Shown: positions 1 through 64,000 of the stretch, in pieces
Position numbering within the stretch: the stretch's first letter is position 1
How the letters are laid out: every line of letters starts with the position of its first letter
Assembly (NCBI GenBank): GCA_027065695.1
Contig: JAMONP010000052.1
Location: forward strand, 124,001-188,000
Reading direction: 5' to 3'
Length of the DNA: 64,000 bases
From: Desulfuromonadales bacterium
Lineage (GTDB): Bacteria > Desulfobacterota > Desulfuromonadia > Desulfuromonadales > BM103
The notes under the pieces: generated by a model
The model's input: the letters and a program-made list of their open reading frames with translations, nothing else
What the model was told of the DNA's origin: nothing
Databases searched by the model: none
Program-made: the position numbers and the translations under genes

Positions 1-413
1 CCCAGCCGTCCCATCCCTGTGTCAACCTTAAGATGATAATCGATAGTTCGTCCGGCCTCACTCGCGGCACGGTCTAATTGATGAGCGCAGGTCAAATCAT
101 AGAGCACCGGTGTTAACTGATGTTGCAGGACTTCCACCTCCTGTCCATGGAAAACACTGCCCAGGATTATAATCGGCTGCTTAATTCCCAGCCTACGCAA
201 CTCCACACCTTCTTCAAGCAGAGCGACACCGAAGAGGTCGGCACCAGCAGCAGCAAGAATCGGAGCGACATGACTGACACCATGACCATAAGCATTTGCC
301 TTGACCACAGCCAATACATCGCAATCTGCACCGACGGTGCGTTGGATTTCCAGAAAATTATGCCGGAGAGCGACAAGATCGATTTCAACCCGGGTCGGGC
401 GGGGTACAAGCAT
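1..413 (-). CDS. alr: Alanine racemase, N-terminal part (runs off the left edge of the window)
   Basis: Reverse-strand reading from ATG at 413: MLVPRPTRVEIDLVALRHNFLEIQRTVGADCDVLAVVKANAYGHGVSHVAPILAAAGADLFGVALLEEGVELR. It contains the VKANAYGHG PLP-lysine motif. The ORF track lists only other frames here. Confidence 0.93.
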   Translation of the reverse strand, partial: MLVPRPTRVEIDLVALRHNFLEIQRTVGADCDVLAVVKANAYGHGVSHVAPILAAAGADLFGVALLEEGVELRRLGIKQPIIILGSVFHGQEVEVLQHQLTPVLYDLTCAHQLDRAASEAGRTIDYHLKVDTGMGRL

Positions 414-545
414 AGAAATCTCCGCTAAGATTGAAGAGGATCGACATTAAAACATGTGGCTTTGCAGAGTGTAAAGACGTTTAAGAAGTTGACAGTCACT
501 CATGCAATATTCTACGCTGGTGAGATCAAAATGAGAGGTTCTACT

Positions 546-731
546 ATGTGTCTGAATGATGGTCATTTTCTCCTGGTTCAGGATGATCTGGAAACTGCCT
601 TGGAAGATGTCGCTTCGTTGCTGGTCATGAACAAGAAACTACGCTTGATCGATGTTTTCGGCAAGCACCGTGACATCGATGCTACCATCCAGGAAATCGA
701 CTTACTAAATAGTCGGATCGTCCTGGTTTGA
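546..731 (+). CDS. CooT-like small nickel-binding protein
   Basis: MCLNDGHFLLVQDDLETALEDVASLLVMNKKLRLIDVFGKHRDIDATIQEIDLLNSRIVLV. About 61 aa with Met-Cys at the N-terminus, as in the CooT family. The ORF track start (456) is probably too early. Confidence 0.7.
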   Translation: MCLNDGHFLLVQDDLETALEDVASLLVMNKKLRLIDVFGKHRDIDATIQEIDLLNSRIVLV

Positions 732-764
732 TCCCACGCAGAAAGCAGCAAGGAAGCAACAAAG

Positions 765-2192
765 ATGATCAAGGGCCTCTATCTGATTACCCCACAGGGT
801 TCTGACGAGCACATCCTGAATATCGTGCGCGAGGGATTGCGCGGTGGTGTACAAATCGTGCAATACCGCGACAAGCAACGTTCAGCGGAAGCACAGGTCA
901 ACCTGGCACGCCAACTGGTACAATTATGCAAGGAAGTCGAAGCTACCTTCCTGGTCAACGACAGCCCAAACCTCGCGGTTGAAAGTTTTGCCGACGGTGT
1001 GCATCTGGGGCAGAACGACGGTTCGGTTAAAGACGCCCGTAAACTGCTCGGCCCGAACAAAGTGATCGGTGTTTCCACCCGTACCGTCGATCAGGCTCTC
1101 AAGGCCGAGATGGCCGGGGCCGATTACATAGGTGTCGGCAGCATATTCCCGACCAACAGCAAGGACGACACCGAACTGGTCGGACTGGAAGCTCTGCGCA
1201 AAGCGCGCCGAGCCGTCAAGATCCCGCTGGTCGCCATCGGCGGTATCAGCTGGGTCAATGGTTCTGATGCAATTGAGGCAGGAGCCGACTCACTAGCAGT
1301 CATCTCAGCAGTTGCTGAAGACCCGAAACCCGCACTGGCGGCCAGGGAGCTTGCCCTGCTCTTCAATAGCAAAAAAGCCCTTGAAGAAACCCGGGTAATG
1401 ACAATTGCCGGGGCCGATTCCGGTGGCGGTGCAGGGATTCAGGCGGACCTTAAGTCAATTGCCCTGCTCGGCTCCTACGGCACCAGTGCCATCACCGTGC
1501 TGACCGCACAGAATACCATCGGTGTGCATGGACTTTCTCCGGCAGCGGCCGAGTTTGTTGTCAAACAGGCCGAGACGGTCCTGAATGATATCGGAACCGA
1601 CACGCTTAAAACTGGCATGCTCTACAATGCAGAGATTGTCAGCGGGGTGGCCGGAGTTGTCAAGAAATACAGTTTACTCAGCGTGGTTGATCCAGTCATG
1701 GTTGCCAAAAGTGGAACCGCACTGCTGAAACATGAAGCTGTAGAGGCCTTGTGCGGCGAGCTGCTCCCGCGCACCTATTTATTGACACCCAACATTCCGG
1801 AAGCCGAAGCATTGACCGGACTGGCGATACACACCCTTGAAGAGATGGAAAATGCCGCCAAAAGACTACAAGACATGGGCCCACGTCATGTTCTGCTCAA
1901 GGGTGGGCACCGTAAAGAGGATGCAATCGATATCCTCCTGGCAGGGGATACTATACAAAAGCTGACTGCAGAACGTATCGAGACAATCAACACCCATGGC
2001 ACCGGTTGTTCCTATTCAGCCGTTCTTGCCACTTTACTGGCACAAGGACAGCCTCTGATCAAAGCCGCTGAATTGGCCAAACTATTTATCAATGAAGCGA
2101 TTCGCCATGCTGTCCCATTGGGTGGTGGTCACGGCCCGATCAATCATTTTGCAGGGGCAAGAGCCGTCAGAGGTTCTGACTTCAAAAATTAA
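765..2192 (+). CDS. thiED: Bifunctional thiamine-phosphate synthase / hydroxymethylpyrimidine(phosphate) kinase (ThiE-ThiD fusion)
   Basis: N-terminal half is ThiE-like (VQYRDKQRSAEAQ, VNDSPNLAVESFADGVHLGQND, GVGSIFPTNSKDD). C-terminal half is ThiD-like (TIAGADSGGGAGIQADLKSIALLGSYGTSAITVLTAQNT, DPVMVAKSG, HGTGCSYSAVLA). Confidence 0.95.
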   Translation: MIKGLYLITPQGSDEHILNIVREGLRGGVQIVQYRDKQRSAEAQVNLARQLVQLCKEVEATFLVNDSPNLAVESFADGVHLGQNDGSVKDARKLLGPNKVIGVSTRTVDQALKAEMAGADYIGVGSIFPTNSKDDTELVGLEALRKARRAVKIPLVAIGGISWVNGSDAIEAGADSLAVISAVAEDPKPALAARELALLFNSKKALEETRVMTIAGADSGGGAGIQADLKSIALLGSYGTSAITVLTAQNTIGVHGLSPAAAEFVVKQAETVLNDIGTDTLKTGMLYNAEIVSGVAGVVKKYSLLSVVDPVMVAKSGTALLKHEAVEALCGELLPRTYLLTPNIPEAEALTGLAIHTLEEMENAAKRLQDMGPRHVLLKGGHRKEDAIDILLAGDTIQKLTAERIETINTHGTGCSYSAVLATLLAQGQPLIKAAELAKLFINEAIRHAVPLGGGHGPINHFAGARAVRGSDFKN

Positions 2193-2202
2193 AGGCAAAA
2201 TG

Positions 2203-2299
2203 GCCGCGGTGAAAATCTGTCAAGGTCTGTGTTTAAAACATAAAGACCTCAAGATTGTGTCTTTGCCCTTACAGATTTTCACAGATTTTGACCGCGGCT
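2203..2299. repeat. Imperfect long inverted repeat in the thiED-thiC intergenic region
   Basis: Left arm GGCCGCGGTGAAAATCTGTCAAGGTCTGTG pairs imperfectly with right arm ACAGATTTTCACAGATTTTGACCGCGGCT. Confidence 0.75.
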
Positions 2300-2432
2300 A
2301 AACATCAGGTTTTAGTCTTGATCTGCATTCATCAGATTTTATCAGCGTTTTTGATTTTACAAATAAATAACCAAATCGATATGCCAACGACAATTCGCAT
2401 TAACAAAGAGCACTGACAACTAAAGAGGATTC

Positions 2433-3755
2433 ATGAAGAAACAAAACACATTGACTCAACTTGAACTAGCCCGTCAGGGCATTATTTCCGGCAAAATGAA
2501 GCAGGCCGCAGCGATTGAAAACATTGATCCAGAAATCCTGCGCCAGCGCGTTGCCGAAGGCACTGCCGTCATCTGTCATAACAACAATCACACCAACGGT
2601 GTGCCGCTGGCGGTCGGCAAGGGATTGCGCACCAAGGTTAATGCCAACATCGGCACCAGCAAAGATGACACCAGCATCGACAACGAACTGGAAAAAGCCC
2701 GCGTTGCCGTTGCCGCTGGCGCTGATGCCATTATGGACCTTTCGACCGGCGGCCCGATTGATGAGATACGTCGCGCAATCATCAGCGAAACCACAGCCTG
2801 TATCGGTTCGGTGCCGCTCTACCAGGCCGCTGTCGATACGGTAACCAGGAAAAACAAAGCGATGGTCGATATGACTGTCGACGAGATCTTCGACGGTATC
2901 GTCAAACACCTCGATGACGGTGTCGACTTTATCACCGTGCACTGCGGCGTGACCCGCTCCACAGTCGAACGCATGGACAACGAGGGCCGCATCATGGAGG
3001 TAGTCTCACGCGGCGGTTCCTTCACCATCGAATGGATGACACACAATAACGCCGAGAACCCGCTCTTTGAGCATTACGATCGACTGCTGGAAATCGTCAA
3101 ACCTTATGACGCTACCCTCTCCCTCGGCGACGGCTTCCGACCCGGCTGCCTGGCCGACGCAACCGACCGCGCCCAGATTCATGAGCTGATTCTGCTCGGC
3201 GAATTGGCCCAGCGCGCCTGGAAGGCGGGTGTCCAGGTGATGATCGAAGGCCCTGGCCATGTGCCACTCAATCAGATCGAAGCCAACATCCAATTACAGA
3301 AACGCCTCTGTCACGGTGCACCTTTCTACGTGCTAGGCCCACTGGTTACTGACATCGCTCCAGGCTACGACCATATCACCTGCGCTATTGGCGGCACCTT
3401 GGCCGCAGCCGCGGGGGCCGACTTCCTCTGCTACGTCACAGCCAGTGAGCATCTGCGCCTGCCGACGATAGAGGATGTCCACGAAGGGGTCATGGCCTGC
3501 CGCATCGCTGCCCATGCCGGCGATATTGTCAAGGAACTACCCGGCGCTATCGACAAAGACATCGCCATGGCAAAATGCCGTAAGGACCTTGACTGGGAAG
3601 GCCAGTTCGCTCTCGCCATTGACCCTGAAAAAGCCCGTCGTATACGCGCAGAATCGGGTGTTGATGAAGAGCACGGTGCCTGTACTATGTGTGGGGAGTT
3701 TTGTGCTTATAAAGTTATGAATGAGAGGGGCAAATCCGTGGCGAGTAACGAGTAG
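2433..3755 (+). CDS. thiC: Phosphomethylpyrimidine synthase ThiC
   Basis: ThiC-like over its full length, including EGPGHVPLNQIEANI, GPLVTDIAPGYDHI and the C-terminal Fe-S motif CTMCGEFCAYK. Confidence 0.97.
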   Translation: MKKQNTLTQLELARQGIISGKMKQAAAIENIDPEILRQRVAEGTAVICHNNNHTNGVPLAVGKGLRTKVNANIGTSKDDTSIDNELEKARVAVAAGADAIMDLSTGGPIDEIRRAIISETTACIGSVPLYQAAVDTVTRKNKAMVDMTVDEIFDGIVKHLDDGVDFITVHCGVTRSTVERMDNEGRIMEVVSRGGSFTIEWMTHNNAENPLFEHYDRLLEIVKPYDATLSLGDGFRPGCLADATDRAQIHELILLGELAQRAWKAGVQVMIEGPGHVPLNQIEANIQLQKRLCHGAPFYVLGPLVTDIAPGYDHITCAIGGTLAAAAGADFLCYVTASEHLRLPTIEDVHEGVMACRIAAHAGDIVKELPGAIDKDIAMAKCRKDLDWEGQFALAIDPEKARRIRAESGVDEEHGACTMCGEFCAYKVMNERGKSVASNE

Positions 3756-3781
3756 CGTCGGACGTAAAAAAGCTGACATTT

Positions 3782-3819
3782 AAAAGGGGAACACTGCAAG
3801 CGGAGCGTTCCCCTTTTTT
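3782..3819 (+). terminator. Rho-independent terminator after thiC
   Basis: AAAGGGGAAC ... GTTCCCCTTTTTT hairpin followed by T-rich sequence, just downstream of the thiC stop. Confidence 0.85.
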
Positions 3820-3968
3820 ATCTTTTTCAAGCGGTTATATCTGCGGCATGCAACGACTTACTTGTGGAATTGCTGCAATTTTGCCAATTTATGTCAGTCG
3901 ACAGGTGACAATTTACGCCAACAGAAGGGATCTTACCTCTTCAGCAGCTGCAACATCCTAACGGGTTG

Positions 3969-4904
3969 CTATAGCATAAATCTCAGGTTTGGGTACTTGT
4001 CGAGAGAGTCTTGTAGTTTCTCCTGCAATACCTCAGGCATGCTGCTCTTGAGTTCGCCTGCCGTCTTTAAAAAATCTGCCTCCAATTTACGAGTTGACAC
4101 GGTGAAAGCATCAAGCGTACCAGGGGTAGAGATACTCAGTGCGTAGATTTTTTCGTAAACTTTTTGGAGTCTGACCAGATTCTTTCTTGCCGGGATAAAT
4201 TTTTCCGACGACTCACTTAGTTTGCCTACTGCAGCACTTATTCTTGCTTTAGCCCTCTGCGACTTGTCCAAATCTTTCTGGCTAGGGCGTGGAGGGATAT
4301 TGGTGTTTTCTACTGTCTCCTTCCACCCGGAGGAAATGTCAGCAATGGTTTTAAGACTCAAGTCTGTTCCTGCCTTGACCCCGTAGAGTGCCACGATAAA
4401 GCTCTTCGCATATTTTTGGTCTGCTTGCTTATCCAGATAAACCTTGGTCATACCGCCAATCAGGACAAGAGCCAGCAAGGCAATGACGGCATAAGTCAAA
4501 CCCTTCTTGCGGGTTTTATGATCAGAGGGTACCTTACTCTGTTCAGGGGCGACCTTACCAGAGCTTTCCCACACAGCAGGCTGGGCTCGTCGTCCACGAC
4601 CAAAACTGAAACTAAAGCTGGAACCGGCTTTTTTCCGTTTGCGAGCGACAGGTTTTGAAGATTGGACGATACAGTAATCGGGACATAAACAACCACATTG
4701 CATACATAACATTTCGTGGCCGAGCTCATGACCACAACCGATGCAGTAGATCTTACCCTGTTTTTTGTAGGCCCTCAGCATGAATTCTTCACGTTGAGTC
4801 CAGTACTTCTGTTTGCATTCAGGGCAACTCTGAGAACCGCCAGCAGAAATTTCCTGCTCGGAGACTTCGATTAAAGCGTCACATTTAGGACATGGGCACT
4901 TCAT
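3969..4904 (-). CDS. Hypothetical zinc-ribbon, single-TM protein
   Basis: N-terminal paired Cys motifs (CPKC...CPEC; CIGC...CMQCGCLCPDYC), a Lys/Arg-rich linker, one hydrophobic segment (GLTYAVIALLALVLIGGMTKVYL), then a charged alpha-helical C-terminal region. Confidence 0.75.
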   Translation of the reverse strand: MKCPCPKCDALIEVSEQEISAGGSQSCPECKQKYWTQREEFMLRAYKKQGKIYCIGCGHELGHEMLCMQCGCLCPDYCIVQSSKPVARKRKKAGSSFSFSFGRGRRAQPAVWESSGKVAPEQSKVPSDHKTRKKGLTYAVIALLALVLIGGMTKVYLDKQADQKYAKSFIVALYGVKAGTDLSLKTIADISSGWKETVENTNIPPRPSQKDLDKSQRAKARISAAVGKLSESSEKFIPARKNLVRLQKVYEKIYALSISTPGTLDAFTVSTRKLEADFLKTAGELKSSMPEVLQEKLQDSLDKYPNLRFML

Positions 4905-4992
4905 GATTCAACCACCTTTTCAAAGGGACCACTTGAAGGGGAGCGATCCTTCAGCACCAAGGTTATATCTTTGTAATACAAAAGGCACATGG

Positions 4993-5523
4993 CTAGAAGT
5001 CCTCCCCTACTCCAATCCAGCTACCATCACTGGCGCGTACAATATCATCCTTACTCTGTGGATCGTCAATAATCGTCTGGTACACACCATCCTGGCCGCG
5101 ACTAAAAAGGTCAAAGTCAGTATTCAAGTCTTCGATGCCAAGCGGTTTCTGTCTCGGCACACCAGGATTACCGATTCTCAAGTAGATGTAATCGTTCCCC
5201 CAAGGATCCTTCATACCATCCAGCCCCACCTCAGCCAGGGAATTTGGCAAACGATCCATATCAATAAATCTTGCCCATATGTCTTTCTCGACACCACGAA
5301 TTTCTGCAATCGCCCTGGTGTTTCTGACCTTGTTGACAAAATGGCTAAACGTCGGCATGACCATCAAGGCCAACACCGCGATGATGGCCATGACCATAAT
5401 TATCTCGACCAAGGTAAATCCAGCATTGTTGTTCAATCGCTTAGGTTGCCTGGAGACGACTGAAAGCCCTTTAGGCGACGCCGAAGAATCCTCGGTCGCA
5501 ATGTTCAAATCTATCACTTTCAT
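4993..5523 (-). CDS. Type II secretion/type IV pilin-like pseudopilin (GspG-like)
   Basis: Prepilin cleavage motif NNNAG|FTLVEIIMVMAIIAVLALMVMPTF and a GspG-like C-terminal region (LPNSLAEVG...DPWGNDYIYL). Start is uncertain: ATG at 5523 gives a 35-aa leader, and an internal TTG would give LNNNAG|FTLVE. Confidence 0.85.
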   Translation of the reverse strand: MKVIDLNIATEDSSASPKGLSVVSRQPKRLNNNAGFTLVEIIMVMAIIAVLALMVMPTFSHFVNKVRNTRAIAEIRGVEKDIWARFIDMDRLPNSLAEVGLDGMKDPWGNDYIYLRIGNPGVPRQKPLGIEDLNTDFDLFSRGQDGVYQTIIDDPQSKDDIVRASDGSWIGVGEDF

Positions 5524-5739
5524 AATAGTTTTCTCACATATCTGTTCAAGACAAAAACTTGCTATTAAACGGCTTGGAGCTAACAACGTATAGGTTCATC
5601 TTACTCACCAACAATAAGACTGCACTCAACATCCATGCAACTATAGCGCCACATGTACAGCAAGGGACAACCTCACATCAGACTATTCAAGATTTTCCTC
5701 GTCCCACATCCAACATTGCTCGCTCCCAGGAGTTTAACC

Positions 5740-7656
5740 CTACCTCCCTAGATAAGTATAAGACAGCAACATCTTATCCAGCAACTCAATAAAATGACTG
5801 GTCTCCTCAAAAGGGACCTTGCGCGAGGCGACTCTTTTCTCCAGAGTATCACGAACATGTTTTAAAATTTCCGGTCCTTTATACTGCACGTATTTGAGGC
5901 TCTCCCAAGTGGCGTCGCCCTGGATCACCGTGTCGATCTTATAGTTGGTCTTTTTATTAAAAGTAATATGTACAGCGTTAGTATCACCGAACAGGTTGTG
6001 CATGTCGCCAAGGATCTCCTGATAGGCACCGATCATGAAGAAACCGACAAAATAAGCCTCTTCCCCTTGCACCTTGTGTAGTGGCAGAAAATTGGTACGG
6101 CCATGTTCCCCAACAAAACTGCTGACCTCACCATCGGAATCACAGGTAATATCAGCGATGCTAGCCATGACATCAGGTTTCTGGTTAAGACGTTGCAGCG
6201 GCATAACAGGAAAAAGCTGATCAATTGCCCAAGAGTCTGGCACCGACTGGAAGAGTGAAAAGTTAGCGAAGTAAGTCTGACGCAGACTCAGTTGAAAATG
6301 CTGCAACTCTTCAGGAACCGGCTGCATCCGCTCAACAATGCTGTTGATCTTGATAAAAATCTTATTACAGAGCCATTCGGCCAACGCCCGGTCGTGCAAA
6401 TTCAGGTAACCAAGGCTGAAAAGACTGACGGCCTCCTGAATTAACTGCAAGGTATCATGGTAATCCTCGCGTAACGAGTGACGATCAAGGCTCTGGTAGA
6501 TATCGTTAAGCTTCTTGACCGTAGGCGAGAGTTTCTCTGCCTCTTCCAGGACATCGTCGTAATCTGGCAAGGCATTCTGGGTGCTGGTATTGAGAATATT
6601 GGTAATCAGCACCGAGTAGTGGGCGACGATTGCTCGTCCTGACTCTGAGATGATATCTGGACAGGTCACACCGGCATCATCGCAGACATTCTTGACCTGA
6701 TAAATGACATCGCTGGCATACTCTTCGACCGAGTAATTAACGCTGGAAAAGTAACTCGATTTGGAGCCATCATAATCGACTCCAAGCCCTCCACCTATGT
6801 CCAGATACTTGAGGCCAACCCCCAGTTTCTTAAGCTCTGCATAAATTCGACTACCTTCGACCAGGGCGTTCTTGATCTTGTCAATCTTGGTAATCTGACT
6901 GCCAATATGAAAATGCAGAAGATTCACCTGTTCGAGCAGGTCGTGTTCTTTAAGCAGGTCGACCGCTGCAAGAAGTTCTGAAATCTTCAGGCCAAATTTT
7001 GCATCGCTGCCCCCGGAAGTTGACCACTTGCCTGTCCCCTTCGAGGAGAGTTTCACCCGGATACCGAGCTTCGGTACTATGTCGAGCTTTCTTGCCAGGG
7101 TGATAATTTTTTCCAGCTCGAAGAGTTTTTCGACCACAAGGGTAATGTCGTAACCGATCTTGCCAGCATAGAGGACCGTTTCTATAAAAGCCTCATCCTT
7201 GTAACCGTTACAGATGATCGGTAACTTCTTACCGGTGGCCACGGAGATCGCTGCAACCAATTCAGGCTTGGAGCCAACCTCAAGACCGATGTTGTGCTTC
7301 TTGCCAAACTCGGTGATCGCCTCGACCACCTGACGTTGCTGATTGACTTTTATCGGATAAAAAGTCTGATAACCGGCAGGATAATCGTTCTCTTCGATGG
7401 CGTTGTTGAAGGCCCGGTTAATGGCATCAATCCGGCCTTTCAGTACATTCATGAAACGGATCAGGATCGGTGGTTTGATCTTGCGTTTGATCAGATCATC
7501 AATGAGTGCCCGCAGATCGATGGAATACTTAGAATGCGGCGAAGGATGAACACAGACATGCCCTTTACGGTTGATGGAGAAGAAGCCATCACCCCAGTTG
7601 TCAATATTGTAAATCACAGCGGACTTTTTGGCTGACCAACGTTCCATATTCCTCAC
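5740..7656 (-). CDS. speA: Biosynthetic arginine decarboxylase
   Basis: 638 aa SpeA-like protein: YPIKVNQQRQVVEAI, GLEVGSKPELVAA, LHFHIGSQI, DIGGGLGVDYDGS, SESGRAIVAHYSVL. Confidence 0.96.
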   Translation of the reverse strand: MRNMERWSAKKSAVIYNIDNWGDGFFSINRKGHVCVHPSPHSKYSIDLRALIDDLIKRKIKPPILIRFMNVLKGRIDAINRAFNNAIEENDYPAGYQTFYPIKVNQQRQVVEAITEFGKKHNIGLEVGSKPELVAAISVATGKKLPIICNGYKDEAFIETVLYAGKIGYDITLVVEKLFELEKIITLARKLDIVPKLGIRVKLSSKGTGKWSTSGGSDAKFGLKISELLAAVDLLKEHDLLEQVNLLHFHIGSQITKIDKIKNALVEGSRIYAELKKLGVGLKYLDIGGGLGVDYDGSKSSYFSSVNYSVEEYASDVIYQVKNVCDDAGVTCPDIISESGRAIVAHYSVLITNILNTSTQNALPDYDDVLEEAEKLSPTVKKLNDIYQSLDRHSLREDYHDTLQLIQEAVSLFSLGYLNLHDRALAEWLCNKIFIKINSIVERMQPVPEELQHFQLSLRQTYFANFSLFQSVPDSWAIDQLFPVMPLQRLNQKPDVMASIADITCDSDGEVSSFVGEHGRTNFLPLHKVQGEEAYFVGFFMIGAYQEILGDMHNLFGDTNAVHITFNKKTNYKIDTVIQGDATWESLKYVQYKGPEILKHVRDTLEKRVASRKVPFEETSHFIELLDKMLLSYTYLGR

Positions 7657-7691
7657 CCGTAGATGAAATGTACTTCCTTATCCAAGAAATT

Positions 7692-7790
7692 CCACCACGA
7701 AGGACACGAAGACCGCGAAGAGGGGAAATGCCTAAAGCCCCAAAACGTACAGAAAAAGTCTTTCTTCGTGAATTTCGTGTTCTTCGTGGT
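7692..7790. repeat. Dispersed-type CACGAAG inverted repeat between nspC and speA
   Basis: Left arm CCACGAAGGACACGAAGACCGCGAAGAGG is imperfectly complementary to right arm TTTCTTCGTGAATTTCGTGTTCTTCGTGGT. Confidence 0.8.
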
Positions 7791-7807
7791 TAAAAGGCTT
7801 CATAAAT

Positions 7808-8962
7808 TCAGGAAAGACGCCCCCGGAAATCCTCATAATTAAAACTTCTCACCACTGTCAATTTTCCCGTATCAGGTTCAAAGGTACAGAGATGCGGGTG
7901 GTAGATACCATTAAATGTGCTGGTTTTGACCATGGTGTAGTGCGCCATATCGAGAAAAACCAGCCGATTACCTGGGCTCAGCGATCGCTCGAAAGACCAG
8001 TCACCAATGATATCACCAGCCAGACAGGACGGCCCAGCGAAGCGATAAGTGTGTGCTTTGGCACCGGGATCAAAACCCCCTTGAACTTCAGGTCGGTAAG
8101 GCATCTCCAGAATATCCGGCATGTGGCAGGTTGCAGAGACATCAAGAATGGCCGTATCGATTTCATTATGCGCAACGTCCAGAACTTCACTAATCAATAA
8201 ACCGGTACCGATAACAATGGCCTCGCCCGGTTCGAGGTAAACTTCGACTTTGTATTTCTCTTGGAAATATCTGATCAGTTCAATAAGGCCATCTATGTCA
8301 TAACCCTCACGGGTGATGTGGTGACCACCGCCAAAGTTAAGCCATTTCATCTGCGGCAGAAACTCGCCAAATTTCTCTTCAAAAACCTTTGCAGTACGGG
8401 CCAGAGGTGCAAACATGTGTTCACAGAGGGTGTGAAAATGCAGCCCTTCCACGCCGGTCAGTGATTTATCGTCAAACTCACTCCGACAGATCCCGAGTCG
8501 TGAGTTCGGTGCACAGGGGTCGTAGAGTTCGGTGTGTCCTTCCGAGTGTTCAGGATTAACACGCAAGCCGACTGACACCTTCACCTGCTCTTTATCCCAA
8601 AGCGGTCGGAAGCGTTCTAGCTGATTAAAGGAGTTAAAAACCAGATGATCAGAGATTGACAGCAGTTCGACAATGTCGTTCTCTTTGAATGCCGCTGCAA
8701 AGGAGTGCACTTCACCACCGAACTTCTCGTGGCCAAGGCGGGCTTCCCAGAGTGACGAGGCACAGACACCATGTAGCGTCTTACGAATCAATGGAAAAGT
8801 ATCCCACATGGCAAAAGCTTTGAGTGCCAGCAATATCTTCACTCCACTGCGCCGCTGCACCTCGTCGAGAATGGCCAGATTATGGCGCAAGCGACCCAAG
8901 TTGATCACATAAGCTGGCGATGGAGCCAGATTGAGGATTTTTTCAATGTCGATACTGGTCAA
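7808..8962 (-). CDS. nspC: Carboxynorspermidine/carboxyspermidine decarboxylase
   Basis: LALKAFAMWDTFPLIRKTLHGVCASSLWEARLG, GLHFHTLCE, LNFGGGHHIT, EPGEAIVIGTG, DIIGDWSF; NspC-like fold-III PLP decarboxylase. Confidence 0.95.
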   Translation of the reverse strand: MTSIDIEKILNLAPSPAYVINLGRLRHNLAILDEVQRRSGVKILLALKAFAMWDTFPLIRKTLHGVCASSLWEARLGHEKFGGEVHSFAAAFKENDIVELLSISDHLVFNSFNQLERFRPLWDKEQVKVSVGLRVNPEHSEGHTELYDPCAPNSRLGICRSEFDDKSLTGVEGLHFHTLCEHMFAPLARTAKVFEEKFGEFLPQMKWLNFGGGHHITREGYDIDGLIELIRYFQEKYKVEVYLEPGEAIVIGTGLLISEVLDVAHNEIDTAILDVSATCHMPDILEMPYRPEVQGGFDPGAKAHTYRFAGPSCLAGDIIGDWSFERSLSPGNRLVFLDMAHYTMVKTSTFNGIYHPHLCTFEPDTGKLTVVRSFNYEDFRGRLS

Positions 8963-9065
8963 AAAACTAAACCTTTTTCAACGCAAAGACGCAGAGATAC
9001 AAAGAAGACCAAAAAACTATTCGATACACTCTGAGCTGTGGTTAACAAGCCTCAAGCCCCTGCCG

Positions 9066-10265
9066 TCACAGCGCCGGCCAGAAACCGTTGTCGACAACCA
9101 CATGCGGCAGCCCCATAGGGCCGACCTCGGCCAGGAAAGCCTCTGGATCAAACTGTTCCATATTCCAGACCCCGGGTTTATGCCAGGCTCCGTTCAGCAT
9201 CATGATTGCACCGACGACGGCCGGAACACCGGTGGTGTAACTTACTGCCTGAGAATTAACCTCTGCGTAGCACTTTTCATGATCACAGATGTTGTAGATG
9301 TAAACCTGCCTGAGTTTACCATTCTTGAGGCCGCGGGCAATGACGCCGATACAGGTTTTACCCCTGGTCAGCGGCCCGAGGGAACCGGGATCGGGCAGGA
9401 CTGCCTTGAGGAACTGCAGCGGTACAACCTTCTGTCCATTGTAATCAACTTCGTCGATACGGGTCATACCGACATTTTGCAATACTTCGAGGTGCTTGAG
9501 ATAGTTGTCGGAAAAAGTCATCCAGAACTGGGCTTTTTTGATTGTCGGCAGATGCTTGACCAGAGATTCCATTTCCTCATGATACATACGATAGACCCTC
9601 ATCGTACCTATGCCCTCGGGGAAATCAAAAAACCGCTTGGTGGCGAGTGCAGCGGTTTCTATCCAATCACCATCTTCCCAGTGACGACAAGGTGCGGTCA
9701 CCTCACGAATATTGATCTCCGGGTTAAAATTGGTAGCGAAAGCTTGACCATGGTCACCAGCGTTGGCATCAATAATATCAATTTCAAGAACTTCATCGAG
9801 GTAATTCTTCGCTGCCAGCGCTGTGTAGACATTGGTCATACCTGGATCAAAGCCGCTACCGAGCAGAGCCATCAGGCCTTTTTCCTGAAAGCGTTTCTGG
9901 TAATCCCACTGCCATTTGTACTCAAACCTGGCCGTATCGAGAGGCTCATAGTTGGCGGTGTCGAGATAATCAACCCCGGCCTCAAGACAGGCATCCATGA
10001 TGGTCAGATCCTGATAGGGCAAGGCAACATTAATCACCAGGCGGGGTGATTCCTGACGGAGCAACGCTGTCAACTCAGGAACATTATCGGCATCTACCTG
10101 AGCAGTTTTAATATCCATAGTATTAATTTCAGCAGCAATTGCATCACATTTAGACCTGGTACGCGAGGCCAGGGTGATGGCAGAAAATATATCCTTGCGC
10201 TGGGCACATTTATGCACCACGACCCGACCAACACCACCGGCACCAATAATTAAAACTTTACTCAT
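9066..10265 (-). CDS. Carboxynorspermidine/carboxyspermidine dehydrogenase (saccharopine dehydrogenase family)
   Basis: MSKVLIIGAGGVGRVVVHKCAQ Rossmann motif, GSGFDPGMTNVYTALAAKNY, adjacent to nspC. The ORF track start (10358) is upstream of the likely ATG at 10265. Confidence 0.94.
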   Translation of the reverse strand: MSKVLIIGAGGVGRVVVHKCAQRKDIFSAITLASRTRSKCDAIAAEINTMDIKTAQVDADNVPELTALLRQESPRLVINVALPYQDLTIMDACLEAGVDYLDTANYEPLDTARFEYKWQWDYQKRFQEKGLMALLGSGFDPGMTNVYTALAAKNYLDEVLEIDIIDANAGDHGQAFATNFNPEINIREVTAPCRHWEDGDWIETAALATKRFFDFPEGIGTMRVYRMYHEEMESLVKHLPTIKKAQFWMTFSDNYLKHLEVLQNVGMTRIDEVDYNGQKVVPLQFLKAVLPDPGSLGPLTRGKTCIGVIARGLKNGKLRQVYIYNICDHEKCYAEVNSQAVSYTTGVPAVVGAIMMLNGAWHKPGVWNMEQFDPEAFLAEVGPMGLPHVVVDNGFWPAL

Positions 10266-10378
10266 CCTGAACTCCTGAAAATAATCATCGGGACATTTAT
10301 CTTGAATCTGGAGACTGGACCATGATCTAATTCGCAACGAATCCACAATCAATTTCACAACTTCTTACGGATACCAAA

Positions 10379-11620
10379 ATGCGGCACCAGAGTCACTCTA
10401 AAACATCCTTGTTTCTCTGCCTTCTTCTACTTTTTATGACGGCCTGCACTATGAGTCAACAACCGATCGGCAATCCGGAAGCCCCCTACCCGCCAACAGA
10501 GCCACCAGCTGTTGGCGACATCTACCATCTGCCTACCGGCGTTAAGGTCACCGCAGACCAGATGAATTCAGCCATTGCTGACGCACGCATCATCTATGTC
10601 GGCGAAACCCACGATAATCCTGCCGCGCATCGGCTGGAATTGCAGGTTCTCAAAACTGTGGCAGAACGTTATCCGGGGCAGGTAAGTCTGGGGCTGGAGA
10701 TGTTCAATCATAAGCAGCAGGCGGTACTCAACGAATGGGTTACTGGCCAGCTGTCAGAAAAAGAATTCTTGAAAAAATCTGACTGGTACAGTGTCTGGAC
10801 TCAGGATTTTGCCTACTACCGCGAAATTCTCAATTATGCCCGCGACCATCAGATCCCGGTTATTGGCCTCAATGTCACCAAGCAACTTCGTCGTAAAGTC
10901 GGTATGACAGACCTTGCTGCACTGGATGAAGAGACACGGGCACAGTTGCCCGAGATGGATATGAATGACCAATATCAGAGAGCCATGAGCAAAGCTATTT
11001 ATGCCGACCACAGCCAGGGAGACAAAATGCTTGATGGCTTTATGCGTATTCAGACACTCTGGGATGAGACCATGGCGGAGAGCATCACGCGTACCCTGGC
11101 GAGCAAGGAGCCTGAGCATCGCATGGTGGTAATGGCCGGCGGCAACCATATCCGCTTCGGCTTCGGTATCCCAAGACGCGTCTATCGCCGCCTGCCAATA
11201 TCTTACGTCTTGATTGGCAGTAAAGAGATTGTTATCCCCAAGGAGAAACAGGACAAACTGATGAATGTCGACATGCCGGGCTTTCCGATGCCACCCTATG
11301 ACTATCTGGCTTACACGGAATACGAGAGTCTGCCTGGCGAACGCGTCAAACTAGGCGTGCGGATGAAAGAAACAGATGGCAAGGTGGTCGTCGAAGCGGT
11401 TGTGCCGAATTCAACGGCAGATAAGGCTGGAATTCTGGCCGGAGATATCATCATCACTCTGAACAAGGTTTTGATTGAGGACAGTTTCGACCTGATCTAT
11501 GAAGTCAAACAACGCGTCAGTGGAGATCAAACTACTCTGGTTGTAGAACGAGAAGGTGAACAACTTAAACTCGATGTAACGTTCATTCCTCTACCCAAAA
11601 CCAAGGCTCACAAAAAGTAA
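10379..11620 (+). CDS. ChaN-family lipoprotein with C-terminal PDZ domain
   Basis: Lipoprotein signal (LLLFMTACT), ChaN-like IIYVGETHDNPAAHRLELQVL and GLEMFNHKQQAVLNEW, and PDZ-like PNSTADKAGILAGDIIITLNKVLI. Confidence 0.88.
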   Translation: MRHQSHSKTSLFLCLLLLFMTACTMSQQPIGNPEAPYPPTEPPAVGDIYHLPTGVKVTADQMNSAIADARIIYVGETHDNPAAHRLELQVLKTVAERYPGQVSLGLEMFNHKQQAVLNEWVTGQLSEKEFLKKSDWYSVWTQDFAYYREILNYARDHQIPVIGLNVTKQLRRKVGMTDLAALDEETRAQLPEMDMNDQYQRAMSKAIYADHSQGDKMLDGFMRIQTLWDETMAESITRTLASKEPEHRMVVMAGGNHIRFGFGIPRRVYRRLPISYVLIGSKEIVIPKEKQDKLMNVDMPGFPMPPYDYLAYTEYESLPGERVKLGVRMKETDGKVVVEAVVPNSTADKAGILAGDIIITLNKVLIEDSFDLIYEVKQRVSGDQTTLVVEREGEQLKLDVTFIPLPKTKAHKK

Positions 11621-11639
11621 AGATAAGCATTTAACCAAC

Positions 11640-11677
11640 AAGAGCCGCTCGGATAATCGAGCGACTCTTGCTTTTTG
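11640..11677. terminator. Terminator hairpin between convergent ChaN-PDZ gene and fba
   Basis: AAGAGCCGCTCG gataat CGAGCGACTCTT followed by GCTTTTTGTTTTT. Confidence 0.85.
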
Positions 11678-11710
11678 TTTTTCCGCGCTACGCGTCCCGC
11701 ACATCCGCTT

Positions 11711-12691
11711 TTAAGCCTTTCCCGCACTCCCTAACACGGCATTATTCTTATGATTGAGCAATGAAGCCAATTCTTTGCGTGCCGCACCAAGGTATTTTCT
11801 GGGATCGAATTCACCTGGGTTGTTAGCCAGGTATTCACGCACTTTAGCGGTGACCACGAGACGACCGTCGGAATCAATGTTGATTTTGCAGACGGCGCTC
11901 TTGGCAGCTTTACGAAGCTGTTCTTCAGGTACGCCAACAGCTCCTTCCATCTTGCCGCCATACTGATTAATCAGTGTCACATATTCCTGCACCACACTTG
12001 AGGCTCCGTGCAGCACGATTGGGAAGCCGGGTATACGCTTCTCGACCTCTTCAAGAATATCGAAGCGCAACGGCGGTACTTCCTCACCTTCTTTCAGCTT
12101 GAACTTGAAAGCACCGTGGCTGGTACCGATGGAAATTGCCAGGGAATCGACCCCGGTCTTTTTGACAAAATCCTCGACTTCTTCCGGCTTGGTATAGGTC
12201 GACTTTTCAGCCTGAACATCGTCCTCAATACCAGCCAAAACGCCGAGTTCACCTTCGACTGTAACATCAAATTGATGAGCATACTCAACGACCTTTTTGG
12301 TCAGGGCAACATTCTCATCGTAAGGTAGGTGCGAACCGTCGATCATCACCGAAGAAAAACCATTATCAACGCAAGATTTGCAGATCTCGAAAGAATCACC
12401 GTGATCAAGGTGCAAACAGATGGGGAGATCGACACCCATCTCCTGAGCCATCTTCACGGCCCCCATGGCCATGTAACGCAGCATGGTGGCATTGGCATAT
12501 TCACGTGCACCTTTGCTGACCTGAATAATGACTGGCGAACGGCTCTCTGCACAGGCCATAACAATTGCCTGGAGCTGCTCGAGATTGTTAAAATTGTAAG
12601 CAGGAATAGCATACCCGCCTGCCATTGCCTTGGTGAACATATCACGGGTATTGACCAACCCCAGCTCCGAATAATGTACTGTGCCACTCAT
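11711..12691 (-). CDS. fba: Class II fructose-1,6-bisphosphate aldolase
   Basis: AYNFNNLEQLQAIVMAC, LHLDHGDSFE, VMIDGSHLPYDENV, GTSHGAFKF, LHGASSV. Confidence 0.95.
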   Translation of the reverse strand: MSGTVHYSELGLVNTRDMFTKAMAGGYAIPAYNFNNLEQLQAIVMACAESRSPVIIQVSKGAREYANATMLRYMAMGAVKMAQEMGVDLPICLHLDHGDSFEICKSCVDNGFSSVMIDGSHLPYDENVALTKKVVEYAHQFDVTVEGELGVLAGIEDDVQAEKSTYTKPEEVEDFVKKTGVDSLAISIGTSHGAFKFKLKEGEEVPPLRFDILEEVEKRIPGFPIVLHGASSVVQEYVTLINQYGGKMEGAVGVPEEQLRKAAKSAVCKINIDSDGRLVVTAKVREYLANNPGEFDPRKYLGAARKELASLLNHKNNAVLGSAGKA

Positions 12692-12738
12692 CAGCAGTGC
12701 TCCTCATTTGGTAGTGTTTCAGTGATCACCTTTAATTT

Positions 12739-13287
12739 TCACATTTCGTGACATGACTCACAATCCTCAGCAACCCCGAAAGCAGTATCGCCATCGTGAC
12801 AGGCACCGCAGGACTCACCATTCTCCATATCTTCCATAGTCACCTGATTCGACCCTCGCTCAGCCTTGAATAGATCAGGATGACACTCATCGCAACCAAA
12901 CATTTCTGTATGAGTTTCATGGGGAAAGGTGATGTTGCCAGCATCTTCGTTGACGTAGAGAATGTCACCAGCATGGCAGGTGGTACAATCCTCTTTGACG
13001 CTGAAAGCCTTCCTGCCGTTATGACAGAAGCCACAGGACTTACCATCCTCCATTTGCTTCATGGTGACTGGCAAATTCTTCTTGGTAACAATATGAAAAA
13101 CATCATTGTGGCAGGTTGGACAGTTTTTGCCGATAGATTCTATCTCCATGTGTGTATAGTGGCTGAACTCTACCTTGCCTACCGAGTCGGTTTGCAGGTA
13201 GACTTTATCCTTGATCCAGCGACCATAGATAACGGAAGGCAGGGCCACCATAAGCAGAATTGTCACTATCATCCAACGCCGTGTCAT
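12739..13287 (-). CDS. c7-type hexahaem cytochrome (two tandem three-haem units)
   Basis: Six CxxCH motifs (CPTCH, CGFCH, CTTCH, CDECH, CGACH, CESCH). The M(E/K)xMExGxSCGxCHxGxxAFxVxEDCxxCH pattern occurs twice. N-terminal hydrophobic segment. Confidence 0.92.
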   Translation of the reverse strand: MTRRWMIVTILLMVALPSVIYGRWIKDKVYLQTDSVGKVEFSHYTHMEIESIGKNCPTCHNDVFHIVTKKNLPVTMKQMEDGKSCGFCHNGRKAFSVKEDCTTCHAGDILYVNEDAGNITFPHETHTEMFGCDECHPDLFKAERGSNQVTMEDMENGESCGACHDGDTAFGVAEDCESCHEM

Positions 13288-13375
13288 AAATCATCCTCCG
13301 TTTCAACAAATTTGGCCACCATTATACTGATTTTGTCGGTTCGGCCAATCTTTAAATTTATTTAAGAGAGAGACA

Positions 13376-14491
13376 ATGGACCATCGTCATACAGAAAACT
13401 TTTATGCCATCGTTTCACCAGGCCTGGAAAACGTGTGTGCGACAGAGCTCACGGCCCTGGAGATAACCCCACAGGAAGTCGATGTCGGCGGTATTTCCTT
13501 TACAGGTCGTTTGCGCGATCTCTATCGAGCCAACCTCTGGCTGAGAAGCGCCAGTCGGGTTCTAGTTCGCTTTGCTGAATTCCGCAGCCGGGATTTTCCG
13601 GATCTTTATCGTCGGGCGAAACGCCTTCCATGGGGGCGTTTTATTCGACCTGAGGCTGCTATCTCCTTCCGCGTCACCTGCCATTCGTCACGTCTCAACC
13701 ACACCACACGGGTTGCAGAAGCCCTTGAGTCGGCACTCAATCAAGCACTCGGCCGTTCGACAAATCCTGTCAGTAAAAAACCCCAACTCATACTGGTCAG
13801 AATTGTCGATGATCAAGTGACTCTCTCGATTGACAGTTCCGGTGAACTCCTGCACCGTCGTGGTTATCGGCAGTCGGTAACCGTTGCACCTCTACGTGAA
13901 ACACTGGCGGCTGGAGTACTGATGCTGCTGGGCTGGAACGGTACAGTGCCCCTGACAGACCCTATGTGCGGTTCGGGGAGCTTCCTCACCGAAGGAGCGC
14001 TGCTGGCGCGCCAACAGGCTCCGGGGCTTAATCGCTCATTCGCCTTTATAGCCTGGCCAGGATATCGTGATGGGCTATGGAAGCTCCTATGTGATGAGGC
14101 CCGTCGAGGGGAAGTTGATTTGAGCATGGCCATTAGTGGTGCTGATGAAAACCCCAAAGCGGTTGCTTCTGCAAAAGAAAATTGCCAGCGTTGCGGAGTT
14201 GTTGACCAGGTTGTAATCGATCAACGACCCCTCTCTGAGCAGCCGGTACATGATAACCAGGGTTTACTTGTCTGCAACCCACCTTATGGCAAGCGCCTTG
14301 ATCTGGGAGAAAACCCGGAATTTCATTACTCCGAGCTTGGACAGCAATTGCAGCGCAGCTATCCCGGCTGGCAATTGGCAATGATCTGTTCTGATCCAAA
14401 ACTGGTGAAAGCAACCGGTTTGCCATTCAAGAAGATCGCCAGTCTCGACAATGGTGGCTTGAGGGTTGGGTTATTTACGACAAAATTCTAG
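13376..14491 (+). CDS. THUMP-domain class I SAM-dependent RNA methyltransferase (RlmL/YpsC-type)
   Basis: FYAIVSPGLENVCATEL, DPMCGSGSFLTEGAL and VCNPPYGKRL motifs. Confidence 0.92.
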   Translation: MDHRHTENFYAIVSPGLENVCATELTALEITPQEVDVGGISFTGRLRDLYRANLWLRSASRVLVRFAEFRSRDFPDLYRRAKRLPWGRFIRPEAAISFRVTCHSSRLNHTTRVAEALESALNQALGRSTNPVSKKPQLILVRIVDDQVTLSIDSSGELLHRRGYRQSVTVAPLRETLAAGVLMLLGWNGTVPLTDPMCGSGSFLTEGALLARQQAPGLNRSFAFIAWPGYRDGLWKLLCDEARRGEVDLSMAISGADENPKAVASAKENCQRCGVVDQVVIDQRPLSEQPVHDNQGLLVCNPPYGKRLDLGENPEFHYSELGQQLQRSYPGWQLAMICSDPKLVKATGLPFKKIASLDNGGLRVGLFTTKF

Positions 14492-14505
14492 AAGCAGGCT
14501 CTCTC

Positions 14506-14666
14506 GGAGCTTGTCCGACAATAAGGGTCGAAGCGAAAACCCGGAAGTTTGAGAACAGATTTTGGCTTGTTTGAGAGTAATAGCCATAGCTATTGGTCGA
14601 AAAGGAGCTGCAATATGGGCCAAACAGCTGGGTTTGCAGCCGATCATGGATTGTCGGACAAGCTCC
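14506..14666 (+). mobile_element. MITE-like/palindromic 161-bp element, copy 1
   Basis: Bounded by GGAGCTTGTCCGACAAT ... ATTGTCGGACAAGCTCC. The halves are imperfect reverse complements around AATAGCCATAGCTATT. About 90% identical by eye to the reverse complement of 18500-18660. Confidence 0.88.
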
Positions 14667-14774
14667 TCGTCGCAATTCGAGGATTCTCGCTTGCACTGTG
14701 TTGTAAAGTCAGCTATAGTCCGCATTCTTCTCTCTCAGAGGGATTATTTTTCCAAGAAAGCGAGGTGATTGCAG

Positions 14775-14969
14775 GTGGAGATCCATGTTATCGACAATAA
14801 TGTCGAGAAAGCCATCCGGGTTCTCAAGCGTAAGCTACAGCAGGAAGGTCTTTTCCGTGAAATGAAGCAACGTAAATTCTACGAAAAGCCCAGTGTTAAG
14901 CGTAAGCGCAAAGAGAAAGAAGCCCAGAGGCGCCTGCGTAAGAAAATGCGCATGATGCGCAGAGACTAA
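14775..14969 (+). CDS. rpsU: 30S ribosomal protein S21
   Basis: [64 protein letters not shown]. Likely GTG start at 14775 after GAGGTG; the ORF track TTG at 14769 is an alternative. Confidence 0.95.
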
Positions 14970-14994
14970 TCATCGCGTTTAGTCTATTTTTGAG

Positions 14995-15032
14995 AAAGGC
15001 CGGATCCTGTAAACAGGGTCCGGCCTTTTTTT
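14995..15032 (+). terminator. Rho-independent terminator after rpsU
   Basis: AAGGCCGGATCCTG taaa CAGGGTCCGGCCTTTTTTT. Confidence 0.92.
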
Positions 15033-15067
15033 GTCGGAAGCAGAGATAGCCCACTGCCACCAATGTC

Positions 15068-15763
15068 TTATAAAATCTCCGGAAACACAACCTTCTCCGC
15101 GACACCTTCAGGCCCCAACCCTCCAATCACCAAACGCTCAAGAAAATCCTCACGCGCAAGATGACTGGCGCCCATACTGACCAAGTGTGGATTGCTAACC
15201 TGGCAGTCGAACAGGACAAAACCTTCTCTCTTCAGATACCTGGCAAATTGAACCAAGACGACCTTGGAAGCATTCGGTTGATAATGAAACATCGATTCGC
15301 CAAAGAAGAATTTCCCCAGAGCAACACCATAGAGACCACCAACCAGTTCATCACCGCACCAGGCTTCCACTGAATGGGCAAAACCTAGCCCATGCAGCTT
15401 TTGATAAGCTGTCTGCATCTCTTGTATCAACCAGGTTTCCTCACCATTGTGAACCCGGACATTGGCACAGGCCTCAACAACCTGTTTAAATACACGATTG
15501 CAGGTCAAACGAAAACGGTTCTGCTTAATAATTCTGCCAAGTCGCCGTGAGACATACACGTTTTCTGGAATCAGCACACAGCGCGGATCCGGTGACCACC
15601 ACAGGACCGGTTCATCTTCACCGTACCAGGGGAAAATGCCGAGTTTGTATGCCAGAATCAGCCGTTCCGGGGAGAGATCACCGCCGATGGCCAGCAAACC
15701 TTCCGCAGTAGCCCAGTTCGGGTCAGGGAATATCAGTTCATCGGTGAGTTGGAAGATGGGCAT
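15068..15763 (-). CDS. aat: Leucyl/phenylalanyl-tRNA--protein transferase
   Basis: FPDPNWATAEGLLAIGGDLSPERLILAYKLGIFPWY, WWSPDPRCVL, FFGESMFH, FDCQVSNPHLVSMGA. Confidence 0.97.
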   Translation of the reverse strand: MPIFQLTDELIFPDPNWATAEGLLAIGGDLSPERLILAYKLGIFPWYGEDEPVLWWSPDPRCVLIPENVYVSRRLGRIIKQNRFRLTCNRVFKQVVEACANVRVHNGEETWLIQEMQTAYQKLHGLGFAHSVEAWCGDELVGGLYGVALGKFFFGESMFHYQPNASKVVLVQFARYLKREGFVLFDCQVSNPHLVSMGASHLAREDFLERLVIGGLGPEGVAEKVVFPEIL

Positions 15764-15787
15764 GAGGAGAGTAGCGCGTTCCGGGTT

Positions 15788-18034
15788 TCAAGAGTAGCTG
15801 AAATCAAGCTTGCCTGATTTGCAGGCGATGCGGACTTTGCCGCCGCGAGTGAGTTGACCGAAGAGAATTTCGTCGGCGAGGACATTGCCGATTTCGCTTT
15901 CGATCAAGCGTCCCAGCGGGCGGGCACCGAAAACCGGGTCATAACCACGGCGGGCCAGCTCACGTCGAGCACCATCGGTCAGGCTCAAAGTCACCTTGCG
16001 CTCGTCCAACGAGGTCTGTAGCTGGTGGATAAACTTGTCAACCACACGAGTCATGACTTCTTCATCGAGAGGACGGAAGGCGATAATGGCATCGAGGCGA
16101 TTGCGAAACTCCGGTGAGAAGATTTTCTCAACCGCCTGGCGCGCCTCACCTGGTAAGCGGTCGCCGAAGCCAATCGGCACGCTGCTCATCTCTCGGGCAC
16201 CAGCATTACTGGTCATGATCAGGACAATATTATGAAAATCCGCCTGACGACCGTTGTTGTCTGTTAAGGTGCCATGATCCATGACTTGCAAGAGGATATT
16301 GAAGATATCCAGATGCGCCTTTTCAATTTCATCGAGGAGCAACACAGCATGTGGATTGCGAATCACCGCATCGGTCAAAAGGCCGCCCTGTTCGAAACCG
16401 ACATATCCGGGTGGCGATCCGATCAGGCGGGAGACAGCATGCTTCTCCATATATTCACTCATATCGAAACGCAGGAACTCCACGCCCATCTGCATGGCAA
16501 GCTGTTTGGCAACTTCGGTTTTGCCGACGCCGGTTGGCCCTGTAAAAAGAAACGATCCGGTCGGTTTCTCCGGTTGGCCGAGACCGGCACGAGCCCGGCG
16601 GATGGTCTGGCAGAGTTGCTCCACTGCCTGGGCCTGGCCGAAGACCTGACGCTTGATCGACTTATCGAGATCTTTCAGCTTGCGCCGATCAGTCTTGGCA
16701 AGCTTGCGCGCCGGGATGCGTGCGATCCCAGCAACCACCGTTTCAATGTCAGTGACGCCGATGGTCGAACTTTTACGTGGATAGATGCGCAGCCTGGCAC
16801 CAGCCTCATCAATCACATCAATTGCCTTGTCCGGCAAACGCCGAAAGTTAACATGCCGAGCAGACAGGCGGGCTGCCGCAACCAACGCTGCGCTCGTATA
16901 TTTTACTCCATGATGCTCTTCATAATAGCCTTTGAGCCCCTGGAGGATTTCGACTGTTTCATCAACACTTGGCTCCAGCACATCAACTTTCTGAAATCGT
17001 CGCGAAAGAGCCCGGTCCTTTTCGAAGAGATTTTTATATTCTTCGTAGGTGGTCGAACCGATACAGCTGATCTCACCGGAACCCAGCACCGGCTTAAGTA
17101 TATTAGCCGCGTCGAGAGATCCGCCACTGGTAGCGCCAGCACCGACGATCGTATGAATCTCGTCAATCACCAGAATAGCCCGAGGGCGTTTTGACAGAGC
17201 ATTTACCACCGCTTTGAGACGTTCTTCAAAGTCGCCCCGGTACTTGGTTCCCGCCAGCAAAGCTCCCATGTCGAGGGCAAAGAGCTCAGCATTCTGCAGT
17301 ATTTCCGGCACATTCTGATCAACAATACGAAGGGCCAGGCCTTCGGCAATGGCAGTTTTACCGACACCAGGCTCGCCGACCAGTACCGGATTGTTTTTGC
17401 GTCGGCGACAGAGGATTTGCACCGTGCGTTCCAGCTCGGCCTGTCTGCCAACCAGAGGGTCAATCTTACCTTTGGCTGCTCGCTCGAGAAGATTGATCGT
17501 AAAAGCCTCAAGTGGATTGATTTTCGTCGTCGGTTTACTGCCAGGTGATTGCTTGGTTTGCTCATCCAGATTCTGCTGCTCGAGCTCGGGTTCCTGAAAA
17601 GGTCCCTTGGTGATGCCATGAGAAACGTAGTTCAAAACATCAAGCCGGGACATCCCTTCGGCCTGAAGAATCTGCGCTGCCAGGCAATCTTCCTGCTCAA
17701 GAATTGCTGAGAGAATATCGCCAATGCCAATTTCCTTACGCCCTGATGACTGCATGTGAGTCACCGTCCGCTGCAAAACATTTTGCAAGCCAACTGTTTG
17801 TTCCGGCATATCTTCATCGGCCTGTTGCAATGATTCGAGGTGTTGATCGAAAAAAAGTTCAATATCTGCACGCAAGTTATCAACATCGCCACCACAGGCC
17901 TGCAGAATCTCCTGACCCTGTTCATCGAAGAGCATCGCGTACAAGACATGCTCGGTCGTCAGAAATTCATGATGCCGGCGTTGAGCCTCTCTGACGGCAA
18001 GTGAAAAAGCTATTTGAACATCCTGATTAAACAT
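15788..18034 (-). CDS. clpA: ATP-dependent Clp protease ATP-binding subunit ClpA
   Basis: [35 protein letters not shown], two Walker A motifs ([25 protein letters not shown]), [20 protein letters not shown]. Confidence 0.97.
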
Positions 18035-18094
18035 GTGTCCTTATTACTCCATTACCAACGAAATCATCATTTTCAGCCTACAATCACCCGGAGA

Positions 18095-18424
18095 TCAAGC
18101 CTGCTCCAGAGAGCAACGCAACGGAAAGCCCTCCTTACTCGCCATAGCGCTAACCTTACGGATCTTGGTCTCAGCAACTTCGTATGGATAGGCACCACAG
18201 ACTCCTGAACCTTTAAAGTGAATATGCAACATGATTCGGTTCGCCTCGGTAGGTGACTTATGAAAAACAGCGATCAGGGCCTCAACAACAAACTCCATAG
18301 TCGTGTAATCATCATTATGCATCAGAACAGTGAACATCGGCGGTAACTTGATCCGGGCACGATGGCTCACTTCAGTATGAAATTGGTTTCCAGCAGTTGG
18401 TCTTGCCATATTTTTACCTATCAA
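18095..18424 (-). CDS. clpS: ATP-dependent Clp protease adaptor ClpS
   Basis: PPMFTVLMHNDDYTTMEFVVEALIAVFHKSPTEANRIMLHIHFKGSGVCGAYPYEVAETKI. Start may be ATG at 18409 (MARPT). Confidence 0.97.
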   Translation of the reverse strand: MIGKNMARPTAGNQFHTEVSHRARIKLPPMFTVLMHNDDYTTMEFVVEALIAVFHKSPTEANRIMLHIHFKGSGVCGAYPYEVAETKIRKVSAMASKEGFPLRCSLEQA

Positions 18425-18499
18425 ACATAGAAATTAAAGAATTTCATGCTAGCATATAAGTTGCAAACTGTCATCGCTGTACGCCGTATTATTTAACTA

Positions 18500-18660
18500 G
18501 GAGCTTGTCCGACAATCCATGATCGGCTGCAAACCCAGTTGTTTGACCCATATTTCAGCCCCTTTTTGACCAATAGCTATGGCTATTACTCTTAAACGTG
18601 CTAGAATCTGTTCTCAAACTTCTGGATTTTTGCTTCGATACTCATTGTCGGACAAGCTCC
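18500..18660 (-). mobile_element. MITE-like/palindromic 161-bp element, copy 2 (inverted relative to copy 1)
   Basis: GGAGCTTGTCCGACAAT...ATTGTCGGACAAGCTCC termini, flanked by CTA/TAG so the palindrome extends to CTAGGAGC...GCTCCTAG. Same length as copy 1. Confidence 0.88.
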
Positions 18661-18774
18661 TAGAGTGTGAAAAGCACCTAGGATGTAATCATGATTTAAT
18701 ATTCGAGTCTTCATTCCACTATCGGCTCGTTTCTTTTTGCTTGCAGGCAATTTGTTTTAAGTGGTGCCCATTCT

Positions 18775-20739
18775 ATGTCTAAGTCTACACCTGAAAAACA
18801 ACCTTTTTTGCTTTTTTGTGGCTGGTTCTTTGCCGGAGCCCTGCTCGCTCTCATTGTAACCTTCCTGGCACGCAACCTTCAGAACCTGCCTACGGATATC
18901 AATCATCTATGGCTGCCAGTTGTGTCAGGGAGCTTGATTGGCATCCTCTTCGGTTGGTCGAACATTCGCCTGCGTAGCATGAATTATCGTTTAAAGAACA
19001 GTGAAAATCGCTTTTTGGAATTCTTCCAGAATACCCCAGCCATGCTGCATTCAATGAATAGTGAGGGATATCTTCTTTACGTCAGCCAATCATGGCTCGA
19101 TACTCTCGGCTACGATCACGGTGAGGTCATCGGCAAGGATTTTTTCAGCTTTGTTGTTGGCGAGAATATTCCGGAAATCCGGACAAAACACTTTCGACAA
19201 CTAAGAGATTCAGGTGAAATCAAGGACATCAACTATCAATTGTGGCTGGCTGACGGTTCAACAATTGATGTATCCATTTCCGAAGTTGCTCGACGTGATT
19301 CTAACGGGCACCTGACCGATAGTCTGGCCGTTCTCAATGACCTGACCGACCACCGCGCCGCCGAAGAACGCATTGAAAGACTGGCATACTACGATACCCT
19401 GACCGGGTTGCCCAACCGGGCCTTGATGAATGATCGTATTCTGCAAGCAGTGGCCCATGCCAGACGTGACAATCGTCAGTTAGGTGTTTTCTTCTTTGAT
19501 CTCGACCGCTTTAAACTGATCAACGATACTCAGGGACATGCAGTCGGTGACCTGGTCCTACGTTCCGTCGCTCAACGCTTGAAGAAATTCATACGCGAAG
19601 GCGACACTTTTGCCCGCCTGGGCGGCGATGAATTCGTGATTGTGCAGGCTGACCCAAACCATGACCCCAACTTTACCACCATGGGACGACGCATCCTGGA
19701 GGCCTTGGCGCAACCTTTTCAGATTGACAACCGTGAATTATTCACCACAGCCAGTATCGGCGTGGCGGTCTACCCTATAGATGGTGAAGAACCACAAGCG
19801 CTGTTAAAAAGTGCCGATACGGCTATGTATGTTGCCAAAAGTCGTGGCCGCAACAATATCCAGTTCTTTTCAGAAGAGATGAATGCAGCCGCCCAGGCCA
19901 AGACGGACCTTGAGAATCGCTTGCGTCAGGCACTGAGCAGCGGAGAGCTGCAGCAGCATTACCAACCTCAGGTCAACCTGGCGACCGGCCACATCACCGG
20001 CGTCGAGGCACTGCTGCGATGGTACGATAGCGACGGCAACCTGATCTCTCCAGGTCGAATCATCAGTGTTGCCGAAGAAAGCAGTCTGGCATTTCATTTG
20101 GATGAGTGGGTTCTAAAAACGGCCTGTGCCCAGGCCCGGGCCTGGCAAGATGCCGGACTACCACCATTCCGCATGTCTGTAAATCTCTCTGGACATCACA
20201 TCCGCCAAACCAATTTTATTGATCAAATTGAATCGATTCTGAAGGAAACAGGGATCCATCCCAATACTCTGGAGATCGAATTGACTGAAAATTCGATCAT
20301 GGGGCATGTCAATGACAGTATCATTGCTTTGACTGATCTCAAGATTCGTGGAATTAATCTTGCGATAGACGATTTCGGCACAGGTTATTCCTCTCTGTTA
20401 TACCTTAAACATTTTCCAATTCATCGGATCAAGATCGCCCACGAATTCATTCGTGACATCATCCACAACCCTGATTACGCTGCTATTACCGAGGCCATTC
20501 TAAGTATGGCTGCCAGCCTGAACCTCTCTGTTACGGCCGTCGGCGTTGAAGATCCAATGCAGTTGGACTTTTTACGCAAACGTGGTTGTCGGGAAGCGCA
20601 AGGGCTGCTCTTTGGCGCAGCCATGAGTGCTGAAGACATGACACACTTCCTCAACAATTCTGACAATTTACTCTTCGGCATAAAAAAGCAAGGTGATCAA
20701 AGTGAGTTAAATTTTGAAGGATCTCAGGAAATCCATTAG
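18775..20739 (+). CDS. Membrane PAS-GGDEF-EAL protein
   Basis: Two N-terminal hydrophobic segments, a PAS region, RLGGDEFVIVQ (intact GG(D/E)EF), VEALLRW (EAL) and DDFGTGYSSLLYL. Confidence 0.95.
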   Translation: MSKSTPEKQPFLLFCGWFFAGALLALIVTFLARNLQNLPTDINHLWLPVVSGSLIGILFGWSNIRLRSMNYRLKNSENRFLEFFQNTPAMLHSMNSEGYLLYVSQSWLDTLGYDHGEVIGKDFFSFVVGENIPEIRTKHFRQLRDSGEIKDINYQLWLADGSTIDVSISEVARRDSNGHLTDSLAVLNDLTDHRAAEERIERLAYYDTLTGLPNRALMNDRILQAVAHARRDNRQLGVFFFDLDRFKLINDTQGHAVGDLVLRSVAQRLKKFIREGDTFARLGGDEFVIVQADPNHDPNFTTMGRRILEALAQPFQIDNRELFTTASIGVAVYPIDGEEPQALLKSADTAMYVAKSRGRNNIQFFSEEMNAAAQAKTDLENRLRQALSSGELQQHYQPQVNLATGHITGVEALLRWYDSDGNLISPGRIISVAEESSLAFHLDEWVLKTACAQARAWQDAGLPPFRMSVNLSGHHIRQTNFIDQIESILKETGIHPNTLEIELTENSIMGHVNDSIIALTDLKIRGINLAIDDFGTGYSSLLYLKHFPIHRIKIAHEFIRDIIHNPDYAAITEAILSMAASLNLSVTAVGVEDPMQLDFLRKRGCREAQGLLFGAAMSAEDMTHFLNNSDNLLFGIKKQGDQSELNFEGSQEIH

Positions 20740-20817
20740 ACTTCTGGACTCTACAGACCAAAACGAAAACACCTTCCCGGCATAACTTCATTTCCACACC
20801 GTTACACACCAGTTCCT

Positions 20818-20966
20818 TGTACATCTTAAAATGTCGCAAAATTGCGATGGGATTTGGCGTGTCAGCAAGGCGTGATTTCAATTCCATAGCCATAGCTATG
20901 CAACTGAAGTCACAACGCAGCTAGCGCGTCAAATAACCAGCAAGATGCGATGTTTTAGGATTTACA
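20818..20966. repeat. 149-bp long imperfect palindromic element
   Basis: Left arm TGTACATCTTAAAATGTCGCAAAATTGCGATGGGATTTGGCGTGTCAGCAAGGCGTGATTTCAATTCCATAGC pairs with the reverse complement of the right arm, TGTAAATCCTAAAACATCGCATCTTGCTGGTTATTTGACGCGCTAGCTGCGTTGTGACTTCAGTTGCATAGC. Confidence 0.82.
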
Positions 20967-21049
20967 TGGTACTAGAGTAATGACAGCGCCGACAAAATAT
21001 ACTAGAGTGACGCTCTCTTAAATTTCATCTGTGGAATGGAGCAATCATC

Positions 21050-21523
21050 ATGTGGCGCATTGCAGTTCTAATCATAGTAACACTGACTATCACCCAACCG
21101 GTTCATGCCAAGCAGAAAACACCGAAGAACCATGAAACCTCGCAGGCCGTTGTCGAAAAACAGCTTACTAACGAACGGAAAGCATCTTTTGACCCGGCAG
21201 AACGCAACCTGATTCGCGCGCATCTGCTTGGTCCAAAGATCTCGGTGTCAAAACATAATGATAAAAAGCTCCCCCCTGGACTGCAAAAGAAAGTAGCCCG
21301 CGGAAAACCACTGCCAACCGGATGGCAGAAAAAATTGGTTTTAGGGAAGACTCTCGATTACCACGTCTATCGTCAAGGAAAAAGCCTGCCAGATGCCCTT
21401 CTGCAAAGACTTCCTCCCTCACCAACCGGTACAGATATCTTGCAAGTTGAAGATAAGATCATCCGTCTTAATTCAGCGACTCGCACCATTCTCGACGTGT
21501 TTGACCTGACACCGACACGCTGA
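21050..21523 (+). CDS. CigR/RcnB-like secreted protein
   Basis: Signal peptide followed by KKLPPGLQKKVARGKPLPTGWQKKL...LPDALLQRLPPSPTGTDILQVEDKIIRLNSATRTILDVF, resembling the CigR-type repeat and C-terminal pattern. Confidence 0.65.
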   Translation: MWRIAVLIIVTLTITQPVHAKQKTPKNHETSQAVVEKQLTNERKASFDPAERNLIRAHLLGPKISVSKHNDKKLPPGLQKKVARGKPLPTGWQKKLVLGKTLDYHVYRQGKSLPDALLQRLPPSPTGTDILQVEDKIIRLNSATRTILDVFDLTPTR

Positions 21524-21561
21524 AACTTGGAACCGACACATCAAAGAAGGAGCACTACCGC

Positions 21562-21948
21562 ATGCCGCAGACGACCCATACCCCCGTGATTGGTTATCTT
21601 CTCTGGGTATTTGGCTTTACAGGTTCACACCGCTTCTATTATGGCCGACCGATCTCCGGGACCATCTATTTTTTCACTCTGGGACTGTTCTTCATTGGCT
21701 GGCTGGTAGACCTTTTTTTGATCCCCGACATGGATCGCAAAGTTGACCTGCGCTTCACCTCAGGCCCAATCGACTACGACACCGCCTGGATTCTGCTTAC
21801 CTTCCTGGGTCTTTTGGGCGTGCACCGCATGTATATGGGCAAGTGGCTGACCGGCATCCTTTACCTTGCAACCGGTGGCTTATTTGGGGTCGGCTATATC
21901 TATGATTACTGGACTCTCAACGACCAACTATCCCAACTCAATAGCTAG
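21562..21948 (+). CDS. TM2-domain membrane protein
   Basis: Two TM2-like repeats: GYLLWVFGFTGSHRFYYGRPISGTIYFFTLGLFFIGWLVDLFLIPDM and LLTFLGLLGVHRMYMGKWLTGILYLATGGLFGVGYIYDYWTLN. Confidence 0.88.
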   Translation: MPQTTHTPVIGYLLWVFGFTGSHRFYYGRPISGTIYFFTLGLFFIGWLVDLFLIPDMDRKVDLRFTSGPIDYDTAWILLTFLGLLGVHRMYMGKWLTGILYLATGGLFGVGYIYDYWTLNDQLSQLNS

Positions 21949-21995
21949 GAGGCTGTCGGCCCGTATAGTCCAACAACCTCCTAAAGGAGAAAAAC

Positions 21996-22286
21996 ATGAT
22001 CACCCACATAGTCCTTTTCAAATTCAAACCAGAAACGACGACAGCAGAAATCCAGCAGTTAGCAGAGGGGCTTGGCGGCCTGCCTCAATCAATTGAAGAG
22101 ATTCGCGAGTTTCGTTTCGGTGCGGACGTGCTCCGTTCCGAACGTTCTTATGATCTGGGCCTGGTTTCCAGCTTTGAGGATCTCGATGCACTGCAACGTT
22201 ACCAGATCCATCCTGAACATCAGAAAGTCGTGGCGCATGTCAAAGCCATCACGTCCAGTGTCACCGCTGTTGACTTTGAGGGTTAA
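21996..22286 (+). CDS. Dabb-family (stress-responsive A/B barrel) protein
   Basis: MITHIVLFKFKPETTTAEIQQLAEGLGGLP...YDLGLVSSFEDLDALQRYQIHPEHQKVVAHVK. Confidence 0.88.
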   Translation: MITHIVLFKFKPETTTAEIQQLAEGLGGLPQSIEEIREFRFGADVLRSERSYDLGLVSSFEDLDALQRYQIHPEHQKVVAHVKAITSSVTAVDFEG

Positions 22287-22467
22287 AAGGCCTCACTGAG
22301 GTTGCAAATGCGCCATAAGCTGGCAGTACCAGGTGGCTATCACAGCAATTCCAACGTTTTTTGCCGTAGAACCCAAAAAAAACAGCATTTTTTACTTGAA
22401 TGCCGCAATAACCTCTGGCATGATTAGCCCACACCAAGATTAGCAACCGCCAACAATGGAGCTAGCC

Positions 22468-22662
22468 ATGACTCTGCAGATTCGTTTCGAATGCCCGCAA
22501 TGCAATCAGACCCTGTTTCTCGATCTGCAGGATTATGCTCCTGGTCATCGCCAGATCTGCAAGAACTGTCAGACCCCTGGTCGCATGACGAGAGCTGGCC
22601 TGGAGCGCTTTTCAAGTGATTTGCGCCAATATTGCCAGGCCGACTCGGCCCAGGTTGCTTAA
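22468..22662 (+). CDS. Small zinc-ribbon hypothetical protein
   Basis: MTLQIRFECPQCNQTLFLDLQDYAPGHRQICKNCQTPGRMTRAGLERF; CxxC...CxxC. Start uncertain (456-type upstream start at 22456 also open). Confidence 0.55.
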   Translation: MTLQIRFECPQCNQTLFLDLQDYAPGHRQICKNCQTPGRMTRAGLERFSSDLRQYCQADSAQVA

Positions 22663-22663
22663 T

Positions 22664-22698
22664 TTCGTGTTCATCCGGAAACTCCGGATGAACACGAA
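22664..22698. repeat. Perfect 16-bp stem, 3-nt loop hairpin
   Basis: TTCGTGTTCATCCGGA aac TCCGGATGAACACGAA, with no T-tract. Confidence 0.85.
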
Positions 22699-22865
22699 TC
22701 CTGAACTTTCAGACTTCTCCGTACTTCTGACTTCATCATGTCAACCCGACGGCTATGTTTACTCACTGTCTCGTGCTGTGAACTATCCTGTCACACCCCC
22801 CTTGTAGCCTCTCTCCATGCCTGCTATCTTTTCGGTAAGAGCATTATCTTTGCTTGTCACTCACT

Positions 22866-24278
22866 ATGGAGTCTGCCGTGCCTGCCTCGCCTGACCTAAT
22901 CTGGCTTGTTGCCATACCGTTCGTCGGTTTTATTTTGCTGCTATTCCCAGTTATCCTGTTGGTTAAAAATCGCATTGAAATCGCCCGCCTGTCAGGTCGG
23001 CAGGAGCTCGCTAGCGATCTTGCCACCCTGAAGGAACGATTGGCCAGTCGCGAAGAGCAACTGCGGCGGCAATCTGAAGAGTTACAAACCAAAGACAGCA
23101 GGCTGGACAGCTTGATTGAAGATAAAACTGAACTGGAGCGTAATAACGCAAAGTTGGCGACCGAATTAAAGCAAGAAGTTCGCCGCTCCGAAGAAAACCT
23201 GAAGCTTTTAAATGGGGCCAAAAAAGAACTTGAAATCCAGTTTGAAAACCTCGCCAACCAGATCTTCGATGAAAAAACCAAGGCGTTTGCCGATCAGAGC
23301 AAAACCAACCTCGACTCAATTCTGACGCCTTTCAAAGAGAGAATTGCGGCGTTTGAAAAGAAGGTGACCGAAGTCTACGCCACAGAAGGCAAGGAGCGTC
23401 ACTCATTGATCAAAGAAGTACAACGACTTCAGGAATTAAACCAGAAGATCGGCGAGGATGCTGAGAACCTGACAAAAGCTCTCAAAGGCGACACAAAGAT
23501 GCAGGGGATCTGGGGAGAAATCATTCTTGAACGCATTCTCGAAGAATCTGGTCTACGTAAAGGCATCGAGTATGATTCGCAAGGAGGCTTCAGGGATGTA
23601 GAAGGTAAACTACTAAAGCCTGATGTCGTTGTCCATCTGCCGGAAGAGAAAGATATCATTATTGATTCGAAAGTGTCCCTGGTCGCTTATGAAAAATATG
23701 TCCGCGCCGAGAATGATGATGATCGAGAAAAAGCCGTTAAAGAGCATCTGATATCAATCAATGCTCATTTGAAAGGACTGGCATCAAAAAAGTACGACGA
23801 ACTGCCAGGGATCAAAAGCCTCGATTTTGTCCTGATGTTTGTGCCTGTAGAAAGTGCCTTTATGCTGGCGATTGACAAAGACAATGAGATTTTCCGTAAA
23901 GCTTTTGACAAGAGCATTATGATCGTCAGCCCCTCAACCCTGCTGGTGACCTTGCGTACTATCCAGAATATCTGGCGTTACGAATACCAGAACAAAAACG
24001 CCCTGGAAATTGCCGAAAGGGCTGGTAAACTCTACGACAAATTTGTCGGCTTCGTAGCGGACCTGGAGAAAATAGGCGACCAGGTAGACAACACCCGAAA
24101 AGCTTATGACAGCGCGCACAACAAACTGGTCAGCGGCAAAGGGAATCTCATCTCCAGAGCACAGACGCTCATTGATCTCGGCGTTAAAAGCCGTAAGCAT
24201 CTGCCAGCGGCAGTTATACAGGAAGCCGACACAGGAACACCGCTTGTCGAACACAAGAAGGTCAGGTTTGAGGATTAA
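22866..24278 (+). CDS. rmuC: DNA recombination protein RmuC
   Basis: N-terminal TM, long coiled coil, then KMQGIWGEIILERILEESGLRKGIEYDSQGGFRDVEGKLLKPDVVVHLPEEKDIIIDSKVSL. Confidence 0.95.
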   Translation: MESAVPASPDLIWLVAIPFVGFILLLFPVILLVKNRIEIARLSGRQELASDLATLKERLASREEQLRRQSEELQTKDSRLDSLIEDKTELERNNAKLATELKQEVRRSEENLKLLNGAKKELEIQFENLANQIFDEKTKAFADQSKTNLDSILTPFKERIAAFEKKVTEVYATEGKERHSLIKEVQRLQELNQKIGEDAENLTKALKGDTKMQGIWGEIILERILEESGLRKGIEYDSQGGFRDVEGKLLKPDVVVHLPEEKDIIIDSKVSLVAYEKYVRAENDDDREKAVKEHLISINAHLKGLASKKYDELPGIKSLDFVLMFVPVESAFMLAIDKDNEIFRKAFDKSIMIVSPSTLLVTLRTIQNIWRYEYQNKNALEIAERAGKLYDKFVGFVADLEKIGDQVDNTRKAYDSAHNKLVSGKGNLISRAQTLIDLGVKSRKHLPAAVIQEADTGTPLVEHKKVRFED

Positions 24279-24284
24279 CCCTGT

Positions 24285-25529
24285 TCAAGCTTGTAAAACA
24301 GCCTGAAAAAAATCCTGATTAAAATGAACTCTTTGCGGAGATGCCTGTAGCAGTCCGTAAAGCCGAGTTGCCCGCAGATCACAATTAAGCATCCGTTCCG
24401 CCAGGCGACTGGATTCAGGGCGATTGCTGTAAAACCGTCGCAAGGTAGCTTTCGCCCTGGCGGGATCGGAGATCATAGGCAAAGTCCTCTTGGTGCGCGC
24501 CCTGGCCAGCATCCCCCGCCCTTTTTCTGTAGCACCCAATAATCGCAAGTATAGCGGACCCTGCTGCAAAAATTTGCGCATCTCATCGTTGTTTATCTGC
24601 AACAACACATAACTCAAAATCCGCTGAATACGCGTCAAGGTCCAATGTCGCGATTTGATTGTATCAGCCAACTCAGCATAACTTGTCGAAGTCATGGCCG
24701 CATTGACCAAGCGTTGCCCCAGACCGTCTTTCACTTGATAAATTCCACGCAGGGTCTCTACCTCCTGAAGCAGGAGGGTCTGTAAAGAGAGGAAGAGGCG
24801 ATCATAATCAAGAGACCGTCCCTCAGCAAGGGCCTCACGCAGGATCTTTTGACAGCCGGCAGGTAAGAGATGGTCGATCTTGCTGCCTTCGGAAAGCCGC
24901 TTGCGGATGCCGGTCGCGCTGGCGATATGGCCGGTGACATCGGTACTGTGGTAGCCGGCACCAAGCCGTGGGATTGTGAAGGCTTTTATCGGGCTGGAAG
25001 TCGTTTGCAGAGCTCGCAAATACTCGATGCCCAGGATATTATTGGGTGACGACATTGTTTCTAACGAAAGATCCGGGTAGAGTTCCGAGAGAACCGCGGC
25101 ACGCGCTTGCGGATAATTGACCCCATGTCGCAAACGTTTGCGCGTTCCTTCCTCAATCACGTCTGCCCTGTCAACCAGGAGCTGCGCAATCTCCTGCAAG
25201 GGAGCCACTTCTCCAGACTCACTACCGAAACAAAGTGTATCGACAACTCCGAGAGCGTTGAGTGTCCGTACCGCACCCATGGCAAAATGAGGTGCGCTGT
25301 TGCAGGCAAAAGGGAACGGCAGCTCCAATATAAGGTCAACACCGGCAGCAAGCGCCATCTCGGTTCGCACCCATTTGTCGACCAACGCCGGTTCGCCACG
25401 CTGCAGGAAATGTCCACTCATGACCGCAATGCTGGCCTCGGCACCAGTACGCCGCAGACTTTCCTGCAAATGATGCAGGTGGCCGTTATGGAACGGATTA
25501 TATTCAGTGATCAGACCAACGGTACGCAC
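24285..25529 (-). CDS. tmcAL: Nucleotidyltransferase, tRNA(Met) cytidine acetate ligase-like (TmcAL/YlbM family)
   Basis: MRTVGLITEYNPFHNGHLHHLQESLRRTGAEASIAVMSGHFLQRGEPALVDKWVRTEMAL...LELPFPFACNSAPHFA. Confidence 0.88.
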   Translation of the reverse strand: MRTVGLITEYNPFHNGHLHHLQESLRRTGAEASIAVMSGHFLQRGEPALVDKWVRTEMALAAGVDLILELPFPFACNSAPHFAMGAVRTLNALGVVDTLCFGSESGEVAPLQEIAQLLVDRADVIEEGTRKRLRHGVNYPQARAAVLSELYPDLSLETMSSPNNILGIEYLRALQTTSSPIKAFTIPRLGAGYHSTDVTGHIASATGIRKRLSEGSKIDHLLPAGCQKILREALAEGRSLDYDRLFLSLQTLLLQEVETLRGIYQVKDGLGQRLVNAAMTSTSYAELADTIKSRHWTLTRIQRILSYVLLQINNDEMRKFLQQGPLYLRLLGATEKGRGMLARARTKRTLPMISDPARAKATLRRFYSNRPESSRLAERMLNCDLRATRLYGLLQASPQRVHFNQDFFQAVLQA

Positions 25530-25546
25530 AAAATAACTCGACTTTC

Positions 25547-25569
25547 AATTTAGCAATTTAGCAATTTAT
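25547..25569. repeat. Short AATTTAGC tandem repeat
   Basis: AATTTAGC AATTTAGC AATTTAT in the guaC-tmcAL intergenic region. Confidence 0.7.
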
Positions 25570-25595
25570 TACAACTTACAGCCATCTTTAGCTCT

Positions 25596-26636
25596 TCATT
25601 CAAACGTCCTGTTCTCCTGCTCCATAACCCTGATAAAAGTGGTTCGTTTAGTCAACTCCCTCAAAGCCGAAGCACCGACGTAGGTACAGGTCGAACGGAG
25701 GCCACCAAGAATATCACTGACAGTCTCGGCAAGGGGGCCACGGTAGGGAACTTCAACCGTCTTGCCTTCTGAGGCACGGTAATTGGCCACCATCCCGGCG
25801 TGTTTTTTCATAGCAGTTTCAGAGCTCATACCGTAGTAAAGTTTAAACTGCTGCCCACCGCGTTCTACCAGTTGGCCACCACTCTCGTCGTGACCAGCAA
25901 ACATACCGCCAAGCATAACAAAGTCGGCCCCACCGCCAAAAGCTTTGGCCACATCCCCGGCGCAAACACAACCACCATCGGCAATGATACGACCACCGAG
26001 CCCATGGGCCGAATCGGCACACTCGATCACAGCCGAGAGCTGCGGGTAGCCAACCCCGGTCTTAACCCGGGTGGTGCAGACCGAACCGGGCCCAATACCA
26101 ACCTTGGCTATATCGGCACCCGAGAGAAGCAGCTCTTCTACCATCTCTCCAGTAACCACGTTACCGGCGATGATGGTCTTGTCGGGGAAAGCTTGGCGAA
26201 CCTTGACAACATACTCAACAAACGATTCAGCATAACCATTAGCGACATCAATACAAATGAACAGCAATTCCGGGTGCTGGACGAGAATCTGGGATAACTT
26301 GTTAAAGTCCTCGTCTGCCACGCCGGTACTGACCATAATTCGTTCGAAGATATCATCAGCCTTCTGCCGACCAATGAAGCTTTGCCAGTCATCGAGGCTG
26401 TAGTGCTTGTGGATGGCGCAGAGCATGCGCTGCCCAGCCAGCACTTCGGCAACCTCGAAGGTGCCAATGGTATCCATATTGGCAGCGATGATTGGCACAC
26501 CACTCCATTGCCGCTTGCTGTGAAGGAAAGTAAAGGTCCGATCCAGTTCAACCAGGGACCGGCTTTTCAGGGTCGAGCGTTTGGGACGGATCAGTACATC
26601 CTTGAAGCCCAGCTTTATGTCGGTTTCGACGCGCAT
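25596..26636 (-). CDS. guaC: GMP reductase
   Basis: [78 protein letters not shown]. Likely start ATG at 26636. Confidence 0.95.
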
Positions 26637-26734
26637 CGTGATGTCCTTTCTATGCAATGAAGCTGCGAACATACAATTGACAGTATACTCAATTTGGTGA
26701 CTACTGCCACAATGAGTATATTGCCATCAATTCT

Positions 26735-27427
26735 CTACAATTGAATGGTTATCTGCTTGTCAATCAGATTTTCTCGAGGTGAAACGATCGTCCGGTACGC
26801 CAAGGCTTCAACCCCAGAGTCAACTGCCTTTCTGAGTAGACGGCCATATTCCACATCGATTTCATCAGCCGGAGTAAATACTTCAGCCTCACCGCGCTGC
26901 ACCAGAAAAAAGATCACAGCCCGCCAGCCTTCCTCTTTAGCTTCCATTAGATCACGCAGATGCTTTTGTCCTCGTATCGTGATTGCATCAGGAAAACAGG
27001 CAACACCGGGCTCGCAACAGAGGGTGACGTTCTTCACTTCCAAAAGGGCCCTCTCACTGGGCCCTTGTAACATGAAATCGATACGACTCTTTGCAAAAGG
27101 GAACTCGGGGCGCACTGTATAACCTTGAAACCCGTGGATAATACTATTGCACAAGGCCTCCTCAACCACCCGGTTAGCACGATGTGTATTGATATCAACC
27201 CAATAGTTGTTGACCTGCACCAGCTCCCATGACCAGGCAAGCTTGCGTTTCGGATTATCGCTTTTGGACAAAAGAACAGCCTGTCCAGGCACTGCGCACT
27301 GCTGCATGCTGCCGGTATTTGCTGTATGTGCTGTCACCAGGGTGCCATCTGCCAACTCGATATCAGCCAGAAAACGCTTATAGCGACGCACCAGACGACC
27401 TTCGATCAATGGTTGTGGCAATTTCAT
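26735..27427 (-). CDS. sfsA: Sugar fermentation stimulation protein homologue SfsA
   Basis: GRLVRRYKRFLADIELADGTLVTAHTANTGSMQQC, SRIDFMLQG, LEVKNVTLC, RGQKHLRDLM, FFLVQRGEAEVFTPADEID. Confidence 0.95.
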   Translation of the reverse strand: MKLPQPLIEGRLVRRYKRFLADIELADGTLVTAHTANTGSMQQCAVPGQAVLLSKSDNPKRKLAWSWELVQVNNYWVDINTHRANRVVEEALCNSIIHGFQGYTVRPEFPFAKSRIDFMLQGPSERALLEVKNVTLCCEPGVACFPDAITIRGQKHLRDLMEAKEEGWRAVIFFLVQRGEAEVFTPADEIDVEYGRLLRKAVDSGVEALAYRTIVSPRENLIDKQITIQL

Positions 27428-27577
27428 CGCAACTCCTTAGCATTCAACATATGAAGCTATTGTAGCCATCAAGTCATAAACCGGCAAACATGAAAGCATT
27501 TGACTCTCACCTGCCACTCACCTAGACTGACGTCGCTTTTACCGCCAACCACCTGATTTGTCAGAAAAATTCGACTT

Positions 27578-29281
27578 ATGACGAACGATTTACAAAATTC
27601 CGAGCCACCACGCCCGTTGCACCCTGATGCGGTGAGAATCCTGCCCCTGGGAGGCCTCGGTGAAATTGGTCTTAACATGATGGTCGTCGAGATCGAAGGT
27701 GGACTATTGATCATCGACTGCGGCCTGATGTTTCCGGAAGCCTACATGCTAGGCATCGATCTGGTCATTCCCGACATCTCGGCAATTGCAGACCGTCAGG
27801 GGGAGATCCTTGGCATCCTTCTGACTCATGGCCACGAAGATCACATCGGCGCTATTCCCTTCCTGATTGAAGCACTAGGCTGCCCACCTGTTTACAGCTC
27901 ACCGCTGACGTTGGGACTGCTCGCCAACAAACTGGAAGAACACCACATGAAGGACCAGGTTGAATTCCGAAGCATAAAAGTTCGTGAACCGGTCAGCATC
28001 GGCCCGTTCGAGGTGGAATTTTTCCGCGCAGCTCACTCAATTGTCGATGGCTGCGGCCTGGCAATCCGCACCCCGGCCGGGTTGATCGTACATACTGGTG
28101 ATTTTAAACTCGACCCGACTCCGGTGGACAACCAACCTACCGACCTTGGCCGTCTGGCCGCCTACGGCGAAGAAGGGGTCCTGCTGCTGCTCTCCGATTC
28201 CACGAATGTTGAGAATACTGGACAAACCCTCTCTGAGCGCACGGTCGGTGAAGCTTTCGAGGAACTGCTGCCACGCTGCACCGGCAAAATTCTGGTAGCG
28301 ACCTTCTCCTCCAATATTCATCGTATCCAGCAGGTAATCAATGCCGCAGTGAAGGTGGATCGAAAGGTTCTGGTCTCCGGCCGCAGTATGGTCAGCAACA
28401 TCGCCATCGCCAGGCAGCTCGGCTACCTCCATGTGCCGGATGATATACTCATTGATCTGCGGCAAATGCGCGATTTGCCGCCACAGCGGATTCTGATTTT
28501 GACAACGGGGAGCCAGGGCGAACCGCTCAGCGCCCTGTCACGCATTGCCATGGATGATCATAAACAGATCCAGATCAAGCCTGGCGACACGGTTATTCTT
28601 TCATCAAAGTTTATTCCTGGCAACGAACGAGCGATCACCCATGTGATCAATCACCTCTATCGGCGAGGAGCGGAAGTCCATTATGAGACAACCAGCGAGA
28701 TCCACGTTTCCGGACACGCCAGCCAGAACGACCTCAAAACTGTATTAAATCTGGTCAAACCGGAATATTTCGTACCGGTACACGGTGAATACCGTCATCT
28801 GGTAAAACATGCACAACTGGCGCACAGCATGGGTTGGGCCGAGGATCGGGCAATAATGATCAGTAACGGCACTCCTCTGGTGCTTTCTGCCAATGGCCAC
28901 CACACCGAACCCCGAGTTGAAACTGGTCGGGTTTTTATTGATGGTAAGGGTGTCGGCGATGTCGGACTGATGGAATTGCGTGATCGACGGCACCTTGCCA
29001 ATCATGGCCTGGTCATCGTCTTTCTGGCACTGCATCAAAAGACCGGTGAGATCGTCTCCGGACCGGAGATCATCACCCGTGGCTTTGTTCCAGAGGACGA
29101 AAGCGAAGAATTATTGAATGAAGCCAAGGCTTTAGTTGGCCAGATGCTGGACGCTCACAGCCGGGAAGCAATAGCCGACTGGGAAGAGCTTCGCGTTGAG
29201 GTCCGCAAAACTTTACGCCGACTATTCAACAAGACCATGGATCGTCGCCCCCTGATCCTGCCAATTATTATGGAACTTTAA
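27578..29281 (+). CDS. rnj: Ribonuclease J
   Basis: LPLGGLGEIGLNMMVVE, LTHGHEDHIGAIPFL, SDSTNVENTGQTLSE, TTGSQGEPLSALSRIA, HVSGHASQNDLK, FVPVHGEYRHL. Confidence 0.96.
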   Translation: MTNDLQNSEPPRPLHPDAVRILPLGGLGEIGLNMMVVEIEGGLLIIDCGLMFPEAYMLGIDLVIPDISAIADRQGEILGILLTHGHEDHIGAIPFLIEALGCPPVYSSPLTLGLLANKLEEHHMKDQVEFRSIKVREPVSIGPFEVEFFRAAHSIVDGCGLAIRTPAGLIVHTGDFKLDPTPVDNQPTDLGRLAAYGEEGVLLLLSDSTNVENTGQTLSERTVGEAFEELLPRCTGKILVATFSSNIHRIQQVINAAVKVDRKVLVSGRSMVSNIAIARQLGYLHVPDDILIDLRQMRDLPPQRILILTTGSQGEPLSALSRIAMDDHKQIQIKPGDTVILSSKFIPGNERAITHVINHLYRRGAEVHYETTSEIHVSGHASQNDLKTVLNLVKPEYFVPVHGEYRHLVKHAQLAHSMGWAEDRAIMISNGTPLVLSANGHHTEPRVETGRVFIDGKGVGDVGLMELRDRRHLANHGLVIVFLALHQKTGEIVSGPEIITRGFVPEDESEELLNEAKALVGQMLDAHSREAIADWEELRVEVRKTLRRLFNKTMDRRPLILPIIMEL

Positions 29282-29286
29282 CCATT

Positions 29287-29475
29287 GTGGCGCGTGGCGC
29301 GAAAAAGTTTGATTCCGTGGCAACAGCGACTATCTTACCATATATAGCCGGGCCCTTTGCAGCCATGATAACGGGACTACCCTGCATTCACCTGCTCATG
29401 GGTATTATCCGCCGTCGACGGCTACACTGGTTCGCGCTTTACCGCTGGTGCATGGGCCTGACCTTCCTACGCTAA
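29287..29475 (+). pseudogene. Apparent C-terminal remnant of undecaprenyl-diphosphatase (UppP/BacA)
   Basis: 62-aa ORF ...VATATILPYIAGPFAAMITGLPCIHLLMGIIRRRRLHWFALYRWCMGLTFLR resembles the C-terminal end of UppP. No N-terminal portion is present between the rnj stop and this ORF. Confidence 0.65.
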
Positions 29476-29535
29476 ACCTTTGACCTTTTCCCTATAATTG
29501 CGCTAGCATGGCGCGAATTTATCACAGGGTCATTT

Positions 29536-31803
29536 ATGAGTGAAAAACCACGCAAAACCTTCCTGCGCGAACATATCAAGAAAGAGATCGCCGGTCTGGT
29601 CTGGATGGCCGCCGGTATCTTCCTGCTCTTGAGTCTGATCTCGTTTAATAATAGTGATCCGTCTTTCAACAACAATCTGAACCCGGCATCGATTAACAAC
29701 ATCTGTGGCAAGGTCGGTGCATATGTGTCCGATCTTTTTTTCCAGATCATTGGCCTGCCTGCCTTGTTGATTCCTTTTGCCTGCCTGCTCTTTTCCTGGC
29801 GACTGTTAAAATTTCGCGACCTGCACCCTCGTACGTACAAGATCTTCGCTTTTGTGGTAATGCTGATTTCTATTGCCGGTATGATTTCACTTAAAGTTGA
29901 AAAGGTCGCTCTTTTCGGGCAGACCCTGAATCAGGCTGGCGGTTTCATCGGCTTTTTCCTGGCAAGCACCTTAAAGGACTGGTTCAACCTGACCGGAGCA
30001 ACTATCTTCCTGCTCGTATTCCTTTCGGTCTCTTCTATGCTGGTCGCCCGCTTTTCCATGGTGCTCTTTCTCGAGGGGTTACTAGCCCGCTTTGCAGGTT
30101 CCCTAGAAAGACACCGCAAAGCCCGGCGGGCTTTGCAGGAAGCTAAAAGCCCCAAGAAGGAGAAATCAACCGTCATCCGCGCCCCAGAACCACCTCCGGC
30201 ACCAGCGGTAAAAGAAAAGAGCAGTAAAAAGAAAGCCCCGGACAGCCAGGAAGCATTCGAGTTTTTGGAACCCGCCGGGACCTATCACGAGCCGTCACTG
30301 ACCCTGCTCGACCATGATGGCGAGGTAGCAAAACAGGTTGACAAGGACGCCTTGATGATGAACGCCCGTCTTCTGGAGAACAAATTACTCGACTTCAACG
30401 TCGAGGGCGATGTCTCTGAAGTCAAACCGGGACCAGTAGTCACCATGTACGAGTTCGCACCGGCACCGGGCGTCAAGGTCAACAAGATTGCCGGGCTGTC
30501 CGACGATCTAAGTATGGCACTCAAGGCCCTCTCTATCCGTATTGTCGCACCAATTCCTGGCCGTGGCGTGGTCGGTATTGAGATTCCGAATCGCGACCGT
30601 GAGATGATTTACCTCAAGGAAATTTTTGCCACCAAAGAATTCCAGAAGACCGGTGGGCGTCTCCCAATCGCCCTGGGAAAGGATATTTTCGGCCATACTG
30701 TCGTTTCCGATCTCGCTAAAATGCCACACCTGCTGGTGGCTGGTGCCACTGGAACAGGTAAATCGGTTTCGATCAACGCCATGATCCTGTCGCTTCTTTA
30801 TCGTGCTGACCCCAAGGATGTTCGCTTGATCATGGTCGACCCTAAGATGCTGGAACTCTCCATGTATGAGGGCATTCCTCACCTGCTGTTACCGGTGGTG
30901 ACCAATCCGAAGAAGGCGGCCCTGGCTCTCAACTGGGCGGTGCGCGAAATGGAACGCCGCTACAAGTTGATGGCAGACAAAGGCGTACGCAATATCGACG
31001 GCTACAATCGCAAGCTCATCAAGGAAGAGAAGGAAAAGACTAGCAAACGCAAGCAGCAGTTTGGCAGTGCCGCAGCCGTCGATCTCATGGAAGAGGAATT
31101 GCCGGAGATTGATCTAGCCGAAGGGAAAGAACTCGACCACGGCCACTTGCCTTACATAGTCGTTATTGTCGATGAATTGGCTGACCTGATGATGGTTGCC
31201 GGGCGCGAGATTGAGGAAGCCATCGCCCGCTTGGCGCAAATGGCCCGCGCTGCCGGCATCCACTTGATCCTTGCTACGCAAAGACCGAGCGTCGATGTTA
31301 TCACCGGGTTGATCAAGGCGAACTTCCCGACCCGTATCTCCTTCAAGGTCTTCTCACGCATCGACTCGCGTACCATACTTGACCAGATGGGTGCAGAAAC
31401 CCTGCTCGGCAACGGCGACATGCTCTTCCTGCCGCCCGGAACCGGCGCGGTACAACGCATCCATGGCGCTTTCGTTTCGGAAATTGAAGTACAAAGGGTG
31501 GTTGACTTCCTCAAAAGACAGGGCAAACCTGAATACGACAAATCAATCCTCGATGCCCCTCCGGCCGCAGCAAGCGGCGGTAATGGCGACGACGAGTATG
31601 ATGAGAAATGGGATGAGGCCCTAGCCGTTATAGCCAATGCCAAGCAGGCCTCAATCTCCATGCTGCAGCGCCGTCTGCGTCTCGGTTACAACCGCGCCGC
31701 GCGTATGATTGAGAAGATGGAAGCCGAAGGAATCGTTGGGCCCTCCGATGGTACTAGCAGACCACGTGAGGTCTTCATCGACAAGATCGGTGGCGACGAA
31801 TAA
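29536..31803 (+). CDS. ftsK: DNA translocase FtsK/SpoIIIE
   Basis: Four N-terminal TM segments, HLLVAGATGTGKSVSINAMILSLLY, VDELADLMM, ATQRPSVDVITGLIKANFPTRISF, and a C-terminal gamma winged-helix (SISMLQRRLRLGYNRAARMIEKMEAEGIVGP). Confidence 0.97.
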   Translation: MSEKPRKTFLREHIKKEIAGLVWMAAGIFLLLSLISFNNSDPSFNNNLNPASINNICGKVGAYVSDLFFQIIGLPALLIPFACLLFSWRLLKFRDLHPRTYKIFAFVVMLISIAGMISLKVEKVALFGQTLNQAGGFIGFFLASTLKDWFNLTGATIFLLVFLSVSSMLVARFSMVLFLEGLLARFAGSLERHRKARRALQEAKSPKKEKSTVIRAPEPPPAPAVKEKSSKKKAPDSQEAFEFLEPAGTYHEPSLTLLDHDGEVAKQVDKDALMMNARLLENKLLDFNVEGDVSEVKPGPVVTMYEFAPAPGVKVNKIAGLSDDLSMALKALSIRIVAPIPGRGVVGIEIPNRDREMIYLKEIFATKEFQKTGGRLPIALGKDIFGHTVVSDLAKMPHLLVAGATGTGKSVSINAMILSLLYRADPKDVRLIMVDPKMLELSMYEGIPHLLLPVVTNPKKAALALNWAVREMERRYKLMADKGVRNIDGYNRKLIKEEKEKTSKRKQQFGSAAAVDLMEEELPEIDLAEGKELDHGHLPYIVVIVDELADLMMVAGREIEEAIARLAQMARAAGIHLILATQRPSVDVITGLIKANFPTRISFKVFSRIDSRTILDQMGAETLLGNGDMLFLPPGTGAVQRIHGAFVSEIEVQRVVDFLKRQGKPEYDKSILDAPPAAASGGNGDDEYDEKWDEALAVIANAKQASISMLQRRLRLGYNRAARMIEKMEAEGIVGPSDGTSRPREVFIDKIGGDE

Positions 31804-31851
31804 AAGCTGACTCCGCAGGTGCCTGCCCCTTCTTTTATCACCACCTTCCAA

Positions 31852-33936
31852 TCATTGTATTCCAGGGTTATCTTGTGTTCCTTCCACCGTCCAAGGTGAA
31901 ACCAGGTTCCAACCATCCCCCGTAGCATTTGAGTAGTTAGTTGTATCTGCCAGCCGATGGCAGTTCTGCGCCGAGGTCGCCATGGCGAAGGTGACACCTT
32001 GGTTTTCCGGTGCATAGCCAGTCGTTCCGAGGGTACTGACACTGCTCTGATCATCCCAATCGTTATGCTTGGTATCGAGACAGTTGCTAATCAGCAGACG
32101 CGGCAGACGCGAGGCATGCGGATTGTGGCACTTCGAGCAGGAAAACTTGTGATAGCGGTCATCCAGGGTGTTATCGACACTGGCACCCCAATTGTAATCC
32201 TGGTATCCATAGGGCCGAGCATTTGTGAGCTGCGGCGAGAGACCAAAGCCTCCAGAACCGCGGAAACCCTGCCCCCAGTAGTTATTGGTATTATCACCAC
32301 TGGGGACACTGTCGTTGAAAATACCAGCATTGCCATATGACTGGCGCGGATAGCCACGGTCAGAGCCTCGCGAGGTATAAAGAGGCGCACCGCTCGGATT
32401 GCGAATCGCCATACTGAAGATGTCCACAGCCAGGCCTGATGCGGTGCCACTGCCACCGATCGCCGCATTGGCATGGCCGTTGGTGCCGACCCAGGCGTTG
32501 GCCGGATCACCGAACTGATTGAGATTGTCAACGTCAGTCCCATGGCAAAGACTACAGAGTCCGGCGCTGTTACCCAGTGCCCAACTCGGATCGACCGGAT
32601 TCAGATGTGCAGGATTTCCAGCCGTAGTCGGATTGCCGTTGTTCTGGTCAATCTGGTAGCCGCCCAATTCAGTCGCCTGCGTTCCGCCTCGTGGCACAGC
32701 GCCATAATCTCCATTCGTAGTCCAACTGTCACCGGCCTGTGGCGCGCCGTCTTCACGATAGGGGCTGCCCATCCAGCTGCCACGCAGATACGGCTTACCC
32801 AAAGTATTATCGCCGCTAGCAAGGTTCAGCTCGTGGACATCATGGCAATATGAACAGCGGATAGTGGCAACGGAATCAAGACCCGCCCCAATGGCACTAT
32901 TGTTAACAGAATGAGTAGACTGAATGCCGCCAGTCTTGTAGGAGAACTGCGTCTGGCCACTGGTCCAGGTTGCTCCTGTTGTTCCTGTGACATTAACCCA
33001 GGCCGGAGCAAGCGTACCGGAGAGTGAACCGAAATCATAGTTGTTGGCACCACCGTTGGTGTCAGTATTAACGCCCCATTCTGACACCCCGTAAGTAGCG
33101 TGGCAATTCCAGCAAATCTCAGCTTCACTATTGCCGGACACCGAACTGCTGCCAAGCGCAATGCCGCCCTCACCGTTGAGTGAATAATCAATACCAACAG
33201 CAGCATTATTGGGGATTTCAACCGTCCCGGAACCATGGTTAGTGTGGCAATCGACACAGTCAAAGACAACGGGACTGGTGATGCCGAAGATCGTATTCTT
33301 GGAATGAGGACTATCGTAGGTAACCACAGGCGCATCGACATCTGTGCCATCATGACAGCCTAGACAGCCAGTGCCTGCAGAGGGGAACCCGGCACTGTGA
33401 CCATGGCAGAGGGTGCAGTCTTTGCCCACCTTGTGGTTAACGATATGGCAGGCCTCACAGGCACCGACAGTGGCTCCAGCAATATTGAAATCGGTCGGGC
33501 CAGTATAAGTTACTACGTTATAAGTCAAACCGACCGTTGACGGCAATTCCTTACGAATGCCAGGCGCCGGAAACGATTCACTCCAGTTTTGTGCATCACG
33601 TTTGTAGCCAACCATTTTAATGTTGCTGCCACTACTGGAATGGGCATCGTGACATTCACGACAGGTGATGTAACCAGGCTGATCAGAGGCCAGACCCAGC
33701 GGGTTATGAACCTCGGCTGCGCTCGTAGTGTTGATGGAGACCGTATGGCAGGAGAGGCAAACCAGTTCCGAGTTCTCCGCGATCAACAGCTGCGAATAGC
33801 CTGGATTGCCGTGGAAGTCGTGGCAGAACGAACAATCATGATTGGCCAGAAGCGCCTGGGCCGGACCGAAAGAACTGCTGCACAAGAGGAGAGTGACCGC
33901 AAAGAACATGATTGCAATAATTCTAGTGCTTTTCAT
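31852..33936 (-). CDS. Secreted 11-haem c-type cytochrome
   Basis: Signal peptide plus eleven CxxCH motifs: CSFCH, CLSCH, CRECH, CEACH, CTLCH, CLGCH, CVDCH, CWNCH, CSYCH, CSLCH, CSKCH. Confidence 0.95.
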   Translation of the reverse strand: MKSTRIIAIMFFAVTLLLCSSSFGPAQALLANHDCSFCHDFHGNPGYSQLLIAENSELVCLSCHTVSINTTSAAEVHNPLGLASDQPGYITCRECHDAHSSSGSNIKMVGYKRDAQNWSESFPAPGIRKELPSTVGLTYNVVTYTGPTDFNIAGATVGACEACHIVNHKVGKDCTLCHGHSAGFPSAGTGCLGCHDGTDVDAPVVTYDSPHSKNTIFGITSPVVFDCVDCHTNHGSGTVEIPNNAAVGIDYSLNGEGGIALGSSSVSGNSEAEICWNCHATYGVSEWGVNTDTNGGANNYDFGSLSGTLAPAWVNVTGTTGATWTSGQTQFSYKTGGIQSTHSVNNSAIGAGLDSVATIRCSYCHDVHELNLASGDNTLGKPYLRGSWMGSPYREDGAPQAGDSWTTNGDYGAVPRGGTQATELGGYQIDQNNGNPTTAGNPAHLNPVDPSWALGNSAGLCSLCHGTDVDNLNQFGDPANAWVGTNGHANAAIGGSGTASGLAVDIFSMAIRNPSGAPLYTSRGSDRGYPRQSYGNAGIFNDSVPSGDNTNNYWGQGFRGSGGFGLSPQLTNARPYGYQDYNWGASVDNTLDDRYHKFSCSKCHNPHASRLPRLLISNCLDTKHNDWDDQSSVSTLGTTGYAPENQGVTFAMATSAQNCHRLADTTNYSNATGDGWNLVSPWTVEGTQDNPGIQ

Positions 33937-33948
33937 GGCTGGTCTCCT

Positions 33949-34908
33949 TCACTGTGATTCGGTCAACGGCAGGACCGTGACTCGCATGTTGCGATTATCG
34001 GCAACATAAAGGTTCAGACCCGCAGCGTCCAGAGCAACATCCATTGGCAGGAGCAGATGGCCATCGCTAGATCCCAGGCAACCGTAAGAGGTTGTCATCT
34101 CGTCTGTATCACGGTCAAATTCAAGGATTTGAGCGAGCATATTATCGGCAACAAAAATCTTGCTGTCGGTGAGCCAGAGTCCCTGTGGGCGAGAAAAGTT
34201 ACCTGTAATGGTCCTTTTCAGGTCACCGGAGAGATTGAAGACCTTGATGGAGGCAGGGATACCGACAGTGGAATCGCCATAATCTGAGACGAAGACTTCA
34301 CCTTTCACAGCATCAACGGCAATCCCTTTGGGATCGGCAAGAACCATATTACCACCAAAACTTTTGAGCAAACGACCGTTCCTGCGAAGCACCTTGATTT
34401 CTCTGGCCAAGCCATCAACCACAAACAGTTGGCGCAGGCGAGCATCGTAAACCATATCGAGAGCCTGGACTCCACCGTGCTTACTAAACAGCTTTTTCCT
34501 GAGAATCAACTCCCCTCTTTTACTTTTATAAATATCGATGGTTTTGTCTTTGTCGTTGCCGACATAATAGGTAATCCGCCGGCTCGGCCGAAAAGTCACA
34601 CTAAGAGGGCTACCATCGGTTTCAAAAAATCTGACCGGTACACCGTCTAAACCAACTCTGTATATCCAGTTCCTGGCATAGTCTGCAATCAGGAAGCTCT
34701 GCGCATCAAGAACCGTAATTCGCACCGGTGAAGCGATTGGGCCGGGAGTTATAACCAAAGGTGTGTCTGGCGTACAGGAGCTATCAGCGCCGCCGAAATT
34801 AAAGTCAAGCCCCATACCGGCAATAACCTGACTCTGACTCAACAGACATAGCAGCACAACCAGCAGAACACGCCTGAACAGAGGATACAGTCTATTCGGC
34901 TTAAGCAT
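33949..34908 (-). CDS. Secreted NHL/six-bladed beta-propeller protein
   Basis: Signal peptide (MLKPNRLYPLFRRVLLVVLLCLLSQSQVIAG) and repeated blades such as LADPKGIAVDAVKGEVFVSDYGDSTV, FSRPQGLWLTDSKIFVADNMLAQILEFD and LLLPMDVALDAAGLNLYVADNRNMRVTVL. ATG at 34908 is preferred over 35118. Confidence 0.87.
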   Translation of the reverse strand: MLKPNRLYPLFRRVLLVVLLCLLSQSQVIAGMGLDFNFGGADSSCTPDTPLVITPGPIASPVRITVLDAQSFLIADYARNWIYRVGLDGVPVRFFETDGSPLSVTFRPSRRITYYVGNDKDKTIDIYKSKRGELILRKKLFSKHGGVQALDMVYDARLRQLFVVDGLAREIKVLRRNGRLLKSFGGNMVLADPKGIAVDAVKGEVFVSDYGDSTVGIPASIKVFNLSGDLKRTITGNFSRPQGLWLTDSKIFVADNMLAQILEFDRDTDEMTTSYGCLGSSDGHLLLPMDVALDAAGLNLYVADNRNMRVTVLPLTESQ

Positions 34909-35189
34909 AATCCACCTCCCGGCATCTATGTTGGACGGGGAAAAACGTTTACTCCATAAAAAGAATTTAATGCAAGAAACGTTCCCCGACCAGACACCAG
35001 ACGGGCCCTTACAACAGGCGACCAGGATGCAGAAAACCACATGCCCCCATGACAAGCTCAAACATATAACGTAATTCTGAGCACGTTCATGGCAAAACAG
35101 TCCAAATTCATAGCACAATTACCTTCTAAAAGTTTGAATAAACAGTTAGAAATGCTAGTATTATTTTTTAAGGTGACGGAAGGACAATT

Positions 35190-35948
35190 ATGGATGTCAA
35201 CGATTTAAAGCACTTACTGACTGCAGTGCAATCTGGTGATCTCAGTATCGACGAGAGCCTGGAACGTCTCCGCATGCTCCCTTTCGAAGATACTGGCGAC
35301 GCCATGATCGACCACCACCGCGCCCTGCGTCAGGGAGTTCCTGAGGTAATCTTGGGAGAAGCCAAAACCGCCGAGCAGATTGCAAACATCGTCCAACGCA
35401 TGGCAGAACACGGCGACAATGTTCTGGTCACACGGATTGCCAGTGAAAAAGCGGAGTCCCTGTCAAATAACCACTCCCATGGTAAATACGACCCCCTCGC
35501 CAGAACCTTTACCCTGCAACAAAAACCATTTAAAGATCTCGGGCGGGGCAAAGTGCTCATTATCTGTGCTGGCACATCCGATCTGCCAGTAGCACGGGAA
35601 GCTGCGGTAACGGCACGCATGTTCAACAACCAGGTGGAAGAACTTGTTGATGTGGGCGTTGCGGGCATCCATCGCCTGATAGCACACACCAGGCTGCTGC
35701 GAGAAGCCTCTGTAATCATCGTCATTGCCGGTATGGAGGGCGCTCTGCCTTCGGTGGTCGGTGGTCTGGTTGATGTTCCCGTGATTGCAGTTCCAACCTC
35801 AGTTGGCTACGGTGCCGCCTTCGGTGGAGTCTCCGCCCTGCTCGGCATGCTCAACTCCTGTGCTGGCGGTATCACGGTGGTCAATATCGACAACGGCTTC
35901 GGTGCCGCCTTTGCCGCCACACGCATCAATCGACGAGGAGAATCATGA
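35190..35948 (+). CDS. larB: Nickel pincer cofactor biosynthesis protein LarB
   Basis: VPEVILGEAKTAEQI, ICAGTSDLPVAREAAVTARMF, DVGVAGIHRL, GMEGALPSVVGGLVDVPVIAVPTSVGYGAAFGGVSALLGMLNSCAGGITVVNIDNGFGAAF. Confidence 0.95.
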   Translation: MDVNDLKHLLTAVQSGDLSIDESLERLRMLPFEDTGDAMIDHHRALRQGVPEVILGEAKTAEQIANIVQRMAEHGDNVLVTRIASEKAESLSNNHSHGKYDPLARTFTLQQKPFKDLGRGKVLIICAGTSDLPVAREAAVTARMFNNQVEELVDVGVAGIHRLIAHTRLLREASVIIVIAGMEGALPSVVGGLVDVPVIAVPTSVGYGAAFGGVSALLGMLNSCAGGITVVNIDNGFGAAFAATRINRRGES

Positions 35949-37129
35949 GCATTCTTTATCTGGATACTTTTTCCGGGATTTCCGGTGACATGATGCTCGG
36001 CCTGCTGGTTGATCTTGGCGTTAATTTGAACTTAATCGAAACCGAGTTGGCCCAATTACCCGTTTGCGGTTATCGACTTGAGCAGAGCAGTGAAAAACGC
36101 CATGGCATCGGCGGTACGCGCATCAAGGTTTTGTGCGAAGAGCAGCAACCAGCGCGAAGCTGGACGGACATCGACACCATACTCACAGAAAGCCAACTCA
36201 ATGCTTCGGTACAAAGCAGAGCGCGGCGGATTTTCCGACGCCTTGGCGAAGCAGAAGCACATGTTCACAAAGTCGACTTGGATGATGTCCATTTTCATGA
36301 AGTCGGAGCCGTCGATGCCATCGTCGACATCGTTGGCAGTGCGATCGGGCTGCATTTGCTCGGTGTGCGAGAAATTATTTGCGCCCCCCTGCCCCTTTCC
36401 AGCGGCATGATCCGTAGCGCTCATGGCATCATACCATTGCCAGCCCCAGCCACCTTGCAGCTATTGCAAGGACAACCGGTGCGTAACGCCGGCAGTGATC
36501 GTGAACTGGTTACTCCCACAGGGGCGGCAATCACCGCAGAAATTGCACAATTCGGGACCATGCCGGAAATGACCATCGAACGCATCGGCTACGGTGTTGG
36601 CGGTTGGAAGTTGGAGGATCGCCCTAACCTGTTGCGTGGTGTCATTGGCAAAAGAGCCGCGGCAACAAACTTTGAACATGATTCGGTGACCGTGATTGAA
36701 ACTCACATTGATGACTCGTCACCAGAATGGCTCGGTTCTATGATTGACCGACTTATGACAGATGGCGCTCTTGATGCCGCATTCGCGCCCCTACAAATGA
36801 AAAAAAATCGCCCGGGGACACACCTGACAGTTGTGGCCCAACCTCATGAGGCCCAACGGCTGGCACAGACAATCCTGCGTGAAAGCAGTGCTATCGGGGT
36901 ACGTATGTACGAGACACGCCGCATGAAACTTCGGCGCGAACCGGCAACAGTACAGACAGATTTCGGCGAAGCTGCGGTAAAATTGATCTACGAAGGCAAA
37001 AAGCTGCTGCGCATTACCCCAGAGCATGCCAGCTGTCAGCTCTTGGCAAAAACCACCGGCAAACCTCTGCCAGAAATCTACCGAGTGGTAACAACAACCG
37101 CCAATCGGCAGTTTGACCTGGAGACATAA
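35945..37129 (+). CDS. larC: Nickel pincer cofactor biosynthesis protein LarC
   Basis: LYLDTFSGISGDMMLGLLVDLGV, VHFHEVGAVDAIVDIVGSAIG, TPTGAAI, ETHIDDSSPEWLG. ATGA overlap with larB. Confidence 0.95.
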   Translation: MSILYLDTFSGISGDMMLGLLVDLGVNLNLIETELAQLPVCGYRLEQSSEKRHGIGGTRIKVLCEEQQPARSWTDIDTILTESQLNASVQSRARRIFRRLGEAEAHVHKVDLDDVHFHEVGAVDAIVDIVGSAIGLHLLGVREIICAPLPLSSGMIRSAHGIIPLPAPATLQLLQGQPVRNAGSDRELVTPTGAAITAEIAQFGTMPEMTIERIGYGVGGWKLEDRPNLLRGVIGKRAAATNFEHDSVTVIETHIDDSSPEWLGSMIDRLMTDGALDAAFAPLQMKKNRPGTHLTVVAQPHEAQRLAQTILRESSAIGVRMYETRRMKLRREPATVQTDFGEAAVKLIYEGKKLLRITPEHASCQLLAKTTGKPLPEIYRVVTTTANRQFDLET

Positions 37130-37587
37130 TGCGCGGTCTGATTCTTTTTCTTTCCAGCAACGCCGGGCTCGGTTACGCACCCTTTGCCTCGGGAACGGTT
37201 GGCACTCTCGCCGGAATCCCCATTTTCTTTTTGACCAGCACCTGGCCCTGGTGGCTTTTTCTCATAACCTTTACGGCGCTGCTTTTCCTCAGCTTCTGGG
37301 TAGCCGACGCCGCCGGACAAATTTACGGCGTTGCAGACGATGGCCGCATTGTCATAGATGAACTGGTCGGCTACCTGGTGACCGTTGCTTTTTTGCCCTG
37401 GAGCTGGACCGTTGCTCTACTTGGCTTTTTCTGGTTCCGTCTTTTCGATATTCTCAAGCCACAGCCAGCAGGCTGGCTTGACAAAAATCTGAAGCATGGC
37501 GTCGGCGTAGTCCTCGACGACTTCGTCGCTGGAGTTTATGCTGCAATTGCCTTACGCTTGACCTTGTGGCTATTTAACCTGGGATGA
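37129..37587 (+). CDS. pgpA: Phosphatidylglycerophosphatase A
   Basis: SNAGLGYAPFASGTVGTLAGIP, RIVIDELVGYLVT, FRLFDILKPQPAGWLDKNLKHGVGVVLDDFVAGVYA. Confidence 0.95.
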   Translation: MRGLILFLSSNAGLGYAPFASGTVGTLAGIPIFFLTSTWPWWLFLITFTALLFLSFWVADAAGQIYGVADDGRIVIDELVGYLVTVAFLPWSWTVALLGFFWFRLFDILKPQPAGWLDKNLKHGVGVVLDDFVAGVYAAIALRLTLWLFNLG

Positions 37588-37636
37588 TAATGGTGGATAC
37601 TCTGCCGAACTATCATTCAGAAGAAGTTTGATACTG

Positions 37637-38926
37637 ATGAAAATCGCAATCCTCACCATAGGCGACGAACTTCTTAACGGCGATCTGGCTGACACCAATA
37701 CAGCGGCAATCGCCCGGATATTAATGGACAGCTCCTTGCCAGTGTGCGAAGCAGCAACCGTTGGCGACCGCAAAGAGACGATAGCTGCTGCGCTACAACG
37801 CCTGGCTGACACACACGATGCGGTCATTGTTACCGGTGGCCTCGGTCCGACAGAAGATGATCGTACTTCCAAAGCTGCGGCCCATGCCTTTGTACGCCCT
37901 CTGGTCCTTAACGACAAAGCACTCAAACAGATCAGAGCCCGCTTTCGTGCCTGGAAAAGGGAGATGCACCCACGTAACGAGAAACAAGCACTTTTGCCAG
38001 GCAGGAGTGAAGTCATCACCAACCAAAACGGCACCGCCCCTGGATTCCACCTACAGAGCAACCAGGCCGACCTTTATTTTCTGCCCGGTGTCCCCCGAGA
38101 AATGCTGGCCATGCTCGTAGAATACGTCATGCCCTCGCTGTTGAGCCGCTTCCCAAACCCTCCCCTGCAGTGCCAGCGGGTTATGTCCATATTCGGCCTG
38201 GCAGAACCAGACGTTGAGGCACGCATCAACCGCAATGGCCTGCCAGATGGAGTTGAATTAGCATTTAACGTCGACCTGTCAATGGTGCAGGTCAAGCTGC
38301 GTGCCAAGGGAGAATCTGCCCAAAAACTGGTCGACCGTGCTGAGCTGACCGTACGTAAGACATTGGGCGACTATGTCGTCAGTATCGGCAGTGACTCTCT
38401 GGCCGGCAATACAGCACGTTTTCTGTCAATAGCCAGCCTCACTCTCGCCCTTGCTGAATCATGCACCGGCGGCCTGATCGCCAAACTGCTCACCGACCAG
38501 CCGGGGTCATCGGCTTTTCTGGAACGCAGTATCGTCTCATATGCCAACTCAGCCAAGCTTGATTGTCTGCATGTTACTCAGGAGATTCTCGATCACCATG
38601 GTGCCGTCAGCGCCGAGTGTGCGGAGGCTATGGCCAAAGGCGTACACGCCGCAGCTCACACCGACGTTGCTCTTGCTGTTACCGGCATTGCCGGCCCCGA
38701 CGGTGGCACCATCGATAAACCGGTGGGAACAGTCTACCTTGCCATGGTCAGTCCTTGGGAAGAGCGCGTTGAGCGATTCAATTTCCATGGTAATCGTGAT
38801 CAGGTTCGGCTACGCACAGCCTGTACAGCCCTTGACTGGCTTCGCCGTCTGGCCATATCACAGCTTTCAGACACATCAAGATTTTCTGACACGTGCGGAT
38901 TTTCAAACGATGGGGAGGAAAACTGA
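37637..38926 (+). CDS. cinA: CinA family protein (MocF-like domain plus nicotinamide-nucleotide amidohydrolase domain)
   Basis: ILTIGDELLNGDLADTN, VIVTGGLGPTEDD, AESCTGGLIAKLLTDQPGSSAFLERSIVSYAN, VTGIAGPDGGT. Confidence 0.95.
   Translation: MKIAILTIGDELLNGDLADTNTAAIARILMDSSLPVCEAATVGDRKETIAAALQRLADTHDAVIVTGGLGPTEDDRTSKAAAHAFVRPLVLNDKALKQIRARFRAWKREMHPRNEKQALLPGRSEVITNQNGTAPGFHLQSNQADLYFLPGVPREMLAMLVEYVMPSLLSRFPNPPLQCQRVMSIFGLAEPDVEARINRNGLPDGVELAFNVDLSMVQVKLRAKGESAQKLVDRAELTVRKTLGDYVVSIGSDSLAGNTARFLSIASLTLALAESCTGGLIAKLLTDQPGSSAFLERSIVSYANSAKLDCLHVTQEILDHHGAVSAECAEAMAKGVHAAAHTDVALAVTGIAGPDGGTIDKPVGTVYLAMVSPWEERVERFNFHGNRDQVRLRTACTALDWLRRLAISQLSDTSRFSDTCGFSNDGEEN
38865..38918 (+). repeat. Degenerate 18-bp tandem repeat at the 3' end of cinA
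   Basis: TTTCAGACACATCAAGAT / TTTCTGACACGTGCGGAT / TTTCAAACGATGGGGAGG. Encodes LSDTSR FSDTCG FSNDGE. Confidence 0.75.
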
Positions 38927-38928
38927 TC

Positions 38929-40881
38929 ATGACCACATTTCTCCTTACCATGGCAGGAATCGTTATTATTCTGGCCATCATCTGGGGCAGACGAAACCAA
39001 AATCAGGCAAGGACACTGCAAAGCAAACTGCTGTATAGCGAAGCGGATTGTCGACAACAGGCAGATCTTCTGGAAAACTACCGCAGCCGTGACCGACAGC
39101 TGGTACAAAACTCTGGCGAGGCCCTGTTTATCTTCGACCAGGAAGACGGCTCGCTGCTGGAGGCCAATAGTCAGGCAGAGAACCTGACCGGCTACACTCA
39201 GGGAGAAGTCACCCATCTGACCTTCAAGATCCTCTTTTCCCGTGAACATCGGCACCGTCTGTTGCGCATGATCAGCACGGTTATAAAAGAGGACGAAGCA
39301 GAGATCAGCGGAATCAAGTTTCGGCGCAAAGACGGTGGCCAATTCCTTGGCGAAATCAAGATCAAAACCGGGCGCATGGAAAATCGTCAGATTGTCTACG
39401 GCAGTTTTCGTGATGTCACACATATTACTAACCTGCAACTTGAGCTACAGAGTCATAACCGACACCTCACATTGCTCAATGAGATCTCCCACCGTGTTGC
39501 CGAAGGGCATGATCTGCCCCACACACTTGCAATCATTCTTGATGAAGTTATCAGGAGCCTTGACATATCGGGAGGAGGCATATTCCTTCTGGAACAGTCC
39601 GGTACAGAGATGAAACTCGCTTTCCATCGCAATATCCCGGGCAAGGTCGTTGAAGAGCTTGGGAAAATACAACCAGGCATCGGGCTCGCCGGCAAGGTAG
39701 TGGAAACCGGTCGTCCGCGTCTTTCTACTGATCTCCAAAAGGACCATCGTCGAAGTTCCAGTGCGGTTTTTGCAGACAACTGGCACGCTTTTTTAGCCGT
39801 GCCATTTATTGCCGAAGAAGAAACTCTGGGTGTCCTCTTTATTTTCGACCGAGGCAATCGGGTCTTCAACCGCGAAGATGTGCGACTTATCCAGGCGATC
39901 GGCAGACAACTCGGCCCTTTGCTGAAAAACGCCGAGCTTTTTGATGAACTGCAATGGCAGCACCGGCTCAACTTCGCCAGCCTGCGCGAACTTGAACGCT
40001 CCCGAGCGACCCTGCGTGATAATTTGGAACAACTCGAACAACATCATCGCAAGCTACAGAGCCTCAACCAGATGAAAAGTGCATTTCTGTCGTTGGCCTC
40101 ACATGAGTTGCGCACCCCCCTGACAACCATCCTTTCTGGAGCAGAGTTTCTCCAGAGTGAAGCAGAGCAGGTCCTTGGTAAAAATGAGAAACAAGCCCTG
40201 GATGTCATAATGCGTGGCAGTCGGCGGCTCAATCACATCGTTGACGACCTTTTGGAAGCGGCTCGCCTTGAAGCAAAAACACTTTACATGGCTCATGAAG
40301 CTTTCAATCCCTGGCCGATGATCAATGAACTTCACGCCGACTTCAAGCCAAATTGCGAGGTACGCAAGCTACACATGGAATTGCAGGACTTTCCCGACGA
40401 CGCCGTGATACGTGGTGATGTCCATCATTTGCAACGCGCCTTCGGCCGACTAATGGAAAATGCCATAAAGTTCACTCCTGAAGGTGGCCGGGTCCACATC
40501 ACCGGAAGAGTTCTCCAGCAGAAAGAAGTCTTGGCCCTCGCTAGTGAATTAAGAGCATTTTCGGTAAGTTTTTTCGATGGTGTTTTGGCAGAAAGCTATC
40601 TGGAAATTGCAATCAGTGACAGCGGCATAGGGCTCGAATTGGAAGACCGAATCCAGATATTCGACAAATTCCAGGAAGTAGGAGACATTTCCAAGCATTC
40701 GACATCACAGGCCCAATTTGGAGGCAAAGGGATTGGACTCGGCCTGACCCTGGCCAAAGGGATTATTGAAACTCATGCAGGTATAGTCTGGGTCGAAAGT
40801 GCCGGCCCTGATCAAGGTAGCCGCTTCTCAGCATTACTGCCTCTGGTCAGCCCTGATGATGGTCGATATGTGCTTGGCTAG
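38929..40881 (+). CDS. Membrane PAS-GAF sensor histidine kinase
   Basis: N-terminal TM, PAS region (LFIFDQEDGSLLEANSQAENLTGYT), GAF, HisKA FLSLASHELRTPLTTILSG, and HATPase (GRLMENAIKFTPEGG, GKGIGLGLTLAKGIIETHAG). Confidence 0.93.
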   Translation: MTTFLLTMAGIVIILAIIWGRRNQNQARTLQSKLLYSEADCRQQADLLENYRSRDRQLVQNSGEALFIFDQEDGSLLEANSQAENLTGYTQGEVTHLTFKILFSREHRHRLLRMISTVIKEDEAEISGIKFRRKDGGQFLGEIKIKTGRMENRQIVYGSFRDVTHITNLQLELQSHNRHLTLLNEISHRVAEGHDLPHTLAIILDEVIRSLDISGGGIFLLEQSGTEMKLAFHRNIPGKVVEELGKIQPGIGLAGKVVETGRPRLSTDLQKDHRRSSSAVFADNWHAFLAVPFIAEEETLGVLFIFDRGNRVFNREDVRLIQAIGRQLGPLLKNAELFDELQWQHRLNFASLRELERSRATLRDNLEQLEQHHRKLQSLNQMKSAFLSLASHELRTPLTTILSGAEFLQSEAEQVLGKNEKQALDVIMRGSRRLNHIVDDLLEAARLEAKTLYMAHEAFNPWPMINELHADFKPNCEVRKLHMELQDFPDDAVIRGDVHHLQRAFGRLMENAIKFTPEGGRVHITGRVLQQKEVLALASELRAFSVSFFDGVLAESYLEIAISDSGIGLELEDRIQIFDKFQEVGDISKHSTSQAQFGGKGIGLGLTLAKGIIETHAGIVWVESAGPDQGSRFSALLPLVSPDDGRYVLG

Positions 40882-41088
40882 GGTTCATTCTAAGAACTTG
40901 CACCCACACGCGCATTGCTTCGACGAAATCAAACAGGAAGCCCTTGAAAAGATCAGGGTTTCTGTGATATCCGTAAGGCTTCGTGTCAATAGTCAACTTT
41001 TCCGCTTCAGCTCTATAGAGTTCGACAAGCTGCTGGCAGACGACCTAACATTCATTTGTGTGCATTGACCCCGCAAGGAGGGAAACTG

Positions 41089-42111
41089 ATGGCAGAGAGT
41101 GATCGCAACAGAGCTATTGAACTGGCCATGGGCCAGATTGAAAAACAATTTGGCAAAGGCAGCATCATGCGCCTCGGTGAAGGCGCAGTCATACCAGACA
41201 TCGGCTCGATCCCAACTGGAGCTTTGAGTCTTGATATCGCTCTCGGTATCGGCGGGGTCCCGCGTGGCCGTGTCATTGAGATCTACGGGCCTGAGTCTTC
41301 AGGCAAAACGACCCTGGCATTACACATTGCCGCAGAAGCTCAAAAAACAGGTGGTGTAGCCGCTTTTGTCGATGCTGAGCACGCCCTTGATATCCATTAC
41401 GCCAAGAAACTAGGTGTTAATATCGATGAACTGCTGATATCACAACCGGATACTGGCGAACAAGCCCTTGAAATTGTCGAAGTTCTCGTGCGCAGCGGTG
41501 CCATTGATGTCTTGATTATCGACTCGGTTGCCGCTCTTGTTCCGCGTGCAGAAATCGAAGGTGAAATGGGCGACTCTCACATGGGCCTTCAGGCCCGACT
41601 GATGTCACAGGCTCTGCGTAAACTGACAGGAACTATCAGTAAATCAAACTGCTGTGTGATTTTCATCAACCAGATCCGCATGAAGATCGGCGTCATGTTC
41701 GGCAATCCCGAGACCACAACTGGCGGCAACGCCCTGAAATTCTACGCGACCGTACGCATGGACATTCGTCGGATTGCATCTCTCAAACAGGGGCAGGATG
41801 CGATCGGTAACCGCACCCGGGTAAAAATCGTCAAGAACAAAATTGCTCCGCCCTTCAAGGAAGCAGAATTCGACATCATGTATGGTGCCGGTATTTCACG
41901 TGAAGGAGATCTGCTCGATCTTGGCGTTGAATGCAACATTGTCGAGAAAAGCGGGTCCTGGTTTTCTTACGGTGAAGACCGCATCGGCCAGGGACGCGAA
42001 AATGCCAAACGCTATCTGACCGAACACCCTGAAACAGCAGCTGAGATCGAAATGAAAGTGCTCGAGCATTACGGCCTCAGCCCTGCAGGAACCCCGCCTG
42101 AAGGAGAATAG
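41089..42111 (+). CDS. recA: Recombinase RecA
   Basis: [86 protein letters not shown] at 41089 after AGGAGGGAAACTG. Confidence 0.98.
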
Positions 42112-42114
42112 CTC

Positions 42115-43242
42115 ATGGATCTCAATGAAATCCTGTCAGTTGGCCTGAAATCCGGAGCCTCCGACATCCACCTCAAGGCGGGTCTGCCGCCGATCTACCG
42201 TATCGACGGCACTTTGCGCCCGCTGCCAAAAGCACCACGGATATCTCCCGATCAGACCGAACAGATTACCGAAGAAATCATGAACGATATGCAGAAGGAG
42301 CGCTTCGACATCGCCTATGAGGTAGACCTGGCATACGGGGTCCCCGGATTGGGGCGCTTCCGTGTCAACGCCTTTACCCAGCGCGGCTCGGTTTCACTGG
42401 TCTTTCGTGCCATTCCTTTTGACATCAAAGGTCTGGATGACCTGATGTTGCCATCGGTTATCAAGAAAATGGCCATGGCCAATCGCGGCTTGATTCTGGT
42501 GACCGGCGCCACCGGTTCCGGCAAATCAACCACTCTCGCCGCTGTCATCGATTACATCAACACCAACCGTAAATCACATATTGTGACGATCGAGGACCCG
42601 ATTGAATTTCTTCATCGCGACAAGAAAAGCATCATTAACCAGCGTGAAGTCGGCTCCGACACCCTGGGCTTCCAACCCGCCTTGAAATCAGCTCTGCGTC
42701 AAGACCCTGACGTCATCCTGGTCGGCGAGATGCGAGATCATGAAACGATCGAGACGGCGCTGACAGCAGCCGAAACCGGGCATCTGGTTCTCTCTACCCT
42801 GCATACGGTCGATGCAACAGAAACGATCAACCGGATCATCTCGGTTTTCCCGCCGTACCAGCAGCGCCAGGTGCGTATCCAGCTGGCGGCAGTTTTGCGA
42901 GGTGTTATTTCCATGCGCCTGGTACCTAAACTTGACGGCAAGGGTCGTGTCCCAGCGGTCGAGATCATGGTGGCGTCGGCCAGGGTCCGCCAGATGATTG
43001 ATGAAAAGGAACAGACCAAATTACTGCCGGATGCAATCCAGCAAGGTCATGAATCTTACGGCATGCAGACCTTCGACCAGTCACTGATGAACCTGATGAA
43101 GACCAAGAAGATCAGTTTTGAAGAAGCCTTGCGGCAGTGTTCCAATCCAGATGATTTCAAACTCAAGGTCTCCGGGGTCTCGTCGACATCGGACCTCTCA
43201 TGGGACGCATTTGAGGACGAAAACAAAAAAGGTGACGAATAA
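42115..43242 (+). CDS. pilT: Type IV pilus retraction ATPase PilT
   Basis: GASDIHLKAGLPPIYRIDGTL, TGATGSGKSTTLAAVIDYIN, IEDPIEFLHRDKKSIINQREVG, LVGEMRDHETIETALTAAETGHLVLSTLHTVDATETINRII. Confidence 0.97.
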   Translation: MDLNEILSVGLKSGASDIHLKAGLPPIYRIDGTLRPLPKAPRISPDQTEQITEEIMNDMQKERFDIAYEVDLAYGVPGLGRFRVNAFTQRGSVSLVFRAIPFDIKGLDDLMLPSVIKKMAMANRGLILVTGATGSGKSTTLAAVIDYINTNRKSHIVTIEDPIEFLHRDKKSIINQREVGSDTLGFQPALKSALRQDPDVILVGEMRDHETIETALTAAETGHLVLSTLHTVDATETINRIISVFPPYQQRQVRIQLAAVLRGVISMRLVPKLDGKGRVPAVEIMVASARVRQMIDEKEQTKLLPDAIQQGHESYGMQTFDQSLMNLMKTKKISFEEALRQCSNPDDFKLKVSGVSSTSDLSWDAFEDENKKGDE

Positions 43243-43756
43243 ATCTGGGCCACAACCAGAACGGACGGATCCCTGGCCAACAGCTCTGCGAATATTGACC
43301 GGCCGCGATTACAGCCAGGCAGAGTTGTCCCGGCGTCTGCTTGATAAAGGCTTTGAGCCGGTGCTTATTGATACTGTTTTGCAGCGTTGCCTTGAGCTTG
43401 GCTATCTCGATGATGCCCGCTACGCCCTGAACCGGGCAACCAGCCTGATGACCCGAGGCCGTGCTGTCGGCCAGCGCGTTCTGGCTGACTTACGTCAGCA
43501 TGGCGTCGACAAAGAAACTGCCTGTCAGGCACTTGACAAGGCTCGTGAAATTTGCGATGAAGATCATCTTCTATCAGCATTGATGGAACGACGATTCCCT
43601 GATTTCAACTACAGCTCTGCGTCTGCCAAGGAACGACGCCGGGTTGTAAATTTTCTCCAACGACGCGGTTTCACAATCGACCGCATCATGGATCAATTGA
43701 CACAGAAAGGCTTTGAACCCCACGATGAAAACCGCCACAATAAAAACCGGCAGTGA
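43232..43756 (+). CDS. recX: Regulatory protein RecX
   Basis: [73 protein letters not shown]. Likely GTG start at 43232 overlapping the pilT stop. Confidence 0.88.
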
Positions 43757-46385
43757 AATACGTCAGCTCTTTTTGAAGTTTTTTGCAGACCGCGGCCACA
43801 CGATTGTTGCTTCTTCCTCCCTGGTCCCACACAACGACCCGACACTGCTCTTTACCAATGCCGGCATGAATCAGTTCAAAGACTGTTTCCTCGGTCATGA
43901 AAAACGAGCCTACGTTCGCGCCACAACCTCGCAGAAGTGTGTCCGTGCCGGCGGCAAACACAACGACCTGGAAAATGTCGGTCGTACCGCCCGCCACCAT
44001 ACTTTTTTCGAGATGCTCGGTAATTTTTCCTTCGGCGATTATTTCAAGAAAAATGCAATTGCCTACGCTTGGGAATTCCTCACTGTCGACCTGGGCATCG
44101 ATAAGGACCGCCTTTATGTCTCGGTCTATACCGATGATGACGAAGCCGCCGACATCTGGCACGAACAGGAAGGGGTTCCCCGCGAGCGTATTTTCCGTTT
44201 TGAGGAGGATAACTTCTGGTCGATGGGCGACACCGGTCCCTGTGGACCCTGCTCGGAAATTTTTTACGACAACGGGCCGGAAATTGGTTGCGACTCTCCG
44301 AGTTGCACCGTCGGTTGCGACTGCGACCGCTACATGGAGATCTGGAATAACGTCTTCATGCAGTTCAACCGCCAGCCGGACGGTGAGCTGGTACCACTGC
44401 CAAAACCAGCCGTTGACACCGGCATGGGACTGGAACGGCTTACTACTGTCATGCAAGGTGTTTTATCAAACTACGACACCAACCTGATGCGCGATATCAT
44501 CGGCTATATTGAAAAGCTTTCCGGAAAAACCTACGGTGACAATCCTGAGGATGATGTCTCGATGCGGGTTATGACCGATCACAGCCGAGCCACCGCTTAC
44601 CTGATCGCTGACGGCGTTATGCCGAGCAACGAAGGTCGCGGTTATGTACTGCGCCGCATCATGCGCCGGGCCATGCGTCATGCCAAGATGCTCGGCTTTG
44701 CTGACCCCGTACTCTACAAGACGGCAGTTTTCGTTCTCGAATTTATGGCTGAAGCCTATCCACAGGAAGCCGAACGCAAGAGCTTTGTTGCCAAAATCGT
44801 CGAGAAGGAAGAAGAACGTTTTATGCAGACTCTCGACAATGGCCTGCGTATCCTCAACGAGGAGGTCGAACACCTGCAACAGCAGCAGGCAACGATCATC
44901 CCCGGCACTGTGCTTTTCAAACTCTATGACACCTACGGGTTCCCGACCGACCTGACGGCTGATATCGTTGAAGCAAAAGGTTTCACTATCGATGAGACCG
45001 GCTTCGAAAATTGCATGGAAGAACAGCGCCAAAAAGCTCGGGCGCACTGGAAAGGTTCTGGCGAAGAGGCCATTGGACCAGTCTATCGTGAGCTAGTCGA
45101 GCAAGGCTACAAAGTGAACTTCAGCGGTTACCATGAGCTGACGTCCAGCAGCCGCATTACAGCAATCCTGCACGATGGCGAACAGATCAGCCAGGCCGGT
45201 GCCGGTGAGCAGATAGAGATCATTACTGAAGCGACACCTTTTTACGGCGAATCAGGTGGCCAGGCCGGTGACCTTGGCACGATCAACGCACCGGGTCTCA
45301 AAATCGAAATCACCGACACGAGAAAACCGCTGCCAGAATTGATCGTTCACGTCGGCAAGATTATCGAAGGCACCCTGGCGATCGGCCAAGAGGTGGAACT
45401 CACGGTGGATGCGGCCGCGCGCCAGGCAACCGCCCTGAACCACACCTCGACCCATATTCTGCATGCTGTGTTGGTCGAAGTGCTGGGTGATCATGTCAAA
45501 CAGGCAGGTTCTCTGGTTGCCCCTGACCGTCTGCGTTTCGACTTCAATCATTTTTCGGCAATCACGCATGAGGAACTGCGCCGCATCGAAACCGAAGTCA
45601 ATCGACGCATCCGCGAAAACCATTCTGTAGAAACCCGGGAGATGGCAGCCGACGAAGCTGTTGCCGCCGGTGCTACAGCACTCTTCGGTGAGAAATACGG
45701 CAAGCGGGTCCGGGTCGTCAATCTTGGTGATTTCAGCATGGAGCTCTGTGGCGGCACCCATACTGCTGCCGCCGGTGACATAGGTCTTTTTAAAATCATT
45801 CAGGAGGCCGGAATTGCCGCCGGTGTCCGGCGCATTGAGGCCGCTACCGGAACCCGTGCCCTGGATCTGGTACAGCAGCAAGAAGATGCCATCAGCCGCA
45901 TGGCTGGCCTGGTGAAAAGCGACCGCCCACAACTGGAAACCCGCCTGGCAAAGATGGTGGAACGCCAGAAAGAGCTGGAGCGTGAACTTGCCACTCTGGA
46001 GAGCCGGTTGAAAGCTGGCCAGGCCGAAGACATCATGAGCCAGGTCCAGGAAATCGACGGCATCAAGTTACTGGCCGCCGAGGTGGACTCGGCAGACGGT
46101 AAGGGCTTGCGGGAGATGGCCGATAAACTGCGCGACAAACTCGGCTCCGGTGTTGTCGCCATAGGATGCCCTTATGAAGGCAAGGTTAACCTGCTGGTTG
46201 CGGTCACTGCCGATCTGACTAATGTGTTACACGCCGGAAAACTGGTCGCAGCCATGGCCAAGGAAGTTGGCGGACGTGGTGGTGGCCGACCGGACCTTGC
46301 CCAGGCGGGCGGCAACCAGCCGGAGAAGTTAGCTGAGGCCTTAAACAAGGTTGCCGAACTGATCCATACCATCCGAAGTAATTAG
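43725..46385 (+). CDS. alaS: Alanine--tRNA ligase
   Basis: [117 protein letters not shown]. Confidence 0.98.
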
Positions 46386-46417
46386 CAGACGTTTAACTGT
46401 TCAGCACTATGAAAGAC

Positions 46418-46494
46418 TGTCATTCTCGAAGGTTTAATCGAGAATCCAGACTTAAAATCCATGGATCCCCGATAGAATCATTAGGGGATGACAG
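46418..46494. repeat. Dispersed palindromic repeat (TGTCATTC...GGGGATGACA), copy A
   Basis: TGTCATTCTCGAAGGTTTAATCGAGAATCCAG...ATGGATCCCCGATAGAATCATTAGGGGATGACAG. Closely matches 58488-58564. Confidence 0.88.
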
Positions 46495-46535
46495 CCGTTT
46501 TTATAAACAACGCAGAGCTTTACTGCGGAGTCAGT

Positions 46536-47675
46536 ATGCGACTTGAAATGCGGGGAGAGCCTCGGTTATTGCAGCAAGCTGAGACGCCGGCCATCCTCAT
46601 CGTCGACGACGAGCCGGTTATTCGCGATCTTTGCGCCCGAACCTTGAAGGACTACCGGACTCTTCAGGCTGAGAATGGCCAGGAAGCTTTACGGGTTCTG
46701 GACCACGAGAAAGTAGACCTGATTCTGGTCGATGTCATGATGCCGATCATGAATGGACTTGAGCTGCTTCAGAAAATCAAGGAACAGGACCCTGAGCAAC
46801 TGGTCATAGTCATGACCGGTTATGCTGACAAGGACATTATCCTCCGAGCCCTCAAGGCCCATGCTGATGACTTCATCCACAAGCCGATCAACCTCCTACA
46901 GCTCAAAATATCGATAAAAAATGCCCTTGAGAAAAAGACCTTGCATCAGGAACTGATGCAATTGAAGCAACTTGACCGTATCAAGTCTGACTTTCTTGGA
47001 TTTATCTCTCACAAGCTGCGAACGCCGACAACATCCATCTCGCTCTTCATACAGAACCTTGCCAGTGGCGCCATCGACATGGAGGATCCAGGATTTGCCT
47101 CTGCCCTTGATGCCATTCGCGAAGAGTCCGATTACCTCGCCTACCTGATTCAGGATCTGCTTTACTACAGTGATATTATCCTCAAGAGCAGCGCTGGCAA
47201 CGCCTCTAGGGAAGATCTGAAAGAAATTATCAGCGCCATTTTGTCCGAAAAGCGTCAAGTGATTGCACAGAAGGGGCTGACTCTGGACGCATCACTGTCA
47301 GAACATTGGCCAAAAGTAATCGTCGATCGTCGCCGCATCGCCTTTGCCCTGAACGCACTTTTAGACAATGCCATAAAGTTCACCCTCCATGGTGGCAAGA
47401 TCACTCTCTCTTGTGAGGTTGGAGAAACCGAAATCACCTTCATTATTACTGACAACGGGCCGGGGATTACCCCTGAAGAGGTCGTCAAAATCTTCGAGAA
47501 ATTTTACCAGATTGACCCTCAACATACCGGCCAGGTCCGTGGCTTCGGTCTGGGCCTCTTTTATGCCCGTCAGTTTATCCGTGATCACGGTGGTACTATC
47601 AATATTAGCAGTACTCCAGGCAAGGGGACCAAAGCCATCATCCAACTGCCCAAGAAGCTGTCGGACTCTCCTTGA
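46536..47675 (+). CDS. Response regulator receiver-histidine kinase hybrid (REC N-terminal)
   Basis: ILIVDDEPVIRDLC...LILVDVMMPIMNGLELL receiver, H-box region FLGFISHKLRTPTTSISL, HATPase LNALLDNAIKFTLHGGK / DNGPGITPEEVVKIFEKFYQ / GFGLGLFYARQFIRDHGG. Upstream start at 46488 lies inside the repeat. Confidence 0.9.
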   Translation: MRLEMRGEPRLLQQAETPAILIVDDEPVIRDLCARTLKDYRTLQAENGQEALRVLDHEKVDLILVDVMMPIMNGLELLQKIKEQDPEQLVIVMTGYADKDIILRALKAHADDFIHKPINLLQLKISIKNALEKKTLHQELMQLKQLDRIKSDFLGFISHKLRTPTTSISLFIQNLASGAIDMEDPGFASALDAIREESDYLAYLIQDLLYYSDIILKSSAGNASREDLKEIISAILSEKRQVIAQKGLTLDASLSEHWPKVIVDRRRIAFALNALLDNAIKFTLHGGKITLSCEVGETEITFIITDNGPGITPEEVVKIFEKFYQIDPQHTGQVRGFGLGLFYARQFIRDHGGTINISSTPGKGTKAIIQLPKKLSDSP

Positions 47676-47823
47676 ACCTGCCGATAACACCATCTGACCC
47701 AGAAGCACCTTTTCCTCACCCAACCTGATAGTCCAACAGGCTGCCAGCATAGGCATTTTGCTTTGTCTCCCCACGTGCTTATGCTATATTCTGGTATTTT
47801 TTGCTTTAGAAGAGAGGCTCAAG

Positions 47824-48350
47824 ATGTTCAAAGGGACAACCATTCTTTGCGTGCGCCGCGGAGCTGAAGTCGCTATGGCTGGTGATGGTCAGGTCAGCCT
47901 CGGCAACACCATCATGAAGCATACAGCCAGGAAACTTCGGCACATGTATGATGACCAGGTAATTGCCGGTTTTGCTGGCAGTACAGCCGACGCCTTCACC
48001 CTCTTTGAAAAGTTTGAGGCTAAGCTACAAGAGTATCGCGGCAACCTGCAACGAGCGGCAGTCGAACTGGCCAAGGACTGGCGTAAGGACAAGATTCTCC
48101 GCCACCTCGAAGCGCTGCTGATTGTTGCTGACCGAGAAGCAACACTGGTGCTCTCAGGGGTCGGCGATGTGATCGAACCGGAGCACGGGATTGCCGCAAT
48201 TGGATCGGGCGGCACCTTTGCGCAGGCAGCCGCACGAGCCCTGACCAGCCACACGGAGCTCTCCATGGCCCAGATTGCCGAGGAGTCCTTAAAAATTGCT
48301 GCCGACATCTGCGTTTACACCAACGATCGAATCATTGTGGAGACCTTGTC

Positions 48351-48354
<4 letters not shown>
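47824..48354 (+). CDS. hslV: ATP-dependent protease subunit HslV
   Basis: [65 protein letters not shown]. Confidence 0.97.
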
Positions 48355-50589
<2,235 letters not shown>

Positions 50590-50596
50590 AAGATGC

Positions 50597-50628
50597 TGTT
50601 ATTCCCGACTACACCCTCGGGGATGACA
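50597..50628. repeat. Shortened copy of the TGTCATTC...GGGGATGACA repeat (copy C)
   Basis: TGTTATTCCCGACTACACCCTCGGGGATGACA between argB and argD; matches only the outer arms of copies A and B. Confidence 0.75.
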
Positions 50629-50667
50629 GACATATTTGCTAACATTTCACGTTTCACGGATAATACC

Positions 50668-51879
50668 ATGAGCACATCTAAAGAATGGATCGGCAGAGCC
50701 GACCAGCATGTCATGAAAACCTATGGCCGCTACCCGATCGTTGCAGAGCGCGGCGAGGGTTGCCGACTGTGGGATGTCGACGGCAAATCCTATCTCGATT
50801 TCCTCGCTGGAGTAGCCGTTAACAATCTAGGACATTGTCATCCGAAGGTGGTTGCTGCCCTGCAGGAGCAAGCAGGCAAATTGCTGCATTGTTCCAACTT
50901 CTACCATATCCCTTTACAAATCGAATTGGCGGAATGGCTCTGTGATCGCTCCTTCGCCGACCGGGCCTTCTTCTGCAACTCGGGCGCCGAAGCCAATGAA
51001 GCAGCGATGAAACTGGTGCGTAAACACAGTCGGGAAAAATATGGTGAAGACCGTTTTGAAGTGATTACCGCACTGGCCTCCTTCCACGGTCGCACCATCG
51101 GCACCATAAGTGCGACCGGCCAGGAAAAGGTCAAAGCCGGTTTCACGCCACTGGTTCCAGGCTTCAGGTACGTGCCCTTTGGTGATCCTGAAGCGATGCG
51201 CCAGGCAATCACACCAAGCATATGCGCGATCATGCTGGAGCCTGTTCAGGGCGAAGGCGGTGTCAACGTGCCACCACCAGGTTATCTCAAAACAGTCCGC
51301 GATATCTGCGACGAATTTGATCTGCTGCTGATCTACGATGAGGTCCAGGTCGGCTGTGGCAGAACCGGCACCCTTTGGGCGTATGAGCAGGAAGGGGTCG
51401 CCCCTGACATTCTGACCCTGGCCAAAGCGCTTGCCGGCGGCCCACCGATCGGTGCCATGCTGACTACTGAGGAACTCGCCAAAAGGCTTGGCCCCGGATC
51501 TCATGGTTCAACCTTCGGCGGCAACCCGTTGATTTGCTCAGCAGCCCTGGCAGCGATACGAACGATAGCCGACGACGGCGTTCTGGACAACTGTCGAGCC
51601 ATGGGTGCCTACCTGACCGAACAGCTTGAACAACTGAAGGGCAAATATGCCTTTATTAAGGAAGTTCGTGGTTGTGGTCTGATCATCGGCATGGAGTTGG
51701 ATATCGAAGGTGATGAACTGGTCAAAGCCGCCATGGAGCGTGGCTTGCTGATCAATTGTACTGTCGGCAATGTCTTGCGCTTCCTGCCACCACTGATCGT
51801 CAGCCGGGAAGAAATTGATGAAGCAATTAATATTCTTGATCAAGTCCTCGCTGAACAACCGGATAATTTTAAGGAGTGA
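50668..51879 (+). CDS. argD: Acetylornithine aminotransferase
   Basis: YPIVAERGEGCRLWDVDGKSYLDFLAGVAVNNLGHCHP, FCNSGAEANEAAMKLVRKH, LIYDEVQVGCGRTGTLWAYE, GSHGSTFGGNPL. Confidence 0.97.
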   Translation: MSTSKEWIGRADQHVMKTYGRYPIVAERGEGCRLWDVDGKSYLDFLAGVAVNNLGHCHPKVVAALQEQAGKLLHCSNFYHIPLQIELAEWLCDRSFADRAFFCNSGAEANEAAMKLVRKHSREKYGEDRFEVITALASFHGRTIGTISATGQEKVKAGFTPLVPGFRYVPFGDPEAMRQAITPSICAIMLEPVQGEGGVNVPPPGYLKTVRDICDEFDLLLIYDEVQVGCGRTGTLWAYEQEGVAPDILTLAKALAGGPPIGAMLTTEELAKRLGPGSHGSTFGGNPLICSAALAAIRTIADDGVLDNCRAMGAYLTEQLEQLKGKYAFIKEVRGCGLIIGMELDIEGDELVKAAMERGLLINCTVGNVLRFLPPLIVSREEIDEAINILDQVLAEQPDNFKE

Positions 51880-52817
51880 CTACCGTGAAGAAAGATTTCC
51901 TTTGCCTCAGCGACTGGAGTCTTGAAGATCTGGAAAAGATCTTTGCGCTGACCAGCGATTTGAAGTCCAAGCAAAAGGCCGGCATGCAACATCATCTACT
52001 GGCAGACAAAACCCTTGGCATGCTCTTCGAAAAAAGCTCGACACGCACCCGTGTCTCCTTTGAGGTCGGCATGTTTCAATTAGGTGGGCACGCGCTTTTC
52101 CTGGCTTCGGGAAACACCCAGATGGGTCGCGGTGAACCGATCAAGGACACCGCCCGCTGCATGGCCCGTTATGTCGATGGTGTCATGATCCGGACCTACT
52201 CACAACAAGCAATCGAAGACTTTGCCAAATACAGTTCAGTGCCGATAATCAACGGCCTGACCGATCTTTACCACCCCTGTCAGGTGATGGCAGATCTCTT
52301 CACTGTCAGCGAATACAAGGAAAACTATCGTCAGTTATCCTACTGCTGGATCGGCGATGGCAACAATATGGCCAACAGCTGGATCAACGCCGCCGCTGTT
52401 TTCGGTTTCGAACTCCGGGTGGCCACACCAGCTGGTTACGAACCGGACGCCTCAGTCTGTAAACGAGCGGCAGATGCCGGAGCAAAAATTCTCTATACCA
52501 GCGACCCGCGCGAAGCAGCGCGAGGTGCTCAGGTCCTGAACACTGATGTCTGGGCCAGCATGGGCCAGGAAGAAGAACAGCAGGTGCGAGAAAAAGCTTT
52601 TGTCGGCTATCAGATCAACATGGAACTGGTTGCACTGGCCGACCCGGAGTGCGTGGTCATGCACTGTCTTCCTGCCCATCGTGATGAAGAGATCACCGAT
52701 GAGGTCATGGAGAGCAGTCATTCTATTATTTATGATGAAGCCGAGAACCGCCTGCATGCGCAGAAAGCCATCATGGCGACATTGATGAGTTACCCCCCCG
52801 TGGCGTGTTGCGAGTAA
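51876..52817 (+). CDS. argF: Ornithine carbamoyltransferase
   Basis: EKSSTRTRVSFEVGMFQLGGHALFL, HPCQVMADL, WIGDGNNMANSWI, MHCLPAHRDEEITDEVME. GTG start overlaps the argD stop; a second GTG lies at 51885. Confidence 0.97.
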   Translation: MTTVKKDFLCLSDWSLEDLEKIFALTSDLKSKQKAGMQHHLLADKTLGMLFEKSSTRTRVSFEVGMFQLGGHALFLASGNTQMGRGEPIKDTARCMARYVDGVMIRTYSQQAIEDFAKYSSVPIINGLTDLYHPCQVMADLFTVSEYKENYRQLSYCWIGDGNNMANSWINAAAVFGFELRVATPAGYEPDASVCKRAADAGAKILYTSDPREAARGAQVLNTDVWASMGQEEEQQVREKAFVGYQINMELVALADPECVVMHCLPAHRDEEITDEVMESSHSIIYDEAENRLHAQKAIMATLMSYPPVACCE

Positions 52818-52836
52818 CGCGAAAAAGCATAAAGAA

Positions 52837-53481
52837 ATGAATATCGTCTGTCCAAATTGTAATTTTTCTAAAACGGTCGATCCAGCCAAGGTTCCGGATC
52901 GTCCGGTCAAGGTGAACTGCCCTAAATGCAGTCAGAGTTTCACCTTTGACAAGGCGCTTCTCCCCGTGAGCATGACTGGGGTAAAAACGGAGAACTCACC
53001 AGTAGGACAAGTTAACAGCCCAAAGGTAGAACAAATCAACTACCAGCCCCCCCAACTTCAACCCAAGGCTGGTTTCTGGATTCGCGTAGTTGCCTCTCTG
53101 CTAGACTCTTTTCTACTGGGTGTGGTGCAGTTCGTACTCAGTCTGTCGATCGGCCTGGTTATAGGCATGCTCGGTATTGCAACCGCTGATGATCCATCCA
53201 TCAATATAGTGATCGGGCTATTTGGTGTATCACTCAGCATTGGTTATGCCGTCTTTTTCACCGGTTACTGTGGCCAGACTCCGGGCAAGATGGCACTGCG
53301 CATCAAAGTCATTCGTACCGATGGTAGCCCAATGACCTATGGCCGTGCAGTATTACGCGAGGTTCTTGGTAAATTTATTTCCGGCATTCTGCTCTGCATC
53401 GGCTACATCATGGTTGCTTTCGACAGCCAGAAACAGGGACTGCACGATAAAATTGCCGATACGTATGTTATAAAGCTATAA
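52837..53481 (+). CDS. Zinc-ribbon plus RDD-family membrane protein
   Basis: MNIVCPNCNFSKTVDPAKVPDRPVKVNCPKCSQSFTF, then RDD-like GFWIRVVASLLDSFLLGVVQF...GQTPGKMALRIKVIRTDGSPMTYGRAVLREVLGKF. Confidence 0.9.
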   Translation: MNIVCPNCNFSKTVDPAKVPDRPVKVNCPKCSQSFTFDKALLPVSMTGVKTENSPVGQVNSPKVEQINYQPPQLQPKAGFWIRVVASLLDSFLLGVVQFVLSLSIGLVIGMLGIATADDPSINIVIGLFGVSLSIGYAVFFTGYCGQTPGKMALRIKVIRTDGSPMTYGRAVLREVLGKFISGILLCIGYIMVAFDSQKQGLHDKIADTYVIKL

Positions 53482-53563
53482 GGCTGGAGACTGGAATCAT
53501 TAAAACACTTTCGCGCTACGGTCAATGAACCTGCGCCATTAGAACCATAAGGAGCATTTTCCA

Positions 53564-54781
53564 ATGTCAAAACCGCAAGTCAAAAAAGTTGTCCTCGCCT
53601 ACTCTGGAGGACTTGACACTTCGATTATTCTCAAATGGCTGGTCGAGGAATACGATTGTGAAGTTATTGCCTTTTCAGCTGACCTTGGTCAGGGCGAAGA
53701 GCTTGATGGCATCCCTCAAAAGGCTAAAAACACCGGTGCGAGTGACTGTCATATTCTCGACCTGCGTGAAGAATTCACGCGTGACTTCGTCTTCCCGATG
53801 TTTCGCGCTAACGCCATTTATGAAGGCCGCTACTTCCTCGGCACCTCGATTGCCAGGCCGCTGATTTCAAAGGCACAGATGGAAATCGCCGCCAGGGAAG
53901 GCGCTGATGCCGTCTCCCACGGTGCCACTGGCAAAGGCAACGACCAGGTGCGTTTCGAACTTGCTTATTATCATTTCGATCCCTCTGTAACCGTAATCGC
54001 GCCTTGGCGCGAGTGGGACTTGAATAGTCGAACCGCTCTGGAAGAATATGCTCGCAAGCACAACATTCCGGTGCCGACCAGCAAAAAATTTCCCTGGAGC
54101 AGTGATCGCAACCTGCTGCACATCTCCTTCGAAGGTGACATCCTTGAGAATCCTTGGGCCGAGGCTCCGGAAGAGATGTACGTACTGTCCGTACGCCCGG
54201 AAGATGCTCCTGACCAGCCGGAATATGTTGAGATTGATTTTGAGAAAGGCGATGCTGTGGCCGTCAACGGCGAGCGCCTGTCACCGGCCAACCTGCTGGC
54301 CAAGCTGAATGAACTGGGCGGCAAACATGGTATCGGCCGCGTCGACCTGATGGAAAACCGTTTTGTCGGCATGAAGAGCCGCGGTGTCTACGAGACTCCC
54401 GGCGGCACTATTCTCGAAGAAGCGCATCGCGGCGTAGAATCGATTACTATGGACCGAGAGGTCATGCACCTACGCGACTCACTGATCTCCCGCTATGCCA
54501 GCATGGTTTACAACGGCTTCTGGTTTGCTCCCGAGCGTTTGGCCCTGCAGGCTCTGATCGACCAGACCCAGCAGACGGTCAACGGCAAGGCGCGCATCAA
54601 GCTCTACAAGGGGCATTGCCGCGTGGTTGGCCGCGACTCAGACACTGACAGCCTGTTCAATGTCGATTTCGCCACCTTTGAAGCAGATGAAGTTTACAAC
54701 CAGGCTGATGCCGAAGGCTTCATCAAGCTCAATGCCCTGCGTTTGCGGATTGCAGCGATGCAAAGGGAGGCAAAGAGATAA
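53564..54781 (+). CDS. argG: Argininosuccinate synthase
   Basis: [83 protein letters not shown]. Confidence 0.98.
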
Positions 54782-54799
54782 GGGACGCGTTCCGGATTT

Positions 54800-55264
54800 A
54801 TGGACTTCAAAAAACAGTCAATCAAAACCTCCGTCGTTGCCTGTATCATCGACGATAAGGAACGTGTCCTGTTGACTCGGCGCTGCATCGAGCCATTTTG
54901 TGGCCAGTGGGTCATGCCCGGCGGCAAGGTCGATCATGGCGAACCACTGCTGGAGGCCCTGCACCGCGAAGTCCGTGAGGAGGTTGGTCTCGAAGTTCAC
55001 ATCGACGGTTTGCTCGACGTTTATGAACACGTTGCCCTAGGTGACAATAACTCTCACTATGTAATCCTCTATTACCGGGCATATCCTTTGACGGTTGAAC
55101 TGTTGCTTAACAATCAGGAAGTAACCAAAGCTGACTGGGTTCTGGCAAGCCAGTTGACGACATACGATGTAACACCAGGCACCCGGCACATCCTTGCCCA
55201 GGTCTATCCTGGCGTTCTAGTGGATCCGGGTGAACCGGCAGATGAAATGGCTAACCGCAATTAA
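54800..55264 (+). CDS. NUDIX hydrolase
   Basis: Nudix box region GGKVDHGEPLLEALHREVREEVGLEV. Confidence 0.93.
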   Translation: MDFKKQSIKTSVVACIIDDKERVLLTRRCIEPFCGQWVMPGGKVDHGEPLLEALHREVREEVGLEVHIDGLLDVYEHVALGDNNSHYVILYYRAYPLTVELLLNNQEVTKADWVLASQLTTYDVTPGTRHILAQVYPGVLVDPGEPADEMANRN

Positions 55265-55300
55265 GCCGGAGCCACTGAATCATGAAGGGGCAATAAAGAT

Positions 55301-56683
55301 ATGAATGACAAACTCTGGGCAGGGCGCTTCACCCAGCCAACCGATGCCTTTGTCGAAGAGTTCACCGCTTCGATCAACTTCGACCGGCGCCTGTATCGCT
55401 ACGACATCCTCGGCTCCGTCACCCATGCCAGGATGCTCGCCCGTCAGGAGATCATTGCTGACAACGAAGCTGAAACGATCATTCATGGTCTCAACGAGAT
55501 TCTTGCCGAAATCGAAGCGGGCAAGTTCGTCTTTTCAGTCGCCCGTGAAGATATTCATATGAACATCGAAGCCCGCCTGATCGAAAAGATCGGTGCGGTC
55601 GGCGGCAAACTGCACACCGCCCGTTCCCGTAATGATCAGGTCGCACTTGATGTGCGCCTATATCTACGCGACGAAGTCGATGCCATTGCAACAGCTCTCA
55701 AGCAACTGCAATCGGCCCTGCTTGATCAGGCCGAGGGCAACCTCGATGTCATCATGCCTGGATACACTCATCTGCAAACCGCTCAACCGGTGCTCTTTGC
55801 TCACCACATGCTGGCTTACGTGGAGATGCTAGCTCGGGATACTGGTCGCCTGCACGACCTGCGCAGCCGACTCAACCTGCTGCCGCTCGGTGCGGGAGCC
55901 CTGGCAGGCACAACCTTCCCCATTGATCGTGAATGGGTTGCGGATCAGCTCGATTTCGCCGGAGTGACGCGCAACAGCCTGGACTCAGTCTCCGATCGCG
56001 ACTTCGTTCTCGAATTCTGCAGTTTTGCCTCGATCATGATGATGCATCTCTCGCGTCTCTCCGAAGAACTGATCCTCTGGTCGAGCGCCGATTTTGCTTT
56101 CATCGATCTCTCTGATAGTTTCTGCACCGGCAGCTCCATTATGCCGCAGAAGAAGAATCCGGACGTTCCCGAACTGGTACGCGGCAAGACCGGTCGGGTC
56201 TATGGCAACCAGGTCAGCCTGCTTACCCTGATGAAGTCACTGCCGCTGGCTTATAACAAAGACATGCAGGAAGACAAGGAACCGCTCTTTGACACTATCG
56301 ACACAGTACGCGGTTCGCTCAAGGTGTTTGCCGAAATGATCGCCGAGATGACTATTAAACCAGAGCAGATGCGTATTGCTGCCGGGCGTGGTTTCTCCAC
56401 TGCCACTGATATCGCTGATTACCTGGTGCGCAAGGGACTGCCGTTCCGCAACGCTCATGAAGTGGTCGGCAAAACAGTGCGCTATTGCATCGAGAACAGC
56501 AAAGACATCCCGGAGTTGACCCTGGAGGAATTTAAGCAGTTCTCTCCCGACATAGATGCCGACATCTTCGATTGCGTAACCCTAGAAGCCTCGGTGAATG
56601 CCCGTAAGGCGACCGGCGGCACCGCCCGTGAAGCTGTCGAGAAAGAAATCACCCTGGCCCGCCAAGCCCTCAAGGAAAGTTAA
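55301..56683 (+). CDS. argH: Argininosuccinate lyase
   Basis: [73 protein letters not shown]. Confidence 0.98.
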
Positions 56684-56685
56684 GA

Positions 56686-57513
56686 ATGAAAAATTTTAAG
56701 ATTTTTCAGTTCTTGAGTTTTTTCGCGTCCCGCGTCCCGCGTCCCGCGTCCCTTTTCACACGCTACGCGTTCCTCATCAGTCTCATACTGATTATGATAA
56801 CCTCAGGTTGCGGCAAAAAGGGTCCGGTAAGGCCTAAGCTTACTTCGCTTCCTGAAGCTCCTCGAGAATTGGCTCTGCACCAGCAGGGTAATCTCTTCGT
56901 TCTCGGCTGGACAATCCCGACGGCAAACGAGGACGGCAGCAAGGCGGAAGATCTGGTCGGCTTCCGCATCAGGCGTCTGACCTATGATGCTGCAGATGGC
57001 TGTCCAACCTGCCGCGAGCCACAGATTGAGGTAGCAGAACTCGATATCACTTACCCTGCTCCAGGGCAACGTATCGGCAAGCGACTTTACTGGCGTGATG
57101 TGGATATCCGTCTCAACAACGGTTACCGCTACGCCATTACACCTTTAACTCTTGGCGGCCATGAAGGACCTTCTGCCACAATTCATCTAGCTGTGCAACC
57201 CCCGCCACCGTCGCCGACCGACTTGCAGGTTGAAGCCGGTGATGCCCAGGTTACGGTACAATGGAGCGCGCCTGTCTTATCTGCGAATATGAGTCTGATT
57301 GGCTATAACCTTTATCGCCGACAAGCAAAACGACCTTTTCCAATTGTTCCGGTAAACGCTAAGCCTCTTAAAGAGACACGGCTACTTGATCGTGGCCTCG
57401 ATAACGGCCGAGCTTACGAATATCGTGTCAGTGCGCTGGTTCGTATTGGTAATCAACAGCTGGAAAGTATGACGGGGCCGGGGGCTTTAATTACCCCGCA
57501 AAAGGGGCGCTGA
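56686..57513 (+). CDS. Putative lipoprotein with fibronectin type III-like domain
   Basis: Hydrophobic segment followed by SGCGKKGPVRPKL (LptM-like lipoprotein context), then a FN3-like region (PPPSPTDLQVEAGDAQVTVQWSAPV...LIGYNLYRRQ...YEYRVSALV). N-terminus runs through a heptamer repeat; start uncertain. Confidence 0.75.
   Translation: MKNFKIFQFLSFFASRVPRPASLFTRYAFLISLILIMITSGCGKKGPVRPKLTSLPEAPRELALHQQGNLFVLGWTIPTANEDGSKAEDLVGFRIRRLTYDAADGCPTCREPQIEVAELDITYPAPGQRIGKRLYWRDVDIRLNNGYRYAITPLTLGGHEGPSATIHLAVQPPPPSPTDLQVEAGDAQVTVQWSAPVLSANMSLIGYNLYRRQAKRPFPIVPVNAKPLKETRLLDRGLDNGRAYEYRVSALVRIGNQQLESMTGPGALITPQKGR
56725..56752 (+). repeat. Four perfect tandem copies of heptamer GCGTCCC
   Basis: ttttttc GCGTCCC GCGTCCC GCGTCCC GCGTCCC ttttc inside the 5' end of the lipoprotein ORF. 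Confidence 0.95.
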
Positions 57514-57568
57514 TACGTCCCACACAACAACTTATTGGTTTTATTAATATACTCACGAGGAGAAAATC

Positions 57569-58444
57569 ATGTTCAGTGGATCCATGGTAGCTATCGTCAC
57601 TCCTTTTGACGATCAGGGAAAATTCGCCGAGGAAACCTATCGCCAACTGATCGAATTCCAGATCGAGAACGGCACTGATGTCATAGTTCCCTGCGGTACC
57701 ACCGGGGAGTCAGCGACTCTTGATGTTGATGAACACGAGTACGTCATCAAAGTCTGTCTCGACCAGGTCAACAAGCGAATTCCGGTAATCGCCGGCACCG
57801 GCGCCAACAACACCGCCGAAGCAGTCCACTTGTCAAAAAATGCTAAAAGCATGGGTGCTGATGGCCTGCTGCTGGTCTGCCCTTACTACAACAAGCCCTC
57901 TCAGGAAGGCATCTATCAGCACTACAAGCTCTTAGCTGAAGAAGTCGCCCTCCCCCAGGTGCTTTATAATGTGCCCGGCCGTACCGGCGTCAACATGCTT
58001 GCCGAAACCACCGTTCGACTGGCTGAATTTGCCAACATTGTGGCAATCAAGGAAGCATCTGGAGACCTCACCCAGGTCGGTCAGATTCTGGCTCAAGCTG
58101 GTGACAAGATCGACGTCATTTCCGGTGACGACTTTTTGACCTTCCCGATGATGTGCTGCGGTGCCAAGGGGGTTATTTCAGTCTCTGCCAATGCCATCCC
58201 CAAACAGGTCAAGGCTATGGTCGAGGCGGTAGCGAACGCCGACTACATGATGGGACGTAAGCTGCACCTCGAACTGCTCGAGTTCCACACAGCCATGTTT
58301 ATCGAGTCAAATCCGGTGCCGGTCAAAAAGACCCTGGAACTGATGGACATGATCAAAGCGAACGTCCGTCTGCCATTGGTCGATATGAGCGATGCGACGC
58401 TTGAGAAGCTGAAATCGGTTTTGAAAAAATACGCTGTTATCTGA
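57569..58444 (+). CDS. dapA: 4-hydroxy-tetrahydrodipicolinate synthase
   Basis: MFSGSMVAIVTPFDDQGKFAEETYRQLIEFQIENGTDVIVPCGTTGESATLD, YYNKPSQEGIYQHYK, YNVPGRTGVNM, AIKEASGDL. Confidence 0.98.
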   Translation: MFSGSMVAIVTPFDDQGKFAEETYRQLIEFQIENGTDVIVPCGTTGESATLDVDEHEYVIKVCLDQVNKRIPVIAGTGANNTAEAVHLSKNAKSMGADGLLLVCPYYNKPSQEGIYQHYKLLAEEVALPQVLYNVPGRTGVNMLAETTVRLAEFANIVAIKEASGDLTQVGQILAQAGDKIDVISGDDFLTFPMMCCGAKGVISVSANAIPKQVKAMVEAVANADYMMGRKLHLELLEFHTAMFIESNPVPVKKTLELMDMIKANVRLPLVDMSDATLEKLKSVLKKYAVI

Positions 58445-58487
58445 TTGCACCACAAAAATTATGGTAGCTATTCAGCGTTACAAGATA

Positions 58488-58564
58488 TGGTCATTCCCGA
58501 GGGTGTAATCGGGAATCCAGCCTTTAAATCATGGATCCCCGATAGAATCATTCGGGGATGACAG
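58488..58564. repeat. Dispersed palindromic repeat (TGGTCATTC...GGGGATGACA), copy B
   Basis: TGGTCATTCCCGAGGGTGTAATCGGGAATCCAGCCTTTAAATCATGGATCCCCGATAGAATCATTCGGGGATGACA between dapA and dapB. Confidence 0.88.
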
Positions 58565-58688
58565 ACCGTTTGTAAATAATTCAGATTGTGCCGAATAGTT
58601 ACAAATTTTATGGAGTGTAAATCCGGAAGATTCAAGGTTTGACTCTGTGCTCCTTATCTCTTTTTAAGTTAATTATTGAGGTTAAAAA

Positions 58689-59492
58689 ATGATCAAAGTT
58701 GCAATTACTGGAGCCGCTGGACGTATGGGTGGCCGTATCATTACCCTGGTTACCGAAGCCGCAGGGCTTGAAGTGGCTGGAGCAGTCGAAATGGCCGGGC
58801 ACGCCAAACTCGGTGAGGATGCTGGCTACGTCGCTGGTTGCGGCAATCTTGGTATTGCCATTACCGACTCACTGGAGCAGGCACTGGCTGACGCTGACGT
58901 ATTAATCGACTTCACCTGGCCGGAGGTCACCATAGCCAATGCAGCGGTCTGTGAGAAACTTAAAAAAGCGATGATCGTCGGTACCACCGGTCTGAACCAG
59001 GAGCAGCGTAACATCATCACTCGGGTCGCCGAATCGACCCCAGTGGTCTTTGCACCGAACATGAGTGTCGGCGTCAACGTCTGCTTCAAGGTTCTCAAGG
59101 ATATTGCCAAAACTCTCGGTGAAGGTTTCGATGTCGAGATTGTTGAACTGCATCACAACAAGAAAAAAGATTCGCCGTCCGGCACCGCCGTACGCATGGG
59201 TGAAATCGTTGCCGATGCTCTCGATCGCGACTACGACCAGGTCGCCAACTATCATCGTGAAGGCATGTGCGGCGAGCGCACCAAGGAAGAGATCGGCATG
59301 CAGACTGTACGCGGTGGCGATATCGTCGGTGAACACACCGTCTACTTCATCGGTATGGGCGAGCGCATCGAACTTACCCATCGCGCCATGAACCGTGACA
59401 TGTTTGCACGTGGGGCGGTACGCGCCGCCGGTTGGCTGGGTGGCAAGGATGCCGGGCTTTATGATATGCAGGATGTGCTTGGACTTAAATAA
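58689..59492 (+). CDS. dapB: 4-hydroxy-tetrahydrodipicolinate reductase
   Basis: [68 protein letters not shown]. Confidence 0.98.
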
Positions 59493-59518
59493 TTACTGAA
59501 CATTTAGAGGAGTTTTTC

Positions 59519-60754
59519 ATGGCTAGAATTAATGATTCATACCTGAAGTTGCAAGCAGGATATCTATTCCCAGAAATTGGGCGGCGGGTAAAAGAGTTCA
59601 CCGATGCCAACCCTGAAGCCGCAGTAATTCGCCTTGGCATCGGCGATGTCACCCTGCCGTTGGCTCCAGCGGTCCTCAAGGCCTTTCATGACGGCGTTGA
59701 TGATATGGCCAAAGGCGAGAGCTTCCATGGTTACGGCCCTGAACAGGGCTACGATTGGCTTTCTCAGGTGATCATTGACAAGGCCTACAAGCCTCTTGGT
59801 GTCGACCTGAAGACCTCAGAAGTATTCATCTCCGATGGGTCAAAATGCGACTGTGCCAATATCCTCGACATCTTCGACCTCGGCAATAAGGTTGCTATCT
59901 GCGATCCGGTTTATCCGGTCTACAACGATACCAACGTCATGGTCGGCCGCACTGGAGAAGCTGATGACAAGGGCTACTACGCCGGCATTCACTACATGCC
60001 CTGCATCGGTGCCAACAATTTCACTCCAGCAATCCCCACAGAAAAGGTCGATGTGATCTATCTCTGTTACCCAAACAATCCAACCGGGGTTGTAGCCACT
60101 AGGGGAGACCTGAAAAAATGGGTCGATTATGCCTTGGCCAATGATGCCGTGATCCTCTTTGATGCCGCCTACGAGGCATTCATAACTGAAGCGGATATCC
60201 CTCACTCGATCTACGAGATTGAGGGTGCTCGCCAATGTGCTATCGAGTTCCGCTCCTTCTCCAAGACCGCCGGTTTCACCGGTGTACGCTGCGGCCTGGT
60301 AGTTGTTCCCGAGGAGTTGATGGGCACTACTGCCAGCGGAGAGAAGTACAGCTTCAACAAACTATGGAACCGCCGTCAGACCACCAAATTTAACGGCGTC
60401 TCCTACCCGGTGCAGAAAGCAGCGGCAGCTGTTTACTCCGATGAGGGTTGGACACAGATCAAAAAGAACATCGACTACTACATGGAGAACGCCCGCATCA
60501 TCCGCGAAGGCCTGACCTCTGCCGGCATCACCTGCTTCGGCGGCGTCAACGCTCCCTACATCTGGTTGGAAACTCCCGAAGGTATGAGCAGTTGGGATTT
60601 TTTCGACAAACTCCTGAATGAATGCCATGTGGTTGGTACTCCGGGCAGCGGTTTCGGTCCCTCCGGCGAAGGCTACTTCCGCCTTTCGGCCTTCGGTGCT
60701 CGCGACAATGTTGAAACTGCAGTGCAGCGGATCAAGGAGAAGTGGGGGAAATAG
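59519..60754 (+). CDS. dapL: LL-diaminopimelate aminotransferase
   Basis: [64 protein letters not shown]...[13 protein letters not shown]...[13 protein letters not shown]...[17 protein letters not shown]. Confidence 0.98.
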
Positions 60755-60846
60755 TGGCTTGAGCAACATTGGAGATGGCGGTAATGGTCACGGCACCGGT
60801 GACTGCACAAATGCGATCACATAAAACAGATTTGACTGAATACTAC

Positions 60847-60876
60847 CCAGGGGACACTTGCACCAGTGTCCCCTGG
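60847..60876. terminator. Hairpin between convergent dapL and acyl-CoA synthetase genes
   Basis: CCAGGGGACACT tgcacc AGTGTCCCCTGG; perfect 12-bp stem, no strong T-tract. Confidence 0.65.
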
Positions 60877-60904
60877 CATGGAAATCATAACCAGCAGTAG
60901 AAAA

Positions 60905-62569
60905 TCAGGCCGTTTTCACCGTCGCGGCATCCTCGAGTTTGTATTCCCTGACAGCCATCTCACGCAGTTTGTAAATCTGAACCTTGCCACTCGCAGTCAT
61001 CGGATATTCATCGACAAATTTGACGTAGTGAGGAATCTTGTGGTTGGCAATACGATTATGACAGAACCCTCGAATCTCCTCTGGCGTACACGTAATCCCT
61101 TTGCGCAGCTTGACCGCAGCCATAACCCGCTCACCGTACTTTTTGTCCGGCACGCCAAATACCTGCACATCGGAAACCTTGGGATGGGTGTAGAGAAATT
61201 CCTCAATCTCGCGTGGATAGATATTTTCACCGCCACGGATGATCATATTCTTGATCCTGCCAGTGATATGGCAGTAGCCCTCCTCATTCATAACCGCCAG
61301 GTCACCGGTATGCAGCCAGCCCTCCTCATCAATCGCCTCGGCCGTCTCTTGCGGTAACTTGTAGTAGCCTTGCATGACCAGATAACCTCTGGTACAGAGT
61401 TCGCCCTGCTCACCGGCAGGCAGGGTTGCGCCGCTGTCGACATCGACGATCTTCACCTCGACATCAGGCAGTGCCCGGCCAACGCTTGACACACGCAGAT
61501 CGATCTCATCGCGAGTGCGGGTCTGGGTAATCACCGGTGAGGCCTCGGTCTGGCCATAGGCGATAGTAATCTCGGTGCAATTCATATCACTAATAACCTG
61601 TTTCATCACCTCAATCGGACAGGGAGAGCCAGCCATGATCCCGGTGCGCAGCGAAGAAAGATCGTACTGCTTGAAATCAGGATGCTCAAGTTCGGCAATA
61701 AACATAGTCGGCACACCATGTAACGCCGTGCATTTTTCAACCTCAACCGTACGCAGTACGGTTTCTGGCTCAAAGGTCTCAACCGGCACCATGGTTGCGC
61801 CGTGGCTCACACAAGCCAGCACACCAAGTACGCAACCAAAGCAATGAAAAAAGGGTACCGGGATACAGAGCCGATCATGCTCACTGAAGTCCATACAGCG
61901 ACCAATATTGTAGCCGTTGTTGATAATGTTGAGATGGGTCAACATCACCCCTTTGGGAAAGCCAGTGGTTCCAGAAGTGTACTGCATGTTGATCACATCC
62001 TCGGGGTGCAGGTCCTTTTGCATTTCAAGAAGAACCTCGTCGCAAACCCCGGCTCCGTACTGCTCCAGCTCACAGTAGTTGAGCATGCCTTCATGACGCT
62101 CTTCGCCGAGAAACACCACATTCTTCAAAAACGGCAGGGTTTCACAGTGGAAATCACCCGGAGTGGCTTTTTTTAACTCGGGAATAACGGTATAGAGACT
62201 TTCAATGTAATCGGTATCCTTGAAGCCCTGAACCAGAAACAGAGTTGTCGAATCCGACTGACGCAGGATATATTCCAGCTCAGCCGACTTGTAACTGGTA
62301 TTGACAGTAACCAGTACGGCACCAACCTTGGCGGTGGCGAACTGCAGAACCACCCATTCAGGAACATTGTTGGCCCAGATCGAAACATGATCACCCTTGC
62401 GGATACCTATATGAAACAGTCCCTTGGCCACCCGGTCTGTCAGTTGGTCGAATTCACGATAGCTCAAACGCATCCCGAGATCAGGATAGACCAGGGCATC
62501 ATTTTCAGGAAAACGTCTTGCAGTATCTTGCAACAGACCGCCAATGGTAAATTGGAGTGCTTCTGACAT
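60905..62569 (-). CDS. AMP-binding acyl-CoA synthetase
   Basis: MQYTSGTTGFPKGVMLTHLNIINNGY, AYGQTEASPVITQT, EGWLHTGDLAVMNEEGYCHITGRIKNMIIRGGENIYPREIEEFLY. Confidence 0.95.
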   Translation of the reverse strand: MSEALQFTIGGLLQDTARRFPENDALVYPDLGMRLSYREFDQLTDRVAKGLFHIGIRKGDHVSIWANNVPEWVVLQFATAKVGAVLVTVNTSYKSAELEYILRQSDSTTLFLVQGFKDTDYIESLYTVIPELKKATPGDFHCETLPFLKNVVFLGEERHEGMLNYCELEQYGAGVCDEVLLEMQKDLHPEDVINMQYTSGTTGFPKGVMLTHLNIINNGYNIGRCMDFSEHDRLCIPVPFFHCFGCVLGVLACVSHGATMVPVETFEPETVLRTVEVEKCTALHGVPTMFIAELEHPDFKQYDLSSLRTGIMAGSPCPIEVMKQVISDMNCTEITIAYGQTEASPVITQTRTRDEIDLRVSSVGRALPDVEVKIVDVDSGATLPAGEQGELCTRGYLVMQGYYKLPQETAEAIDEEGWLHTGDLAVMNEEGYCHITGRIKNMIIRGGENIYPREIEEFLYTHPKVSDVQVFGVPDKKYGERVMAAVKLRKGITCTPEEIRGFCHNRIANHKIPHYVKFVDEYPMTASGKVQIYKLREMAVREYKLEDAATVKTA

Positions 62570-62664
62570 AATAGTAGTGTTCCTTTCCCTTAATCTAAAA
62601 GTCTGGATTTACAAAGCCAACAATGGTGTGGCAATAAACAGCTTGGCCCCGCTTCCTGCCGAAA

Positions 62665-63147
62665 TCAAGCAACGTCTACAATGATAAAAGTTTTTCTAGC
62701 CATGCCGTTGCCGATGTGGATCTCGTCCCCGCAGACCTTACCGAGCAGTGCACTCCCCAAAGGCGACTCCGGTGTGATGACAAGACATTCCGCATCGCCG
62801 TTGACCAATTTCAATCCTCCCGCATCTGGCCCTAGAAAGACCTTCCTGCTACTGCCGTCATCAGCCTCTATTGTGACATAAGCGGTCAAGCGGATGAGCG
62901 TTTCATCGTCAAAGGAGCGGAGTGCCAGCTTCCGGTAACTCTCCAGTGCCTGGCGAATGTCCTGGGCACGATTGGCCTGCCCTTGTGCAACGTAAGAGGC
63001 CTCCAGGCCGGTGGTGTCGTATTTATTGTCGGGAAGGCATTCTGAGTGCGTAGCGGCAGCATGGGCAGTCCTGGAGGCCTCGGTCAGAACCCTGAGATCG
63101 GCAGTTAAAGCCATGATAATTTTATCTAAAAGGTCTTTTTTGTTCAT
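62665..63147 (-). CDS. GreA/GreB-family transcription elongation factor-like protein
   Basis: N-terminal helical region ending NKYDTTGLEASYVAQGQANRAQDI, and GreA/B C-terminal-like VFLGPDAGGLKLVNGDAECLVITPESPLGSALLGKVCGDEI. Confidence 0.75.
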   Translation of the reverse strand: MNKKDLLDKIIMALTADLRVLTEASRTAHAAATHSECLPDNKYDTTGLEASYVAQGQANRAQDIRQALESYRKLALRSFDDETLIRLTAYVTIEADDGSSRKVFLGPDAGGLKLVNGDAECLVITPESPLGSALLGKVCGDEIHIGNGMARKTFIIVDVA

Positions 63148-63160
63148 GATAACGCGGCAA

Positions 63161-63538
63161 TTAAAGACTCGAGTCTCGCCAGACGTTTAGGGCTAGTAGC
63201 AACCAGCCGACCAGGAAGGCGACTCCACCTATCGGTGTAATTATACCAAGCGGCTTAGTACCAGTCAGCACCATTGCATACAAACTACCTGAAAACATGA
63301 CGATTCCGACAAACAACAGCCAGCCGGAGGTACGCAGCAGAGAGGCTTCCGGCATTAACTTGCAGAGGAGGCCGATCATGATCAGTCCAAGAGCATGGAT
63401 CAGGTGATATTGAACCGCCGTCTCCCACACAGTCAACATCTCCGGGGCAACTTTGGATTTCAAACCATGGGCGCCAAATGCGCCGAGGCTGACACCGATA
63501 AGGGCGTTCAGGCTGCCAAGGATAATGAATAGTTTCAT
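63161..63538 (-). CDS. DUF423-family (YgdD-like) membrane protein
   Basis: MKLFIILGSLNALIGVSLGAFGAHGLKSKVAPEMLTVWETAVQYHLIHALGLIMIGLL. Confidence 0.92.
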   Translation of the reverse strand: MKLFIILGSLNALIGVSLGAFGAHGLKSKVAPEMLTVWETAVQYHLIHALGLIMIGLLCKLMPEASLLRTSGWLLFVGIVMFSGSLYAMVLTGTKPLGIITPIGGVAFLVGWLLLALNVWRDSSL

Positions 63539-63546
63539 GCGATGAT

Positions 63547-64000
63547 CTACTCCACAGGGTACTTCAGATAGGTAACTACAGAGAAGTTTGGTACGTCATC
63601 ATAGGTGAATACTGCATAATATTTGGCCGTATTTTTGTCGCCGAAATTATCGTACGTGTAGTTGTCTTTGCCGCCGTAAAGCTTTTGGCCATCATAAGGT
63701 GTGCATGGCACGTGGAACGGATTCTTGACCACGATGACGCCTCCAAAAGCTGTATCATTCGGGTTGTCCCACAGCAGTTTAACCATGTTTTTTTCAAGCA
63801 CAAAACGTAGGTTACTAACCGGGTCAACGCCTTTTCTACGCTTTTTGATATAGTTGAGGACCAGGCTGGGGGGGTGCTGACCATTTCCATCCAGCCACTG
63901 CACTTTTTGCGATTTACAGAAGGTCTTTTCGGATGTGGCATAGAGGAAGAATGAGAGCTTTTCGCCGGCTTCACTGAGACGAACCATCTCGTTGATCGCA
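63547..64000 (-). CDS. Conserved hypothetical protein, C-terminal part (probably continues past the right edge)
   Basis: Open reading frame ...AINEMVRLSEAGEKLSFFLYATSEKTFC...GGVIVVKNPFHVPCTPYDGQKLYGGKDNYTYDNFGDKNTAKYYAVFTYDDVPNFSVVTYLKYPVE. The frame stays open upstream of the ATG at 63987. Confidence 0.6.
   Translation of the reverse strand, partial: AINEMVRLSEAGEKLSFFLYATSEKTFCKSQKVQWLDGNGQHPPSLVLNYIKKRRKGVDPVSNLRFVLEKNMVKLLWDNPNDTAFGGVIVVKNPFHVPCTPYDGQKLYGGKDNYTYDNFGDKNTAKYYAVFTYDDVPNFSVVTYLKYPVE

Follow-up and report, generated by a model that had tools for sequence, protein, structure and literature searches.

A dispersed 161-bp palindromic MITE of Desulfuromonadales and the pairing of its hairpin

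A palindromic element of 161 bp is dispersed among Desulfuromonadales genomes as copies with fixed ends and no coding capacity, inserted at TA/CTAG-like sites that lack it in relatives. With its many copies of fixed length and precise ends, its TA/CTAG target and its empty sites in congeners, it is best read as a MITE mobilised in trans, which supports what an earlier note had proposed from two copies alone. The element also has several general features of a MITE: its length falls within 50–500 bp, its 17-bp terminal repeats are perfect, it holds no ORF of note, and its copies are dispersed, with precise ends and with empty sites in relatives. It is most like IS630/Tc1-mariner or ERIC-type elements. 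The account that we consider probable is of a non-autonomous MITE, served by a TA-duplicating transposase acting in trans, whose hairpin would aid its propagation and whose remnants would derive from slippage.

Copies in the window and across genomes

The window analysed here is a stretch of 64,000 nucleotides of the host genome and contains two copies. Copy 1 (14506..14666), of the GGAGCTTGTCCGACAAT end-subfamily, lies on the + strand, which is its better-folding strand; copy 2 (18500..18660) lies on the - strand, between flanking CTA and TAG. Position, length and opposite orientation are as the earlier note had described them, and its estimate of about 90% identity with differences mostly in the first half was accurate: there are 16 differences (90.1% identity), 11 of them within the first 80 positions. 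The termini, said to be perfect inverted repeats, are so over 17 bp, at 14506..14522 (left, +) and 14650..14666 (right, -) in copy 1 and at 18500..18516 (+) and 18644..18660 (-) in copy 2. Four occurrences of the end motif fall in the window against 0.13 expected. The halves had been called imperfect reverse complements able to form a long hairpin, and copy 1 indeed folds over its full length, at -40.6 kcal/mol as DNA (z -8.1) and -81.6 as RNA (z -10.2). No transposase ORF lies in the element, again as noted, and the ORFs that overlap it are short and mechanical.

The copies flank a block of rpsU and aat-clpA-clpS, the arrangement first reported for them, with an RlmL-like methyltransferase gene and a PAS-GGDEF-EAL gene as outer neighbours. 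The former, encoding a THUMP protein (13376..14491, +), ends 14 bp before copy 1. The insertion of copy 1 lies 24 bp upstream of promoter-like boxes (TTGCAC..TATAGT, 14691..14719, +) that it leaves intact and that, on inspection, are kept in aligned congeners; rpsU follows (14769..14969, +; ribosomal protein S21, named by its sequence). In a congener (G002, locus L199) the rpsU start codon and its promoter-like boxes are separated by a 63-bp derivative of the element, which would thus be transcribed in the 5′ leader. Overlapping the rpsU end is a sub-threshold match to the Rfam L20 leader (14911-15037, +; 28.8 bits, cut-off 58.7), probably by chance. Next come aat (15068..15763), clpA (15788..18034) and clpS (18095..18424), all on the - strand. 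Copy 2 sits upstream of clpS, in the region shared with the divergent PAS-GGDEF-EAL gene (18775..20739, +). Elsewhere in the window, a 42-bp direct repeat (CATGGATCCCCGATAGAATCATT..; 46460-46501 and 58530-58571, 90% identical, 12 kb apart) is possibly another dispersed repeat.

A local inverted duplication was rejected as the origin of the two copies, because each has a nearer match among copies elsewhere (97.5% and 92.5% identity) than in the other. Such further copies, on which the earlier note had hung its proposal, are many in the host genome and in relatives. All 40 candidates scored in the host genome (3.39 Mb, 108 contigs) were copies or large parts of copies, and near-full or large partial copies number at least 40 there. 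With up to two mismatches, the end motif has 92 matches in this genome and its reversed control none; 30 end pairs are spaced 161–163 bp apart. The element is present in 32 of the 58 related genomes searched, the host included. G034, a complete genome from another family, has 138 end motifs, and its congener G050 has no match to the element. In a scan of species genomes, all among the matches listed belong to Desulfuromonadales or unnamed Deltaproteobacteria. Plasmid and phage searches yielded no element, and viral contigs yielded one short remnant. Some host copies of a second end-subfamily share ~90–92% identity with a copy from a different family, as against only ~75–80% identity for clpA DNA between congeners; this sequence comparison may reflect horizontal spread, strong constraint or both. 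Placement is intergenic, with two of 163 copies inside an ORF of at least 120 codons.

Insertion sites, ends and the search for a mobiliser

The flanks of 168 copies give the consensus CTA, element, TAG, with frequencies of C.80, T.82 and A.89 to the left and T.92, A.79 and G.79 to the right; positions farther out are random. This is the CTAG preference of IS630/Tc1-mariner-type MITEs. TA stands on both flanks of 97 of the 168 copies. Where flanks are not TA, left and right are rarely the same, so some flanks are unlike simple duplications. The outer T of the TA is altered more frequently than the inner A, and one idea is that a repair or mutation bias against CTAGG lies behind the flank changes, as very-short-patch-like repair would make CCAGG.

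Empty sites, a check that the earlier note had named, are plentiful in congeners. The copy 1 site is empty in seven of them and is compatible with a 2-bp duplication: the putative duplicated TC (14504..14505 on the left, 14667..14668 on the right) is read from the comparison with congeners, several of which have a single CTCG. The copy 2 site is empty in several congeners, and a relative of the element has inserted independently into the clpS-upstream region of another congener species. Queries made of joined flanks found empty sites for further insertions beyond the window. A 2-bp duplication is clearest at the L004 and L015 sites (TTG, element, TGGAG against TTGGAG; CCTA, element, TACTTGC against CCTACTTGC), the remaining empty sites being too diverged to decide. 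The target duplication that the note had thought worth seeking is thus clear at two empty sites, while the rarely matching non-TA flanks do not bear it out. A 4-bp CTAG duplication found no support: TTGG and CTGG stand on opposite sides of the element at L004, and 4-mers other than CTAG match across the element no more often than in shuffles.

Another palindromic repeat, unrelated to the element and with ends CTAGTGTCCCGTGCGG, likewise occurs at CTAG sites (L069:2256-2424 and the right flank of L023). At L023 the 161-bp element adjoins the end of this repeat, as if inserted into its CTAG. At L069:2213-3059 a thioesterase-like gene and this second repeat are enclosed by the two ends of the element (42 bp of the left, 44 bp of the right) in correct relative orientation; this may be a copy that carries cargo, or a pair of remnants.

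The ends of the family follow the pattern GGAG-N-YTGTC-S-GA-S-W-AT. Inverted-repeat positions 2, 11, 14 and 15 covary at both ends, and their four main codes define four end-subfamilies. Both ends carry an identical 4-position code in 120 of 163 copies, and left and right ends differ by a mean of 1.5 mismatches within an element versus 3.5 when shuffled. This covariation fits reading by one protein and also a hairpin base that needs to pair. Short forms of 21, 36, 40, 56, 63 and 69/70 bp were found, along with many one-ended remnants. In several genomes the 69/70-bp form turns up with an identical junction that lies between two GGCCC direct repeats, and the 21-bp form has its junction at the two GACAA repeats of the ends. 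Such derivatives match what slippage across an extruded hairpin would be expected to leave.

The earlier note had also suggested looking for a transposase that shares the element's ends, and here the search of host and relatives came back empty. IS630-type DDE_3 is absent from the host (G000) and from G034 and occurs in five of the 31 genomes searched; none of these five loci has matching end pairs, nor do the DDE_Tnp_1 and Y1 loci inspected. An autonomous parent was found neither among the unpaired ends of G000 and G034, whose neighbours in the host are, on inspection, ordinary genes, nor among long-spaced end pairs at all loci. One such long-spaced pair (L314) is actually an 86-bp copy plus an unrelated end, and L366, a degenerate DDE remnant that has a weak end-like sequence upstream of it, was not counted. 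The partner transposase may be lost, transient or recognisable by experiment only.

Should the MITE reading be right, an IS630/Tc1-mariner-like or TA-targeting IS5-type transposase that duplicates TA would act in trans, recognise the 17-bp ends and cut the element out. Insertion would follow at TA within CTAG, with a 2-bp duplication. The element would spread with the help of its long hairpin, in the form of single-stranded DNA or RNA. Once inserted, it would give rise to the 21- to 70-bp remnants by slippage between short direct repeats across the hairpin.

Hairpin conservation and competing explanations

When the pairing geometry is kept strand-neutral, 58 Watson-Crick pairs, six G.U and no A.C are counted in the consensus on the copy 1 + strand, and ~12 non-wobble mismatched positions remain. 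Covariation was scored in 37 divergent copies over the core alone, with the ends left out. Twelve of 26 core pairs have changed on both sides, and doubly changed cells number 53, against 18 (sd 3) in shuffles and 2–12 in slid controls. Allele frequencies were then compared in 163 copies mapped onto a 39-sequence alignment, which was used instead of a 163-copy realignment that had a degenerate fold and gave a singleton test without bias. Deviant core cells are paired for 34% of rare, 63% of intermediate and 92% of common alleles, and 34% is about the expectation from random single changes. The difference between rare and common alleles argues that copies decay without evident constraint after insertion and that founding lineages keep the pairing. 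Judged from these sequences, it seems to be the propagating lineages, and not the individual insertions, that keep the hairpin. That spreading lineages keep pairing which individual copies lose at about the neutral rate suggests that the hairpin would help propagation. The MITE reading is thereby refined: compensatory change conserves the full-length hairpin, whereas a MITE that depended on its ends alone would have no need of this.

Pairing may also differ between strands. The core of the copy 1 + strand folds better as RNA in all 163 copies, and the strand with a possible RNA role is the GGAG..AAGGGTCGAAGCG strand. Rare variants among the 163 copies have no G.U excess. Because the copies share ancestry, the strand bias is at most suggestive, and perhaps ten coordinated changes plus that ancestry lie behind both this signal and that of the common alleles. 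A stricter dependence on the hairpin, in which the element spreads only when one strand folds as a full 161-nt hairpin, through a strand-specific single-stranded DNA or RNA form and a transposase without shared ends, appears unlikely.

Mutation might maintain the hairpin in its own right. Template-switch correction occurs in imperfect palindromes, and the deletion derivatives suggest that this palindrome misbehaves during replication. Template switching in the quasi-palindrome would correct the arms of plain MITEs that need only their ends, and palindrome-correcting switches could mimic part of the covariation. However, the consensus mismatches, which correction should erase, persist, and recent variants show no correction towards pairing; we regard this explanation as possible, with considerable doubt. 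Alternatively, the element could be REP/REPIN-like: a Y1 (HUH, RAYT-type) transposase would move it as hairpin DNA in single-stranded form and leave no target duplication. Both a hairpin that spans the whole length and a one-strand bias would suit this. Y1_Tnp has 15 matches in the host, the majority of them within RAYT-sized open frames, and some in most relatives. Yet the Y1 loci examined have no adjoining element, except for a lone truncated end ~0.7 kb from one, and no RAYT gene flanked by the repeat was found among those inspected, which take in part of the 15 host loci. The same CTA/TAG preference on both flanks and the 2-bp duplication at the L004 and L015 sites also speak against such movement. 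Moreover, carriers such as G008 and G010 have no Y1 match, whereas copy-free G050 has eight, and we judge a REP/REPIN-like origin to be quite improbable. The host Y1 transposases are themselves many, differing and RAYT-sized, with several near contig ends.

Intergenic placement and a conserved one-strand RNA fold could point to a host-functional RNA, such as a regulator or mRNA-stability hairpin under host selection at its insertion sites. The sites examined are, however, empty in congeners, rare variants break pairs at a near-neutral rate, orientation relative to genes is weakly biased (48 vs 31, tandem gene pairs), and an Rfam search over the elements found no matching family. A host function of this kind is very improbable.

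Relation to known repeat families

ERIC elements sit at TA sites and form imperfect palindromes over their whole length. Elements of the ERIC and Correia type are short and intergenic, reach tens to hundreds of copies in many genera of one lineage, and owe any mobilisation to functions in trans (PMC10969869). The present family resembles them as a short intergenic high-copy element across a lineage; it differs from ERIC in host order, in having no sequence relation recognised by eye, and in ends that form at least four covarying subfamilies. IS630 prefers the TA in 5′-CTAG-3′ (Tenzen and Ohtsubo 1991, as cited in PMC2170065), and ISY100, an IS630-family member, duplicates TA (PMC2170065). The TA-in-CTAG target and the putative 2-bp TA duplication are shared with IS630/Tc1-mariner elements and their MITEs, from which the family is set apart by a host genome without DDE_3 transposase and by none found elsewhere with the element ends. 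The Chunjie MITE of Geobacter uraniireducens, intergenic with many full and partial copies (PMC10969869), is an intergenic MITE of a related bacterium but has a described length of 178–235 bp. REPs and REPINs are likewise high-copy extragenic palindromes; REPs, however, are 20–40 bp long and tagged GTAG or CGTC (PMC3733652), and no RAYT association was found for the element.

The family is not named in the literature searched, which excludes the supplementary repeat alignments of PMC3543383 and PMC2700814; it or a relative may be among the repeats aligned there for Pelobacter carbinolicus and Geobacter metallireducens. It is a real mobile MITE family and a new one, ERIC-like in form and IS630-like in target. 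New here are co-changing ends in four end-subfamilies, compensatory changes in the inner hairpin, rare variants that break pairs at about the neutral rate while shared variants keep them, and hairpin-spanning deletions that leave recurrent 21- to 70-bp derivatives. For Desulfuromonadales genomes, the element doubles as a practical marker of repeats and indels. Its most interesting part is the evidence for hairpin upkeep in propagating lineages, an unusual signature of selection. To our knowledge, no transposase has been identified for ERIC-like palindromes, nor is there agreement on why their hairpin spans the full length. With covarying ends, empty sites, and decaying copies set against structure-keeping lineages, these ERIC-type questions of transposase and hairpin become testable.

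Follow-up and report, generated by a model that had tools for sequence, protein, structure and literature searches.

A 161-bp palindromic element of Desulfuromonadales is very probably a non-autonomous IS630-type MITE with a sister family of the same length and fold

Several families of bacterial repeats bear comparison with the element described here. RUP of Streptococcus pneumoniae, whose partner is IS630-Spn1, is likewise small and gene-less, targets TA and has ends in common with an IS630 element, although it is 107 bp long, differs in sequence and host, and is described without mention of a conserved apex (PMC2229807). Correia/NEMIS elements also have terminal inverted repeats and a terminal TA, and a long hairpin transcript is a feature of theirs for which RNase III processing has been reported; they differ in size, sequence and host. 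ERIC (RU-1) shares the long hairpin, TA duplication, intergenic position and order-scale spread, but has 127 bp of another sequence and is described without mention of an autonomous partner. YPAL, or RU-2, of Yersinia is similarly a palindromic intergenic repeat, of 167–168 bp, yet it lacks a terminal TA, contains internal inverted repeats and makes duplications of 3–26 bp, whereas our element has terminal repeats and TA. Chunjie of Geobacter uraniireducens resembles it as a MITE of a metal-reducing relative, but measures 235 bp (PMC10969869), a comparison drawn by description and not by sequence. IS630-family elements duplicate TA, and IS630 itself favors the TA of CTAG (Tenzen and Ohtsubo 1991, cited in PMC2170065).

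The window, a 64,000-nt stretch of contig JAMONP010000052.1 from a Desulfuromonadales bacterium, carries a member of what we call family A at 20812–20972 on the forward strand, the start being counted from the base that follows the left target dinucleotide. An initial annotation had placed a palindrome here and was right to do so, but its length of 149 bp gives way to 161 bp: aligned with 93 full-length relatives, the element is a full-length imperfect palindrome that ends G...C between TA-type dinucleotides, and the family-A alignment stops sharply in CTAG at either side. On the right, the dinucleotide TA (20973–20974) is followed by G, giving CTAG; on the left, flank statistics suggest that CA (20810–20811), in CCAG where the consensus is C[TA]G, is a decayed TA. 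The element folds at -71 kcal/mol (z = -7.9), its inverted ends begin CTAGTACCNTGTAAC..., and it falls below about 200 bp and is without a transposase gene. Two copies of a second family, B, lie at 14506–14666 (forward strand) and 18500–18660 (reverse strand), so that both families measure exactly 161 bp in the window. We consider it very probable that the reported element is a non-autonomous MITE of IS630 (Tc1/mariner) type, mobilized in trans, and that family B is its sister, alike in length, fold and target. A transposase supplied from elsewhere would recognize the inverted ends (CTAGTACCNTGTAAC... for family A), excise the element and reinsert it in C[TA]G or C[TA]A, where the TA becomes duplicated; family B, its ends having diverged, would presumably be served by a different IS630-type transposase.

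Insertion sites provide the first line of evidence. Across 138 copies, with both families alike, the left flank reads C-TA (C in 84–93%) and the right flank reads TA followed by G (~70%) or A (~24%), a preference for TA in CTAG. Four empty sites in relatives accompany these statistics and point to clean insertion. The copy at 14506 is flanked by TC on both sides (14504–14505 and 14667–14668; CTCG...CTCG), and its empty counterpart in a relative (G002, L127) holds a single CTCG; the copy at 18500, with CTAG at both flanks, corresponds to a single CAAG in another (G008, L129); and at two further copies, L053 (TTAT) and L051 (TTAA), relatives without the insertion have a single target each. Family-B copies display three kinds of matched non-TA flank pairs—TC/TC, CA/CA and TT/TT—and that such dinucleotides match at both flanks indicates a genuine target duplication. 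In addition, the copy at 18500 separates the -35 box from the -10 box of a promoter-like sequence, TTGACA-N17-TAAGAT, which is conserved in relatives and lies upstream of a PAS/GGDEF/EAL gene (18775–20739).

One feature of the flanks calls for a different reading to be weighed, since the left and right preferences are asymmetric in a way that a plain transposon with terminal inverted repeats would not predict. Were this a REP-like element that depends on a single-strand transposase (Y1/RAYT), the right TA would belong to the element and there would be no true duplication; hairpin DNA fits that picture, and the genome does encode a RAYT-like Y1 gene (L167, 907–1341) beside a frameshifted IS701-like gene. 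We nonetheless regard this as very improbable. The TC/TC copy with a single TC in its empty site and the other matched non-TA pairs speak against it, as do the outer base on the right side, which follows the target in empty sites, and the IS630 element with the same ends as family A. Published REPs, moreover, are 21–65 nt with GT[AG]G feet (PMC6006769); where REP/RAYT elements are marked by a hairpin of 20–65 nt, a GTAG or GTGG foot and no target duplication, ours has 161 bp, CTAG and a TA duplication.

The IS630-type reading gains further from an autonomous element with the ends of family A. When 69 transposase-bearing loci were scanned with end profiles, two IS630-family loci carried family-A ends at both termini, L220 (124–1348, in G057) and L221 (in G048), each an element of 1225 bp with CTAG at both ends. 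Like family A, these have a CTAG target and similar ends of ~30 bp; they differ in being autonomous and in the absence of the apex motif. Their transposase is encoded in overlapping frames, one for an HTH part and one for a DDE part; NCBIfam assigns each to IS630 (IS630 match E 7.5e-37), and Pfam shows HTH and DDE_3 domains (DDE_3 E 4e-27). Beyond CTAG, the element ends match family A at a median of 18 of 26 nt (maximum 21), as against mostly 5–10 of 26 for 1374 other CTAG-anchored sites; only four of those sites reach 16–20, and among these at least L177 is the end of an element. Other IS630 elements of the order also lie at CTAG (L223, L224, L228). The L220-type transposase is accordingly a candidate to mobilize family A, probably by cut-and-paste. 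For family B, whose ends are CTAGGAGCCTGTCGGAC, no IS630 partner was found, the IS630-element ends matching it at a median of only 10 of 26. Candidates tried as mobilizers and set aside, none having the ends on both sides, were IS701-like transposases (PF13546), IS5/IS427 transposases (PF13340) and DDE_Tnp_1 (PF01609).

A MITE of IS5/IS427 type, with a YTAR target and duplicated TA, deserves mention because IS711 has the same target and duplication (PMC2266754). However, PF13340 matched just three of 58 relatives, none of them in the genus, and among the DDE_Tnp_1 loci sampled none had the ends on both sides, so that we give this origin hardly any credence. The window's own genome yielded no detectable PF13358 (IS630) or PF13340 (IS5/IS427-type), and the mobilizer is therefore either non-resident or was missed. 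With no IS630 transposase detected there, the copies may be stranded, and stranding without a resident transposase is common for MITEs. Only 10 of 58 relatives contain IS630, yet family A reaches 48 of 147 and spans many of the order's families.

Copies within the genome, gathered by searches and by stretch, include three further full family-A copies found by DNA search and two more divergent members, in L027 and L037, found with a covariance model. Named records in which a family-A motif turns up belong mainly to Desulfuromonadales or to deltaproteobacterial MAGs. At L027 (1424–1757), a family-B and a family-A-type element abut, with the boundary CTAG common to both. Mini derivatives also occur (L140, L129, L144, L177), comprising ~40-bp terminal-hairpin forms and one copy with an internal deletion whose junction shows a 5-bp overlap. 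Partial family-A matches were entertained as parent elements and rejected, being truncated or internally deleted copies or contig ends. Elsewhere in the window, a separate 42-nt direct repeat of palindromic look (46460–46501 and 58530–58571) is 90% identical between its copies.

At the center of the reported element (20886–20899, forward strand) lies the 14-mer ATAGCCATAGCTAT, which forms a 5-bp stem and a 4-nt loop. It is also central in the two family-B copies, at 14580–14593 and 18573–18586, bearing out the claim of an apex common to all three. The genome-wide motif search that had been proposed went the same way: the 3.39-Mb genome contains ATAGCCATAGCTAT 42 times and a reversed control pattern not once, and by profile models 36 of 38 distinct occurrences checked lie in elements of family B and one in the reported element, the remaining one (C52:247494) falling in no element. 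A broader claim, that the loop defines the superfamily, fails across the order, since exact ATAGCCATAGCTAT is present in only ~8 of 93 family-A copies. There, ATAGCCGTAGCTAT is the commonest apex, ATAG-CACCGCTAT is found in eight copies, and a divergent subfamily (L136) has lost the apex altogether. Both families carry ATAGC-NNNN-GCTAT at the same position; the apex is invariant or nearly so in family B, and the loop is variable in family A. The apex is a conserved feature common to both families, not a defining one.

How the two families relate can be judged from more than the apex. The consensus of each spans exactly 167 columns including the CTA/TAG flanks, with the apex at the same column, and the ungapped identity of 68/167, where no other offset tried exceeds 47, makes the earlier description of their arms as unrelated too strong. 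Trained on 26 family-A sequences only, a covariance model finds family-B elements at full length, in the same orientation and with exact or near-exact ends (most matches at E 4e-6 to 0.05), and has no match on transposase control loci; sequence-only profile searches across families return mostly weak, apex-centered matches. Shared length, target and apex position, together with these covariance matches, support a single superfamily; the families also agree in orientation, in fold, in end structure and in a C[TA]R target whose TA is duplicated. The proposal of a superfamily of mainly intergenic hairpin elements with a common apical motif is thereby upheld on length, target, fold and covariance model. 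Might A and B instead have separate origins as MITEs and have arrived at their common length and apex by convergence? Identity outside the apex and CTAG is barely above shuffles (47/145; shuffle mean 36.7, p ~0.03), as convergence would have it, but both have a length of exactly 161 bp, the same apex column and the same asymmetry of flanks, and these, with the cross-family matches in register and orientation, render it improbable. The long-hairpin form alone supplies part of the covariance score, so common descent, with arms diverged rather than unrelated, is likely but not proven.

Pairing within the hairpin has been maintained as the arms changed. In family A, 209 cells combine changes on both sides with intact pairing, where shuffles give 85 at most; in family B the figures are 85 and at most 40, and kinship among copies inflates such counts. 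In a selected alignment, 32 of 54 pairs show compensatory change, spread along the whole arm and not at the ends alone. Two sources of this pattern are conceivable: the hairpin may be under selection, as RNA or as DNA, or imperfect palindromes may be corrected during replication. Any role of the hairpin would most likely be that of a folded 3' terminus of transcripts, or else the hairpin would be a by-product of such correction. That the hairpin itself is selected—transcribed copies forming folded 3' ends of mRNAs or being processed into small RNAs, with the apex as recognition site—is possible, if doubtful. Compensatory pairs all along the arm, the near-invariant family-B apex and neighboring 3' ends at a median of 26 nt (87 copies with enough flank) are consistent with it, yet replication-based correction also yields paired changes, and the bias toward gene ends follows from target and tolerance. 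More speculative still, and rather unlikely, is that a host or transposon factor recognizes the ATAGC-NNNN-GCTAT hairpin as RNA or extruded DNA, in which case the apex and whole-length pairing would be functional, the hairpin being the superfamily's constant part and the ends changing to follow different IS630 transposases.

A simple ORF call places 62 of the same 87 copies between genes, and the neighboring ORF's stop codon falls exactly in the boundary CTAG at 23 of 87 copies, compared with 29 of 351 other CTAG sites. Upstream of the reported element, the GGDEF/EAL gene that stops at 20739 has received separate stop-codon insertions in four relatives (G002, G003, G004, G006). At relatives of this site (L141, L140, L136, L144), the inserted elements are full or ~40-bp mini forms. 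Because the element starts with G, entry into a TAG or TAA stop that follows C or T remakes a TAG stop, and gene ends are thus tolerated.

These elements were put forward as the best candidate in the window for an undescribed system, a billing that does not survive: target, duplication and family-A ends are IS630-type, and two relatives hold an IS630 element with matching ends. Rfam gave nothing above gathering threshold in the window and, at the reported element, no more than sub-threshold matches. They are new families of a known kind, IS630-type MITEs comparable to RUP, Correia and ERIC, and may have been listed earlier, unnamed, among Geobacter/Pelobacter 'multicopy sequences'. What is unusual is how deeply the entire hairpin and its apex are conserved, and how often insertion falls exactly on stop codons, which illustrates a rule for harmless insertion: a G-starting element that targets [TA] can hit a stop codon and restore it. 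As a set of diverged hairpins of the same length, the families offer a natural means of testing pairing by selection against replication-based correction. An abundant repeat of the order, one family of which numbers some 40 copies or more in the present genome, gains a named kind and a candidate mobilizer, and probably belongs to an ancient superfamily spread across one order of sediment bacteria.
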